From: a virus
Virus record (IMG/VR): IMGVR_UViG_3300022871_000036
Location: 1 to 42,183 of that record
DNA: 42,183 nt
Reading direction: 5' to 3' (one strand)
The position numbers were made by a program, and so were the translations under genes. This document shows, in pieces, positions 1 through 42,183 of this stretch. A model generated the notes under the pieces. That model did no database searches and was not told the origin of the DNA. It saw nothing but the letters and a program-made list of their open reading frames with translations. Positions within the stretch are counted from its first letter, which is position 1, and each line of letters opens with the position of its first letter.

Positions 1-490
1 AAGCATGTTGATGGATTGGTTGAGGCAACAGGTGGGGTGAAGAGGTTCACCAGGAAGAGTGTTGCATCGGCGTTGGCCACTGTTGTTGGGAATGTTACAA
101 GGTCAAATGTGTTTTTTAAGGTCGTTGCGCTGGCCCAAGCCATTGTCACTGGCAATTTGTCGAAGAGAGCAGGCAAGAATGTTGAGGGGGGTGTTGTTGT
201 CACTGGCTCTCTATCTAGGTCGATTGGTAAGGTAGTGAGTGGGTTGGTTTCCGTCACTGGCAGTGCTCGGCGATTTACCAGGAAGACCGTTGCCGCTGGA
301 TTGGTGACCGTTGTTGGTAGTGTCACAAGGTCAAACGTATTTTTTAAGACTGTTGCTGGCTTGGTGAGTGTGGTTGGGTTTGTTCTAAGGCTTCCCAAGA
401 AGGCTCCGAATGGTGGAGTCACCGTCACAGGCAGTGTCTCACGCAAGGTCTTCAAGAATGTAGTTGGTCAAGTTGATGTAGTTGGTAGTG
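1..490 (+). repeat. Coding tandem repeats (VxGSV units), 5' window copy
   Basis: Imperfect 54-63 base repeats encode units ending in VVGSV, VTGSL or similar. Bases 1-165 match 41416-41580 at 163 of 165 positions; the two differences are T/C changes at positions 8 and 33. This is the same repeat tract that ends the window, so the two ends belong to one gene on a circular map or to closely related repeat blocks. Confidence 0.85.
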
Positions 491-3069
491 TCGACACGGA
501 CCTCTTTGACATTGGCTACACGATGAACATGAGTCCTCGTCAGATATTTGCCAAGGTGAGGATCACGTACACAGATCCATTCTTTGCCGCTGGGGTTGAG
601 TCTTCCGCTACCGAGACAGGAGAAGGAACCGACCCGGCGCAGACACATGACAATGTTGAGACAACCGCTTTCCCATGGGCATCCCTTCACAGAAACGACC
701 TGACGGGAACCTACCACCCCATGCCGTCCTCAGGAAGTCCGAGTGTCGGCTGGTGGAGTGCCACGCTATCCGATGCTGTTACACGCGTATTTGCGTCCCC
801 TCCTGTACTCACGTTGGAGTTTGCAGCCAGGGGTATCGAGACGCTGAAGCTCGTTGGAGATGATGCGTTGGATGAGTATGCCGAGGACTTCACAATCCGA
901 ATGTATTCAGAGGGCGATGTGTTGGAGTACACCAAGGCGGTGACTGGCAACACGGAAGTGTATTGGGAGTTTGATAACCCTGACCAGACAGGCATTGTGA
1001 AAATCACCCTTGAGGTGGAGAAGTGGTCACGTGCCGGTGCGGTTGCCAAGATCGCCCAGTTCTTCACAACCCTCGAAGAAACGTACCTCTCCGAAGATGG
1101 AGAAGTGATGTCCGTCCGGTTGGAGGAAGAGACAGAGTATGAAGGTGAGACGATCCCCCAGGGGAATATCTCATCGAACCGATTGACCGTAAGGCTGAAC
1201 AACATTGATGACAGGTTCTCGCCAGCGAATACGGCAAGCCCGTTGTATGGGAAGCTGTTGAACAACCGTGCTATCCAGGCGTGGCTAGGTGCTGATGTAT
1301 ATCCGTCCGGTGTGAGACAGTGGTGGTCACTTGGCGTCTTCTATACCCGTGATTGGGATTCCCCAGAACAAGAGGCATGGGCCGAGGTCGTGTCATTGGA
1401 CATGCTAGATAGGTTGGCGCGTAGCGAGTTCACTACATCCGAAGTGTATGAGAACGACACACTGGCCGACCTTGCAGAACTTGTGATGACCGACGCTGGA
1501 TTGACTTCCGCTGATTGGATGATCGGGAGCGGGTTGAGTTCCATTACCGTTCCGTATGCTTGGTTCGACAGAATGACCCACAGAGAAGCTCTGAGGAGGA
1601 TTGCAGCGGGAGCCTTGGGTCAAGTGTTCTGTGATAGGGATGGCAAGGTGAATATCGATGTGTACCAATCGCCTGTTGCGAGCGTCCATGACTTCAAATT
1701 CACACGCTCGAACTTCTTTGAGATTGAACACCCATTGAAGTGGAGCGAGATGATTAACGAAGTCCGGGCGAATGCAGAACCGAGGGTGCCCGGTAGCGAG
1801 ATCGATGTGTGTACTGACGTAGAGGAATTCACGGTTGAGGGATTGGGCACAACCTCACGGACTCATTTCTTCGACACTGTTCCTGTTGTCGATGTCCAAG
1901 ACCCGCTGATTACCGGTGGAGCGAACATCACCCTACAGAGTGTGACCAAGTACGCGTGGGGTGCTGTTGCGGTGTATGCCAATTCCGATGCAGGTGATGA
2001 GGTCGTGACGCTGATCACGATCGCAGGTAAGCCGCTGGATGTCCAGGGCAAGAAGAATGCAACCTCTGAGGATGCTAGTAGTATCTCAGTGAATGGAAGA
2101 CAGACCTTGCCGTCGCCCGTCACATCCGAATTCTGGCAGACGTTTGATAGAGCCTCGGAAGTTGCGGACGCGTTGTTAGAATCCTACAAGGACCCCCGGC
2201 GTGATGTGAACATTATGGCGCGCGGAAACATTGGCCTTGTGCTGGGGGATAGGGTTGTAGCTCCTGACTATATCGATGAGGTAGTTGGAGAGTTCGCGTT
2301 GCAGAGACAAGACCTGTTCTTTGATGGTGGGCTGCGTGTCAGATATGACGGGCTGCGGTTTGGCTTTGTTGATTACCGAGAAGAGGTAGCTGGGCAGGTT
2401 GTTGTTAGCGGTGTGGTTGGAAGGAAGATATTCAAGAACATCCGTGGGCAGGTTGTTGTGAGTGGTGGGGTTTCCCGTGATGCGACTCTGATCAAGATTG
2501 AGGCGACTAGTGGTTCTGGTTTTGTGCAGAACTTCGGGGCTAATTTCACTACCGTCCATAATGCAGCTGTTGGCACTTCTGTGTTTAGTGGCACGGAGTT
2601 TTTGCAAGCTGAGATGTCTAATATCGCAGGCTTTAAGGTTGTTAGGAGAGTGAGTTTGATTTTCACCAGCGGAGATCAGATTGGGGCAGGAGAAACAATT
2701 CTCACGGCTTCAATATGGGTGTATATCAACAACGTGTATCAGTCCGCTGATTTTGATTTGGTTGTGCAGGGTGGACAGCCAACGTATCCGCATGATCCGC
2801 TTGTGGTTGGGGATTATGACAAGACGCATTACTCAGGCGATGGTGGGTCTCTTGCCCGTGATGATATGGTTGAGGATGCTTGGAATGAGATCGTATTGAA
2901 CGCCACAGGCATTGGCTGGATTCAGAAGGGTGCTGGGAATAAGACCAAATTGATGTTCCGTACGAGCCTTGATATCGCGGGAACGCCTCCAGGAACTCTC
3001 ACTGAGACTGGTTTGAGGTTTGGTGAAGATGGCGATGGTGTTGTACCGTACATGAGATGGACAGTGTGA
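1..3069 (+). CDS. Repeat-bearing tail hub/fibre protein, C-terminal part (5' truncated by window edge)
   Basis: Frame 1 is open from base 1 to the stop at 3067-3069 (1022 residues). No start is present because the gene begins outside this end; its N-terminus is at 41224-42183. Residues 1-160 are about eight imperfect 18-21 residue repeats of the form R/K-x-x-x-K-x-V-x-G-x-V-x-V-x-G-S-V-S. Residues about 165-790 are non-repetitive. Phrases such as RLNNIDDRFSPANTASPLYG and a GALGQVFCDRDGKVNIDVY stretch resemble tail-tip/hub proteins of siphoviruses. Two more repeat units follow at about residues 797-830 (GQVVVSG), then a probable beta-rich C-terminal domain. Position at the end of the tail operon supports a tail-tip or side-fibre role. 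The exact family is inferred from order and composition. Confidence 0.75.
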   Translation, partial: KHVDGLVEATGGVKRFTRKSVASALATVVGNVTRSNVFFKVVALAQAIVTGNLSKRAGKNVEGGVVVTGSLSRSIGKVVSGLVSVTGSARRFTRKTVAAGLVTVVGSVTRSNVFFKTVAGLVSVVGFVLRLPKKAPNGGVTVTGSVSRKVFKNVVGQVDVVGSVDTDLFDIGYTMNMSPRQIFAKVRITYTDPFFAAGVESSATETGEGTDPAQTHDNVETTAFPWASLHRNDLTGTYHPMPSSGSPSVGWWSATLSDAVTRVFASPPVLTLEFAARGIETLKLVGDDALDEYAEDFTIRMYSEGDVLEYTKAVTGNTEVYWEFDNPDQTGIVKITLEVEKWSRAGAVAKIAQFFTTLEETYLSEDGEVMSVRLEEETEYEGETIPQGNISSNRLTVRLNNIDDRFSPANTASPLYGKLLNNRAIQAWLGADVYPSGVRQWWSLGVFYTRDWDSPEQEAWAEVVSLDMLDRLARSEFTTSEVYENDTLADLAELVMTDAGLTSADWMIGSGLSSITVPYAWFDRMTHREALRRIAAGALGQVFCDRDGKVNIDVYQSPVASVHDFKFTRSNFFEIEHPLKWSEMINEVRANAEPRVPGSEIDVCTDVEEFTVEGLGTTSRTHFFDTVPVVDVQDPLITGGANITLQSVTKYAWGAVAVYANSDAGDEVVTLITIAGKPLDVQGKKNATSEDASSISVNGRQTLPSPVTSEFWQTFDRASEVADALLESYKDPRRDVNIMARGNIGLVLGDRVVAPDYIDEVVGEFALQRQDLFFDGGLRVRYDGLRFGFVDYREEVAGQVVVSGVVGRKIFKNIRGQVVVSGGVSRDATLIKIEATSGSGFVQNFGANFTTVHNAAVGTSVFSGTEFLQAEMSNIAGFKVVRRVSLIFTSGDQIGAGETILTASIWVYINNVYQSADFDLVVQGGQPTYPHDPLVVGDYDKTHYSGDGGSLARDDMVEDAWNEIVLNATGIGWIQKGAGNKTKLMFRTSLDIAGTPPGTLTETGLRFGEDGDGVVPYMRWTV

Positions 3070-3081
3070 TGAGGGGGAGAG

Positions 3082-3555
3082 ATGGCTTGGACAGCGCCAA
3101 AGGTTGATTGGACACCGCCGATACCGATACTGGATTCTCATTTGAATGCTATCGGTGAGAACCTAGTCTATTTGAAGGAACACGCCGACGCTACCAGCGG
3201 AGTGCATGGTGGTGTGAGTATCGCTACTCCTAGCACCTTCATGGTGAGGGATGCCGCGGGAAGGGTTCAGGCTGTAGCACCGGCAGCCGAGGAAGATGTT
3301 GCACTGAAGTCCACGGTTACTGATGAGGCGACATTAAGAGTTGCCGCTGACGCTGTTCTCCAAGGTCAGATCACCGCGATTGGAACCTCCTACGTGTTGA
3401 CAGCAGGCGATACCATGACAGGGCAGTTGGTGTGTGTTGGCCCTGACACTGGATACACGGTAGCCCAAGCGAGGAATATCAAGCTGATGACTACGGTTCC
3501 TAACGTTGGAGAGTTAGAGAATGGTGGGCTCGCGTTCGTTTACGAGGTGCCGTAG
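3082..3555 (+). CDS. Tail fibre/baseplate attachment protein
   Basis: 157 residues, ATG start behind a GAGGGGGAG ribosome site, 12 bases after the tail hub gene. The N-terminus (W-T-A-P-K-V-D-W-T-P-P, then an N-x-I-x-x-N-L-x-Y-L-K-E helix) resembles the start of many phage tail/baseplate-associated proteins. The middle carries a FMVRDAAGRVQ phrase followed by repeated A-L-K-S/T and GDTMTGQL motifs, which are common in tail fibres. It probably links the tip to a distal adhesin, most likely the propeller protein encoded next with no gap. Family membership is by motif impression only. Confidence 0.6.
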   Translation: MAWTAPKVDWTPPIPILDSHLNAIGENLVYLKEHADATSGVHGGVSIATPSTFMVRDAAGRVQAVAPAAEEDVALKSTVTDEATLRVAADAVLQGQITAIGTSYVLTAGDTMTGQLVCVGPDTGYTVAQARNIKLMTTVPNVGELENGGLAFVYEVP

Positions 3556-4677
3556 ATGGCTGAAGGCAAGTACGTGAAGGTTGGGGATGTGATCTGTCCA
3601 GTCATCGGTGAGTATGGCCGTGTTGGAGATGTCATTGTCCCGATCGCCACAAACTCAATGAGGATAGACGACGCCATTATCTCAATCGGGATTGCTACCG
3701 TTGAGTTGTTTGTTGGTGAGCAAGCGTCAGACAGGCTGTACGGGATTGATGATGATGAGGCCGATTTGGACGGGTGGCCGGTGTATGCCGGCGGGAAGTA
3801 TGAAGACCCTTCCGATGTGGCTTGTGATAGCGATGGCAATTCCTATTGGGCGTGTGCTAACAGTGTCTACAAAGTGGGGATCGATGGCGTTCAGATATGG
3901 GAGGTAACAGCGTTCACTACCCCCGTCCTTGCGATTTGTGTTGATGCCGATGGGTTCGTGTACGCAGGTGATTTCGTTGGGGATGTGAAGTGCATTCACC
4001 CGACTGCTGTCGACGACAATCCAGCATCTCCAGGATTTGGCGAGCAGTTGATTGTGTGGACAAAGAGCATAAGGATTGACCCATTCAATCCATGCACTGC
4101 CCTGGCGATTGATTACAGTGCTGGAATACTGTATGGAGCTTTCTACAATGGGGCGAGCGAGGGAAGGATCTATCGGTTTATATCGACAAATGGCAATAAC
4201 TCTACTATCTACAATTCCAACTCGACGTATGGTGCAGTGCTTGGGATGGGGATTGATGAGGACACCCCGTCGCTCTACATAGGCACAGAGAATGGCTACC
4301 TAATGAAGATTAGCATTGCTGGGTATGTGTATTGGGGAGACGGTTCACCTCGCGGTGGAGAGATCAACAGCGTGAGGATTGGCCATGATGGATACGGGTA
4401 TTGCATCCGAGGGTCCGAGCGATATGTTGAGAAGTGGGACACAGATGATGGTTCTAATGAGTGGAGCGTTAGGCCATCGGCTGGCGAGGGAAGAAGTTTG
4501 GCAGTGGATCAGTTTGGGCATGTGTGGGCTTCTTTCCAGGTTGCCGGTTCATCGATCAACAACAAAGTGAGGCGATACAACTCGGCGGGTGTGGAGCAAT
4601 ATGATTGGCAACCGTACTTGATTGCGCAGATGTATTGTTTGGCGGTTGTGCCAGGGATAAAGGGTGCCGGATTTTAG
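3556..4677 (+). CDS. Beta-propeller tail-tip protein
   Basis: 373 residues, starting on the base after the previous stop. The first 45 residues hold three short repeats of the type VGDVI-x-P. From about residue 65 on there are repeating blade-like units: V-x-x-D-x-D-G-x-x-Y-x-A followed by V-x-K-x-x-x-x-G. Examples are ACDSDGNSYWACANSVYKVG, CVDADGFVYAGD and AVDQFGHVWASF, about six to seven in all. This is the pattern of NHL/PQQ-like beta-propellers. No catalytic residues are evident. Placement directly after fibre genes suggests a receptor- or polysaccharide-binding adhesin; an enzymatic propeller is the alternative. Confidence 0.6.
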   Translation: MAEGKYVKVGDVICPVIGEYGRVGDVIVPIATNSMRIDDAIISIGIATVELFVGEQASDRLYGIDDDEADLDGWPVYAGGKYEDPSDVACDSDGNSYWACANSVYKVGIDGVQIWEVTAFTTPVLAICVDADGFVYAGDFVGDVKCIHPTAVDDNPASPGFGEQLIVWTKSIRIDPFNPCTALAIDYSAGILYGAFYNGASEGRIYRFISTNGNNSTIYNSNSTYGAVLGMGIDEDTPSLYIGTENGYLMKISIAGYVYWGDGSPRGGEINSVRIGHDGYGYCIRGSERYVEKWDTDDGSNEWSVRPSAGEGRSLAVDQFGHVWASFQVAGSSINNKVRRYNSAGVEQYDWQPYLIAQMYCLAVVPGIKGAGF

Positions 4678-4685
4678 GAGAATCG

Positions 4686-5015
4686 ATGACTACCGAATTC
4701 GTGACGAAGGAATTGTGCGCCGCCAGATCTGAGAAGAGGGACTTGCTGTTGGAGCAGATTTTGAAGAACTCCGACGATGCGAAGAAGGGAGTTGGAAATC
4801 TGAACCGCCGCTTGTTCGAGGGGAATGGGGTTGTTGCATTAGATTTGCAGATCTCGCGGAATACAGATCATAGGATGCGGGTGGAGAAGATGGAGGAGAA
4901 TGAAGAAGATGCCAAGCGCAGCCAGAGATTCCAATGGTTGTTGTCTACCTCAGGGTGGGGGGTTGCGTTTGCGATTGGTTTGATTGTGGTATTGGTCGAG
5001 GTATACGTTAGATGA
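4686..5015 (+). CDS. Holin-like protein with C-terminal membrane segment
   Basis: 109 residues. The ATG at 4686 is chosen because it lies 5 bases after TAGGAG; an upstream in-frame start would overlap the previous gene by 73 bases. Residues 1-80 are charged and helical (likely coiled coil, rich in K/E/R/D). Residues about 87-106 (WGVAFAIGLIVVLVEVYV) form one hydrophobic segment ending in Arg. A soluble coil followed by a single C-terminal membrane helix is the layout of XhlA-type holin-associated proteins and some holins. It opens the block after the tail genes where phages often place lysis genes. The function is inferred from architecture and position. Confidence 0.5.
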   Translation: MTTEFVTKELCAARSEKRDLLLEQILKNSDDAKKGVGNLNRRLFEGNGVVALDLQISRNTDHRMRVEKMEENEEDAKRSQRFQWLLSTSGWGVAFAIGLIVVLVEVYVR

Positions 5016-5034
5016 GAAGTGGAGGAGGATACGA

Positions 5035-5256
5035 ATGGGATTCTTGAAGAGGCTGAAGTTTAAGATGGCAGGTGGAGTGATTGGTAAGCTCATTGAGTCG
5101 GTACTGACCAAGGAGAATTACCAGCGGTTGATGGATTCGATTCTTGATTGGTTTGAGGATCAAGCCGCGAAGACCGATAATGAGATCGACGATGTACTTG
5201 TTGCCAATCTCAGGAAGGCGCTAGACATTCCTGACTTTGGAGAAGAGGAGGAATAA
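5035..5256 (+). CDS. Small protein in lysis/envelope block, unknown function
   Basis: 73 residues. The ATG at 5035 follows GGAGGAGG by 6 bases, which decides the start over an upstream in-frame codon that would overlap the holin-like gene. The N-terminus is basic (MGFLKRLKFKMAGGVIGKL) and the C-terminus is strongly acidic (DFGEEEE). The predicted fold is helical, with no clear membrane span but an amphipathic start. It sits 19 bases after the holin-like gene and 2 bases before an exported protein, so it is probably co-translated with them. No family was recognised. Confidence 0.6.
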   Translation: MGFLKRLKFKMAGGVIGKLIESVLTKENYQRLMDSILDWFEDQAAKTDNEIDDVLVANLRKALDIPDFGEEEE

Positions 5257-5258
5257 AG

Positions 5259-5771
5259 ATGAAACGATTGATTGCGATTCTTGCGGTGTTGGGGATGTGC
5301 TCGGCTATGGCTTTTGCAGGCCCCACGATTGGTCTAGGCTTTGGGTATTACCCTGACACGGTATGGGGCGCACCCAGTGCTGGGATGCAGTGGTTGGGAG
5401 ATCCTATCGGAGTTGAAACGAATCTGCACCTTGCGCTCCTGGCGTTCGAGACGGGCGATGACTTCTCCCTCAATCTCGGCGGCTTCTGGGAGATTGTAAC
5501 GATCACGTACCTATTCCCTGGTGAGGCCGATGGTCTCCAGTGGCGCGCTATTGGTGGATTCGGAACTCCGTTCGGATTTGAGAGTGATGAAGATGCCCTT
5601 GCCATTGTTGGCGGGAATCTCGGCTGGCTCGTTGGGATCTCTTGTGAGAATCCCCGAGGATCCGGTGTGAAGGTCCTTGCCTTCCTCGATGGTGATAGTG
5701 TAGGCGTTGGCATCACAGCATATTACGACTTGTTCCCGGCTAAGTCCGAGGAAGAGGCATCTACTGAATAG
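5259..5771 (+). CDS. Sec-exported protein, beta-barrel-like
   Basis: 170 residues. Residues 1-20 form a classic signal peptide: MKR, a hydrophobic core, then A-M-A-F-A before Gly, with likely cleavage after residue 20. The mature part is rich in Gly, aromatic residues and alternating hydrophobic positions (GLGFGYYPD, ITYLFPGE, AIGGFGTPFGFE, VGVGITAYYDLF), as in small outer-membrane or periplasmic beta-barrels. The tail is acidic (KSEEEASTE). A phage-encoded envelope protein could serve lysis or superinfection exclusion, but neither is shown. The start is supported by GAGGAGGAA just upstream. Confidence 0.6.
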   Translation: MKRLIAILAVLGMCSAMAFAGPTIGLGFGYYPDTVWGAPSAGMQWLGDPIGVETNLHLALLAFETGDDFSLNLGGFWEIVTITYLFPGEADGLQWRAIGGFGTPFGFESDEDALAIVGGNLGWLVGISCENPRGSGVKVLAFLDGDSVGVGITAYYDLFPAKSEEEASTE

Positions 5772-5833
5772 TATGTTTCATAGGAGCGCGAACCCGGTCC
5801 ACGACCAGCCGGAGACGTGCCCTCCTTGCACCG

Positions 5834-5861
5834 GGGGGTGGTGGGGTAACTCATCACCCCC
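5834..5861 (+). terminator. Stem-loop between envelope genes (possible attenuator/terminator)
   Basis: GGGGGTGGTG (5834-5843) can pair with CATCACCCCC (5852-5861), with one G-U pair and an 8-base loop. It is followed by TCTCCTTT rather than a clean T run. It lies 20 bases before the lipoprotein start, so it may be a weak terminator or an RNA-stability element. Confidence 0.35.
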
Positions 5862-5881
5862 TCTCCTTTGAGGTGAGGGAT

Positions 5882-6685
5882 ATGAAGACGATATTGATTG
5901 GCGTGATGATTGTGTGTGTGATGGCCTTGAGCAGCTGTATGTTGCAGCTTGGCCCTGAGGAATTGTTCAACGATGAGAATGATGAGTTGGCTATCGACCT
6001 CTCAGCCTGGGAACAGGCGCGGAGAGAAGATGGGAACTTGCTGGCCCCGCTGATCAATGGCCGGGGGATGTGGTACAACGCAAACGTCCAACCTGGGGAG
6101 AAGTTGTTGATTGACTTCCGGCCGGGGAAGGATGAGCTAGGAAACCTTACGGGGATCCGCGACAGCAGATTGTGGATTGAAGAGGTCACAGTCATGTCTT
6201 CTGTGAAGACGGTCAAGGACACAGTATATTGGCCTCACAGTTTGCCTCCGAATGTGTGTGTAACCTTCCCGTTGTGGACCGCCCCGATTGAACCAATAAG
6301 CGGATGGCCCATAGCTTACCTCCCGTTGTCTGTTCAACCTCCAGAAAGGGAGAGGATTCACTACCCGTGGGATTCGTGTGGTAGTCACCAGTTGCCTGAG
6401 GTTGGAAGCAGTGAGGCGACGATGACAGCGACCGCCAGATATGACTGGGTGGAGGTCACGATTGGCCCTATGCCCTATGCAGGCGGCAGCTACACCCTAG
6501 ACATTCGAGGAGCCACCCCCACAACCGAGCAGTACATCACCTTCCGCGTTGCCGAGCCCGGAGAGTTGTCCGTGATTTGGCAGGATGGGGATGAGGTTGA
6601 GGTGTTTGATTTCACCGTGGAGGTTGAGTGGTTCTGGGAGGATGGAAGATGGGTGGTTGATGTTGGCCCCAATGGTGAGTGCTGA
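5882..6685 (+). CDS. Phage-encoded lipoprotein
   Basis: 267 residues. The ATG at 5882 is preferred to the GTG at 5873 because GGTGAGGGA lies directly before it. Residues 1-19 are a lipoprotein signal: MKT, a hydrophobic core IGVMIVCVMA, then lipobox L-S-S-C with Cys19 as the predicted lipidated residue. The mature protein has no recognised domain. A stretch near residues 175-225 (TARYDWVEVTIG, YTLDIRGATPTTEQYITFRV) reads like an immunoglobulin/fibronectin-like beta domain. It is the last gene before a strong terminator. Possible roles are envelope modification, superinfection exclusion or spanin-like lysis help; none can be proved. Confidence 0.65.
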   Translation: MKTILIGVMIVCVMALSSCMLQLGPEELFNDENDELAIDLSAWEQARREDGNLLAPLINGRGMWYNANVQPGEKLLIDFRPGKDELGNLTGIRDSRLWIEEVTVMSSVKTVKDTVYWPHSLPPNVCVTFPLWTAPIEPISGWPIAYLPLSVQPPERERIHYPWDSCGSHQLPEVGSSEATMTATARYDWVEVTIGPMPYAGGSYTLDIRGATPTTEQYITFRVAEPGELSVIWQDGDEVEVFDFTVEVEWFWEDGRWVVDVGPNGEC

Positions 6686-6707
6686 GATAGAACAGAGAGT
6701 GAATGCG

Positions 6708-6742
6708 GAGGGGATGGGCTCACACCCATCCCCTCTCTTTTT
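6708..6742 (+). terminator. Rho-independent terminator
   Basis: A perfect 11-bp stem (6708-6718 with 6725-6735) closes a 6-base loop, CTCACA, and is followed by TCTTTTT. It ends the tail/lysis transcript 22 bases after the lipoprotein stop. The remaining 6743-6870 carries no gene or motif that I can support. Confidence 0.9.
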
Positions 6743-6872
6743 GCCTTGTGACAGGTGGAGATCAGGTGTTTGTGTCGAGTTGGAAGACCTCTGGGTGTAT
6801 TGATCCAGTGAATTGATTCCGTCCGTTTGAGAAGGTCGAACATGGAAGAAAGGTGAAAGCGGTCCGTAGCCC

Positions 6873-6902
6873 TTGCATTATAGAGTGTTGTGGTGATATA
6901 GT
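6873..6902 (+). promoter_or_regulatory. Extended -10 promoter for helicase-methyltransferase gene
   Basis: TTGCAT (6873-6878), 18 bases, then TGA-TATAGT with the -10 at 6897-6902. It shares the upstream string GTGTTGTGGTGATA with promoters before 18253 and 21324. It lies between a terminator and the GTG start at 6926, so it restarts transcription into the DNA-metabolism block. Confidence 0.6.
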
Positions 6903-6925
6903 GGTTATGTAGGACAGGAGGCGGT

Positions 6926-9151
6926 GTGGGAAAATACAAGGATTTTCTATCAACAAAGAAACTCGTATTCAGTGCGTCTGGGAAGCACGCCGATGATTCA
7001 GAGATTCATCAGATGTTATTTCCATTCCAGCGAGATCTAACGAAGTGGGCGTTGAGAAAGGGACGGTCTGCAATCTTCGCAGATACCGGACTCGGCAAGA
7101 CGTTCATGCAGGTAGAGTGGGCTAGGCTCACTGGATGCAATACGCTGATCATTGCGCCTCTGAGCGTTGCGAGGCAGACAGTTCGCGAGGCCAAGAAGAT
7201 CGACGTCGACATTGAGTATGTCAGGGATCAGCCTGACGGACATGGCATCTTCATCACGAACTATGAGATGATTGACAAGTTCGATGCGTCCAAGTTCGGC
7301 GCGGTTGTTCTTGATGAGTCTAGCATATTGAAGTCTCTCGACGGCAAGACTCGACAGAAGCTAATCGAGATGTTCGCAGAGGTTCAGTATCGTCTATGCT
7401 GCACGGCTACTCCCGCGCCGAATGACATATCTGAGATCGCCAATCATGCAGAGTTCCTTGGCATCATGTCTCGCGTTGATATGCTCGCGTGCTTCTTCGT
7501 TCATGAAGCCAATACAAAGAACGCCCAAGGATGGAGGATCAAGGGCCACGCTGTCGAAGCGTTCTATAAGTGGATGGCATCGTGGGGAATGAGCGTGAGA
7601 CGTCCGTCCGATCTCGGATACTCAGACGATGGATTCGATCTGCCTCCATTGTCTATCGAGCCGATGTACGTAGACGCTGGCTACGTTCCTAGCGGCAGGC
7701 TGTTCCTTGATGAGCTGAAAGGCATCCAGGATCGTGCCAAGGTACGAAGAGAGACTATCGGAGCCAAGGTTGAAGCTGCTGCTGAGATGGTCACAGAGAG
7801 TGACGAACAATGGCTAGTCTGGTGCGGGTTGAATGCTGAGAGCAACGCGATGGCAAAGGCTATCGATGGATCTGTTGAGGTCCAAGGTAGTGACTCACTA
7901 GATTACAAGAGTGACCAACTAGAGGCATTCCAGGCTGGAAAGATCCGCGTTCTAGTGACCAAGCCGAAGATAGCTGGATTCGGTATGAACTTCCAGAACT
8001 GCCACAACATGCTATTCGTCGGGCTGTCTGATTCTTGGGAAGCATACTATCAGGCGATCCGCAGATGCTACCGATTCGGCCAAGAGAATCCTGTCAACGT
8101 GAGGATCGTGTTGGCAGACATCGAGAAGGACATCTTTATGAACGTGATGCGCAAGGAGGCTCAAGCGACTGCTATGTCAGAACAGCTAATTAACAACGTC
8201 CAACAATACGAGCGAGAAGAAATCGAGGAAGCGTCAGCGGTTGAGTTCAACTATTCCGAGGATGAAGAAGTTGGCGAAGGGTGGAAGATCAAATTAGGAG
8301 ATAGCACGGAACGTCTAAGGGAGATAGATGCGGATAGCATTGGGCTGTCCGTCTTCTCCCCTCCGTTCCTATCACTGTACACGTATAGCCCGACTGAGAG
8401 AGATCTAGGGAACAGCAAGACGCCCACTGAGTTCTTCACCCACTTCCAGTATATCATCGACGAGCTTCTGAGGGTCACGTTGCCCGGTCGTAATTGCGCT
8501 GTCCACGTTGCGCAAGTCCCAGCCACGAAGAACCATGATGGGTATATCGGCCTGAAGGATTTCAGGGGAGATGTTATCAAGGCGTTCGATGAGCGAGGAT
8601 GGCATTACTATGGCGAGGTGTGCATCGACAAAGATCCACAAGCGCAGGCTATCAGGACGAAAGCTAAGTCGCTGATGTTCGTCACGCTAAATAAGGATTC
8701 ATCTGCTCTACGTCCTGCGCTCGCTGATTACGTTCTAGTGTTCAAGAAGCCTGGAGAGAACGAGCTGCCAGTGTTGCCAGTTGAACACGGCGAGATGGAC
8801 AATAACACGTGGATCGAATGGGCGCGTCCTATCTGGTACAACATCCGAGAGACGAATACTCTCAACGTGCGAGTCGCGAGGACGGAGAAAGACGAGCGCC
8901 ATATATGCCCGCTACAGCTTGAGACTATCGAACGTTGCGTGAAACTATGGAGCAACCCCGGCGACTTGATCCTAGACCCATTTGCTGGCATTGGATCTAC
9001 CGGATACGTCGCCATCGAGAATAACCGGGAGTTCATAGGGATAGAACTGAAGCCTGAATACTTCGCTGTCGCAGTGAATAACTTGCACGCAGCTAACCGC
9101 AAGGCGGCTACTCTGGATCTGTTCTCTTATGATGACTCGTCGGGTGCCTAG
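6926..9151 (+). CDS. SNF2/SF2 helicase fused to beta-class DNA methyltransferase
   Basis: 741 residues, GTG start after AGGAGGCG. The N-terminal half is an SF2/SNF2-type helicase: Walker A ADTGLGKT (52-59), DEAH-box equivalent DESS (130-133), motif III CTATP (159-163), and motif VI QAIRRCYRFGQ (376-386). The C-terminal half is an amino-methyltransferase: catalytic motif IV SPPF (478-481) precedes the AdoMet-binding motif I DPFAGIG (684-690). That order defines the beta class (N4-cytosine or N6-adenine). No nuclease domain is visible, so it should modify DNA rather than cut it. The helicase part may remodel or translocate DNA for modification. The likely role is protection from host restriction. 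Codon choice is richer in ATC, CTA and AGC than in flanking genes, suggesting separate ancestry. Confidence 0.9.
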   Translation: MGKYKDFLSTKKLVFSASGKHADDSEIHQMLFPFQRDLTKWALRKGRSAIFADTGLGKTFMQVEWARLTGCNTLIIAPLSVARQTVREAKKIDVDIEYVRDQPDGHGIFITNYEMIDKFDASKFGAVVLDESSILKSLDGKTRQKLIEMFAEVQYRLCCTATPAPNDISEIANHAEFLGIMSRVDMLACFFVHEANTKNAQGWRIKGHAVEAFYKWMASWGMSVRRPSDLGYSDDGFDLPPLSIEPMYVDAGYVPSGRLFLDELKGIQDRAKVRRETIGAKVEAAAEMVTESDEQWLVWCGLNAESNAMAKAIDGSVEVQGSDSLDYKSDQLEAFQAGKIRVLVTKPKIAGFGMNFQNCHNMLFVGLSDSWEAYYQAIRRCYRFGQENPVNVRIVLADIEKDIFMNVMRKEAQATAMSEQLINNVQQYEREEIEEASAVEFNYSEDEEVGEGWKIKLGDSTERLREIDADSIGLSVFSPPFLSLYTYSPTERDLGNSKTPTEFFTHFQYIIDELLRVTLPGRNCAVHVAQVPATKNHDGYIGLKDFRGDVIKAFDERGWHYYGEVCIDKDPQAQAIRTKAKSLMFVTLNKDSSALRPALADYVLVFKKPGENELPVLPVEHGEMDNNTWIEWARPIWYNIRETNTLNVRVARTEKDERHICPLQLETIERCVKLWSNPGDLILDPFAGIGSTGYVAIENNREFIGIELKPEYFAVAVNNLHAANRKAATLDLFSYDDSSGA

Positions 9152-9177
9152 TATTTGGTGTGATGTGGTGATACAGT
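9149..9177 (+). promoter_or_regulatory. Extended -10 promoter cassette copy A
   Basis: TAGTATT begins on the stop codon of the methyltransferase gene, and TGA-TACAGT has its -10 at 9172-9177, 23 bases downstream. The following leader GGTGCAAGGAGG resembles those after 18227 and 21297. It drives 9200 onward. Confidence 0.65.
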
Positions 9178-9199
9178 AGAAAGGTGCAAGGAGGTTCAG

Positions 9200-9460
9200 A
9201 TGTCGCAGCATTTCAAAGTCGGGATGAAGAATGGTGATTCTGTGTATTGGTCACCAGGGATGAAGCCCGCGTTGGCAGTTAAGAAGGATCATGAGAGGTT
9301 GGTTGCGTTGGATAGTGAAGAAGGGATTGAGTGGTTGAGTGAAGCGGAGATGCCTGAGTTGGTGGCCGCAGCTCAGGAGATGGCGCCAGCGCGGTTGATG
9401 AGTATGCCGGATGGATTGAAGGCCAAGTTGGAGGAGGTTGAAGATGGCGAAGAGAGCTAA
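9200..9460 (+). CDS. Small hypothetical protein
   Basis: 86 residues, ATG start 5 bases after AAGGAGG. The first half is beta-like and basic (KVGMKNGDSVYWSPGMKPALAV). The second half is acidic and helical, with a run of Glu/Ala/Met and a final EEVEDGEES. It resembles no family I can name. It is the first gene behind a promoter and overlaps the ribbon-helix-helix gene by 17 bases, so the two are probably co-expressed early. Confidence 0.7.
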   Translation: MSQHFKVGMKNGDSVYWSPGMKPALAVKKDHERLVALDSEEGIEWLSEAEMPELVAAAQEMAPARLMSMPDGLKAKLEEVEDGEES

Positions 9461-9608
9461 GTTTGATCGCGTTCACATGACGCTGAACATGGAGACCGAT
9501 AAGGACATCATCAAGCATTTGGACAACATCCCAGATGGAGAAGCCAGCTCATATCTGAGGCAGTTGGTGCGAGATGATATGGAGAAGGAGGCAAAGCGTG
9601 CCGATTAA
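9444..9608 (+). CDS. Ribbon-helix-helix DNA-binding protein (ParR/StbB-like)
   Basis: 54 residues, ATG at 9444 after GAGGAGG. An N-terminal strand (FDRVHMTLNMET) is followed by helix DKDIIKHLDNIPDGEASSYL and helix RQLVRDDMEKEA. This is the layout of small ribbon-helix-helix proteins such as plasmid-partition ParR-like DNA binders. Such proteins dimerise and bind operators or centromere-like repeats. Here it could be an autorepressor of the adjacent promoter or a replication-accessory protein. It overlaps genes on both sides. Confidence 0.65.
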   Translation: MAKRAKFDRVHMTLNMETDKDIIKHLDNIPDGEASSYLRQLVRDDMEKEAKRAD

Positions 9609-9738
9609 CGTGTTCGATCCCGTCACAGAGCCGATGACCTTGGAGGAGATTGCTAGGGTGCGGCGGTTGTGTGAGGAGGATGCGCGGCTTGATGCTGCTG
9701 ATGCGTTGGATGATACGAGCAAGGGGAGGGAGGAATGA
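9598..9738 (+). CDS. Small acidic hypothetical protein
   Basis: 46 residues, GTG start 7 bases after GGAGAAGGAG. It overlaps the ribbon-helix-helix gene by 11 bases and the recombinase gene by 4 (ATGA). The sequence reads PINVFDPVTEPMTLEEIARV followed by an acidic, Ala-rich helix. No domain was recognised. Good ribosome site and tight overlaps support translation. Confidence 0.6.
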   Translation: MPINVFDPVTEPMTLEEIARVRRLCEEDARLDAADALDDTSKGREE

Positions 9739-10580
9739 GCGACCAGGTGCAAGGGATGACCGACCAGATGGTGAAGAACTTGAGCGTGTACAACCAGCTC
9801 AGGCGACCGCCAGCAGAAGCATTGAAGCCCATTGGAGCCGGTAGGTTGAAGGGCATGACTGACATCTCCCCACAGTGGAGGTATGAACAGCTGACCGCAG
9901 TATTTGGTCCGGTTGGATTTGGTTGGCGGTATGAGATTGTCGCGTTGTGGATGGACCGAGGAGAGAAGGTACTGAAGGGAGAGGGGAAACACGAGGGAGA
10001 GAAGGTTGAGGTTGTTGCCCACGCCCGGGTGGATCTGTATGTGACCATGGAGAAGGCGGATGGTGAGGTCGTGTGGTCCGCTGCTATCCCTGGTACGGGT
10101 GGTTCGATGTTCGTTGCTGCTGAGAAGTATGGGGTACACAACTCTGATGAGGCGTACAAGATGGCCGTCACTGATGCCATTGGAACCGCTGCAAAGAGGT
10201 TGGGATTGGGTGCAGACATCTACCTTGGATTGTGGGATGGGTCGAAGTACATCACTGATCCGGTTGATCTTGGTGAAGGTAGGAAAGGAGCTAAGGCGTT
10301 GGCCGATACTGTGTTCCCTGAGAATGCAGCCCCCAACCTGAGGAAGCTAGATGGGTGGGATGAGTTCAACGACCTGGCCGATGAGACGTACAAAGGGAAG
10401 TCGGGTGTGAAGGATTTGAGGGAAGCGCAGCGGATGGCATCTGAGGCTGGATGGGATCAGCCACAGTTGTTTGGATTTGCGAAGGAGAAAGGGATTGACC
10501 TTGAAGGGGCAAAGGCCAAGACCTCGGACTTTGCCCGTCTCAAGTTTGAGATTGGCGTTGCTTGCAAGGGGCAAGAATGA
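9735..10580 (+). CDS. Rad52-like single-strand annealing protein
   Basis: 281 residues, ATG overlapping the upstream stop. The N-terminal domain has W-R-Y-E-Q-L-T-x-x-F-G-P-V-G-F-G-W-R-Y near residues 48-66. It also has G-T-G-G-S-M-F near 120 and a long conserved-looking block, DEAYKMAVTDAIGTAAKRLG (138-157), followed by GADIYLGLWDGSKY. These features match Rad52/22-type phage recombinases (Sak/DdrA-like). Such proteins anneal ssDNA during replication-linked recombination. The C-terminal third (about 190-281) is a separate helical tail, possibly for SSB or partner contact. Neighbours encoding an SbcC-like ATPase and SSB fit a recombination module. Confidence 0.8.
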   Translation: MSDQVQGMTDQMVKNLSVYNQLRRPPAEALKPIGAGRLKGMTDISPQWRYEQLTAVFGPVGFGWRYEIVALWMDRGEKVLKGEGKHEGEKVEVVAHARVDLYVTMEKADGEVVWSAAIPGTGGSMFVAAEKYGVHNSDEAYKMAVTDAIGTAAKRLGLGADIYLGLWDGSKYITDPVDLGEGRKGAKALADTVFPENAAPNLRKLDGWDEFNDLADETYKGKSGVKDLREAQRMASEAGWDQPQLFGFAKEKGIDLEGAKAKTSDFARLKFEIGVACKGQE

Positions 10581-10837
10581 AGATAACAGAACTGGCCCGA
10601 ACGTTCGACAAGAAATTGACCATCTCATATCCAGATTACGATGGAAACTGGATGACAAGTTTCGACAGTGGAGAGGTGACTGATGGCGTTGTGTTGGTCA
10701 GCGAGTGTGGTCGTGGTAAAAGCCCAAATGCTTCGCTGATAGATTACGTGCGCAAGATAGCAGGAAAGCGCATGGCGTTCAACGCGTATACGGACAGGAG
10801 AGTAGAGCTAGAAATCCCCGGTGACTTGGAGGCGTAA
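10577..10837 (+). CDS. Conserved-type small phage protein, unknown function
   Basis: 86 residues. The ATG at 10577 overlaps the recombinase stop as ATGA, which favours it over an upstream in-frame codon. The body runs D-K-K-L-T-I-S-Y-P-D-Y-D-G-N-W-M, then C-G-R-G-K-S-P-N-A-S-L-I-D-Y, then A-G-K-R-M-A-F-N-A-Y. I recall this pattern from short phage proteins of unknown function found near recombination genes. It likely has an alpha/beta fold. Its stop overlaps the start of the ATPase gene (TAATG). Confidence 0.7.
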   Translation: MKITELARTFDKKLTISYPDYDGNWMTSFDSGEVTDGVVLVSECGRGKSPNASLIDYVRKIAGKRMAFNAYTDRRVELEIPGDLEA

Positions 10838-12135
10838 TGCAAGGAAAGAAGATCGTCAGATTGGATGTTGAGAATGTGAAAAGGGTCGAGGCTGTCCACA
10901 TTGAGCCGGATGGTTCGATGGTTGTGATTGGTGGGAAGAATGGGGCAGGGAAGACATCAGTGATTGACTCGATCGCCTACGCATTGGGTGGCAAGAAGCT
11001 GTTGCCGAAGAAGCCTATCCGCGAGGGAGCGAAGAAGGGCAGTGTGAAGGTGGATCTAGGTGATGTGATTGTGACTCGATCATTCACAGAGACCGACTCA
11101 TATCTGAAGGTGGAGGCCAAGGCGGGTGGATTCGTTGCCCAGTCACCGCAGGATATTCTGAACGGGATGATTGGTGACCTCTCCTTTGACCCGCTGGCTT
11201 TTGCCACGATGGATGATAAGGCGCGGTTGGCGTTGTTGAAGAAGCTGGCAGGGTTGGACACCGACAAACTTGATGAGGAGAAGGCCAGAGTGTTCGCAGA
11301 GCGGACAGAAGTGAATCGACGGGTGAAGACTCTCAAGGGTCAGGCCGATGGCATCAAGAGGATTGATGATGTGCCTGATGCTCCTGTGAATGTCCATGAT
11401 GCTATGGAGGAGTTGACCGCCTCTCTGAAAAACAACGAGGAGAATAGGGAGAAGGAGTTGATTCTCGCCACGGCACGTGCTGAGTTGGTGGTGATTGAAG
11501 AGGAGAAGGTGAAGGCTTGTGAGGCCATAGCCAGATTGAATACCCTCCTTGAGGAAGAGACTGAGAAAGCAGAAGCAAAGGAAACCACGATTGCTAAGAT
11601 GGGGGACGCGGTTGATGAGTTGGAAGATGTCGACACCGCCCCCATCCGTGAGAAGCTATCGAAGGCTGATTCGATCAATGCCGCCATCCGATCCAACCTA
11701 GCCCTTGATTTGATTGAGGGTGAGTTGGGTGAGAAGAAGGATGAGGCCCAGGCCAAGACCGACCGACTCAATGAGATCGATGTTGAGAAGGCTGAGAAGG
11801 TTGGCGCTGCCAAGTTCCCCATCCCAGGTCTAGGAGTTGGTGAGGATGGCGTGACGTTTGGCGGGATCCCGTTCGACCAGATTTCCCAGGCTGAGAAGTT
11901 GAGAACGTCCGTGGCGATGGGATTCGCAATGAACCCAGAACTGAAGGTTGTGTTGATCCGTGATGGGTCCTTGCTGGATGAGGACAACTTGAAGCTGATT
12001 GCGGAGATGGCCGAGGAAGCCGATGGGCAAGTGTGGGTGGAGCGAGTTGGAGATGGCAAGGAGGTCTCAGTCCTGATTGTTGAAGGGAATGGGGGGAACG
12101 TGCAGGAGGAGGAAGCCGGTGAAGAAGAAGGGTGA
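10837..12135 (+). CDS. SbcC/Rad50-like ATPase
   Basis: 432 residues. Walker A GKNGAGKT is at residues 33-40 after a beta-rich start (KIVRLDVENVKRVEAVHIEP). The middle (about 150-320) is highly charged coiled coil rich in Glu, Lys, Ala and Leu. The C-terminal head has an ABC-like signature region ISQAEKLRTS (349-358) in place of canonical LSGGE, then a Walker B-type strand VVLIRDGSLLDEDN (371-384). At 432 residues it is much shorter than full SbcC/Rad50. It is typical of the compact phage ATPases that sit beside annealing proteins. The likely role is DNA-end handling or recombination with the Rad52-like protein. No SbcD nuclease is visible. Confidence 0.8.
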   Translation: MQGKKIVRLDVENVKRVEAVHIEPDGSMVVIGGKNGAGKTSVIDSIAYALGGKKLLPKKPIREGAKKGSVKVDLGDVIVTRSFTETDSYLKVEAKAGGFVAQSPQDILNGMIGDLSFDPLAFATMDDKARLALLKKLAGLDTDKLDEEKARVFAERTEVNRRVKTLKGQADGIKRIDDVPDAPVNVHDAMEELTASLKNNEENREKELILATARAELVVIEEEKVKACEAIARLNTLLEEETEKAEAKETTIAKMGDAVDELEDVDTAPIREKLSKADSINAAIRSNLALDLIEGELGEKKDEAQAKTDRLNEIDVEKAEKVGAAKFPIPGLGVGEDGVTFGGIPFDQISQAEKLRTSVAMGFAMNPELKVVLIRDGSLLDEDNLKLIAEMAEEADGQVWVERVGDGKEVSVLIVEGNGGNVQEEEAGEEEG

Positions 12136-12349
12136 CTACCGGCGAGTGGTCCGAGCGTTGCGTCACAAGGATGAGAAGATCCAGGCGCAACGCGCCTACT
12201 GTGCTCGGGAAGGAGTCCCCCACTTTGCCCATGCCAAGTGTGTGGAGTGTGGGAAGAGTTGGACCGACCATCCGAAGTACACGTTGGAGGAAGCTGGGGA
12301 GACTCACATCATGGCTTGCCCGTGGTGTTCATGGTCTTGGTGTGATTGA
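12119..12349 (+). CDS. Small zinc-ribbon-like protein
   Basis: 76 residues. The GTG at 12119 lies 6 bases after GGAGGAGG inside the end of the ATPase gene and is preferred over an upstream in-frame codon. The N-terminus is very basic (KKKGDYRRVVRALRHKDEK). Two Cys pairs, C-V-E-C-G and C-P-W-C, separated by about 29 residues form a likely zinc-binding ribbon, with one further Cys near the C-terminus. Probable nucleic-acid or protein-contact role; the specific family is unknown. Confidence 0.7.
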   Translation: MKKKGDYRRVVRALRHKDEKIQAQRAYCAREGVPHFAHAKCVECGKSWTDHPKYTLEEAGETHIMACPWCSWSWCD

Positions 12350-12359
12350 AGGAGGAAGG

Positions 12360-12581
12360 ATGCAAGTGAGCGAGTGCCCGTTCTGCGGAAAGATTGATCC
12401 GGTGAATGTGTTATTCCAATCTGAGATTGAAGGCGTGGAGGCTTGCCCGGATTTCATGGCAGTTGTGTGTGACCGCCGAGAGGGTGGATGTGGCGGGGTT
12501 GGCCCGTACAAGCTGACAAGCGAGGAAGCAGAGATTGCGTGGAACACGAGGGGAGGGAAGGAATGTCCGCGAACAATATAG
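12360..12581 (+). CDS. Lar-like restriction alleviation protein
   Basis: 73 residues, ATG after GAAGGAGGAAGG. The signature is S-E-C-P-F-C-G near the N-terminus, V-V-C-D-R-R-E-G-G-C-G-G-V-G-P in the middle, then T-S-E-E-A-E-I-A-W-N-T-R near the end. This matches the Lar family, in which CPFCG, a second Cys pair and EAIxAWN are diagnostic. Known Lar proteins modulate host type I restriction-modification. It sits in the same block as the helicase-methyltransferase, giving two candidate anti-restriction functions. It overlaps the SSB gene by 19 bases. Confidence 0.75.
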   Translation: MQVSECPFCGKIDPVNVLFQSEIEGVEACPDFMAVVCDRREGGCGGVGPYKLTSEEAEIAWNTRGGKECPRTI

Positions 12582-12904
12582 TGCTGATCGGGGGGAGGTT
12601 GTGCCGCCCCCCTGAGTTGACGTACTCAGCAACGGGAACCGCCATGACCAAGATGAGGATCGCCGTTGACCACAAGTACAAGGTTGGTGAGGAGTTGAGG
12701 GAGGATACCAGTTTCGTTCCGGTGAGAGTGTTTGGCCCCCAGGCCGAGGCTTGTGCGAACCACCTTAACCAGGGAGATGAGGCTTGGGTCGAGGGTAGGT
12801 TGCGGACGTTTGAAACGGGTGAAGGAGATGCGAAGCGGTATCACTTTGAAGTGAAGGCCCATGACGTGCGGTTTGGGAGGAAGGCGCGGGTGAATCAGGA
12901 ATGA
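12563..12904 (+). CDS. ssb: Single-stranded DNA-binding protein (OB fold)
   Basis: 113 residues, ATG at 12563 after GGGAGGGAAGGA. The OB-fold markers are N-N-I-V-L-I-G-G-R-L, P-E-L-T-Y-S-A-T-G-T-A-M, F-V-P-V-R-V-F-G-P-Q-A-E, and W-V-E-G-R-L-R-T-F. These match bacterial SSB. The protein ends soon after the OB domain and lacks the acidic DDIPF-type tail of host SSB. It may therefore coat DNA without recruiting host SSB-binding partners. It is positioned between recombination and replication genes. Confidence 0.85.
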   Translation: MSANNIVLIGGRLCRPPELTYSATGTAMTKMRIAVDHKYKVGEELREDTSFVPVRVFGPQAEACANHLNQGDEAWVEGRLRTFETGEGDAKRYHFEVKAHDVRFGRKARVNQE

Positions 12905-13131
12905 AGGAAGGAGCCGGCAAGAAGATCCTAAGAGCCTTGGAGAGTGGAAGGGTGTTGACTCGCATGGATTGCATCAAGGATTTCGGTTGTGTGGAGTCGC
13001 CCGCTAGAATCACTGAGTTGAGGCAGCAGGGGTTGCCAATCAATACACGAATGGTGACGCAGACAAATGGAAAGCGACACGCCGAGTGGTCGATGGGCAC
13101 TGGGCAGTTGAATATGTTTGAGGAGGAATGA
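12901..13131 (+). CDS. Winged-helix/HTH phage protein
   Basis: 76 residues, ATGA overlap with SSB. KKILRALESGRVLTRMDCIK, then a block with ESPARITELRQQGLPI and a basic M-V-T-Q-T-N-G-K-R-H, resembles short helix-turn-helix proteins. In these a wing carries the final basic strand (H-A-E-W). I recall the type from phage replication regions. Likely DNA binding; target unknown. Confidence 0.65.
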   Translation: MKEGAGKKILRALESGRVLTRMDCIKDFGCVESPARITELRQQGLPINTRMVTQTNGKRHAEWSMGTGQLNMFEEE

Positions 13132-13132
13132 T

Positions 13133-13531
13133 ATGTCAGATACAAAAGCGAAGCTGATGGAGCTTACGAAGTCGGTGTTGGCAGACAAACTGATTGAGGT
13201 TTCGGCAGGGAATGCGTCCTTGCGAGAGGGGATCGATGTTGAGATTGTCAAGACATCCCAGATGGCCGAGGAATTGGACCATGTGAAAGATGAGTTGGCG
13301 CAGTTGAAGTCCGAGCTAGAACAGAAGTTGATACCCGGTGAGCCCACAGACCTCCTCGGATTGAAAGGGGTTGTTGACCTCCTCCGCCCGTTCGCAAGCA
13401 CGGACACCCTCCAACGGGTGAACATGATGAAGATGCGAGACAACGAAGGGATCGATGTCGGGGTGAGGGTTATAGCGTTGAGGGCGGCTTGCGGGTTTAT
13501 GGCTGCGTTTGACGCCATGGTTGTCGAATAG
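13133..13531 (+). CDS. Hypothetical coiled-coil protein
   Basis: 132 residues. The ATG at 13133 lies 5 bases after AGGAGGA, one base beyond the previous stop. Residues about 35-75 form a Lys/Glu/Leu-rich coiled coil (MAEELDHVKDELAQLKSELE). The C-terminal half has a hydrophobic helix (VRVIALRAACGFMAAFDAMV) that is probably buried rather than membrane-spanning. It is the last gene before the replication promoter. No family was recognised. Confidence 0.7.
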   Translation: MSDTKAKLMELTKSVLADKLIEVSAGNASLREGIDVEIVKTSQMAEELDHVKDELAQLKSELEQKLIPGEPTDLLGLKGVVDLLRPFASTDTLQRVNMMKMRDNEGIDVGVRVIALRAACGFMAAFDAMVVE

Positions 13532-13544
13532 GTCGAAGTTCGAT

Positions 13545-13573
13545 TTGGATCATCGAGAGTAACGTGTTACAAT
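13545..13573 (+). promoter_or_regulatory. Sigma-70-type promoter for replication initiator
   Basis: TTGGAT (13545-13550), a 17-base spacer, then TACAAT (13568-13573) with a TGT extended -10. This is the best consensus match in the window. Transcription should start near 13580, exactly at the first base of the structured leader's outer stem. Confidence 0.8.
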
Positions 13574-13579
13574 AGATGC

Positions 13580-13659
13580 GTGGGCGAGGAGCCGGAGCCT
13601 TGCCTGTCAAGTCGCTCCTTTATCGGGGTGACTCGCCCACACTACTCTTCCGATAGGAG
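13580..13659 (+). ncRNA. Structured 5' leader RNA with possible pseudoknot over the ribosome site
   Basis: The outer stem GTGGGCGAG (13580-13588) pairs perfectly with CTCGCCCAC (13632-13640). Inside it, GGAGC-CTTG (13594-13602) pairs with CAAG-TC-GCTCC (13608-13618) across a 5-base loop with a 2-base bulge. TATCGG (13621-13626), within the outer stem, is the exact complement of CCGATA (13650-13655), beyond it. That gives an H-type pseudoknot that runs into the AGGAG ribosome site at 13655-13659. G-U pairs could extend it to about 10 bp. The arrangement suggests control of translation of the TTG-started initiator gene. The class matches no riboswitch I know; the trigger is unknown. Confidence 0.6.
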
Positions 13660-13669
13660 TTGATGGCTT

Positions 13670-14578
13670 TTGCCAGCAAAAGATACAACACGCCGCGCAC
13701 CTTGGAATCCTCTTCTCAAAGGCTACCCGTTCAGCGAGAAAGTCAATTCCATCTCAGTCGGCGCTGAGACGTTATTCACCCGCCTTGTAGCCCAGGCTGA
13801 CGATTATGGCAACTACTACGGCAATCCGAAGCAGATCCTAGCCTATCTTTATGGGCATCGTTTTGCTGCGGGGGAAGTATCTGCAACGGATACGGGCCGT
13901 TGGCGTGCCGAACTCGTAACGAACACGGTTGGACCTCTCGCGGCACTCTACACCGTTAACGGCTCGGAGTACATCCATTTGATCAATCCGAGGCGACGAC
14001 TTCGCAATGATGTTTCAGCTGATGAGAGGTTCCCAAGAGAGCCCGCAAACATAGAAGAGAATGTTATTTCAGAGCACGTAACGAAAACGGAACGCGAACG
14101 TACCGTAAACGGTGCGCTAGACCTAGACCCAGACCAAGAGGCAGACCAAGACCAAGAAGAACCTTCATCCGAAACAACCTCATATATGAGCAAGAAGGGG
14201 CGCAAGCTCGCAGGCGACAAGCTCACATGGTTCAATGAGTTCATGGGTGCGTTCAACTACAAACGAGGCAAGGCCGCCGCCGCCGACTCATGGCTAGACA
14301 TCAAGTCCCTCACCAGAGAGCTAGTAGACGAGATCGTAGCAGGCGCGAAGCGTGAGTGTGCGAGGAGGGCGACGCTGCGGCCTGACCAGACGGCGAAGAT
14401 GGCGCAGGGGTGGCTTACTGATCGTAGGTGGGAGGACGAGCCTGTAGAGACGGGGCGCTCTCGGGCATCGGGCGGGGCAGATTCAGACGTGTATGAGCGT
14501 GGGCTAAAGGAGCGAAGGGATAAGGCGGAGCTGGCGCGGAAGAAGATAGAGGGCGAGAAAGGGGGCGGTCGTGAATAG
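13670..14578 (+). CDS. Replication initiator / replisome organiser protein
   Basis: 302 residues. TTG at 13670 is the only start in this frame after the TGA at 13661; AGGAG lies 10 bases upstream. The N-terminal winged-helix region has S-V-G-A-E-T-L-F-T-R-L-V-A-Q-A-D-D-Y-G-N-Y, a hallmark of phage replication initiators, followed by Y-I-H-L-I-N-P-R-R-R. A linker rich in D, Q and E spans about 140-175. The C-terminal domain has W-F-N-E-F-M-x-A-F-x-Y, GKAAAADSWLDI and KMAQGWLTDRRWED, as in related proteins. It probably marks the origin and loads the host replisome. No phage polymerase is visible. The leader RNA upstream probably controls its level. Confidence 0.75.
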   Translation: MPAKDTTRRAPWNPLLKGYPFSEKVNSISVGAETLFTRLVAQADDYGNYYGNPKQILAYLYGHRFAAGEVSATDTGRWRAELVTNTVGPLAALYTVNGSEYIHLINPRRRLRNDVSADERFPREPANIEENVISEHVTKTERERTVNGALDLDPDQEADQDQEEPSSETTSYMSKKGRKLAGDKLTWFNEFMGAFNYKRGKAAAADSWLDIKSLTRELVDEIVAGAKRECARRATLRPDQTAKMAQGWLTDRRWEDEPVETGRSRASGGADSDVYERGLKERRDKAELARKKIEGEKGGGRE

Positions 14579-15005
14579 AGACGAAGTGATGAAGATGACA
14601 GATGAGCAGTTGCGGGTCAAGGCTGCTGAGTTGATGGGGTGGCATTGGGAGCGCGATAAAACTTACAAGTACGTGACTGGCGGATCTGTTATCGGTGCTT
14701 GGGTGACTCCAAATGAAGCTGACTATCCACCTGCGTTTCCTGCTCCAACAAAGGATGACATTAGAAATCTACCAGACTCCCCAAACGACTGGGATGCTAT
14801 GGAAGAACTAATTGACAAGGCGTGGGAGAATGACTTCTGGTGGTCGTCTGAATACAAGACCGAACCATCATCTCATGGAGAATCGGAGCCATCCTATAGC
14901 GTGCGTTTCAGATGCGTCCGTGGTGGCACAAGAGGAGACCATGTTTGCGAAGGGCCATCATTGCCGACAGCCAACACAAGAGCATTCATCATGGCGATGG
15001 GGTGA
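14571..15005 (+). CDS. Phage ABA-sandwich-like protein
   Basis: 144 residues, GTG start 8 bases before the upstream stop. The start, DEQLRVKAAELMGWHWERDK, followed by L-P-D-S-P-N-D-W-D-A-M-E-E-L-I and a C-terminal beta region with C-V-R-G-G, matches short phage proteins that I recall as ABA-sandwich types. Function is unknown. Base composition is more balanced than in the G-rich core genes, which fits an accessory origin. Confidence 0.65.
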   Translation: MNRDEVMKMTDEQLRVKAAELMGWHWERDKTYKYVTGGSVIGAWVTPNEADYPPAFPAPTKDDIRNLPDSPNDWDAMEELIDKAWENDFWWSSEYKTEPSSHGESEPSYSVRFRCVRGGTRGDHVCEGPSLPTANTRAFIMAMG

Positions 15006-15013
15006 TTAGCTAG

Positions 15014-15259
15014 ATGACCGGGGAGCAAAACGATGACCAAGAAAGGAAGACAGCCACCTCAAATGGGCAGGATTCCGGTCGTGTTCCCCGCTCATGTGGC
15101 TCGTGTGATCACAGTGGATTAGGAACGAAGGGTGAGGATTGGTGGTGGGAGTGCAAGCATGACGATGTGAACTTACATGGGAGAGGGAAGTTGTTGGATG
15201 GGAACCGTGTGCAAGAGGAGCCGCCCAAGTGGTGTCCGCTCCGAGGAGGCGAGGAATGA
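15014..15259 (+). CDS. Small Cys-rich (zinc-binding-like) protein
   Basis: 81 residues, ATG start 8 bases after the previous stop. No strong ribosome site is seen before it, so the start is uncertain. The core C-G-S-C, then W-W-W-E-C-K-H-D-D-V, then P-K-W-C-P-L gives four Cys spaced as in a small zinc-binding domain common in phage accessory genes. The first 25 residues are hydrophilic and possibly disordered. Confidence 0.6.
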   Translation: MTGEQNDDQERKTATSNGQDSGRVPRSCGSCDHSGLGTKGEDWWWECKHDDVNLHGRGKLLDGNRVQEEPPKWCPLRGGEE

Positions 15260-15768
15260 TGCAGGAACGACTAGCGCAAATAGCGCACGAGATTGAAACG
15301 CAGGATAACAGGATCACCGCCGAGCCTGTGTTTGTAGTGCAAAACAAGAAGAAACTATTTGGTGTTGATTCTGACTATCACAACGATGGGTTCGAGTGGT
15401 ACTCGGTTGGTAGCGGTGACTGGTCGGTCACAGAAGGGCAAATGTTTGATTGGCTGCAATCGAACTGTAACGATTACGAGAATAAAATTGACGCGCCAGA
15501 AGATGCGCCAGAAGGGTTCGATGAGGATGAATGGGATTGGGGCTCTGGCCCATGGCGGCGAGTCTACTACAAGGTGCAATGGGAGTTTGCTACATGCTGT
15601 TTCACTGAGCATGGGTGCAATGAGTATTTAAGGATCAACGGGCACAACCTGACAGAACCGCGCATCTACGTTTACAGCGGGTATAGGAATCAAGAGTGGA
15701 TCGACCTTCGCAAATACCTCCTCTCTCATGGATCGGCATCTGTTGTTGTCGAAGGAGGCGAGGAATGA
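15256..15768 (+). CDS. Hypothetical accessory protein
   Basis: 170 residues, ATG overlapping the previous stop as ATGA after GAGGAGGCGAGG. It is acidic in the middle (DAPEDAPEGFDEDEWDW) and aromatic-rich, with Y-Y-K-V-Q-W-E-F-A-T-C-C-F-T and a C-terminal Y-S-G-Y-R-N-Q-E-W. No membrane segment or known motif is visible. Like its neighbours it is probably an early accessory gene. Confidence 0.65.
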   Translation: MMQERLAQIAHEIETQDNRITAEPVFVVQNKKKLFGVDSDYHNDGFEWYSVGSGDWSVTEGQMFDWLQSNCNDYENKIDAPEDAPEGFDEDEWDWGSGPWRRVYYKVQWEFATCCFTEHGCNEYLRINGHNLTEPRIYVYSGYRNQEWIDLRKYLLSHGSASVVVEGGEE

Positions 15769-15983
15769 ATGTAACGTATGTGGTATCGCCAGAGCTATAC
15801 CAAAAGTGCATGCAGATGGCTTTGTCGCAGGAGTGGTTGAATGGGCAGATGAGAGCCGATAGGCATGTGTGGATCTTGCAGGATCATCCGAGGTTTGAGG
15901 ATGCAGGTTGGGCATGTTATGGCTACAGGCTGAGCGATGTCCTGTTGAGGGTGATTGAGCAGACCGAGATGAAGGGGGTGTGA
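15765..15983 (+). CDS. Small hypothetical protein
   Basis: 72 residues, ATG in an ATGA overlap with the previous gene behind GAAGGAGGCGAGG. The sequence begins MNVTYVVSPELYQKCMQMAL and ends in an acidic helix. Nothing diagnostic is visible. Translation is supported by the overlap and ribosome site. Confidence 0.6.
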   Translation: MNVTYVVSPELYQKCMQMALSQEWLNGQMRADRHVWILQDHPRFEDAGWACYGYRLSDVLLRVIEQTEMKGV

Positions 15984-15984
15984 G

Positions 15985-16314
15985 GTGGATGATAACGAGA
16001 GGTTGGCTGAGTTGCTTGATTGGATGTGGGATGGGCGCGAGATCAAGATGCACAAAGGAGGATTCACTGCGACGACTGGTAATGGCGGAATAAGATTGGC
16101 CTGGTCACCATCAACCGACATCTCGCTATGGCACGGCGATGACGGATTGCTGAAGAAGGTTGAGGCATCTGGTTTGTGGGAATACTTCAGTGATCAGTTT
16201 GTGAGAATTGTTCTCGGGCCTGTCATGACGAACATGTCTTTGTTCACATCTGCTATTCAAGCAACTCCAGAGCAACTGACCGATGCTCTAGTAGCGACGA
16301 TTAAGGAGGTGTGA
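15985..16314 (+). CDS. Small hypothetical protein
   Basis: 109 residues, GTG start one base after the previous stop. The start, DDNERLAELLDWMWDGREIK, resembles the first helix of the protein at 14571 (aliphatic helix ending in G-W or W-D). A beta-like GGFTATTGNGGIRLAWSPS region and a final helix (TPEQLTDALVATIKEV) follow. It may be a distant relative of the ABA-sandwich accessory proteins. Confidence 0.6.
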   Translation: MDDNERLAELLDWMWDGREIKMHKGGFTATTGNGGIRLAWSPSTDISLWHGDDGLLKKVEASGLWEYFSDQFVRIVLGPVMTNMSLFTSAIQATPEQLTDALVATIKEV

Positions 16315-16315
16315 G

Positions 16316-17296
16316 GTGACGGTTGGCAAGAAGGCAAGGGATGCGGTGTGGGAGAGAGATGAGGGGGAGTGCCAATTCTTCTGTGGTGGTGATAAGGCCA
16401 CCAACGTTTGCCACAGAGATCACCAAGGGGCAGGTGGATTGCCAGCGAAGCACAAGAAGAACCAACCCCCGAACCTAGCCCTTGGATGTTCTGAGTGCCA
16501 CGGTCTTCACCAGGAGTTCGTGCAGTGGACCGAGTTTGTGCCCCCGTCATTTGATGAGAACGGCAACCTCTCAGATATGGGGAGCATGGTTGTGCTGAAA
16601 GGTGATGGCACCCCGTACCTCAAGAAGGAGCTTTGGTTCTACCGTAAGTGGGACAAGAAGGCAGCGATTGCCGCCGTACAACACCTCCATACTGTGAATG
16701 AGATCGACGCCCCGATTGGCCGGATGATGCACGACCTGAGGCGAGGGGCAGACCTGATGGATGTTGGTGGTACGTTCGACCAGCAAGTCTCAGCCCTTGG
16801 ATGGGACCCTCTGAAGGCCAACAAGATCGCTGATGTGTTTAGATGGGCGGGGGATGTTGGAACAGGATGGCCGGCAGAGGTGAACTATCAGAAGATGGAG
16901 TTGATCTATGACGGGGAGTACGGGAAGGGTGGAGAGACGGTAGCCGTCGAATTCATCGAGAGAGCGAGGGGCGGAATGTCCTTCACTGGTGTGCGTCGTG
17001 AGATGATCAAGAAGGGAATTCGTGGAGCGCAGCCCCGGTTGTACATCACAGTGTTGCCAGGGAAGTTGAAGAAGCTGGTTGATTCTGGTGACGTTGTATT
17101 GGTGAGGACGAAGAGGGAGATGGATTTCTCGATCGAGGTTGGAAGGGCTGGGCTGGCGATGCTCACTGTGAATGCCATCAAGGGTGGGTTGAAGTTCAAG
17201 CGGGGGAAGGAAGTCCAGATTGTCGGAGATGGGATTGAGATTCCGATGGTGAGCTTTGAGGAGTGGACGGGAGAAGAGGTTGAGGGGGACGGATGA
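16316..17296 (+). CDS. HNH-type nuclease-like protein with large unmatched C-terminal region
   Basis: 326 residues, GTG start one base after the previous stop. The N-terminus carries an HNH-like zinc site: ERDEGECQFFC (Cys19, Cys23), CHRDH (33-36), N53, then LGCSECHGLH (58-65). The remaining 260 residues are not part of a minimal HNH. They contain a helical region (about 115-200) and a beta-rich end (FTGVRREMIKKGIRGAQPRL, LKFKRGKEVQIVGDGIEI). It could be a replication/recombination nuclease or a free-standing endonuclease. It lies just upstream of the candidate structured RNA at 17667. Confidence 0.6.
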   Translation: MTVGKKARDAVWERDEGECQFFCGGDKATNVCHRDHQGAGGLPAKHKKNQPPNLALGCSECHGLHQEFVQWTEFVPPSFDENGNLSDMGSMVVLKGDGTPYLKKELWFYRKWDKKAAIAAVQHLHTVNEIDAPIGRMMHDLRRGADLMDVGGTFDQQVSALGWDPLKANKIADVFRWAGDVGTGWPAEVNYQKMELIYDGEYGKGGETVAVEFIERARGGMSFTGVRREMIKKGIRGAQPRLYITVLPGKLKKLVDSGDVVLVRTKREMDFSIEVGRAGLAMLTVNAIKGGLKFKRGKEVQIVGDGIEIPMVSFEEWTGEEVEGDG

Positions 17297-17637
17297 GCTG
17301 GTCGATTGGGTTTGATAGCAACTGGAAGAGAGACATCGGGTATGGAGTTCCTGCCAAGTGTGACCACCCAGGATGTGAAAAGATAATCGATCGTGGGTTG
17401 GCGCATGTCTGTGGTGGAGTGCCATACGGCGATGGCAAAGGGTGTGGTTTATACTTCTGCGGAGACCATCAATTTGGAGCAGACCAGTTGTGCGAGCGGT
17501 GCTCATCGCCAGATGAAGACGGGCAAGTTGTCCCGTTCGAGCCCAAGCCTGACGTTCAAGAATGGATCGACCACAAGAACACTGATCCATCGTGGGAACA
17601 GTGGCGTATAGAGCATCGGGGAGAGCCTGATGCTTAG
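17293..17637 (+). CDS. Multi-cysteine zinc-finger-like protein
   Basis: 114 residues, ATGA overlap with the HNH gene. The arrangement is C-D-H-P-G-C-E-K-I-I-D-R-G, H-V-C-G-G, G-C-G-L-Y-F-C-G-D-H, then C-E-R-C. The seven Cys with His residues can hold two zinc ions in a cross-brace, like a small RING/AN1-type finger. The C-terminus (QEWIDHKNTDPSWEQWRIEH) is helical and Trp-rich. Co-translation with the HNH gene suggests a linked function. Confidence 0.65.
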   Translation: MSWSIGFDSNWKRDIGYGVPAKCDHPGCEKIIDRGLAHVCGGVPYGDGKGCGLYFCGDHQFGADQLCERCSSPDEDGQVVPFEPKPDVQEWIDHKNTDPSWEQWRIEHRGEPDA

Positions 17638-17666
17638 CACTTTGCTTGATAAGACATTGAAGATGA

Positions 17667-17792
17667 TGGAGGCCCACAGCGGACAAGGCATTCGAGTGAG
17701 TAGGAACGTCATTAGCACTTGGTTCACTCGATAGCGGGAAAGCCCCGGATGGGATAGCCCGGTGGGAAGCGCGTGGCTGACCAGGGCCTCCA
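17667..17792 (+). ncRNA. Candidate structured RNA of about 126 nt
   Basis: No reading frame is supported across this 175-base gap. TGGAGGCCC (17667-17675) pairs perfectly with GGGCCTCCA (17784-17792), enclosing the element. TCGAGTGA (17692-17699) pairs with TCACTCGA (17724-17731). CCACAGCG (17674-17681) can pair with CGCGTGG (17770-17776) with one bulge. CCGG (17745-17748) can pair with CCGG (17759-17762) over a 10-base loop. Together they make a closed multi-branched fold. It is not a tRNA (no anticodon or T-arm) and matches no RNA family I know. The + strand is assumed from gene direction. Confidence 0.5.
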
Positions 17793-17812
17793 CTTAATTT
17801 AAAGGAGAAGAG

Positions 17813-18079
17813 ATGGCAAAGCACATTAAGGTCGAGCTGGAATTCATTCCGGTTGGCGAAAAACAAGTGCCAGTTGATGGGACAATTGTGTATATGTTAT
17901 CAGCCGAATTAGGGCTTTTGAAAGATGTTGTGTTGTTGGATGAATGGGTATATGACGAGTCCGCTCTACACCACGACCCAAACGGGCCAGCTCCAGACCC
18001 AGTTGAGATAACGGACATAGACGACATTACCCACTGGGCAGAGATCTCAAACTTGGTAGAGCGATTGGAGAAGAGATGA
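17813..18079 (+). CDS. Small hypothetical protein downstream of structured RNA
   Basis: 88 residues, ATG after AAAGGAGAAGAG, 21 bases beyond the candidate RNA. The N-terminal strand region (HIKVELEFIPVGEKQVPVDG) is followed by an acidic C-terminal half (VEITDIDDITHWAEISNLVE). No family was recognised. If the RNA is a leader, this is the gene it would control. Confidence 0.65.
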   Translation: MAKHIKVELEFIPVGEKQVPVDGTIVYMLSAELGLLKDVVLLDEWVYDESALHHDPNGPAPDPVEITDIDDITHWAEISNLVERLEKR

Positions 18080-18201
18080 GGGAGAGGTTTATTGATCACC
18101 GATTCAACGGTGAGTCTGAGGCGTGGAATGATGTGTTGATCGAGGCCGATGAGATCCGCAAGAACATGGTGAAGTTTGTGAAGGGATTCAAGCCGGTCTA
18201 G
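18076..18201 (+). CDS. Small hypothetical protein
   Basis: 41 residues, ATGA overlap with the previous gene and GGAGAAGAG before it. The sequence is charged and probably helical (EAWNDVLIEADEIRKNMVKF), ending FKPV. Its TAG stop is also the first triplet of the next promoter cassette. Confidence 0.55.
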   Translation: MRERFIDHRFNGESEAWNDVLIEADEIRKNMVKFVKGFKPV

Positions 18202-18227
18202 TATTCCGCGTGTTGTGGTGATACAAT
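18199..18227 (+). promoter_or_regulatory. Extended -10 promoter cassette copy B
   Basis: TAGTATT starts on the upstream stop codon, then GTGTTGTGGTGA and TACAAT (18222-18227). The leader AGAGTGCGATGGAGG follows. It is nearly identical to the copy at 21269-21314. It drives the ASCH-like gene at 18253 and those after it. Confidence 0.7.
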
Positions 18228-18252
18228 AGGAGAGTGCGATGGAGGATGAATT

Positions 18253-18909
18253 ATGGAAAAGATAGCGCTCAGAGAGAGACCGATCCTGTTCAACGGCGAG
18301 ATGGTGAGAGATGTATTGGATGGAAGGAAGACTCAGACGCGGCGTGTGATTAAGCCTCAACCCGCAGACCAACTCGAGGTTGATCGCGATGAATGGCCGG
18401 GAGACTATTGCCCTTACGGTGTTCCTAGTGATCGCCTGTGGGTAAGAGAGACATGTCATATCTGGGGCCGCTGGCGTAAGAATGGACTTACAAAGTCTGG
18501 GAAGCAGGCGTGGACCTTCAAAGCAGAGACGCCACACACAGTCATCTTTGATGCTGCTCACCCTCAAGTTGCTACGAAAACAACACCGCGAGAAACATGT
18601 ATGTATTGGAAGCGCCCTTCGATCTTCATGCCACGCTGGGCATCACGCATCCTCCTTGAGATCACAGACGTTCGTGTTGAGCGAGTGCAGGAGATCTCTG
18701 TTGATGACATCGAGAGTGAAGGGCTGGTGTTCGAGTACGGCGGCATCGAAACAATGAGGAGCGCCGAGAGAGAGGCTTGTCTGTTGGTCGGGTTCGAGGA
18801 GCTATGGGATTCCATCAACGCCAAGCGTGGCTTCGGATGGGATGTCAATCCGTGGGTGTGGGTTGTCGAGTTCAAGACTGTAGAAACGAACAAGGAGGCG
18901 TCCCCGTGA
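18253..18909 (+). CDS. ASCH-domain-like phage protein
   Basis: 218 residues, ATG after GATGGAGG. The start, RPILFNGEMVRDVLDGRKTQ followed by T-R-R-V-I-K-P-Q-P (9-37), is the hallmark of phage proteins with an ASCH-like (PUA-related, RNA-binding) fold. Further support comes from L-W-V-R-E-T, MPRWASRILLEITDVRVERV, and the final NPWVWVVEF strand. I infer RNA or nucleotide recognition; no substrate is known. It has its own promoter and a base composition closer to even than the core genes. Confidence 0.75.
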   Translation: MEKIALRERPILFNGEMVRDVLDGRKTQTRRVIKPQPADQLEVDRDEWPGDYCPYGVPSDRLWVRETCHIWGRWRKNGLTKSGKQAWTFKAETPHTVIFDAAHPQVATKTTPRETCMYWKRPSIFMPRWASRILLEITDVRVERVQEISVDDIESEGLVFEYGGIETMRSAEREACLLVGFEELWDSINAKRGFGWDVNPWVWVVEFKTVETNKEASP

Positions 18910-19034
18910 TGGAATTCCGATGGATATTCACGACCTTCCGACGATTCCAGAAGTGGGATTGGGTTGAGGATGGAAGTGGATACATTGAGATTTGGTTGGG
19001 GTGGTTGGTGATACGCCGCCATCGAAGAAGATGA
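18909..19034 (+). CDS. Small Trp-rich basic peptide
   Basis: 41 residues. The ATG overlaps the ASCH gene's TGA by one base. The sequence is MEFRWIFTTFRRFQKWDW, an acidic/Gly turn, then a hydrophobic W-L-G-W-L-V-I-R-R-H-R-R-R end. Five Trp and a polybasic C-terminus recall the Trp-rich peptides encoded at 22735-23234. No strong ribosome site is visible. Confidence 0.45.
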   Translation: MEFRWIFTTFRRFQKWDWVEDGSGYIEIWLGWLVIRRHRRR

Positions 19035-19046
19035 GGAGGACGGAGC

Positions 19047-19283
19047 ATGAAGATTGCGAAGGAGATTGCTCAAGAGATCGATGACATACAATACCCTACT
19101 GGATGTATGACGGTCTTAAAGCTGCATGACATCATCGCCACGCATCTTGAGCAGGTGAAGAAGGCTCTGGAAATAGCGTGGAACGATGGCGTGTGTCCTG
19201 ACATTGAAGGAAATCCTCGTTGTCAGTGTCCGGATTGCAAAGTGGTGTCTGATGCACTTGCTCTATTTAAGGAGGAGTCATGA
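19047..19283 (+). CDS. Small hypothetical protein with C-terminal Cys cluster
   Basis: 78 residues, ATG after GAGGAGGACGGAG. The first 50 residues are helical (AKEIAQEIDDIQYPTGCMTV, THLEQVKKALEIAWNDG). A cluster C-P-D, C-Q-C-P-D-C may bind zinc. It ends in an ATGA overlap with the lipoprotein gene. No family was recognised. Confidence 0.6.
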   Translation: MKIAKEIAQEIDDIQYPTGCMTVLKLHDIIATHLEQVKKALEIAWNDGVCPDIEGNPRCQCPDCKVVSDALALFKEES

Positions 19284-19720
19284 AGGGAATTGTGATGGTG
19301 CTTGCAGTATTGGCGTGTGTTGCGATGGTTGGTGGATGTGTGCATTTTACGGATGATGGTGTGGTGTTTGGCCCGTTGCCGATAGAGCAGCCAGTGGTTG
19401 TGCCGAATCAGTTGCCGGTGATCTCGTTTGGCGCGCTGCACAGCCCCAATGGTGAGCAAGCCCACGCTCCATTCGAGTGGGATGTGTATGGTGTTGGGTA
19501 CGATCCTGACGGCGAGATAGTGCAGTGGATCATTCGATTGGGTGGAGTGACCTACCGCGTTGGTGCTGGTGATGCTGAGTTGGAGAGGAGTGAGGTCATT
19601 GTCCACCAGTTCCCTGGCGCTGGTTGGTACGTTCTGCGAATCACGGCGATCGATGATGATGGTGGAGTGACCGAATGGATGCCGAGCGGTACAAATGGCT
19701 TGTGGTACATAGGGAGCTAG
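19280..19720 (+). CDS. Lipoprotein with PKD-like domain
   Basis: 146 residues, ATG after AAGGAGGAG. A lipoprotein signal occupies residues 1-20 (hydrophobic VMVLAVLACVAMV, lipobox V-G-G-C with Cys20). The mature part reads like a PKD immunoglobulin-type domain: F-E-W-D-V-Y-G-V-G-Y-D-P-D-G-E-I-V, V-H-Q-F-P-G-A-G-W-Y-V-L-R-I-T, D-D-D-G-G-V. An envelope-anchored phage lipoprotein in an early region suggests superinfection exclusion or receptor masking. That is inference only. Confidence 0.65.
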   Translation: MKGIVMVLAVLACVAMVGGCVHFTDDGVVFGPLPIEQPVVVPNQLPVISFGALHSPNGEQAHAPFEWDVYGVGYDPDGEIVQWIIRLGGVTYRVGAGDAELERSEVIVHQFPGAGWYVLRITAIDDDGGVTEWMPSGTNGLWYIGS

Positions 19721-19721
19721 G

Positions 19722-20006
19722 ATGAAGACTGAAGACATCACCAAGCGGTTGGAGGAGATCAGAGATCGAGAGGTTGCTGCCACAAGCGATCCTTGGTGCA
19801 TAGGATTTTCATCGCTGACGCTAGACGTTGGATTCGACGGGGTTGGTGAGGGTCCTCAAGCTACATTGGAAGATGGCATCTTCATCAATCACGCTCGCGC
19901 TGACATCCCGTTCCTCGTCAAGGTGGTTGAGCAGTTGATTGAAGAGAGAGGAGAGATCCGCAAACAGATGGGAAGCTCTTCGCGCTCGTATCAGCGCCAT
20001 ATCTGA
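19722..20006 (+). CDS. Ea22-like accessory protein
   Basis: 94 residues, ATG one base after the lipoprotein stop. DITKRLEEIRDREVAATSDP at the N-terminus and IFINHARADIPFLVKVVEQL near the C-terminus are typical of short phage proteins related to the Ea22/ead group. In these, a conserved N-x-x-R-A-D-I-P-x-L block forms a helical segment. Biochemical function is unknown. Confidence 0.65.
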   Translation: MKTEDITKRLEEIRDREVAATSDPWCIGFSSLTLDVGFDGVGEGPQATLEDGIFINHARADIPFLVKVVEQLIEERGEIRKQMGSSSRSYQRHI

Positions 20007-20017
20007 GGAGGTGAAGG

Positions 20018-20587
20018 ATGAAGACTGAAGCGATTCTGGATTTACTCAATGCCTTAGACTGCCAGCGAGACATGCACGAGGTCTTTGGCGTTGATGCGAA
20101 GATCCGAGAAGCACGCTCTGAACTCGAAGCCATGAAGACTGCGCTGGCTGTGAAGGATGAGGCGTTGCGAAGCCTGATTGAGACATGTGAGAGCGCAGAC
20201 GTGATGGAGTTTGGCGAGACACCAGACAGGCAAACTATTCGAGATGCTAAGACCGCCCTCTCACCGCAGACAGACAAGGTGCTGGTAGATAAGGGAACAA
20301 TCCGAGGAAGACCAGCGTTGATTGAAGTGTTCTATCTGGATGGCGATGCCCCGTTCGTATGTGCGGCTAATGGTCCTGTCACTGGCGATATGATAGGAAC
20401 GATCGAGCAAGACATCAAAGACGACGGAATGGATGAGTGTGACAAGGGAGACGGCAGCTATTTCTTTGAGGCTGTATGGCAAGAAGGCCAGTACGGGCCA
20501 GAAGGACGATGCGAGATTGCGCCGTATTTCGAGTTGACATTCCTCAGATATGAGCCAGTTCCAACAGAGGAGCCGAGCCCCTCGTGA
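20018..20587 (+). CDS. Hypothetical accessory protein
   Basis: 189 residues, ATG after GAGGAGGTGAAGG. The N-terminal 90 residues are helical coiled coil (KIREARSELEAMKTALAVKD). The C-terminal 90 form a separate alpha/beta domain with G-R-P-A-L-I-E-V-F-Y-L-D-G-D-A-P-F-V and an acidic middle. It could be a fusion of an Ea22-like helical part with another accessory domain. No catalytic motif is visible. Confidence 0.6.
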   Translation: MKTEAILDLLNALDCQRDMHEVFGVDAKIREARSELEAMKTALAVKDEALRSLIETCESADVMEFGETPDRQTIRDAKTALSPQTDKVLVDKGTIRGRPALIEVFYLDGDAPFVCAANGPVTGDMIGTIEQDIKDDGMDECDKGDGSYFFEAVWQEGQYGPEGRCEIAPYFELTFLRYEPVPTEEPSPS

Positions 20588-20664
20588 TCTCATATCTGAG
20601 GCGGATTGTCCTTTCCCTTGCGATGTGTGGCATGGTGGAGAGCGTTGAGGTATAGGAGCGTGAG

Positions 20665-20850
20665 ATGATCAATGTGAGGATACGGTGTCTATCTGATGGG
20701 GATGGCCGTCCAGTTGTTGCTTGTTCTTATGAAGGATGTGGTGTATCCACCGGCCCCATGACAGATGACGATGGATGGGAGATGGTTGACCAGCTACAGA
20801 GGGCGATTGATGACTTGAGTATCAGGCTTTGTCCTAGGGCCCAGCTATGA
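20665..20850 (+). CDS. Small Cys-containing hypothetical protein
   Basis: 61 residues, ATG after TAGGAGCG. V-A-C-S-Y-E-G-C-G resembles a single Cys knuckle, followed by an acidic turn and a helix (WEMVDQLQRAIDDLSIRL). The 77-base gap upstream (20588-20664) holds only a doubtful 23-codon frame. Confidence 0.6.
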   Translation: MINVRIRCLSDGDGRPVVACSYEGCGVSTGPMTDDDGWEMVDQLQRAIDDLSIRLCPRAQL

Positions 20851-20903
20851 CGTGTGCGTTGCAGAAGAAGTTAGCAGCTTGTGTGGAGGGTGATGAGGAA
20901 TGA
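20847..20903 (+). CDS. Very short leader-like ORF before small terminase
   Basis: 18 codons, ATG overlapping the previous stop and its own TGA overlapping the terminase ATG. No ribosome site precedes it, so translation would rely on coupling. It may be only the linker that carries the terminase ribosome site. Confidence 0.25.
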   Translation: MTCALQKKLAACVEGDEE

Positions 20904-21271
20904 CCAAGAAGAAGCCGGGTGCAAAGATGGGTCGTCCGAGGAAGGAGCTGAATCCTGCAAATGTAGAAGCCTTGGCTGAACTTCAATGCACGTTCGAGGA
21001 GATAGCATTCGCCCTTGGAGTGAGTGTGGACACATTGGATAGGAGGAGAGAGGAGGACCCTGCAATTGCGGACGCTATAGGAAGAGGGCGTGCAAAGGGT
21101 AGAGAATCGCTCCGAAGACACCAGTGGGACAGCGTTGAGAAGGGCAGTGTACCGATGCAGAAGTTCCTCGGTGCCAACTGGTTGGGTCAGACTGAGAAGA
21201 GTGAAGTGGATGCGACCGTGACCGAGAAGAAGCAGATAGTGATCCACCGCAAGAAGAGGGATGAGGACTAG
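20900..21271 (+). CDS. terS: Terminase small subunit-like protein
   Basis: 123 residues, ATG after GATGAGGA. A basic N-terminus (KKKPGAKMGRPRKEL) is followed by a helix-turn-helix (ALAELQCTFEEIAFALGVSV, then DTLDRRREEDPAIADAI). A helical block with GRESLRRHQWDSV and a C-terminal region W-L-G-Q-T-E-K-S follows. This is the usual build of small terminase or Terminase_5-like packaging proteins that bind the packaging site. The large subunit lies 2.75 kb downstream instead of adjacent. Confidence 0.7.
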   Translation: MTKKKPGAKMGRPRKELNPANVEALAELQCTFEEIAFALGVSVDTLDRRREEDPAIADAIGRGRAKGRESLRRHQWDSVEKGSVPMQKFLGANWLGQTEKSEVDATVTEKKQIVIHRKKRDED

Positions 21272-21297
21272 TATTCGTCGTGTTGTGGTGATACAAT
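21269..21297 (+). promoter_or_regulatory. Extended -10 promoter cassette copy C
   Basis: TAGTATT begins on the terS stop codon, followed by GTGTTGTGGTGA and TACAAT (21292-21297). The leader GTGTGCGATGGAGG is nearly the same as copy B. It drives the small-gene cluster between terS and terL. Confidence 0.7.
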
Positions 21298-21323
21298 AGA
21301 TGTGTGCGATGGAGGTGTGAGAC

Positions 21324-21542
21324 ATGGCAATGGAGGCACCACGGATGGAGCAGGTTAAGAATCTGACCACTGGTAAGGTCGGTGTGTTCGTCAAGTCATC
21401 TGGCTATAGGGTTATAGTGGACGCCACATCCCCCAGGACGCTCCATTTGCCGACTGGTTCTGTGTTTGTGCGCGTGGAGAGTGGCAACAAGATGGAGATG
21501 CAGGAGTGGCTTCTATCTGACGGGTTGGAGGTGTTCGCATGA
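21324..21542 (+). CDS. Small hypothetical protein
   Basis: 72 residues, ATG after GGAGGTGTGAG, first gene behind promoter copy C. Mostly beta-like: LTTGKVGVFVKSSGYRVIVD, then G-S-V-F-V-R-V-E-S. No known domain. The next 100 bases (21543-21642) hold only a weak TTGAAC-N17-ATAGAG match and no supported gene. Confidence 0.6.
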   Translation: MAMEAPRMEQVKNLTTGKVGVFVKSSGYRVIVDATSPRTLHLPTGSVFVRVESGNKMEMQEWLLSDGLEVFA

Positions 21543-21642
21543 TATTCCTAGTTGAACGTAGCAGAAGTAAGGACATAGAGCAGGTCTAAGGAAAGTGCGG
21601 TTGCTCACGCTTATAGAGTACCGGTGCAGAAGGAGGAGAGAA

Positions 21643-22137
21643 ATGAGGATCGACATTGAGCCTGTAAACGGAAGAGATGGGCTGGCAGTGAGAAGAAGCG
21701 TGAAGTATCACGATGGGTCAGTCTGCCGTGTAGATTATCTGAGCTTCATCACGGGTGAGTGGATGCAGAAGGAAGTTGGTGGGCTCCTCCCGAAGGAGTG
21801 TGTGAGGAACGATGAGTTGATTGAGCTGTTGGAGCTAGGCCCCCGCGGTAAGCCTCATAGCCACCGTGATGATGCAGGGATCTACCTGCGGCACACTCTC
21901 AACAAGTCAAAGCCTTCTCTGTGTGTCGAGCAAAAGGACGCTCATCATCTGAAGGCCAGCCTTGAAGAAGCAGACCAAGTGACTGTGGGTGTGGATGAGA
22001 AGAAGAACACCTACCTGTTGTTGCGAGGTAGTTGGGCCTCATCGATGAGCCAGGTTGGTGGTGATTGGCAGTTGGATGGCGCCTTGAAGATCACGTTGAA
22101 CCCCCATGATGAGATGACGTTTGGGACCGTGGACTGA
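21643..22137 (+). CDS. Hypothetical protein
   Basis: 164 residues. The ATG at 21643 lies 3 bases after AGGAGGAGAG and is preferred to an upstream in-frame GTG. The N-terminal half is beta-rich (GLAVRRSVKYHDGSVCRVDY). The middle has H-S-H-R-D-D-A-G-I-Y-L-R, and the C-terminal half W-Q-L-D-G-A-L-K-I-T-L-N-P looks like another beta sandwich. No catalytic motif was recognised. Confidence 0.65.
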   Translation: MRIDIEPVNGRDGLAVRRSVKYHDGSVCRVDYLSFITGEWMQKEVGGLLPKECVRNDELIELLELGPRGKPHSHRDDAGIYLRHTLNKSKPSLCVEQKDAHHLKASLEEADQVTVGVDEKKNTYLLLRGSWASSMSQVGGDWQLDGALKITLNPHDEMTFGTVD

Positions 22138-22328
22138 TGAAGAAGGTGTGCTGTTCTGATCTATTCAAAGCACTGATCGAGCATAGAGACCATTTGGAGT
22201 GGACGCCTGTATCGGATGGAGATGAGGCGGGGCCGCTTGTGGTGGGGTGGTTTGAGAAGACCCGTGTGACGAAGAGCCCTGGATTCCTTCCAGCGATGTG
22301 GTGCCCGTTCTGTGAGGCTCAGATATGA
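22137..22328 (+). CDS. Small Cys-pair protein
   Basis: 63 residues. Its ATG shares one base with the previous stop (TGATG). C-C near the N-terminus and C-P-F-C at the C-terminus may form one zinc site. Between them is a helix (DLFKALIEHRDHLEW) and a beta part. Similar short CPFC-ended proteins occur in phages, but none was identified. Confidence 0.6.
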   Translation: MKKVCCSDLFKALIEHRDHLEWTPVSDGDEAGPLVVGWFEKTRVTKSPGFLPAMWCPFCEAQI

Positions 22329-22342
22329 GGGAGGTGTGAGTG

Positions 22343-22738
22343 ATGGTTGACAAGGCGAAGCGAACGATGAAGGACCGTGTGAGAGGAATGTGGGGAAAGG
22401 TCGTTGCCCCTTGGCGAGCGTTGAAGCTGTTGAAGACGTTCCCGATGTTTGCGACATTCCGGTTTGGTCAGGCCGCACGGTTGGTGAGCATGAAGTTGGT
22501 GAGGAAGGACCCTGACGGCTCGACGATTAGCCGGATGCTCATTCCGATCAAGACAGATGGGAAGGAAGGGGATGGGATAATGCTGTCCCTTGCGATGGTG
22601 GCCCACGTCGAGTCCGTGCCGGTTGATGGTGAGAAGCCAGATAGCGGGGATGTGCAATATGATGTGGCGATGATTCCAACCGTCATGGTGAAGATGTTGG
22701 CACAGCGGATTGATGAGATTGTGGGGGTGAGGAAATGA
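22343..22738 (+). CDS. Basic hypothetical protein with amphipathic N-terminus
   Basis: 131 residues. The ATG at 22343 follows GAGGGAGGTG. The N-terminus is strongly basic and amphipathic (KAKRTMKDRVRGMWGKVVAP, then WRALKLLKTFPMFATF). The C-terminal two thirds read as a compact beta domain (MLIPIKTDGKEGDGIMLSLA). It overlaps the next gene by ATGA. The cationic, Trp-containing start is like the three genes that follow. Confidence 0.6.
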   Translation: MVDKAKRTMKDRVRGMWGKVVAPWRALKLLKTFPMFATFRFGQAARLVSMKLVRKDPDGSTISRMLIPIKTDGKEGDGIMLSLAMVAHVESVPVDGEKPDSGDVQYDVAMIPTVMVKMLAQRIDEIVGVRK

Positions 22739-22929
22739 GTGGGATCTACAGAGACAATCTGAGGAAGAAGAGGAGAGTTGCCAAGTACCGTCATAGGAGA
22801 AGTGCGTGGAAGGGGTGGGAACCATTTGAGGCGCCTATCATCCGCGCCCGCCCCGTCCGTCGACTGAGTTGGTGGAGGCGATTGGTGAGTTGGTTGAAGG
22901 GAGACTCCCGTGGACATCGGTACGCGTAG
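22735..22929 (+). CDS. Small Arg/Trp-rich protein
   Basis: 64 residues, ATGA overlap. About 19 Arg/Lys and 5 Trp. The C-terminal region R-R-L-S-W-W-R-R-L-V-S-W-L-K-G is a cationic amphipathic segment, similar in style to the ends of the next two genes. No known family; a membrane- or nucleic-acid-binding peptide is likely. Confidence 0.55.
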   Translation: MSGIYRDNLRKKRRVAKYRHRRSAWKGWEPFEAPIIRARPVRRLSWWRRLVSWLKGDSRGHRYA

Positions 22930-23074
22930 GTATTGCGATAGCCGGTATTTGCCCCGTGGTGGTTGGAAGTTGGCGTTGGCTGCTCGTGAGTTGAGCCGCC
23001 CTATGCCAGCGATGAAGAAGAGGAAGAGTGTGGGGAAGTGGTTGAGGGGGTTGATTGGGCGACATGGAGGATAA
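22910..23074 (+). CDS. Small basic protein with Trp/Leu amphipathic C-terminus
   Basis: 54 residues, GTG at 22910 inside the previous gene's end, 8 bases after GGGAG. The C-terminus K-K-R-K-S-V-G-K-W-L-R-G-L-I-G-R is cationic and amphipathic. Overlaps of 20 bases upstream and 11 bases downstream fit the packed style. The start is not certain. Confidence 0.5.
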   Translation: MDIGTRRYCDSRYLPRGGWKLALAARELSRPMPAMKKRKSVGKWLRGLIGRHGG

Positions 23075-23234
23075 GGGGTGGGTGAACGCGCCTGTTGAGT
23101 GGAGAATGCCCAAGCCTCGTGTTGAGACGAGCTATGACAATCCCTTTGTGAGCTATATGAGGGTTGGTCCGATCCGAAAGATCACCCCTTGGTGGAGGTT
23201 CCGATTTTGGTTGAGGAGGTTGATCAAGCGATGA
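23064..23234 (+). CDS. Small protein with Trp/Arg-rich C-terminus
   Basis: 56 residues, ATG inside the previous gene. The N-terminal half is acidic/neutral (EDKGWVNAPVEWRMPK). The end I-T-P-W-W-R-F-R-F-W-L-R-R-L-I-K-R is a dense cationic amphipathic segment resembling antimicrobial-peptide helices. Its stop overlaps the next ATG. Confidence 0.55.
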   Translation: MEDKGWVNAPVEWRMPKPRVETSYDNPFVSYMRVGPIRKITPWWRFRFWLRRLIKR

Positions 23235-23479
23235 GTGACAGGGAGAAGGTGTTGGTTGAGGCGCTTGCGCAGATTGCGTCCGGACTTGGGAGAGGGGGTG
23301 TTGTTGGCACTCCCTCCTATAATGGTGCGCGGCCATTGAGGCTGAGGGCGACACAAGCATTGCTTGATACAGGGTATGAGTATGCTGAGTATCCACTCGT
23401 TGCGCGTAGTGGATGGTATCTGAAGGATGGGATGATGGAGGCACGTTTGATGAAGAAGATATTGCATGAGGATGGTTGA
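23231..23479 (+). CDS. Small hypothetical protein
   Basis: 82 residues. The ATG at 23231 makes an ATGA overlap and is preferred to an upstream in-frame codon. A helix (REKVLVEALAQIASGLG) leads into a Gly-rich turn and a beta/helix end (PLVARSGWYLKDGMMEARLM). No family was recognised. Confidence 0.6.
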   Translation: MSDREKVLVEALAQIASGLGRGGVVGTPSYNGARPLRLRATQALLDTGYEYAEYPLVARSGWYLKDGMMEARLMKKILHEDG

Positions 23480-23703
23480 TTGGCATGGAGGGTCACCAGT
23501 GCGCGTTATGTAAAAAGTTCATTCCTGCTGGGTGTGATAGATATGACCTGAGCTTGTATCGAGTTAACGGATCGGAGTCCTACAGTGTTGCGGTTAATGC
23601 GTGTCATGAGTGCGTCGTCGTCGGGATAGGGCTTCGTTACAAGAAGGGCTTCTTCAAGCGTTCATGGTTTACTAGATCTAGTCCTGAGATGCCGAATGAG
23701 TGA
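23476..23703 (+). CDS. Zinc-finger-like small protein
   Basis: 75 residues. TTG at 23476 overlaps the previous stop (TTGA) with GAGGATGG before it; ATG at 23485 is an alternative start. C-A-L-C-K-K-F-I-P-A-G-C and C-H-E-C form a likely treble-clef or knuckle pair. The C-terminus is basic (YKKGFFKRSWF). Possibly a nucleic-acid binder. Confidence 0.6.
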   Translation: MIGMEGHQCALCKKFIPAGCDRYDLSLYRVNGSESYSVAVNACHECVVVGIGLRYKKGFFKRSWFTRSSPEMPNE

Positions 23704-23788
23704 TGTGTGGGAGATCCTATTCTGGTGGACGTGGGGAGTTGGTATCTTCATGTGGTTGTGGGTGTGGTTGGTTGTGGGGGTGAGCTGA
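23696..23788 (+). CDS. Tiny Trp-rich membrane peptide
   Basis: 30 residues, ATG inside the previous gene's end. After MSDVWE it is almost entirely hydrophobic (ILFWWTWGVGIFMWLWVWLV) with 7 Trp in 30 residues. It should insert as a single membrane helix, acidic end first. Its stop shares one base with the next ATG. It could be a pinholin-like or envelope-acting peptide, or a chance frame; base composition alone makes Trp (TGG) likely in this G/T-rich strand. Confidence 0.4.
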   Translation: MSDVWEILFWWTWGVGIFMWLWVWLVVGVS

Positions 23789-23985
23789 TGGCTGGATGCG
23801 ACTACTATTCGTGCGATGTTTGCGGAGGGAAGACGTTCTATGACGCGAATATTGTGTCTGTCTTTGAATTCGAGAAGAAGGAAGTTGAGGAGAGTGGATG
23901 GGTTTGCTATCCAGGATGTGGTGGGATGAAAGCCATCTGCCCTGATTGCGCAAAGACTCACAAGGTTGTAGTTGTAGAGAAGTAA
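23788..23985 (+). CDS. Small zinc-ribbon protein
   Basis: 65 residues. The ATG at 23788 shares a base with the upstream stop and is preferred over an earlier in-frame codon. C-D-V-C-G-G-K, C-Y-P-G-C-G-G and C-P-D-C-A-K-T-H supply six Cys and a His for one or two zinc sites. Similar short two-knuckle proteins are common next to phage packaging genes. Confidence 0.65.
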   Translation: MAGCDYYSCDVCGGKTFYDANIVSVFEFEKKEVEESGWVCYPGCGGMKAICPDCAKTHKVVVVEK

Positions 23986-24022
23986 ACGAGGGGCGGCTGA
24001 ATGGCCGTGGTCGTAGGTCGAA

Positions 24023-25288
24023 GTGGAAGCAGGGATAAAAGAGATCACCGCGTATGACCACCAATCTCTGACGATTGACGCGTTGGATGATGGCAAGCGA
24101 TACATTGCCATGATTGGTGGGACGGGATCTGGAAAAACTTATTGGGGTCCGTGGTGGCTAGCGGATCTCATTTCTCGTGATTGTGAGAATGAGAATAGGG
24201 TGGGTGCAAAGTACCTTGTGATCGGGCGTACCTACCGGATGTTGCACGACACACTGATTCCGCTGTTGAAGGAAGCATACAGGGGCACATACCTTGAGGG
24301 TAGGTTCTCAGCCTCGCAGGACATCTACTACCTCCCAACGGGTGGTATTATCTATTTCAGGTCGGCAGATAATCCATTTCGCATTGAGGGGATCCACGCG
24401 AGAGGTGCGTGGATTGATGAGCCCAGCGAGATGCCATCGTTGATCTGGATCATCATTCAGGCGAGGCTCGGGCTGTTCAAAGGCCCCGCGTTGTTCAGTG
24501 GATACCCTACGAACATGGGCTGGTACTACTCCGCAATCTACCTCCCTTGGTTGAAGGGCGATGAGCTGTATGAGTGCATCTCATTCCCGTCGACCGCCAA
24601 TCCGATGTACGACCCTGAGGAGATGGAGAGGGCCAAGGGAACGATGCCTCTGTGGATGTGGGAGATGCGTTACCTGGGATTGTTCAGGAAGCCGATGGGC
24701 CTGGTGTACCCCGACTATGGCGAGACTGATATGTATGTGGAGCCGTTTGACATCGATCCGCAATGGCCATCGTGGGTGGTGTTGGATCCGGGCATCTTCT
24801 ACGGTGGCCTGTTCACGTTCTGGCATGATGGGATTTACTATTCCTATGACGACTACTTTGTGAATTACACCCGCTCGGCAGAGGACCATGCCGCGGATTT
24901 GAAGGCGAAGGTGCAGGGTGCATGTGAAGGATGGTTATACGATCCGGCGCGCCTGAACGATGTGGTGAACCTGATGCAGTTTGGATGTGGCCCGTTCTAC
25001 CCTGCGAACAATCCTGTGATGGCGGGGATTGAGACAGTGGCGGGCATGATTAAGAGTGGGAAGTGGAAGATCTTCCGGGGGAAGTGCCCTCACCTCGACG
25101 ACCAGATGAGGAAGTACAGCTACATGACCGACCCTGTTTCCGGTGAGGTGGCAGGCGTGGCCCCGATCAAGCGCGATGATCACTTGCCGGATTGTGGGCG
25201 GTATCAGTTCCACACGTTGAAGGGGTTGCCGTTGAAGTCGCGTCAGAGAGTTGTGGTGGGTGGAGGAGAGGGGATAAGTGAATACTGA
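24023..25288 (+). CDS. terL: Terminase large subunit
   Basis: 421 residues. GTG at 24023 is the only start after an in-frame TAG at 24014; the ribosome site (TAGG) is weak. ATPase: Walker A GGTGSGKT (32-39) and Walker B G-A-W-I-D-E-P-S-E (128-136) with catalytic Glu133. The nuclease half has acidic candidates at V-L-D-P-G (Asp255), L-Y-D-P (Asp307) and D-D-H-L-P-D (385-390), in RNase H-like order. It pumps DNA into the procapsid through the portal and cuts concatemers. It heads the structural module, but the small subunit is 2.75 kb away. Confidence 0.9.
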   Translation: MEAGIKEITAYDHQSLTIDALDDGKRYIAMIGGTGSGKTYWGPWWLADLISRDCENENRVGAKYLVIGRTYRMLHDTLIPLLKEAYRGTYLEGRFSASQDIYYLPTGGIIYFRSADNPFRIEGIHARGAWIDEPSEMPSLIWIIIQARLGLFKGPALFSGYPTNMGWYYSAIYLPWLKGDELYECISFPSTANPMYDPEEMERAKGTMPLWMWEMRYLGLFRKPMGLVYPDYGETDMYVEPFDIDPQWPSWVVLDPGIFYGGLFTFWHDGIYYSYDDYFVNYTRSAEDHAADLKAKVQGACEGWLYDPARLNDVVNLMQFGCGPFYPANNPVMAGIETVAGMIKSGKWKIFRGKCPHLDDQMRKYSYMTDPVSGEVAGVAPIKRDDHLPDCGRYQFHTLKGLPLKSRQRVVVGGGEGISEY

Positions 25289-25309
25289 TTTCCGTTTGGT
25301 CGGTGCAAG

Positions 25310-25318
25310 TGCTAGAAT
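25310..25318 (+). promoter_or_regulatory. Possible extended -10 promoter
   Basis: TGC-TAGAAT, with its -10 at 25313-25318 and no good -35, lies 24 bases before the gene at 25342 in the only real gap between terL and the portal. It may boost head-gene transcription. Confidence 0.4.
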
Positions 25319-25341
25319 ACGGTTGTTGGTGGGGGTAAAGA

Positions 25342-25797
25342 ATGAACAAGGCTGAGTGGGATGCTCTGGATGAAGTAGCCAGGAACCAAGTTGTCTGGGA
25401 CCATTTCCCGGAGATTACACCATCTTCTGATGATTGGGTTCTGTCAACAGACGATGGCAAAACAGGGTTTGACTTCTTTGATACTGAGGTAGAGGCGAAT
25501 TGTGCGATCCCACAGTATGCAGGGTGCCAATTTTACGAAAACGCAACGGTTGTTCATTGGCGTCATTGCCTACCCTTCACCACCGACCGCAACGCTTGTG
25601 CTTTGGTGTTGGATGAGATAAATCAGCGAGACAAAGCGTGGGTATATCTACGGAACGTGATGGAAGTTCTGCTTGATGGAGATCATGGGTTGAATTTTGA
25701 AGAGAGCGGCGGACTAGATGCGTTATTCGCAATTCATGTCGTTGATCCTGACACAATCTGCTACTGCGCTGTGAAAGCTGCTAAAGAGGATTCGTGA
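25342..25797 (+). CDS. Accessory (ABA-sandwich-like) protein inserted between terL and portal
   Basis: 151 residues, ATG start with a weak ribosome site (GGGGGTAAAG). The C-terminal half has R-N-A-C-A-L-V-L-D-E-I, then Y-L-R-N-V-M-E-V-L-L and a final A-I-H-V-V-D-P-D. I associate this with phage ABA-sandwich/BC1872-type accessory proteins. Composition is more AT-rich than the flanking terL and portal genes, and it has its own possible promoter. These signs suggest a later insertion into the morphogenesis operon. Confidence 0.55.
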   Translation: MNKAEWDALDEVARNQVVWDHFPEITPSSDDWVLSTDDGKTGFDFFDTEVEANCAIPQYAGCQFYENATVVHWRHCLPFTTDRNACALVLDEINQRDKAWVYLRNVMEVLLDGDHGLNFEESGGLDALFAIHVVDPDTICYCAVKAAKEDS

Positions 25798-25940
25798 TGG
25801 GTGAGCTTAGTGAAGGCGACGGGATGGGCTATGCGATGAGGTTGTTGCCCGTGAGTGAAATGAAAGAGTGGCGTCAGATATGGGCGAATGATGATGTGGT
25901 TGCCCGAGGTCCGAGGGAATTGAGGGGGAGTGATGAGTGA
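25797..25940 (+). CDS. Small hypothetical protein before portal
   Basis: 47 residues, ATG overlapping the previous stop by one base; its end overlaps the portal start. M-G-Y-A-M-R-L-L-P-V-S-E-M-K-E-W-R and a basic end. No family was recognised. Confidence 0.5.
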   Translation: MGELSEGDGMGYAMRLLPVSEMKEWRQIWANDDVVARGPRELRGSDE

Positions 25941-27567
25941 GCAGAAGGCACCCACAGTGGAGAGCTTGACCGAGGATATGAGGGTGATGCGGGACAACTT
26001 CACTGAGAAGTTGAGCGAGTTGGAGAGAGAGGACCGTGGGTGGATCTCGCTATCTGGTGCAAATGAGACTGACTTTTCGAGGGAAGGTTTGCGGAAGATT
26101 ACCCGTGATTCCTTCCTGTTCTATTTGAAGAACCCGTTGATGCGAAGGGGTGTAACCCTACAAGCGGACTATGTGTACGCCCAGGGAGTGACCATCAAGG
26201 CGGTCAACCCCGTGGTTGATGGTGTTGTGCAATCCTTCCTCGATGATCCACTGAACAAAGCCGTGTGGACCACCATCCGTAAGATGATTAAGGTGGAGAT
26301 CGATCTACAGATTACCGCCAATCTGTTCTTCCTGTTCTTCAAGAATGGGAAGGGTGAGGTGCGGGTTAGGTTTGTGGACTTCGATGAGGTAAGAACCATC
26401 CGCTGTAACCCTGATGATGCCGATGAGCCCTGGATGTATTTCCGCCAGTGGCGCGTGAAGGGCGAGCGGAAGATGCGCAAGATGTGGTATCCCGACTGGC
26501 GATACCGCCCGACTGATAAGCCCCCCACGTACAAGAAGGTTGATATCGATTGGGACAACCCTATCTATCATGTGAAGGTCAACGCAGTCCGTGGTCAGAT
26601 GTTCGGCACCTCGGAACTGTACGCCGCCCAGGATTGGGCTCGCGCCTACAACAAGTTCCTTGAGAATTGGTCAACGTTGGTTGCCAGTTATGCGCGCTTT
26701 GCTTGGGACATCACGTCGAAGGGTGGGAGTGCTGCCCGTGCTGCGATGAAGCGGCGGTTGGATTCCGGCATCGCTGATGATGGTGATTTGAGTATGCCTC
26801 CTTCCGTTGCGAGCGCTGCCATACACGGTGATGGTACGAGCGTGCAGCCGATCCGTACCGCAGGGGCTACCACATCGATGGAGGATGGCCGCAGGTTGGC
26901 ACTGATGGTATTCGCTGCCCTTGGATGGCCTGAGACATTCTTTGGCGATGTGAGCGTTGGGTCATTGGCAACCGCCGAATCACTTGACCGTCCTACTGAG
27001 TTGAAGTGTCTGCGCCGTCAGCGATTGTGGGAGGATGTGTGGGAAGAGGTCACGGGCTTTGTCATCCAGTGCGCTGCTGAGGTTGGTATTGAAGGATTGA
27101 GTGGCGATTGGATTGAGGATGATTGGGGTGCCGAGAAGTTTGTGTATGCCAATGACGAGGCCAATGAGGATCCAGACAAGAATGGCGAGCCGATCGATAC
27201 CCATGTTGATGTGGTATTCCCCGACATTGTTGAGACCGATGTGCTTGCCCGTGTCCAGGCGATTGTAACAGGTGCCAATCTTGGTGGGTTCCCGTTCGCA
27301 GGAACGATCAATCCGAAGTACACGACCGAGCAAATCCTACATGCACTTGGTGAGACCAGCGTTGAGGAAGTCATAGCGGAGTGGTTCCCTGAGGGCGAAG
27401 ACACGAACAAGAGCGCGATTGTTGCCGCTGTTGCATCCCTCCAAGGTGCCGTTGAAGCCCTTGCCGAGGAGCACGACGCGAGAACGGATGATGTGGTTGT
27501 TGTGTTGGCCGAGGCACTAACAGCGTCCATGAAGCAGATGAAGGAGAGCAGTGAGAACAGCGGATGA
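25933..27567 (+). CDS. Portal protein
   Basis: 544 residues, ATG after GAGGGGGAGTG. F-L-F-Y-L-K-N-P-L-M-R-R-G-V near the start, a central acidic/aromatic region, Y-H-V-K-V-N-A and M-F-G-T-S-E-L-Y-A-A-Q-D-W-A (portal wing/stem), then LGWPETFFGDVSVGSLATAE (portal crown region) are typical of phage portals. Length fits (usually 400-600). The C-terminal 60 residues are helical. It forms the dodecameric gate that binds terminase and, later, the head connectors. It overlaps the MuF gene by 17 bases. Confidence 0.85.
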   Translation: MSEQKAPTVESLTEDMRVMRDNFTEKLSELEREDRGWISLSGANETDFSREGLRKITRDSFLFYLKNPLMRRGVTLQADYVYAQGVTIKAVNPVVDGVVQSFLDDPLNKAVWTTIRKMIKVEIDLQITANLFFLFFKNGKGEVRVRFVDFDEVRTIRCNPDDADEPWMYFRQWRVKGERKMRKMWYPDWRYRPTDKPPTYKKVDIDWDNPIYHVKVNAVRGQMFGTSELYAAQDWARAYNKFLENWSTLVASYARFAWDITSKGGSAARAAMKRRLDSGIADDGDLSMPPSVASAAIHGDGTSVQPIRTAGATTSMEDGRRLALMVFAALGWPETFFGDVSVGSLATAESLDRPTELKCLRRQRLWEDVWEEVTGFVIQCAAEVGIEGLSGDWIEDDWGAEKFVYANDEANEDPDKNGEPIDTHVDVVFPDIVETDVLARVQAIVTGANLGGFPFAGTINPKYTTEQILHALGETSVEEVIAEWFPEGEDTNKSAIVAAVASLQGAVEALAEEHDARTDDVVVVLAEALTASMKQMKESSENSG

Positions 27568-28390
27568 AGTAACCCGATGCGCGGCGCTGCTACTTGAGGC
27601 GGTATCCAAGAAGGAGAAGGATGCTGCTGAGAAGAAGCTGGAGAAGGATTTCCGTGCATGGTTCCTATGGCAGGGGAGAGAGGTATTGAAGCGTCTCACA
27701 TCGATAGAGAAGTTCTTTGTTGAGGCCGCTATTGATACCGCGCTGGATTCCCTGATCGATGCCGCGCTTGAGGTCACCGTTGGGAAGGGTGAGACATTCC
27801 TAGCCGGTGGCATCCTCGATGGGTACACATGGGGCTACGACGATCTGAATGAGAACCTTGACCTCCAGAACGCGTTCGATCTCCCAAGCCCTGATGCTGT
27901 GAAGTGGGCTGATAAGAATGCAGCGAAGGACATCGCTGGGGTGAACAAGACAACCAAGAATCACATCAAGAACTTGGTTGTGAATGGGTTGGAAGAGGGC
28001 GAGTCGTATAGCTCTGTTGCCAGGTCGATCAAAAACCAGTTCAAGCAATTCGCTGTTGGATCACCGCTGGAGCATATCGCTTCTCGTGCTGAGCTGGTTG
28101 CCGTCACTGAGATGGGGAATGCGTATGAAGCTGGCGGCGCGCAGCTGATTGGTGAGTTGAAGGATGTTGGCCTGAAGATGGAGAAGTCGCGTGGTGGGCC
28201 GAATGATGGGCGCACGTCCGCCGCTTGCCAGGGAGACTTGGCTGATGGGTGGATTCCTGAGGATGAAGCATTCTCCAGCGGGATCATGGATGGGCTTGAG
28301 CACCCTGGATGCCGACACCATACGCAGTACCGAGTAGCCAGAGAGAGCGAGTCCGAGGTTGAAGAGCTGCGCGGACCATCGCCCAACTAA
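27551..28390 (+). CDS. Head morphogenesis protein (MuF / SPP1 gp7-like)
   Basis: 279 residues, GTG start 17 bases inside the portal gene after AAGGAG. The N-terminal part is helical and charged. The C-terminal MuF-type domain (about 175-275) carries A-S-R-A-E-L-V-A-V-T-E-M-G-N-A-Y-E-A, then R-T-S-A-A-C-Q-G-D, and H-P-G-C-R-H-H near the end. These are the conserved T-E...N-A, C and H-P-x-C-R elements of the family. Such proteins are carried in the procapsid, often bound to the portal. No toxin-like extension follows the MuF domain. Confidence 0.8.
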   Translation: MRTADEVTRCAALLLEAVSKKEKDAAEKKLEKDFRAWFLWQGREVLKRLTSIEKFFVEAAIDTALDSLIDAALEVTVGKGETFLAGGILDGYTWGYDDLNENLDLQNAFDLPSPDAVKWADKNAAKDIAGVNKTTKNHIKNLVVNGLEEGESYSSVARSIKNQFKQFAVGSPLEHIASRAELVAVTEMGNAYEAGGAQLIGELKDVGLKMEKSRGGPNDGRTSAACQGDLADGWIPEDEAFSSGIMDGLEHPGCRHHTQYRVARESESEVEELRGPSPN

Positions 28391-28399
28391 TGGGGGGAA

Positions 28400-28507
28400 A
28401 TGATGCAAGCGGTTGAGTACGTCGAGGAAGATAAGAAGCCAAGTGGGTTTGCTTACGAGGTTGAGTTAGGTCTATTGTGTGAATTGGAAAGGGTGAGCGT
28501 TGCTTGA
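28400..28507 (+). CDS. Tiny hypothetical protein
   Basis: 35 residues, ATG after GGGGGGAA with a short spacer. Acidic and helical (QAVEYVEEDKKPSG, VELGLLCELERV). No family was recognised. It fills the gap between MuF and the next head gene. Confidence 0.4.
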   Translation: MMQAVEYVEEDKKPSGFAYEVELGLLCELERVSVA

Positions 28508-28518
28508 GGAGGAGTGAG

Positions 28519-28890
28519 ATGGAAGGGCAGACGATGAGGGCCAAGATGATGGCCGCGTTGAGGGAGAGCGAAGACCTCGATGAGCGCAGAAGCAAGGTTA
28601 GGTCTGCGGTTGATGCCGCTATGTTGGCGAAAGGTAACACCGCCGATGGCGGTTGGGTGGAAGCCTACTACGATGATTTTGCCATCTATCGTGAAGATGG
28701 AGTTGACGGTGGCCCGAAGTATTACAAATTCCCCTACACGATTGGTGAGGATGGGGCTGTTGTATTGGGCGACTCTATAGCCGTTTCCGTCGAGACTCAG
28801 TACACTCCTATCACAACCCAGGAAGCGGGGAAGAGCGAGCCCATGGAGTTCAAAGAGTCCGGGCGACTGATTGCCGTTGGAGGTGAATGA
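28519..28890 (+). CDS. Head-module protein of unknown function
   Basis: 123 residues. The ATG at 28519 follows GAGGAGGAG; an upstream TTG is possible. An N-terminal helix (MEGQTMRAKMMAALRESEDL) is followed by a beta part with A-I-Y-R-E-D-G-V, K-Y-Y-K-F-P-Y-T-I and L-G-D-S-I-A-V-S-V. I recall short proteins with this Y-x-x-P-Y-x-I-x-x-D-G pattern just before capsid proteases. It may belong to the procapsid assembly set. Confidence 0.55.
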   Translation: MEGQTMRAKMMAALRESEDLDERRSKVRSAVDAAMLAKGNTADGGWVEAYYDDFAIYREDGVDGGPKYYKFPYTIGEDGAVVLGDSIAVSVETQYTPITTQEAGKSEPMEFKESGRLIAVGGE

Positions 28891-29972
28891 TGCCTACACA
28901 GTTTGTGAATGATGAGGGAATTGCACAAGTGCTGATGATCAACGAGGGCCAGGGGACCTCTGCGTATTATGAGAAGGAACAGTTGGCACGAGACGGGTCC
29001 GCGTTTGATGGTGGGTTGGTGTTCATTGACCACCCAGGGCGTCAGGAGTCGAAGGATAGGCCCGAGCGATCCTTGAAGGATTTGGTTGGACCGATTGTCG
29101 GCACTCCTACGTTTGATGAGAATGGATCCGAGGGACCGGGTTTGTATGCAGGTGTGAAGGTGGCCCCGTGGTGGAAGCCTTTCCTCGAACATCATGGCCC
29201 TGATATTGGCGCGTCTATCCGTGCGGGTGGTAGCGTCAGATATGAGGAGAAGGGTGGGAAGCGAGTCAAGGTGTGTGAGAAGTTCAACCCGGGAGCCGGA
29301 TTTGACTTCGTGACACAGGCAGGGCGTGGTGGAAAGATGGTTGCCCAGGCACTTGATGAAGCGGGGAAGAGCGTTGATGCTTGGATGAGTGAGGAAGCAT
29401 TTGTTGAGAGCGATGGTCGGTCGGAAGAGGCGCGGTTCCTTGAATGGATGGACCGTACAGATAGAGGGGAAGGAGAAGATATGAGTAAGGAATTGCAGAC
29501 CCAGCTCACAGAAGCCAACGCCAAGCTGGAGACTCAGCAGGAAGTGTTGGACGAAAGTGGGAAAGAGAACGCCCGACTGACCGAAGCCCTCGCGTTGAGA
29601 GAAGGCAGAGACATCGTTGACGCTGCTCTGAACGATCCCAAGGTGAAGATGCCCGATGCCACGCGGTTGAGATTGGCTGAGAGCATTTCCAAGGCCACCC
29701 CGATTGTTGAGGGGAAGGTTGATCGGCCAGCACTTGAGAAGCTGATTGCCGAATCCATCGAAAGCGAACTGAAGTACATCACCGAGATTGCACCGAAGGG
29801 CCAGTACGGGGTGAAGGGGATGGGCGAGAGCGCAGTTGGTGGAGAAGAGGATGACGAGGAAGCGCATACGAAGCTATTTGAAACGAAGAAGGCCGAGTAC
29901 ATGCGCAAGTTCCGTGATGAAGGTAAGGCCACGCGAGCGGCCGAAATCTTCGTTGATGGGTTGAGGGGGTAG
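28887..29972 (+). CDS. Capsid maturation protease with fused scaffold
   Basis: 361 residues, ATG in an ATGA overlap. The N-terminal domain (1-190) has D-G-G-L-V-F-I-D-H-P-G-R (His49 is a protease candidate), then R-S-L-K-D-L-V-G-P-I-V-G and G-A-S-I-R-A-G-G-S-V-R-Y. This is the layout of serine prohead proteases with a conserved G-x-S-x-R region. From residue 199 the protein is a coiled-coil scaffold (SKELQTQLTEANAKLETQQE) with an acidic spacer (EEDDEEAH) and a basic C-terminus for capsid contact. An internal start at 29481 can make the scaffold alone, as in lambda C/Nu3. Next gene 3 bases on. Confidence 0.7.
   Translation: MMPTQFVNDEGIAQVLMINEGQGTSAYYEKEQLARDGSAFDGGLVFIDHPGRQESKDRPERSLKDLVGPIVGTPTFDENGSEGPGLYAGVKVAPWWKPFLEHHGPDIGASIRAGGSVRYEEKGGKRVKVCEKFNPGAGFDFVTQAGRGGKMVAQALDEAGKSVDAWMSEEAFVESDGRSEEARFLEWMDRTDRGEGEDMSKELQTQLTEANAKLETQQEVLDESGKENARLTEALALREGRDIVDAALNDPKVKMPDATRLRLAESISKATPIVEGKVDRPALEKLIAESIESELKYITEIAPKGQYGVKGMGESAVGGEEDDEEAHTKLFETKKAEYMRKFRDEGKATRAAEIFVDGLRG
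29481..29972 (+). CDS. Nested scaffold protein (internal in-frame start)
   Basis: 163 residues if initiated at Met199 of the protease-scaffold frame. The ATG at 29481 is preceded by GGGGAAGGAG with 5 bases spacing, far better than expected by chance inside a gene. It falls exactly where the protease domain ends and the coiled coil begins. The known lambda C/Nu3 arrangement uses the same trick to make excess scaffold. Expression is inferred from sequence only. Confidence 0.65.
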   Translation: MSKELQTQLTEANAKLETQQEVLDESGKENARLTEALALREGRDIVDAALNDPKVKMPDATRLRLAESISKATPIVEGKVDRPALEKLIAESIESELKYITEIAPKGQYGVKGMGESAVGGEEDDEEAHTKLFETKKAEYMRKFRDEGKATRAAEIFVDGLRG

Positions 29973-29975
29973 GGT

Positions 29976-31184
29976 ATGAGTACCGAACGATATGTGAATA
30001 CTGGACAAAGCGCCGGAACACCGGCAAGTGCTTTGAATGAGGGACGATACCCGAGCTTCTTGGAATCCCTAATGACGCACCCCACCCACACCGATGGCTT
30101 TGTGGATAAGGGCGATCCGGTTGTGATGAACGACCTCGTTGGTGTGGCCATGAAGAGTGCAGAGGCCGCGACCGAGTACATTGTTCTCGACACCGAGGGG
30201 ATTCATTGGTTTAATGTTGTTGGCTCAAACGATCTTGGCAACTCAGCTGTTGCCCGTGGCGATAGAATCTACATCAACCGGACGACTGCGGTGCTGAGTA
30301 AGATTTCCAGCCCAGCAACGAACATTCCATTCGGAAGCGCGACTGGTGTTGTCACAACCGGCGCAACCGCCGTATGTGCTGTGAAGGTGCACCAAGATCC
30401 ATCTGGCTCTGCGATTAACACCGCTGAACTCGTCGTTAGCAAGGGCGGAAACGATACCTATGGCAATGGCTCATGGGGTTCTCCTCTACTGACAGTCCAG
30501 GCAGCATTGGATCTAGTAACCGCTACACGCAAGGTCGTCTATGTCCTTGATGGAACGTATGACGAGGCCCTGACGTGGCCGATCATTTCGGGTGTGAAGC
30601 TCATCGGTATGAACAGGGAATGGGGAGTTGCTCTGACTGCGCCACTTGCTGCTGATCAAGTGATCAATGTCGCCCCGGGCGTACAAACCGACTCGTTTGA
30701 ACTGTATCTTGAGAACCTGTATGTGGATCATTCGACCGTTGCAGGCCAGGACGGTATCCTGCTCAACAACACATCGATGGCAAAGAAGCTGAATGTGTAT
30801 CTCCGTGATTGTGGCGGCGATGCTGACTCTGCTTCCGACTCCTTCATCACCATGACGCACGGAGACGCAGACAATGCGATTCGTGTTTATTGGAACGGAG
30901 ATAACGGCGGCGTTGAGGGACGCATCTACTTCGATGTTGGGAATAACGGCGACCGATTCTACGCAACAGGGGTAGTCTTCAATGGCGGATTTGTTTCGAG
31001 TGCCGATGCGATCGTGACTGACTTCCGGTTCATCCGATGCACGATTCTACACGAGGGAGTAACAGGTGGTGCCACTGAACAGGTGGTAACCTCAGTAATC
31101 TCGTATAGCCAAACCGGAGCCACGTTTGCGAAGGTTGACACGGCAGACCTTGCCGGGAGCCATTCTGAAGCTATTGTTGACTAG
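29976..31184 (+). CDS. Capsid decoration protein with beta-helix extension
   Basis: 402 residues, ATG 3 bases after the scaffold stop. Residues 1-150 look like a DUF2190-type head decoration domain: V-D-K-G-D-P-V-V-M-N-D-L-V-G-V-A, F-N-V-V-G, A-R-G-D-R-I-Y, and FGSATGVVTTGATAVCAVKV. Residues 150-400 resemble a right-handed beta-helix (pectate-lyase fold): G-S-W-G-S-P-L-L-T-V-Q-A-A-L-D, V-Y-V-L-D-G-T-Y, G-V-K-L-I-G-M-N, and repeats of short strands with N and D turns. Surface-displayed beta-helices on capsids may bind glycans or stabilise the head. No catalytic site is visible. Confidence 0.65.
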   Translation: MSTERYVNTGQSAGTPASALNEGRYPSFLESLMTHPTHTDGFVDKGDPVVMNDLVGVAMKSAEAATEYIVLDTEGIHWFNVVGSNDLGNSAVARGDRIYINRTTAVLSKISSPATNIPFGSATGVVTTGATAVCAVKVHQDPSGSAINTAELVVSKGGNDTYGNGSWGSPLLTVQAALDLVTATRKVVYVLDGTYDEALTWPIISGVKLIGMNREWGVALTAPLAADQVINVAPGVQTDSFELYLENLYVDHSTVAGQDGILLNNTSMAKKLNVYLRDCGGDADSASDSFITMTHGDADNAIRVYWNGDNGGVEGRIYFDVGNNGDRFYATGVVFNGGFVSSADAIVTDFRFIRCTILHEGVTGGATEQVVTSVISYSQTGATFAKVDTADLAGSHSEAIVD

Positions 31185-31189
31185 CTGTT

Positions 31190-31273
31190 GTGGCCAAGCC
31201 TGGGAGCAAGCCACAGCGAAAGAAGGGGAGGGGTCGCACTCGGAAGAGCAAGCGGCCCCACAAGAAGAGGTGA
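31190..31273 (+). CDS. Tiny Lys/Arg-rich peptide before major capsid gene
   Basis: 27 residues with a GTG start at 31190. Fourteen of 27 are Lys or Arg (KPGSKPQRKKGRGRTRKSKR). No ribosome site is obvious. It lies between the decoration and capsid genes, ending 3 bases before the capsid ATG. It may be a DNA-binding or capsid-internal peptide. Its region also supplies the capsid ribosome site, so translation is uncertain. Confidence 0.4.
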   Translation: MAKPGSKPQRKKGRGRTRKSKRPHKKR

Positions 31274-31276
31274 GGT

Positions 31277-32422
31277 ATGAGTTTCCAAACGTTTCTAACT
31301 GAAACAGGGTTTGAGCAGTCCAAGCCGGTATCACGTCGCGCGTATAACGAGCGGCAGATCCAGGCAGGGATTGATTTGATTGAGAACAAGGCGAACCGTA
31401 ATCCGTGGGGTCACAAGGCTGACCTGATGGAAGCCGTGGCAACGACTGATTTCCCCAACCTATTGGGAGTGATTGTCGATCGTGAGCTACAGGCACAGTA
31501 TGGAATCGTCGAGCCCGACTTTATGGCGTTCACGAAGATGGGAACCGTCTCAAATTTCAACCAAGGCACACGCGACCGACGTAATGGCGGGAGAGGCGTG
31601 TTGAGGCAGGTTGATGAGAATGGTCAATATTTGATCACTCCTAGCTCGTCCACCCATTACACACGCCAGGTCTTCAAGAGAGGAGAGAAGTTCGAGATTA
31701 CCTGGGAATCACTGGTCAATGACGGCATGAATGCCTTCGCTGATGTAGCGGAAGACTATGCGAAGATGGCAGTGAACACCGATCACGCTGAAGTGACGGG
31801 ATTGTATGCCGATGCAGACGGTCCGAATGTCCTGTTGTATGGCGATACCATCACGGATGTGGATGGGATTGCGATCACGAATAAGGGCACCTTGCCGCTG
31901 ACTCCTTCCAATCTCCAGACCACTTTGGGATTGATGTCACTGCAAGAAGATGTGAACGGAAAGCCGATTTCCATCCGTGGAATTCATGTTGTCGTCCCGA
32001 TCACATTGGAAGACACGTTGTGGCAGATTCTCAACTCGTCTCAGTGGCAGTACCTCGCTGCACCGGTTGAGGACACGACCTCTGTCATTGCTCCTTTTGC
32101 CACGAACAGCCCCATTCCTCGCAAGGGTTTGGTGCCCCATGTGGATATGTGGTTGCCGCAGATCGATGTGAGTGGCAATGTCAATACCACGTGGTATGTG
32201 TTCGCCGACACCGGCTTTGGATATGCCATCGGGCTTGACCATTTGCTCGGACACGAGGGGCCTGAGATTTGTATGAAGGCTTCAGACAAGGCCGCTGTTG
32301 GCGGTGGACTCCTTGATGTAATGGGCGGGGATTTCGGTTCCGATGGCGTTCACTACCGTGTTCGCGTTGTGTTGGGTGGGAACTATCTCGACCCACGAAT
32401 GACCTATGCCCAAGTTGGATAG
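31277..32422 (+). CDS. Major capsid protein (HK97 fold)
   Basis: 381 residues, ATG after GAGGTGAGGT. Position after the protease/scaffold and decoration genes, length, and overall pattern (N-arm, then A-F-T-K-M-G-T-V-S-N-F, E-K-F-E-I-T-W-E-S-L-V-N-D, a long spine-helix region, and a C-terminal H-Y-R-V-R-V-V-L-G-G-N-Y) fit HK97-type capsid proteins. The N-terminal 60 residues have charged helices typical of a delta domain or N-arm. It forms the icosahedral shell. Confidence 0.8.
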   Translation: MSFQTFLTETGFEQSKPVSRRAYNERQIQAGIDLIENKANRNPWGHKADLMEAVATTDFPNLLGVIVDRELQAQYGIVEPDFMAFTKMGTVSNFNQGTRDRRNGGRGVLRQVDENGQYLITPSSSTHYTRQVFKRGEKFEITWESLVNDGMNAFADVAEDYAKMAVNTDHAEVTGLYADADGPNVLLYGDTITDVDGIAITNKGTLPLTPSNLQTTLGLMSLQEDVNGKPISIRGIHVVVPITLEDTLWQILNSSQWQYLAAPVEDTTSVIAPFATNSPIPRKGLVPHVDMWLPQIDVSGNVNTTWYVFADTGFGYAIGLDHLLGHEGPEICMKASDKAAVGGGLLDVMGGDFGSDGVHYRVRVVLGGNYLDPRMTYAQVG

Positions 32423-32456
32423 ATAGATTACGTTGACCTCCGTCGCGTAGTCCTTG

Positions 32457-32489
32457 CCCCCTGCCGCGCTACCTAGTCGCGGTGGGTGG
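32457..32489 (+). other. Stem-loop after major capsid gene
   Basis: CCGCG (32464-32468) pairs with CGCGG (32478-32482) across a 9-base loop. The stem extends outward with G-U and C-G pairs to about 32457 and 32489. No T tract follows. It lies in the 87-base gap between the capsid and connector genes and may be a processing or partial termination site that keeps capsid mRNA abundant. Confidence 0.35.
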
Positions 32490-32509
32490 GTGAGGATAGG
32501 AGTTGAGAG

Positions 32510-32920
32510 ATGGCACTGTTCACATTTGATCCTAGTACCAACCGAGGGAAGGTACGCCTACTCATCGCAGATGATGTGGAGGCGTTTGATGGTGTGGATG
32601 TATACCACTTCACAGATGAGAAGATTGATGCCTTCCTGACGATAGCGTCAAGCCTTGATGGTGATGATGTGTACCATGCGTCGGCTCAGGCGTTGGAGAG
32701 TTGGGCGTCGAACCAAGTGATGATCTTGAAGGTTGTCACGCAGCTCGATACGCAGACTGATGGAGCCAAGGTATCGCAGGAGATGAGGGAGAGAGCGAAG
32801 GTATACCGTGAGTTGGCTCAGAGCTTGTCGACTGACTCAGGATTTGATTTTGCCGAGATGGTGGTGAATCAGTTCTCATACCGCGAGCAGATTCGGAATA
32901 GAGCGATAAACGAGGGATGA
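32510..32920 (+). CDS. Head-tail connector (adaptor) protein
   Basis: 136 residues, ATG after TAGGAGTTGAGAG. K-V-R-L-L-I-A-D-D-V-E near the start, F-T-D-E-K-I-D-A-F-L, A-S-A-Q-A-L-E-S-W-A, and SQEMRERAKVYRELAQSL are typical of gp6/gp15-type adaptors, which are all-helical. It sits immediately after the capsid gene, the normal place for the first neck protein that docks onto the portal. Confidence 0.7.
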   Translation: MALFTFDPSTNRGKVRLLIADDVEAFDGVDVYHFTDEKIDAFLTIASSLDGDDVYHASAQALESWASNQVMILKVVTQLDTQTDGAKVSQEMRERAKVYRELAQSLSTDSGFDFAEMVVNQFSYREQIRNRAINEG

Positions 32921-32921
32921 G

Positions 32922-33296
32922 ATGGGAACACGACCGATCCTCGATCCTAGGCTGGCAAGTGAGATAGTGGAGTTCTTCCCCTCTACTTGCGATATTCAGG
33001 AGACGACCCAGACGAGGAATGACGATGGGGAGTATGAGGATTCGTGGAGTGATGTAGTTGGGTTAACTGACATTGGGTGCCAGTGCGCGCCGAATGGTGG
33101 TGTTGAGGTGAAGCTGCCTGACCAGACATTTGTGGTATCGAATTTCACAGTCTTGATGAAGGGCGAGTATCCAACCGTTGTTGAGAAGATGAGGGTGATT
33201 GTGAGTGGTCCGAGTGCAGGGACGTATGACATTCTATTGGCACAGACTGGAAGCCAAGAAGCGTTCACGAGATTGCTAGTGAGGAAGGTGACGTGA
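32922..33296 (+). CDS. Head closure (stopper) protein
   Basis: 124 residues, ATG one base after the adaptor stop. C-D-I-Q-E-T-T-Q-T-R-N-D-D-G-E-Y-E-D-S-W, then D-I-G-C-Q-C-A-P, and a beta-rich end (MRVIVSGPSAGTYDILLAQT) fit small beta-barrel stoppers of the gp16/head-tail joining type. The order adaptor-stopper-gp10-terminator is the standard siphovirus neck set. Confidence 0.7.
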   Translation: MGTRPILDPRLASEIVEFFPSTCDIQETTQTRNDDGEYEDSWSDVVGLTDIGCQCAPNGGVEVKLPDQTFVVSNFTVLMKGEYPTVVEKMRVIVSGPSAGTYDILLAQTGSQEAFTRLLVRKVT

Positions 33297-33598
33297 TGGA
33301 TTACAACATGACGAGTTTTGAAACAGGATCGCTTGGCATCACCGCTGCTGGAACTGCCGAGCAATTGACGGCGCATAGGATTCCGCAAGGATACGCGGTG
33401 ACGTTGAGGGCGCGCGTGACGAATACCGGATACATCTACATTGGCGAGTCTAAGGCCAAGGCAGAGGCACACCACATCATGCTAGAGGCTGGCGCGAGCA
33501 TCCCGATGCAAATCAACGACGTATCTGGAGCTTGGGCGGATTGCTCTGTGAATGGTGAAACAGTGGAGTGGATTCTGGAGGTGTCTAATGACGACTGA
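33296..33598 (+). CDS. Small beta-sandwich virion-associated protein
   Basis: 100 residues. The ATG at 33296 overlaps the stopper stop by one base. After a short start it has E-Q-L-T-A-H-R-I-P-Q-G-Y-A-V-T-L-R-A, N-T-G-Y-I-Y-I-G-E-S, L-E-A-G-A-S-I-P-M-Q-I-N-D. I recall this pattern from short structural phage proteins with a jelly-roll-like fold. It may be a head or neck decoration. Confidence 0.6.
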   Translation: MDYNMTSFETGSLGITAAGTAEQLTAHRIPQGYAVTLRARVTNTGYIYIGESKAKAEAHHIMLEAGASIPMQINDVSGAWADCSVNGETVEWILEVSNDD

Positions 33599-33656
33599 TG
33601 GGACAGCGGCATCGACACTGGACGTACAATTTGGCGTCCACGGATACCCGGAATGA
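33588..33656 (+). CDS. Very short coupled ORF
   Basis: 22 codons, ATG inside the previous gene, and its TGA overlaps the next ATG. GGAGGTGTCTA precedes it. The peptide (TTDGTAASTLDVQFGVHGYP) has no recognisable features. It may simply carry ribosomes across to the gp10-like gene. Confidence 0.35.
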   Translation: MTTDGTAASTLDVQFGVHGYPE

Positions 33657-34108
33657 TCCGAATGGAGTTGAGGGGAGTCGACGATCTGCTGAAGAAGTTT
33701 GAGGCGATCCGTGGGGATATGTACGAGGCCCTTGCCGCAGCTTTGATAGCTGGTGGATTCCCTATTCTCAACACCGCTAAGGATTTGGCCCCATATCTGA
33801 CAGGGACCTTGATGAGAAGCCTGCACTTGATGGATGAGAAGGGTGCGGACATTACTCGAGCGCAGCCTGAAGGGGAGACATCACCACGGAGAATGAGCGT
33901 TGAGCCTGGTGTCGTTAAACGGCTTGCAAAGGAATTGCGTACAAAGGGTATCGCAACCGTGCTGGCTGGAACAGATCTTGATTACGCGGCTGTACAGGAG
34001 TTCCTATACAAACCATACCTGCGACCTGCGTTGAGCCAGAACAAGCAAGAAGTGAAGGATGAGATTGCGAGAGCCCTGAAGCAATTGGTTCGGAAGGTGA
34101 CGAGTTGA
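33653..34108 (+). CDS. HK97 gp10-like neck/tail-completion protein
   Basis: 151 residues, ATG in an ATGA overlap. M-E-L-R-G-V-D-D-L-L-K-K-F near the start, A-P-Y-L-T-G-T-L-M-R-S-L-H in the middle, D-Y-A-A-V-Q-E-F and P-Y-L-R-P-A-L near the end are hallmarks of the HK97 gp10 family. The P-x-x-T-G-x-L-R-x-S and P-F-L-R-P-A blocks are diagnostic. These proteins sit at the head-tail junction. Confidence 0.85.
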   Translation: MIRMELRGVDDLLKKFEAIRGDMYEALAAALIAGGFPILNTAKDLAPYLTGTLMRSLHLMDEKGADITRAQPEGETSPRRMSVEPGVVKRLAKELRTKGIATVLAGTDLDYAAVQEFLYKPYLRPALSQNKQEVKDEIARALKQLVRKVTS

Positions 34109-34485
34109 ACACATGGGAAACAGCGTTAGTGAAGATCCTTGAGGATGATGCCGCTGTTTCCGCGTTGGTGGGAGATAGGATCTCTCCTGAGTTGCCACAG
34201 ACTCCGACTCTACCCGCGATCACCTACAAGCTGTTGGATACAGAGCAAGATGGAGTGGTGGATTTCGTCGATGTGTATTTCCAGATCACGCCATGGGCTG
34301 ATAGCTATACTGGGGCGAAGGAATTGGAGAAGACTATCCGCTGGGCGTTACAGCGATATCGAGGAAGAGTGTTGGGAATACGGATTGAGCAGATATTGTT
34401 CTATACTGCGAGGTATGTGCATGATCCAGTTACCGGGCGGCATACGATGCCAGCGGATTACGTGTTGAGTTATTGGGAGGAATGA
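34105..34485 (+). CDS. Tail terminator protein
   Basis: 126 residues, TTG start in a TTGA overlap behind GGAAGGTGACG. V-S-A-L-V-G-D-R-I-S-P, P-A-I-T-Y-K-L-L-D, V-D-V-Y-F-Q-I-T-P-W-A, and A-K-E-L-E-K-T-I-R are the DUF3168-type tail terminator pattern. It caps the tail tube and joins it to the head. Its gene follows gp10-like and precedes the tube gene, as in many siphoviruses. Confidence 0.8.
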   Translation: MNTWETALVKILEDDAAVSALVGDRISPELPQTPTLPAITYKLLDTEQDGVVDFVDVYFQITPWADSYTGAKELEKTIRWALQRYRGRVLGIRIEQILFYTARYVHDPVTGRHTMPADYVLSYWEE

Positions 34486-35531
34486 TGAGTTACAACGATC
34501 AGACTACCGTACAAGATGAAGATGCGTTGCGGATTGGCTCGGTGAAGTGGGAGGTTGGAGCAAGCGTTGGAACGCTTGTGGACGTTGGAGCCCTGAGAGG
34601 GGCAGCGTTCAAAGAGGGGTTCACCCCCGAGGAAATTGAGAGCGACAATGCGGGAATCATCAGCAAGGGTGTGACGGATCACATGGTCCTCGTGTCTGCT
34701 GAGCTGATGGAGCTTGACCTTGCTACGTTTGCAAACATCTACGCAGGAATGGGAACGCTGACGACCGTTGCCGCTGCGCCTATTTCGATTACCGATGAAG
34801 CGGTTGAGGTGAATGACTATGACCTCGTTGCATTTGAGAACAGGAATGGGGATCGCAGTGAGGTGTCGAGTATTGTTGTTGCCGATGCCGCGACCCCAAC
34901 CATCACCTATATTCGAGACTGTGACTATGTTGTCGTAACTAAGCCGAATGGGTTCACGGCGATTGCCCGTGCATTCGCAACTGAGATTGAGACAGCGAGC
35001 GCCTTGATTGCCGCAGCCGTCACAGCGAACACCTTCACCCTGAGCGCCGGTGCGTGGGATGCCCAGCCAGCCGTTGGAGATCACATCACCGTTGCTGGAT
35101 TTGTCAACACGACGAATAACGGTGTGTTCACAGTGAACGCCGTTAGCTCAACCGTGATCACCGTTGATGAGAACCTTGCGACCGAGGCCGAGGGTGCCAG
35201 CATTACCATCACCCGTGGAGGTATCGCTGATGGTGCAACCGTGTACGCCGATTATGACTACACGCCGCTTGCCAGCCAGAGCTATACGACTGGTGGTAAA
35301 AACACTCTGACCGATCGCGTGATGCGATTCACGAATGAGGATGTCGATGGGAAGGTCTTCCGATTGACCGTCTACAAGGCAGTCATCCAGGATGGCTTGG
35401 ATCTGACGTTCCCGATGGATAAGTCGTTGGAGCCCATCCGATTGCCTATCAGCATCAAGGGAACACTGGACGTTTCGCGCGCTAGCGGTGACCAGCTGTT
35501 GGGAATCTACGACGAACAGAACGCTACCTAG
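34485..35531 (+). CDS. Major tail tube protein with possible extra domain
   Basis: 348 residues. The ATG at 34485 is preferred over one 3 bases earlier because GGGAGG is then 4 bases away. N-terminal E-D-A-L-R-I-G-S-V-K-W-E-V-G and a C-terminal region with G-K-V-F-R-L-T-V-Y-K-A and P-M-D-K-S-L-E-P-I frame the tube fold. The middle (about 170-270), with F-A-T-E-I-E-T-A-S, AAAVTANTFTLSAG, and N-N-G-V-F-T-V-N-A-V, resembles a beta-sandwich insertion that could decorate the tail. Position before the frameshifted chaperones and tape measure fixes the identity. Confidence 0.75.
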   Translation: MSYNDQTTVQDEDALRIGSVKWEVGASVGTLVDVGALRGAAFKEGFTPEEIESDNAGIISKGVTDHMVLVSAELMELDLATFANIYAGMGTLTTVAAAPISITDEAVEVNDYDLVAFENRNGDRSEVSSIVVADAATPTITYIRDCDYVVVTKPNGFTAIARAFATEIETASALIAAAVTANTFTLSAGAWDAQPAVGDHITVAGFVNTTNNGVFTVNAVSSTVITVDENLATEAEGASITITRGGIADGATVYADYDYTPLASQSYTTGGKNTLTDRVMRFTNEDVDGKVFRLTVYKAVIQDGLDLTFPMDKSLEPIRLPISIKGTLDVSRASGDQLLGIYDEQNAT

Positions 35532-35540
35532 GAGGAAACA

Positions 35541-35945
35541 ATGGTCGTTGAACGCGGACCAGATGGAGTCTATGACTTCGATGCAATTGTGCTTGAGCCT
35601 CGGATAGTTCGGGTTGGCGGGGAAGAGGTGGATGTCTCTGGAATCCCTGTTGGGGTGACTCTCCAACTCGCCGCATTCTCAGATAGGCCAGTTGGTAAAT
35701 TAGTGAAGGATGTTGAGTTGAATGCCGAGGGAGAGTTGAGGCGCATGTTGGGCATGGTTGCCCAGGTGACGACCAAGAACAACCCCAAGGTTGATGAGGA
35801 TTTCCTTATCGAGCATCTCGACTATGAGCGGCTGGCTGAATTCAATAGGTTCGTTCTGTATCCAGTGAGAGAGAGAGCCGAGGCTGTTGCCAAACAGCTT
35901 AAAGAGATCGATAGGGATGGTGGGGGAAACGCGAACACGGCCTAG
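35541..35945 (+). CDS. Tail assembly chaperone, short form (gpG-like)
   Basis: 134 residues, ATG after GGAGGAAACA. The fold is mixed, ending in a helix-rich part (FNRFVLYPVRERAEAVAKQL) and a Gly/Asn tail. It lies between tail tube and tape measure, where the G/GT chaperones are encoded. A slippery G-GGA-AAC occurs 15 bases before its stop, in the right frame. A fraction of ribosomes should therefore make the longer GT form ending at 36184. Confidence 0.8.
   Translation: MVVERGPDGVYDFDAIVLEPRIVRVGGEEVDVSGIPVGVTLQLAAFSDRPVGKLVKDVELNAEGELRRMLGMVAQVTTKNNPKVDEDFLIEHLDYERLAEFNRFVLYPVRERAEAVAKQLKEIDRDGGGNANTA
35924..35930 (+). promoter_or_regulatory. Programmed -1 frameshift site GGGAAAC
   Basis: G-GGA-AAC is a canonical X-XXY-YYZ heptamer in the zero frame of the gpG-like gene (codons start at 35925). 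Slipping back one base gives an open frame that continues CGC GAA CAC ... without a stop to 36184. This matches the conserved G/GT frameshift of long-tailed phages. Confidence 0.85.
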
Positions 35946-36184
35946 TCCGAATTGGGCTGGGTCGTATGGTGAGCGAGACCGCCATTCTCTACGGATGGAC
36001 GCCACAGGTTGTGTTGTGGGAGATGGATGTCACGGCACTGAAGTGGTGGTGGGAGAACGGGTGGAGGACTTGGGCAAAGCAGCATGGAATCTCGATGGAT
36101 GATGAGAAGCCAGCCGAAGACCTTGACACGGTTGACCATGATGCGATTCGTGCCAGATATGGGACCAAGATTGTGAGGGGGTAA
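35930..36184 (+). CDS. Tail assembly chaperone frameshift extension (gpT-like)
   Basis: 84 residues are added after the -1 frameshift, giving a 214-residue GT fusion. An ATG at 35966 could in principle start a 72-residue free form, but no ribosome site precedes it. The region holds VSETAILYGWTPQVVLWEMD and a Trp cluster K-W-W-W-E-N-G-W. GT recruits tube subunits to the tape measure during tail assembly. The tape measure gene starts 3 bases later. Confidence 0.75.
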   Translation, partial: REHGLVRIGLGRMVSETAILYGWTPQVVLWEMDVTALKWWWENGWRTWAKQHGISMDDEKPAEDLDTVDHDAIRARYGTKIVRG

Positions 36185-36187
36185 GAG

Positions 36188-39070
36188 ATGGCTGGAAGAT
36201 TCGTTGAGTCCTTGACCGTTGCACTCCTTGGCGATCTCACGAAGTTTGACAAGACGATGAAGGGGGCTCAGGGTACAACCCAAGCCTTCTCCACGAAGAT
36301 GAATAAGATGGGGAAGGACATTTCATCTGTTGGCAACAAGATGACTCTCGCTCTCACCGTTCCGCTTATCGCGTTTGGTGGGCTTGCGCTGAAGGCAGCG
36401 AATGAGTCGGCACGGTTGACCACTGCTTTGGAAGGCTTGGCCGGCGGGAGTGAGCAGGCCGCCGAGTTCATTAAGAGAATCAACGAAGTCTCATTGGGGA
36501 CGATCAGTAACCTGGACGCCATGGCCGTCACGACCAAGGCCCTCACATTGGGTGTCGTCGACAATGCCGATGCTATGGCTGAGTTGGTTGAGATTGCCAT
36601 CACGTTGGGCCGTGCTCAGGGATTGACCGCAACGAAGGCCGTTGACGATCTCACCACCGCATTGGGGCGTCAGTCTCCGATGATCCTAGATAACTTGGGT
36701 ATTCAGTTGAAGTTAACGGAAGCCTATGACATCTATGCGGATCAGTTGGGGAAGACCGCAGAGGAGTTGTCCGACACAGAGAAGCAGCAAGCATTCCTGA
36801 ACGCTGCCCTACAGAAGGGTGGCGAGGTAGCCAGGAAGTTGGGTGGCATCCAGGAAGATGCAGCCGCCCAGACTGAGCAGCTTGGGGCAGCTCTTTCCAA
36901 CTTGAAGGTAGAGATTGGCTTGAGCTTGTCTGAAGTTGTGACACCTCTCATATCTGACCTTGCTGATAAGATTGTCGAGTGGAAAGAAGCGTGGGATGAA
37001 TTCCCCGAGGAGAAGCAAGCCAGGATCATTAAGTTGGTCATAGGGCTTGCCGCTGCTGGCCCGATTGTGTCAGGCATTGGGGGAATAACCACCGCGATAG
37101 GAGCTTTGTGGGCGACGGCTCTTGGTCCTGCCGGGCTTGCGTTTGGCGCGTTGATTGGCGCATTGGTTTGGTTCGAGAACACCGGTGGGATTGCCCAGGC
37201 GTATGATAACATCACTGACTTGATTGATTCATTTGGTGAGCTTAAGAGCGAGTCGGATAAAGCAGCCGGGGCGATTGATAGAGTTGCCGGAGCCACAGCG
37301 AGCACGTTCGCAGGAGCAGTAGAAGCTCTTGGCGAGCATTTGAAAACAGCGCAACTTTCAGGCGAGGATTTCGTTGATGTGATGGCTGTGTTTGAGCAAG
37401 CACAGGAGGTAGCGGCGCAGCGCATCCGTGATGGATGGGACTATGAGGATGTTGCCGAGGAGTTCGCAGACTCAATGCGTTTCATTGTTAATGAGGCTGA
37501 CGCCTCAGCGAAAATTGTTGAGGAATTGGCGAAGGTCACAGAGACAACATTCGGATTCGCAGCCAACATCATTAAGGACTATCTGAGGACGGCAGAGCTT
37601 GCCTGGGCTGATTTCGTTGATGTGACGGTGAAGATTGAACACCAGCAGCAACTAGCAGGGCAGCGCATCCGTGATGGATGGGACTATGAAGACGTTGCCA
37701 ATGATTTCGCTGACTCGTTGAACTTAATCCTGAATGAGTATGGCGTGATGGTTGGAGATATTGACGGTATGACTGATAGGTTGCAATCACTTGTTGATAC
37801 CAAGTGGACCGATATTGGTGGGATGATCACAGGAGAGGTTGTCAGCGCCGCCGAAGCAGCTAGAATGGCAACAGCCGCTATGAGTGCAGCGTTGCTTGGA
37901 ACACTAAACCCGTTGGCAGCTATGGGTGATGCCTCCGCTGAAGCCGCTGATGTTGTTGTACAAAGCACTGTTGCAATTGGGCACGGTATTGAGGAATGGG
38001 GAACGCAGTACAAGGAGATCATTGCCACCACGACCAGTGATGTGATTTGGATGGTGTTGGATTTCCATAACACATTGCAGGAAGAGGAAGTAGACCACGC
38101 CCAGAGAATGACAGACATCATCGAAGGGGCCTCCGACCGCGCGGCAGACATTGCCCAGGGTAAGAACCGCAGCATTGAGGATGAGCAAGTTGCCCATGAT
38201 AGGAAGCTGGAAGACATCGAGCGATGGTATCAGCAGCAGGTGTCTGACGGGCAAGCCGCGACCGCAGATCTGAGAAGGGATTTGGATGAGAAGTACAAGG
38301 AACAGAGGGAACAGGCCGAGCGAGATCATGCCCGGAAGTTGGAGGATATTGACCTCGACTACACACGGGCGATTGACGACAACATAGCGGATAGGGTTGA
38401 GGCCCAGGAAGAGGAAGTTGCTGCCTACGAAGAGAACCGCCCGAAGATCACTGAAATAGTAAAACAAGGTTTCGTCGACATGGTGAATGCCATTGCTCAA
38501 TCCGCGATCGACACAGCTATCCAAACCGTGATCGATGACATGTGGAACATGGCCAAGGAATCGAAGAAGGCTGTTGATGAGACGAATACCAACCTTGCCA
38601 ACATTGGGAGTGGTGGAGATGGCGGGCTTCCTGGTGGAGCCGGTGCCGCCCTTGCGTTTGCTGCCCCGATAGCGTTCGGAGCAACCGATCCGAAGGAGAC
38701 ACACAAATTCGGCCAGCAGTTGGATAAGGTGCTAAGGGCCATATTTGGGATCGGGAAGACAGGAGCCGCCGCCTATGATGGTGTCCAGGTTACGCGGAAT
38801 GAATTCCATAGGGGTGGAGTTGCCCCAGGCCCACGCGGTGTTCCTCAGAGTGCTACCGTTCTTGGTGGTGAAGTGATTGGGATTGACTACCAGCAGATTG
38901 GTGGAGCCGTTGAGGAGGGCGTGAGGAATGCGTTGCAGAGGGCTTCTAATTCACAGGGTGAGATGGGTTTGTTCTTTGACTCTGTGAAGGTGGGGAAAGC
39001 GATTGGCCCAGCCATCATGAATCCGATCATTACCGAGTTGAGCCGTAGGGGTCAGGTGATTGCCCAGTGA
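36188..39070 (+). CDS. Tape measure protein
   Basis: 960 residues, ATG after AGGGGGTAAGAG. Mostly helical and Ala/Glu/Lys-rich. The start FVESLTVALLGDLTKFDKTM, then G-L-A-L-K-A-A-N-E-S-A-R-L-T, is typical. Hydrophobic segments occur around residues 285-325 (LVIGLAAAGPIVSGIGGITT, ALGPAGLAFGALIGALVW). Two copies of an 81-residue unit sit near 377-540, each with G/A-Q-R-I-R-D-G-W-D-Y-E-D-V-A. A long coiled coil spans about 630-745. By the usual 0.15 nm per residue, tail length should be near 140 nm. It fixes tail length and is ejected with the DNA. Confidence 0.9.
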   Translation: MAGRFVESLTVALLGDLTKFDKTMKGAQGTTQAFSTKMNKMGKDISSVGNKMTLALTVPLIAFGGLALKAANESARLTTALEGLAGGSEQAAEFIKRINEVSLGTISNLDAMAVTTKALTLGVVDNADAMAELVEIAITLGRAQGLTATKAVDDLTTALGRQSPMILDNLGIQLKLTEAYDIYADQLGKTAEELSDTEKQQAFLNAALQKGGEVARKLGGIQEDAAAQTEQLGAALSNLKVEIGLSLSEVVTPLISDLADKIVEWKEAWDEFPEEKQARIIKLVIGLAAAGPIVSGIGGITTAIGALWATALGPAGLAFGALIGALVWFENTGGIAQAYDNITDLIDSFGELKSESDKAAGAIDRVAGATASTFAGAVEALGEHLKTAQLSGEDFVDVMAVFEQAQEVAAQRIRDGWDYEDVAEEFADSMRFIVNEADASAKIVEELAKVTETTFGFAANIIKDYLRTAELAWADFVDVTVKIEHQQQLAGQRIRDGWDYEDVANDFADSLNLILNEYGVMVGDIDGMTDRLQSLVDTKWTDIGGMITGEVVSAAEAARMATAAMSAALLGTLNPLAAMGDASAEAADVVVQSTVAIGHGIEEWGTQYKEIIATTTSDVIWMVLDFHNTLQEEEVDHAQRMTDIIEGASDRAADIAQGKNRSIEDEQVAHDRKLEDIERWYQQQVSDGQAATADLRRDLDEKYKEQREQAERDHARKLEDIDLDYTRAIDDNIADRVEAQEEEVAAYEENRPKITEIVKQGFVDMVNAIAQSAIDTAIQTVIDDMWNMAKESKKAVDETNTNLANIGSGGDGGLPGGAGAALAFAAPIAFGATDPKETHKFGQQLDKVLRAIFGIGKTGAAAYDGVQVTRNEFHRGGVAPGPRGVPQSATVLGGEVIGIDYQQIGGAVEEGVRNALQRASNSQGEMGLFFDSVKVGKAIGPAIMNPIITELSRRGQVIAQ
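37418..37689 (+). repeat. Internal duplication in tape measure gene
   Basis: A 29-base string is repeated exactly at 37418-37446 and 37661-37689, 243 bases (81 codons) apart. The flanking protein is similar over about 65 residues (F-V-D-V and A-D-S motifs line up). It is a recent duplication of a helical repeat, which would change tail length. Confidence 0.8.
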
Positions 39071-39435
39071 TAGGCGGACGGATTTGGATTGGGGTGAGTG
39101 GGAGTGAGGTATTGTTTGAGAGTGGGTGGACAAACCTATTCGAGGCTGATGTTCGTTTCGATAGGAAGGAGAGGACCGCCAACGCCTCCTTGGTGATTGA
39201 CACGATTGCCACAAAGAAGCAATTTGATTTCACCTATGGGAGGATTACGCAGGCAGACCTCGACGCGTGGTTGACTGAGGTAGAGAGAGATGTCACACTT
39301 AATTTGAAAGTTGAGCGAGAGGATCTGAGCGTTAATGAGTACTTAGTTAGCGCGACGGTTACCGGGAGATCCCGATTGGTAGCAAGGGGAGATTGGCTGT
39401 GGGGTGGAGTTACATTCATCCTTGAGGAGGTTTGA
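39067..39435 (+). CDS. Distal tail-associated protein
   Basis: 122 residues, GTG in a GTGA overlap with the tape measure. Beta-rich (IGVSGSEVLFESGWTNLFEA, FDFTYGRITQADLDAWL, VSATVTGRSRLVARGDWLWG). Immediately after the tape measure, siphoviruses encode the distal tail protein; the size here is close to minimal Dit-like or tail-completion proteins. Assignment is mostly by position. Confidence 0.55.
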   Translation: MIGGRIWIGVSGSEVLFESGWTNLFEADVRFDRKERTANASLVIDTIATKKQFDFTYGRITQADLDAWLTEVERDVTLNLKVEREDLSVNEYLVSATVTGRSRLVARGDWLWGGVTFILEEV

Positions 39436-39436
39436 G

Positions 39437-39640
39437 ATGCCGACACTAGCAGGGAAAGTAAAGAGGCCAGAGGTGCGGATCAGCGCTGTAGTTACTAGAG
39501 TGAATGGGGATGTGTTAGATATGGGGCAGATTGCTGGCAAGGGCCAGACAAAGGAAGACATGGCGAAGGGGCGTGCCGCCAGGAAGATTCTGAACGCCGT
39601 TGAGAAGAAGAGATTGAAGGAGGCGCGACATGGCAGCTGA
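39437..39640 (+). CDS. Small basic tail-region protein
   Basis: 67 residues. The ATG at 39437 is preferred over an upstream in-frame codon because it follows GAGGAGGTTTGAG. It reads P-T-L-A-G-K-V-K-R-P-E-V-R-I-S-A-V and ends in a basic helix (GRAARKILNAVEKKRLKEAR). No known family. It overlaps the next gene by 11 bases. Confidence 0.6.
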   Translation: MPTLAGKVKRPEVRISAVVTRVNGDVLDMGQIAGKGQTKEDMAKGRAARKILNAVEKKRLKEARHGS

Positions 39641-40028
39641 TGTAGTATATATCGTAGATCAAGGATTAGCCGTAACGGTTGATAGATTGCTATCGAGTCC
39701 GAGTGGGAACGAGCCGAAGTGGATTGACATGGGAACTGGAACAACCGCCGCTACCGCAACTGACACGGCGCTTGAAACACCTGGGGCAGAGGACCGCACG
39801 GTAGGAGTCACAAGCGCGGTTACCACCAGTACCACGGAAGACACATTGCAAGTGGTTGGAACGATCACCTGTACAGGTGCGCCGAAGGCAATCACTGAGA
39901 CGGGATTGTTCACGCATCTGACGAGTACCACGGGATTCCTATACCTCCGTGCAACGTTCGATGTGATCAATCTACAGATTGGGGATTCGATCGGGTTCAC
40001 GATTACAGCCCAGTACAACCAGGGATAA
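39630..40028 (+). CDS. Tail/baseplate protein
   Basis: 132 residues, ATG inside the previous gene after GGAGGCG. The pattern W-I-D-M-G-T-G-T-T-A-A-T-A-T-D-T-A-L-E-T, T-G-A-P-K-A-I-T-E-T-G-L-F, G-F-L-Y-L-R-A-T-F, then I-G-F-T-I-T-A-Q-Y occurs in phage baseplate-rim or fibre-attachment proteins that I recall from several siphoviruses. It is beta-rich. The following strong hairpin separates it from the fibre gene. Confidence 0.6.
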   Translation: MAADVVYIVDQGLAVTVDRLLSSPSGNEPKWIDMGTGTTAATATDTALETPGAEDRTVGVTSAVTTSTTEDTLQVVGTITCTGAPKAITETGLFTHLTSTTGFLYLRATFDVINLQIGDSIGFTITAQYNQG

Positions 40029-40033
40029 TCTGA

Positions 40034-40063
40034 GGGGCGCGGTATATGGGTATATTGCGCCCC
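40034..40063 (+). terminator. Strong 13-bp hairpin between tail genes
   Basis: GGGGCGCGGTATA (40034-40046) pairs fully with TATATTGCGCCCC (40051-40063), with two G-U pairs and a TGGG loop. It lacks a T tract, so it is a weak terminator at best. It may protect or separate the mRNA of the receptor-binding genes that follow. Confidence 0.5.
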
Positions 40064-40078
40064 TGTCGGAGGTGAGAC

Positions 40079-41215
40079 ATGACGACGCTGGCAGCTCCCG
40101 CTGGTAATGAGATACAGAACACTCTCGCTGCCAGCTACACACGAGGAACAGACACAACCATAACGCTAGTCGACGGAACGGAGTTTGCTAACTCTGCGCA
40201 TGTTGTCAGAATCAGCAATGTTGGCAATACGAAGTGGTGTTTGATTATCTACACGACTAAAGCGACTCACGTACTCACGATGGGTGGAGGGGCGACTGAC
40301 TACGCGCTGGCAAAAAATGTCTCAGTCGGAGATGAGGCTTATGAATGGCCTATCGGATCAAACGTTGACGTTGTTGGAGCTGCTGATGAGATTGCTCAAT
40401 TGTTCTCAGAACAAGCAGACAAGATTGACGCGGATGGGACTGTCCCTCTGACTGACGACTGGGACATCGGCAACGGACGCTATATTGCCACTGACAAGAT
40501 CAGAGCGCGTGACGGTGACGGACTGTTGCTTGAGGACGATGGTGGGAATGGTATAGCAATAGCCGATGGCGGGATTATCACTATAGCGAAACAGTCTGCG
40601 GCTAGGGCTTTTATGACTGGAGGCGCGGCGGCTCAGGCGATTTCTACTGGTGCATGGAAACGTGTCCTGCTGACAGCAGAGAGCTTCGACATTCAGGAAG
40701 AGTTCGACATTTCTGTAATCGACGGAACTAGCGATGGTTCAGGGAATGCCTCTACAAAAGTAGTTGACACAGGAGCATTCACAGAGGACGAAGCCTTCTA
40801 TCTTACTATGGCATTCTATAACATAACGGATGGTTTATACGGTGAAGTTACTGCTAAGGTCTCTGACAACGAGCTAACAATCGGCACGGGCGGCGGGAAT
40901 AGCAAAGTGTATAAGTTGTACCACTGTAAATTCACCGCAAAGGCGGCTGGAATCTACCAGGTATCTGGAGGTGTCTACTATGAGTCGCCCGAAGCAGACA
41001 AACGAATACAAGTAGGTATTTACAAAAACGGATCACAGCTTGCCCTGAGCGTCTACCACACCTCTAACGCCGCGCTTATGATTTCTACAATAACAAACAT
41101 CGTACAGTTAGCCGCGACTGACTATTTAGACCTGCGCACCATTCACACTTGCTCAGGAACCGAAACTCTATACGGAGACACGAATACTTTCTTGGCAGTT
41201 GCTAAGATCGCCTAG
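40079..41215 (+). CDS. Receptor-binding fibre with C1q/TNF-like head domain
   Basis: 378 residues, ATG after GGAGGTGAG. Residues 1-110 are a beta-rich attachment domain (T-L-V-D-G-T-E-F, W-P-I-G-S-N-V). Residues about 115-190 carry short collagen- or shaft-like segments (P-L-T-D-D-W-D-I-G, then R-A-R-D-G-D-G-L-L-L-E-D). Residues about 235-378 match a C1q/TNF-like trimerising jelly roll: C-K-F-T-A-K-A-A-G-I-Y-Q-V-S-G-G-V-Y-Y, V-G-I-Y-K-N-G, and a final F-L-A-V-A-K-I-A. Such domains bind host surface ligands. Codon use is more AT-rich than the flanking tail genes, consistent with exchange of the host-range module. Confidence 0.7.
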   Translation: MTTLAAPAGNEIQNTLAASYTRGTDTTITLVDGTEFANSAHVVRISNVGNTKWCLIIYTTKATHVLTMGGGATDYALAKNVSVGDEAYEWPIGSNVDVVGAADEIAQLFSEQADKIDADGTVPLTDDWDIGNGRYIATDKIRARDGDGLLLEDDGGNGIAIADGGIITIAKQSAARAFMTGGAAAQAISTGAWKRVLLTAESFDIQEEFDISVIDGTSDGSGNASTKVVDTGAFTEDEAFYLTMAFYNITDGLYGEVTAKVSDNELTIGTGGGNSKVYKLYHCKFTAKAAGIYQVSGGVYYESPEADKRIQVGIYKNGSQLALSVYHTSNAALMISTITNIVQLAATDYLDLRTIHTCSGTETLYGDTNTFLAVAKIA

Positions 41216-41223
41216 GGGTGTAA

Positions 41224-42183
41224 ATGTACGGGCGCCATCGGTATGGGACAACGAGATACGGATCTTCTGTCGTTCCGGGGGGTACGACGTATCTCAAGAC
41301 CGTCGCGACGGCTGTTGTGACTGTTGTTGGGAGCGTTGGAAGATCGGGGTTTTATTCCAAGGTCATTGCGCTGGCCCAAGCCATTGTTAGTGGTGGGATG
41401 TCGAGGAAGATTGGCAAGCATGCTGATGGATTGGTTGAGGCAACAGGCGGGGTGAAGAGGTTCACCAGGAAGAGTGTTGCATCGGCGTTGGCCACTGTTG
41501 TTGGGAATGTTACAAGGTCAAATGTGTTTTTTAAGGTCGTTGCGCTGGCCCAAGCCATTGTCACTGGCAATTTGTCGAAGCAGGCGGGGAAGATTGTTGA
41601 CCCTGGCGGTGTTGTTGTCACGGGCTCCGTCTCAAGGTCGATTGGTAAGGTAGTGAGTGGGTTGGTCTCCGTCACGGGCAGTGCTCGGCGATTCACCAGG
41701 AAGAGTGTTGCAACCGCTCTGGCCACTGTTGTTGGGAGTGTTGGGCGGTCGAACCTGTTCCATAAGGCGATTGCTGGAATTGTCAGTGTGATTGGTAGTG
41801 TTGTCCGATCCCACAAGAAGGCTCCGAATGGTGGAGTCACCGTCACAGGAAGTGTCACACGCGAGGTCTTCAAGAATATAGTTGGTCAAGTCGATGTGGT
41901 TGGGAGTGCAAGAAGGAGGACAGGGAAGAGTGTTGACCCTGGCGGTGTTGTTGTCACGGGTGATTTGTCGAAGCAGGCGGGGAAGAATGTTGAGGGGCTT
42001 GTTGTTGTCACTGGCTCTCTATCTAGGTCGATTGGGAAGTTAGTAAGTGGGTTGGTCTCCGTCACGGGCAGTGTGCGGAGATTTACCAGGAAGACCGTCG
42101 CGACGGCTGTTGTGACTGTTGTTGGGAGCGTTGGAAGATCGGGGTTTTATTCCAAGGTCATTGCGCTGGCCCAAGCCATTGTT
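41224..42183 (+). CDS. Repeat-bearing tail hub/fibre protein, N-terminal part (3' truncated by window edge)
   Basis: 320 codons, open to the window end. The ATG at 41224 follows AGGGGTG weakly. The start M-Y-G-R-H-R-Y-G-T-T-R-Y-G-S-S is the Tyr-Gly pattern seen at the start of some siphovirus tail proteins. Then come about 15 repeats of 18-21 residues ending in V-V-G-S-V, V-T-G-S-V or similar. The frame is in register with the coding frame at base 1. Joined across a circle, the protein would be at least about 1350 residues, starting here and ending at 3069. Confidence 0.8.
   Translation, partial: MYGRHRYGTTRYGSSVVPGGTTYLKTVATAVVTVVGSVGRSGFYSKVIALAQAIVSGGMSRKIGKHADGLVEATGGVKRFTRKSVASALATVVGNVTRSNVFFKVVALAQAIVTGNLSKQAGKIVDPGGVVVTGSVSRSIGKVVSGLVSVTGSARRFTRKSVATALATVVGSVGRSNLFHKAIAGIVSVIGSVVRSHKKAPNGGVTVTGSVTREVFKNIVGQVDVVGSARRRTGKSVDPGGVVVTGDLSKQAGKNVEGLVVVTGSLSRSIGKLVSGLVSVTGSVRRFTRKTVATAVVTVVGSVGRSGFYSKVIALAQAIV
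41296..42183 (+). repeat. Coding tandem repeat tract at 3' window end
   Basis: The last 93 bases (42091-42183) are an exact copy of 41296-41388, 795 bases (265 codons) apart. Repeat units of about 54-63 bases fill the whole tract. By register, the base after 42183 should be followed by the equivalent of 41389-41415 before the window's base 1 is reached. Confidence 0.9.

Follow-up and report, generated by a model that had tools for sequence, protein, structure and literature searches.

Leaders in which long-range RNA pairing governs a ribosome-binding site are known from several systems. In the repZ/repA leaders of IncI-alpha, IncB and IncL/M plasmids, control depends on both an antisense RNA and a leader peptide; translation of the leader peptide opens the leader, and a pseudoknot frees the ribosome site of the initiator gene. 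In T4-type phages, the gene 32 mRNA carries a pseudoknot 67 nt upstream of the start codon, which nucleates the binding of gp32 to an unstructured ribosome site (PMC3014915). In the cobalamin riboswitch, the L5-L13 kissing loop consists of five contiguous pairs and promotes a hairpin that masks the ribosome site (PMC10653944). In addition, the putL and putR RNAs of phage HK022, each of about 70 nt, form two stem-loops downstream of early promoters, with putL directly after its promoter and with a bulged stem I (PMC9378689).

Here we describe a leader that precedes a replication initiator gene in the window, by which we mean the whole stretch of viral DNA analyzed (42,183 nucleotides; IMG/VR virus record IMGVR_UViG_3300022871_000036), and compare it with related leaders and with the systems above.

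The leader in the window

The elements of the leader are listed in Table 1. The original prediction had described a perfect 9-bp outer stem, an inner hairpin, the complementarity between the two strands of the pseudoknot and the adjoining AGGAG, and all of these were found in the sequence where it had placed them. The promoter that it had recognized before the outer stem is also present, but "near-consensus" overstates its quality, as the -10 box matches at five of six positions and the weak -35 box at three of six, and a generic promoter scan did not list it. The same arrangement, TTGGAT-N17-TAYAAT, is shared in position by five of the leaders described below (window, L004, L079, L091 and L147; ten in total). 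The start codon assigned to the initiator gene, TTG at 13670, is credible because homologues of the protein have ATG at the same residue (MPAK...).

Table 1. Predicted and observed elements of the leader and of the gene that follows it
Feature	Position	Strand	Sequence or remark
Promoter	13545..13573	+	-35 TTGGAT 13545-13550, 17-bp spacer, -10 TACAAT 13568-13573; read from sequence
Predicted +1	G13580	+	start of transcription predicted from the promoter
Stem-loop SL1	13580..13640	+	fold with the pseudoknot strands free; topology common to 10/10 leaders
P1, outer stem of SL1, 9 bp	13580-13588 / 13632-13640	+	GTGGGCGAG / CTCGCCCAC; sequence
P1b of SL1	13591-13593 / 13627-13629	+	constrained fold
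P3, terminal hairpin of SL1	13594-13602 / 13608-13618	+	contains a 2-nt bulge; constrained fold
3' bulge of SL1	13619-13626	+	constrained fold
Pseudoknot 5' strand	13621..13626	+	TATCGG; inside the 3' bulge of SL1; letters of both sides differ among relatives
Pseudoknot 3' strand	13650..13655	+	CCGATA; shares the first base of AGGAG
Alternative hairpin P2	13611..13632	+	GTCGCTCC 13611-13618 / GGGGTGAC 13625-13632
Possible Shine-Dalgarno-masking hairpin	13644..13660	+	ACTCT 13644-13648 / GGAGT 13656-13660; loop is the pseudoknot 3' strand
Possible 18-codon leader reading frame	13600..13656	+	TTG start preceded by GAGG; ends in TAG at the Shine-Dalgarno
Shine-Dalgarno	13655..13659	+	AGGAG; sequence
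Replication initiator gene, 302 aa	13670..14578	+	TTG start; PHROGs replication initiation / primosomal protein

Within the window, the segment 13580-13669 folds moderately better than its shuffles (z -2.6), and SL1 gives a z of -3.41. Stems of 9 bp and comparable span are not rare, with eight in the window versus zero to six in shuffles, and the 6-bp pseudoknot of the window taken alone is not significant (p about 0.10). It is the comparative evidence from ten distinct leaders that leads us to regard the feature as real.

A search of the whole window against Rfam 15 at the gathering threshold gave no match, in agreement with the earlier view that the leader fits no known riboswitch class; at a permissive threshold the best matches (E 4-7) were to snoRNA models and are read as chance. 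A described phage leader of this kind was likewise not found in the open-access literature.

With regard to the phage itself, an actinobacterial host appears possible because Arthrobacter, Gordonia and Mycobacterium phages encode proteins with about 50% identity to the helicase-methylase of the window and because the early gene order resembles that of Arthrobacter phage Zucker. In the window, a single gene (6926-9151) fuses the SNF2-type helicase to the N6/N4 DNA methylase, while the annotations of actinophages Zucker, Malisha and Fancypants give each its own gene, side by side. Upstream of the fused gene, an inverted repeat at 6707-6742 (GAGGGGATGGG CTCACA CCCATCCCCTC) with TCTTTTT behind it resembles an intrinsic terminator.

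Ten related leaders and their common architecture

Relatives were sought through homologous proteins, sequence patterns, an RNA model and a descriptor of the structure, which gave ten distinct leaders at eleven places, the nearly identical leaders of L147 and L002b being counted once. The leaders of L004, L009 and L017 were reached via initiator homologues, that shared by L020 and L077 via a pattern, that of L147 via a P1 pattern and that of L079 via the RNA model. Those of L078, L002a, L002b and L091 were first reached via the descriptor with a pseudoknot filter; L078 was also recovered without this filter, as was the leader of L002b in the form of L147. All of them lie on IMG/VR contigs except that of L017 (JAGMDA010000706.1), a 3,351-base contig in a Candidatus Eisenbacteria MAG, which carries the phage initiator together with the leader and could represent either a prophage or a phage contig that was binned wrongly.

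A final scan of 1.5 Mb, in which a promoter, stem, topology, pseudoknot and ribosome site were required, returned exactly the known leaders at -28 kcal/mol or better. The next matches were weaker, the first of them at -26, and are read as chance; the same scan of the reversed sequence gave no match. Among 50,697 phage records there was no match by DNA similarity; tblastn with the window initiator gave none either, and the RNA model, run over 47 genomes from the phylum to which the MAG contig is assigned, found the known contig only, nine further matches being rejected on inspection. Homologues of the L079 initiator occur at two loci only, with 100% identical proteins. The pattern CCGTCTT...ACTC...AAGGGG hit 55 stretches, the real ones being just two that were already known, and GCGGGCG...CGCCCGCA was too loose and yielded chance matches only.

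A leader-like structure was also seen before repO of Pontimonas phage phiPsal1 (L315, 14795-14890), where a 7-bp complementarity resembles a pseudoknot and a hairpin of 8 bp lies at the repO ribosome site, and none of 400 shuffles was as good. It was not counted as a member because freeing its pseudoknot strands costs about 16 kcal/mol and the bulge topology is absent.

When the pseudoknot strands were kept free, all ten leaders folded into one topology with differing letters, forming an RNA of about 80 bases. The outer stem is imperfect, with 12-17 pairs, and in every leader it begins within a few bases of the predicted transcription start with a G-C closing pair. Its 3' side carries a bulge of 8-11 nt, the terminal hairpin has 4-9 pairs, and a linker of 5-10 nt follows; beside a stem of 12-17 bp, this linker may be sterically tight in some members. 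The bulge pairs with a strand at the ribosome site through 6-8 Watson-Crick pairs, and this covarying pairing, which touches the Shine-Dalgarno or overlaps it, stops 9-15 nt short of the start codon in each of the ten leaders. Combined over the ten leaders, some of which are closely related and all of which are taken as independent, the stability of the stem-loop gives a Stouffer z of -9.15.

The pseudoknot was present in all six leaders that had been found without a pseudoknot criterion (L004, L009, L017, L020, L079 and L147), with a combined p of 1.6e-6 when these related sequences are treated as independent. Each bulge matches its own partner over 6-8 bp, and matches the strands of other leaders mostly over 2-5 bp, the exceptions being leaders with related pseudoknot letters. 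In every helix, pairs are altered on both sides between members. For example, UAUCGG/CCGAUA in the window corresponds to CUUUGG/CCAAAG in L147/L002b, within a stretch otherwise 81% identical, and CUUUGGA/UCCAAAG in L004 to CUUUGCG/CGCAAAG in L079. Furthermore, G-U pairs occur in the stems, indicating that the sense strand is the folded strand. Sequence comparison shows the fold, the pseudoknot and its position near the start codon. The original prediction had made its case depend on compensatory changes in related phages that keep the initiator, and such changes are present: the homologues in L004, L009 and L017 retain the leader with both sides of the pairings altered. The original view of a structured leader whose pseudoknot reaches the ribosome site is supported in this respect.

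An alternative hairpin, P2, is also conserved. An equivalent stem was found by scan in nine of the ten leaders and by inspection in all of them (Fisher 6e-7, over related sequences). The P2 loop encloses part of the pseudoknot strand, and P2 is incompatible with P3 and P1b. A structure with P2 only was our first idea and was demoted to an alternative once folding with free strands gave one topology in 10/10. In seven leaders, P2 and the bulge conformer differ by no more than 3 kcal/mol; in the exceptions the preference is strong, for the bulge conformer in L004 and L079 and for P2 in L002a, and bistability is therefore not uniform. A conserved P2 that is nearly isoenergetic in these seven leaders suggests a two-state switch.

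As the outer stem begins near the predicted start and is closed by G-C throughout, the leader might instead be a protective structure, whose paired first base would shield early mRNAs from decay that depends on the 5' end while the pseudoknot mainly stabilized the fold. This explanation seems to us quite improbable, since the reach of the pairing to the Shine-Dalgarno, at a near-constant distance from the start codon, and the retention of a competing hairpin would both be left unexplained.

Downstream of SL1, which is itself clear, a second stem-loop is weak. A hairpin masking the Shine-Dalgarno is seen in constrained folds and is statistically weak (Stouffer z -1.98), and a reading with a separate Shine-Dalgarno hairpin and a kissing loop is retained as weak only. 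Seven leaders contain a short frame whose end lies 4-13 nt upstream of the gene start, five of these with a Shine-Dalgarno-like sequence; such frames are missing in L004, L079 and L147. Their start codon, place and sequence vary between leaders and the peptide is not conserved; they may be due to chance.

These elements bear on the possibility that the pseudoknot turns translation on, as in repZ/repA of the IncI-alpha, IncB and IncL/M plasmids. The window leader shares with these a long-range pairing to a ribosome site beside a replication initiator, the weak masking hairpin might serve as the inhibitory element to be opened by the pseudoknot, and short frames are common, that of 18 codons in the window among them. 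We consider activation unlikely, however, in view of the variation and partial absence of these frames and of the place of the pseudoknot strand, which adjoins or overlaps the Shine-Dalgarno and does not lie on an inhibitory arm. In addition, no conserved antisense promoter of the type scanned for was detected in the leaders (best scores 6-8 of 12, scattered), and some leaders precede genes other than replication genes.

Downstream genes and exchange of the leader

The leaders of the window, L004, L009 and L017 precede one replication-initiator family (four of the ten), and two others precede different replication initiators, namely a DnaD-like gene in L079 and an HTH/replication initiation gene in L078. 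The remaining four stand before unrelated genes: a helicase-methylase gene in L020, an HNH gene with NUMOD4 in L002a, a T5orf172/MUG113 gene in L091, and, in L147, a gene for an unnamed protein that is cut by the contig end; the L002b copy of the last leader precedes a ParB-like plus Dam methylase gene. A single-stranded DNA-binding protein (SSB) gene follows none of the ten leaders, and that of the window (12488-12904) lies upstream of the leader. In turn, the initiator homologues of L001, L002, L006, L015 and L016 have no leader directly upstream; in L002, a leader is located about 1.5 kb upstream of the homologue on the same strand.

Because unrelated genes carry the leader and several initiator homologues lack an adjacent one, the leader cannot simply be taken as the initiator's operator, and the suggestion of an initiator-specific switch, possibly bound by the initiator itself, is not upheld. 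The small-molecule ligand that had also been considered is disfavored, as no invariant unpaired core is apparent among the ten leaders. Thus, although the four leaders before one initiator family and the two before other initiators would suit an autogenous operator or a small-molecule riboswitch, we judge both very improbable given the four unrelated genes, the lack of an invariant core and the absence of an Rfam match.

Two leaders of the same architecture occur in one phage, L002, at 1085 and 3464, before the NUMOD4-HNH endonuclease and ParB-Dam genes, respectively. Their pseudoknot letters do not cross-match (L002b is represented by L147 in the matrix).

An RNA of about 80 nt that starts at a promoter and is found twice in one phage could also act in the manner of put, which binds the zinc-binding domain of the RNA polymerase beta' subunit and suppresses termination: the nascent leader, folded beside an early promoter, would make RNA polymerase resistant to termination, and its proximity to the start codon would be incidental. 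The recurrent interval of 9-15 nt between the conserved pairing and the start codon, with contact to or overlap of the Shine-Dalgarno, makes this rather unlikely, and no invariant unpaired bases were seen as possible polymerase contacts.

In a stretch of 93 bp that begins at -2 and reaches slightly beyond the start codon, the leaders of L147 and L002b are 98.9% identical, and their immediate flanks are unrelated. As these two loci share the leader alone, the leader itself is the moving unit, a cassette. Between L147 and L079, the 109 bp that run up to and into the first leader bases are 85% identical. Sequence comparison thus shows the leader to be inherited and exchanged as a cassette reaching from the predicted transcription start to the start codon.

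Proposed control and comparison with known systems

We think it fairly likely, on balance, that the leader is a 5'-terminal, cis-acting RNA of roughly 80 nt by which a phage early transcription unit controls translation of its first gene. Translational control is the best explanation because in 10/10 leaders the pairing adjoins or overlaps the Shine-Dalgarno and ends close before the start codon, and masking would be the simplest sign of such control. Judging from the promoter, transcription would begin at the outer stem or a few bases from it. The RNA would then form one long stem-loop, whose bulge, as the comparison supports, pairs with the bases just before or overlapping the Shine-Dalgarno. 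With this pairing formed, the landing site of the 30S subunit would be held in folded RNA and translation would be expected to be low. P2 would compete with the terminal hairpin and the inner stem, taking the bulge strand into its loop, so that two states of similar energy could be switched.

The candidates for the switching factor are a host factor, a shared phage protein, the ribosome itself or a physiological cue; such a factor or cue is likelier than the product of the downstream gene because the same leader precedes unrelated genes. The leader is probably a new kind of on/off control of phage protein synthesis. More tentatively, and as a possibility that we hold well short of probable, an uncultured phage clade might use exchangeable two-state leaders on unrelated early genes as a regulon, with private pseudoknot letters preventing cross-pairing and one shared phage or host factor flipping all of them from masked to open.

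As in T4 gene 32 (PMC3014915), a phage gene for DNA metabolism has a 5' leader that contains a pseudoknot, and the role of the leader would again be translational. Unlike in gene 32, the pseudoknot strand here is in contact with the Shine-Dalgarno, and many different genes follow the leader, none of them encoding SSB. With the cobalamin riboswitch it would share a tertiary pairing from an upstream domain that promotes masking of the ribosome site, along with competing alternative pairings (PMC10653944); it differs in having no aptamer core or Rfam match, in a partner strand that is the 3' bulge of one stem-loop and in a pairing of 6-8 bp. A long-range pairing near the ribosome site of an initiator has been described for the repZ/repA leaders of IncI-alpha, IncB and IncL/M plasmids (Asano & Mizobuchi 1998, as cited in PMC10724649), whereas in the present leaders there is no conserved antisense promoter and the leader frames are not conserved. 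HK022 put resembles the leader as a structured RNA at early phage promoters, with more than one copy per genome and a bulged stem, but put acts on RNA polymerase and is not tied to a start codon, and the term "pseudoknot" is absent from the structural paper (PMC9378689).

Each of these nearest known systems shares one aspect with the leader without being a clear match to it. A leader with a covarying pseudoknot that serves unrelated phage genes and travels as a cassette would be another, more general phage system, and it would also be a compact, portable translational switch.
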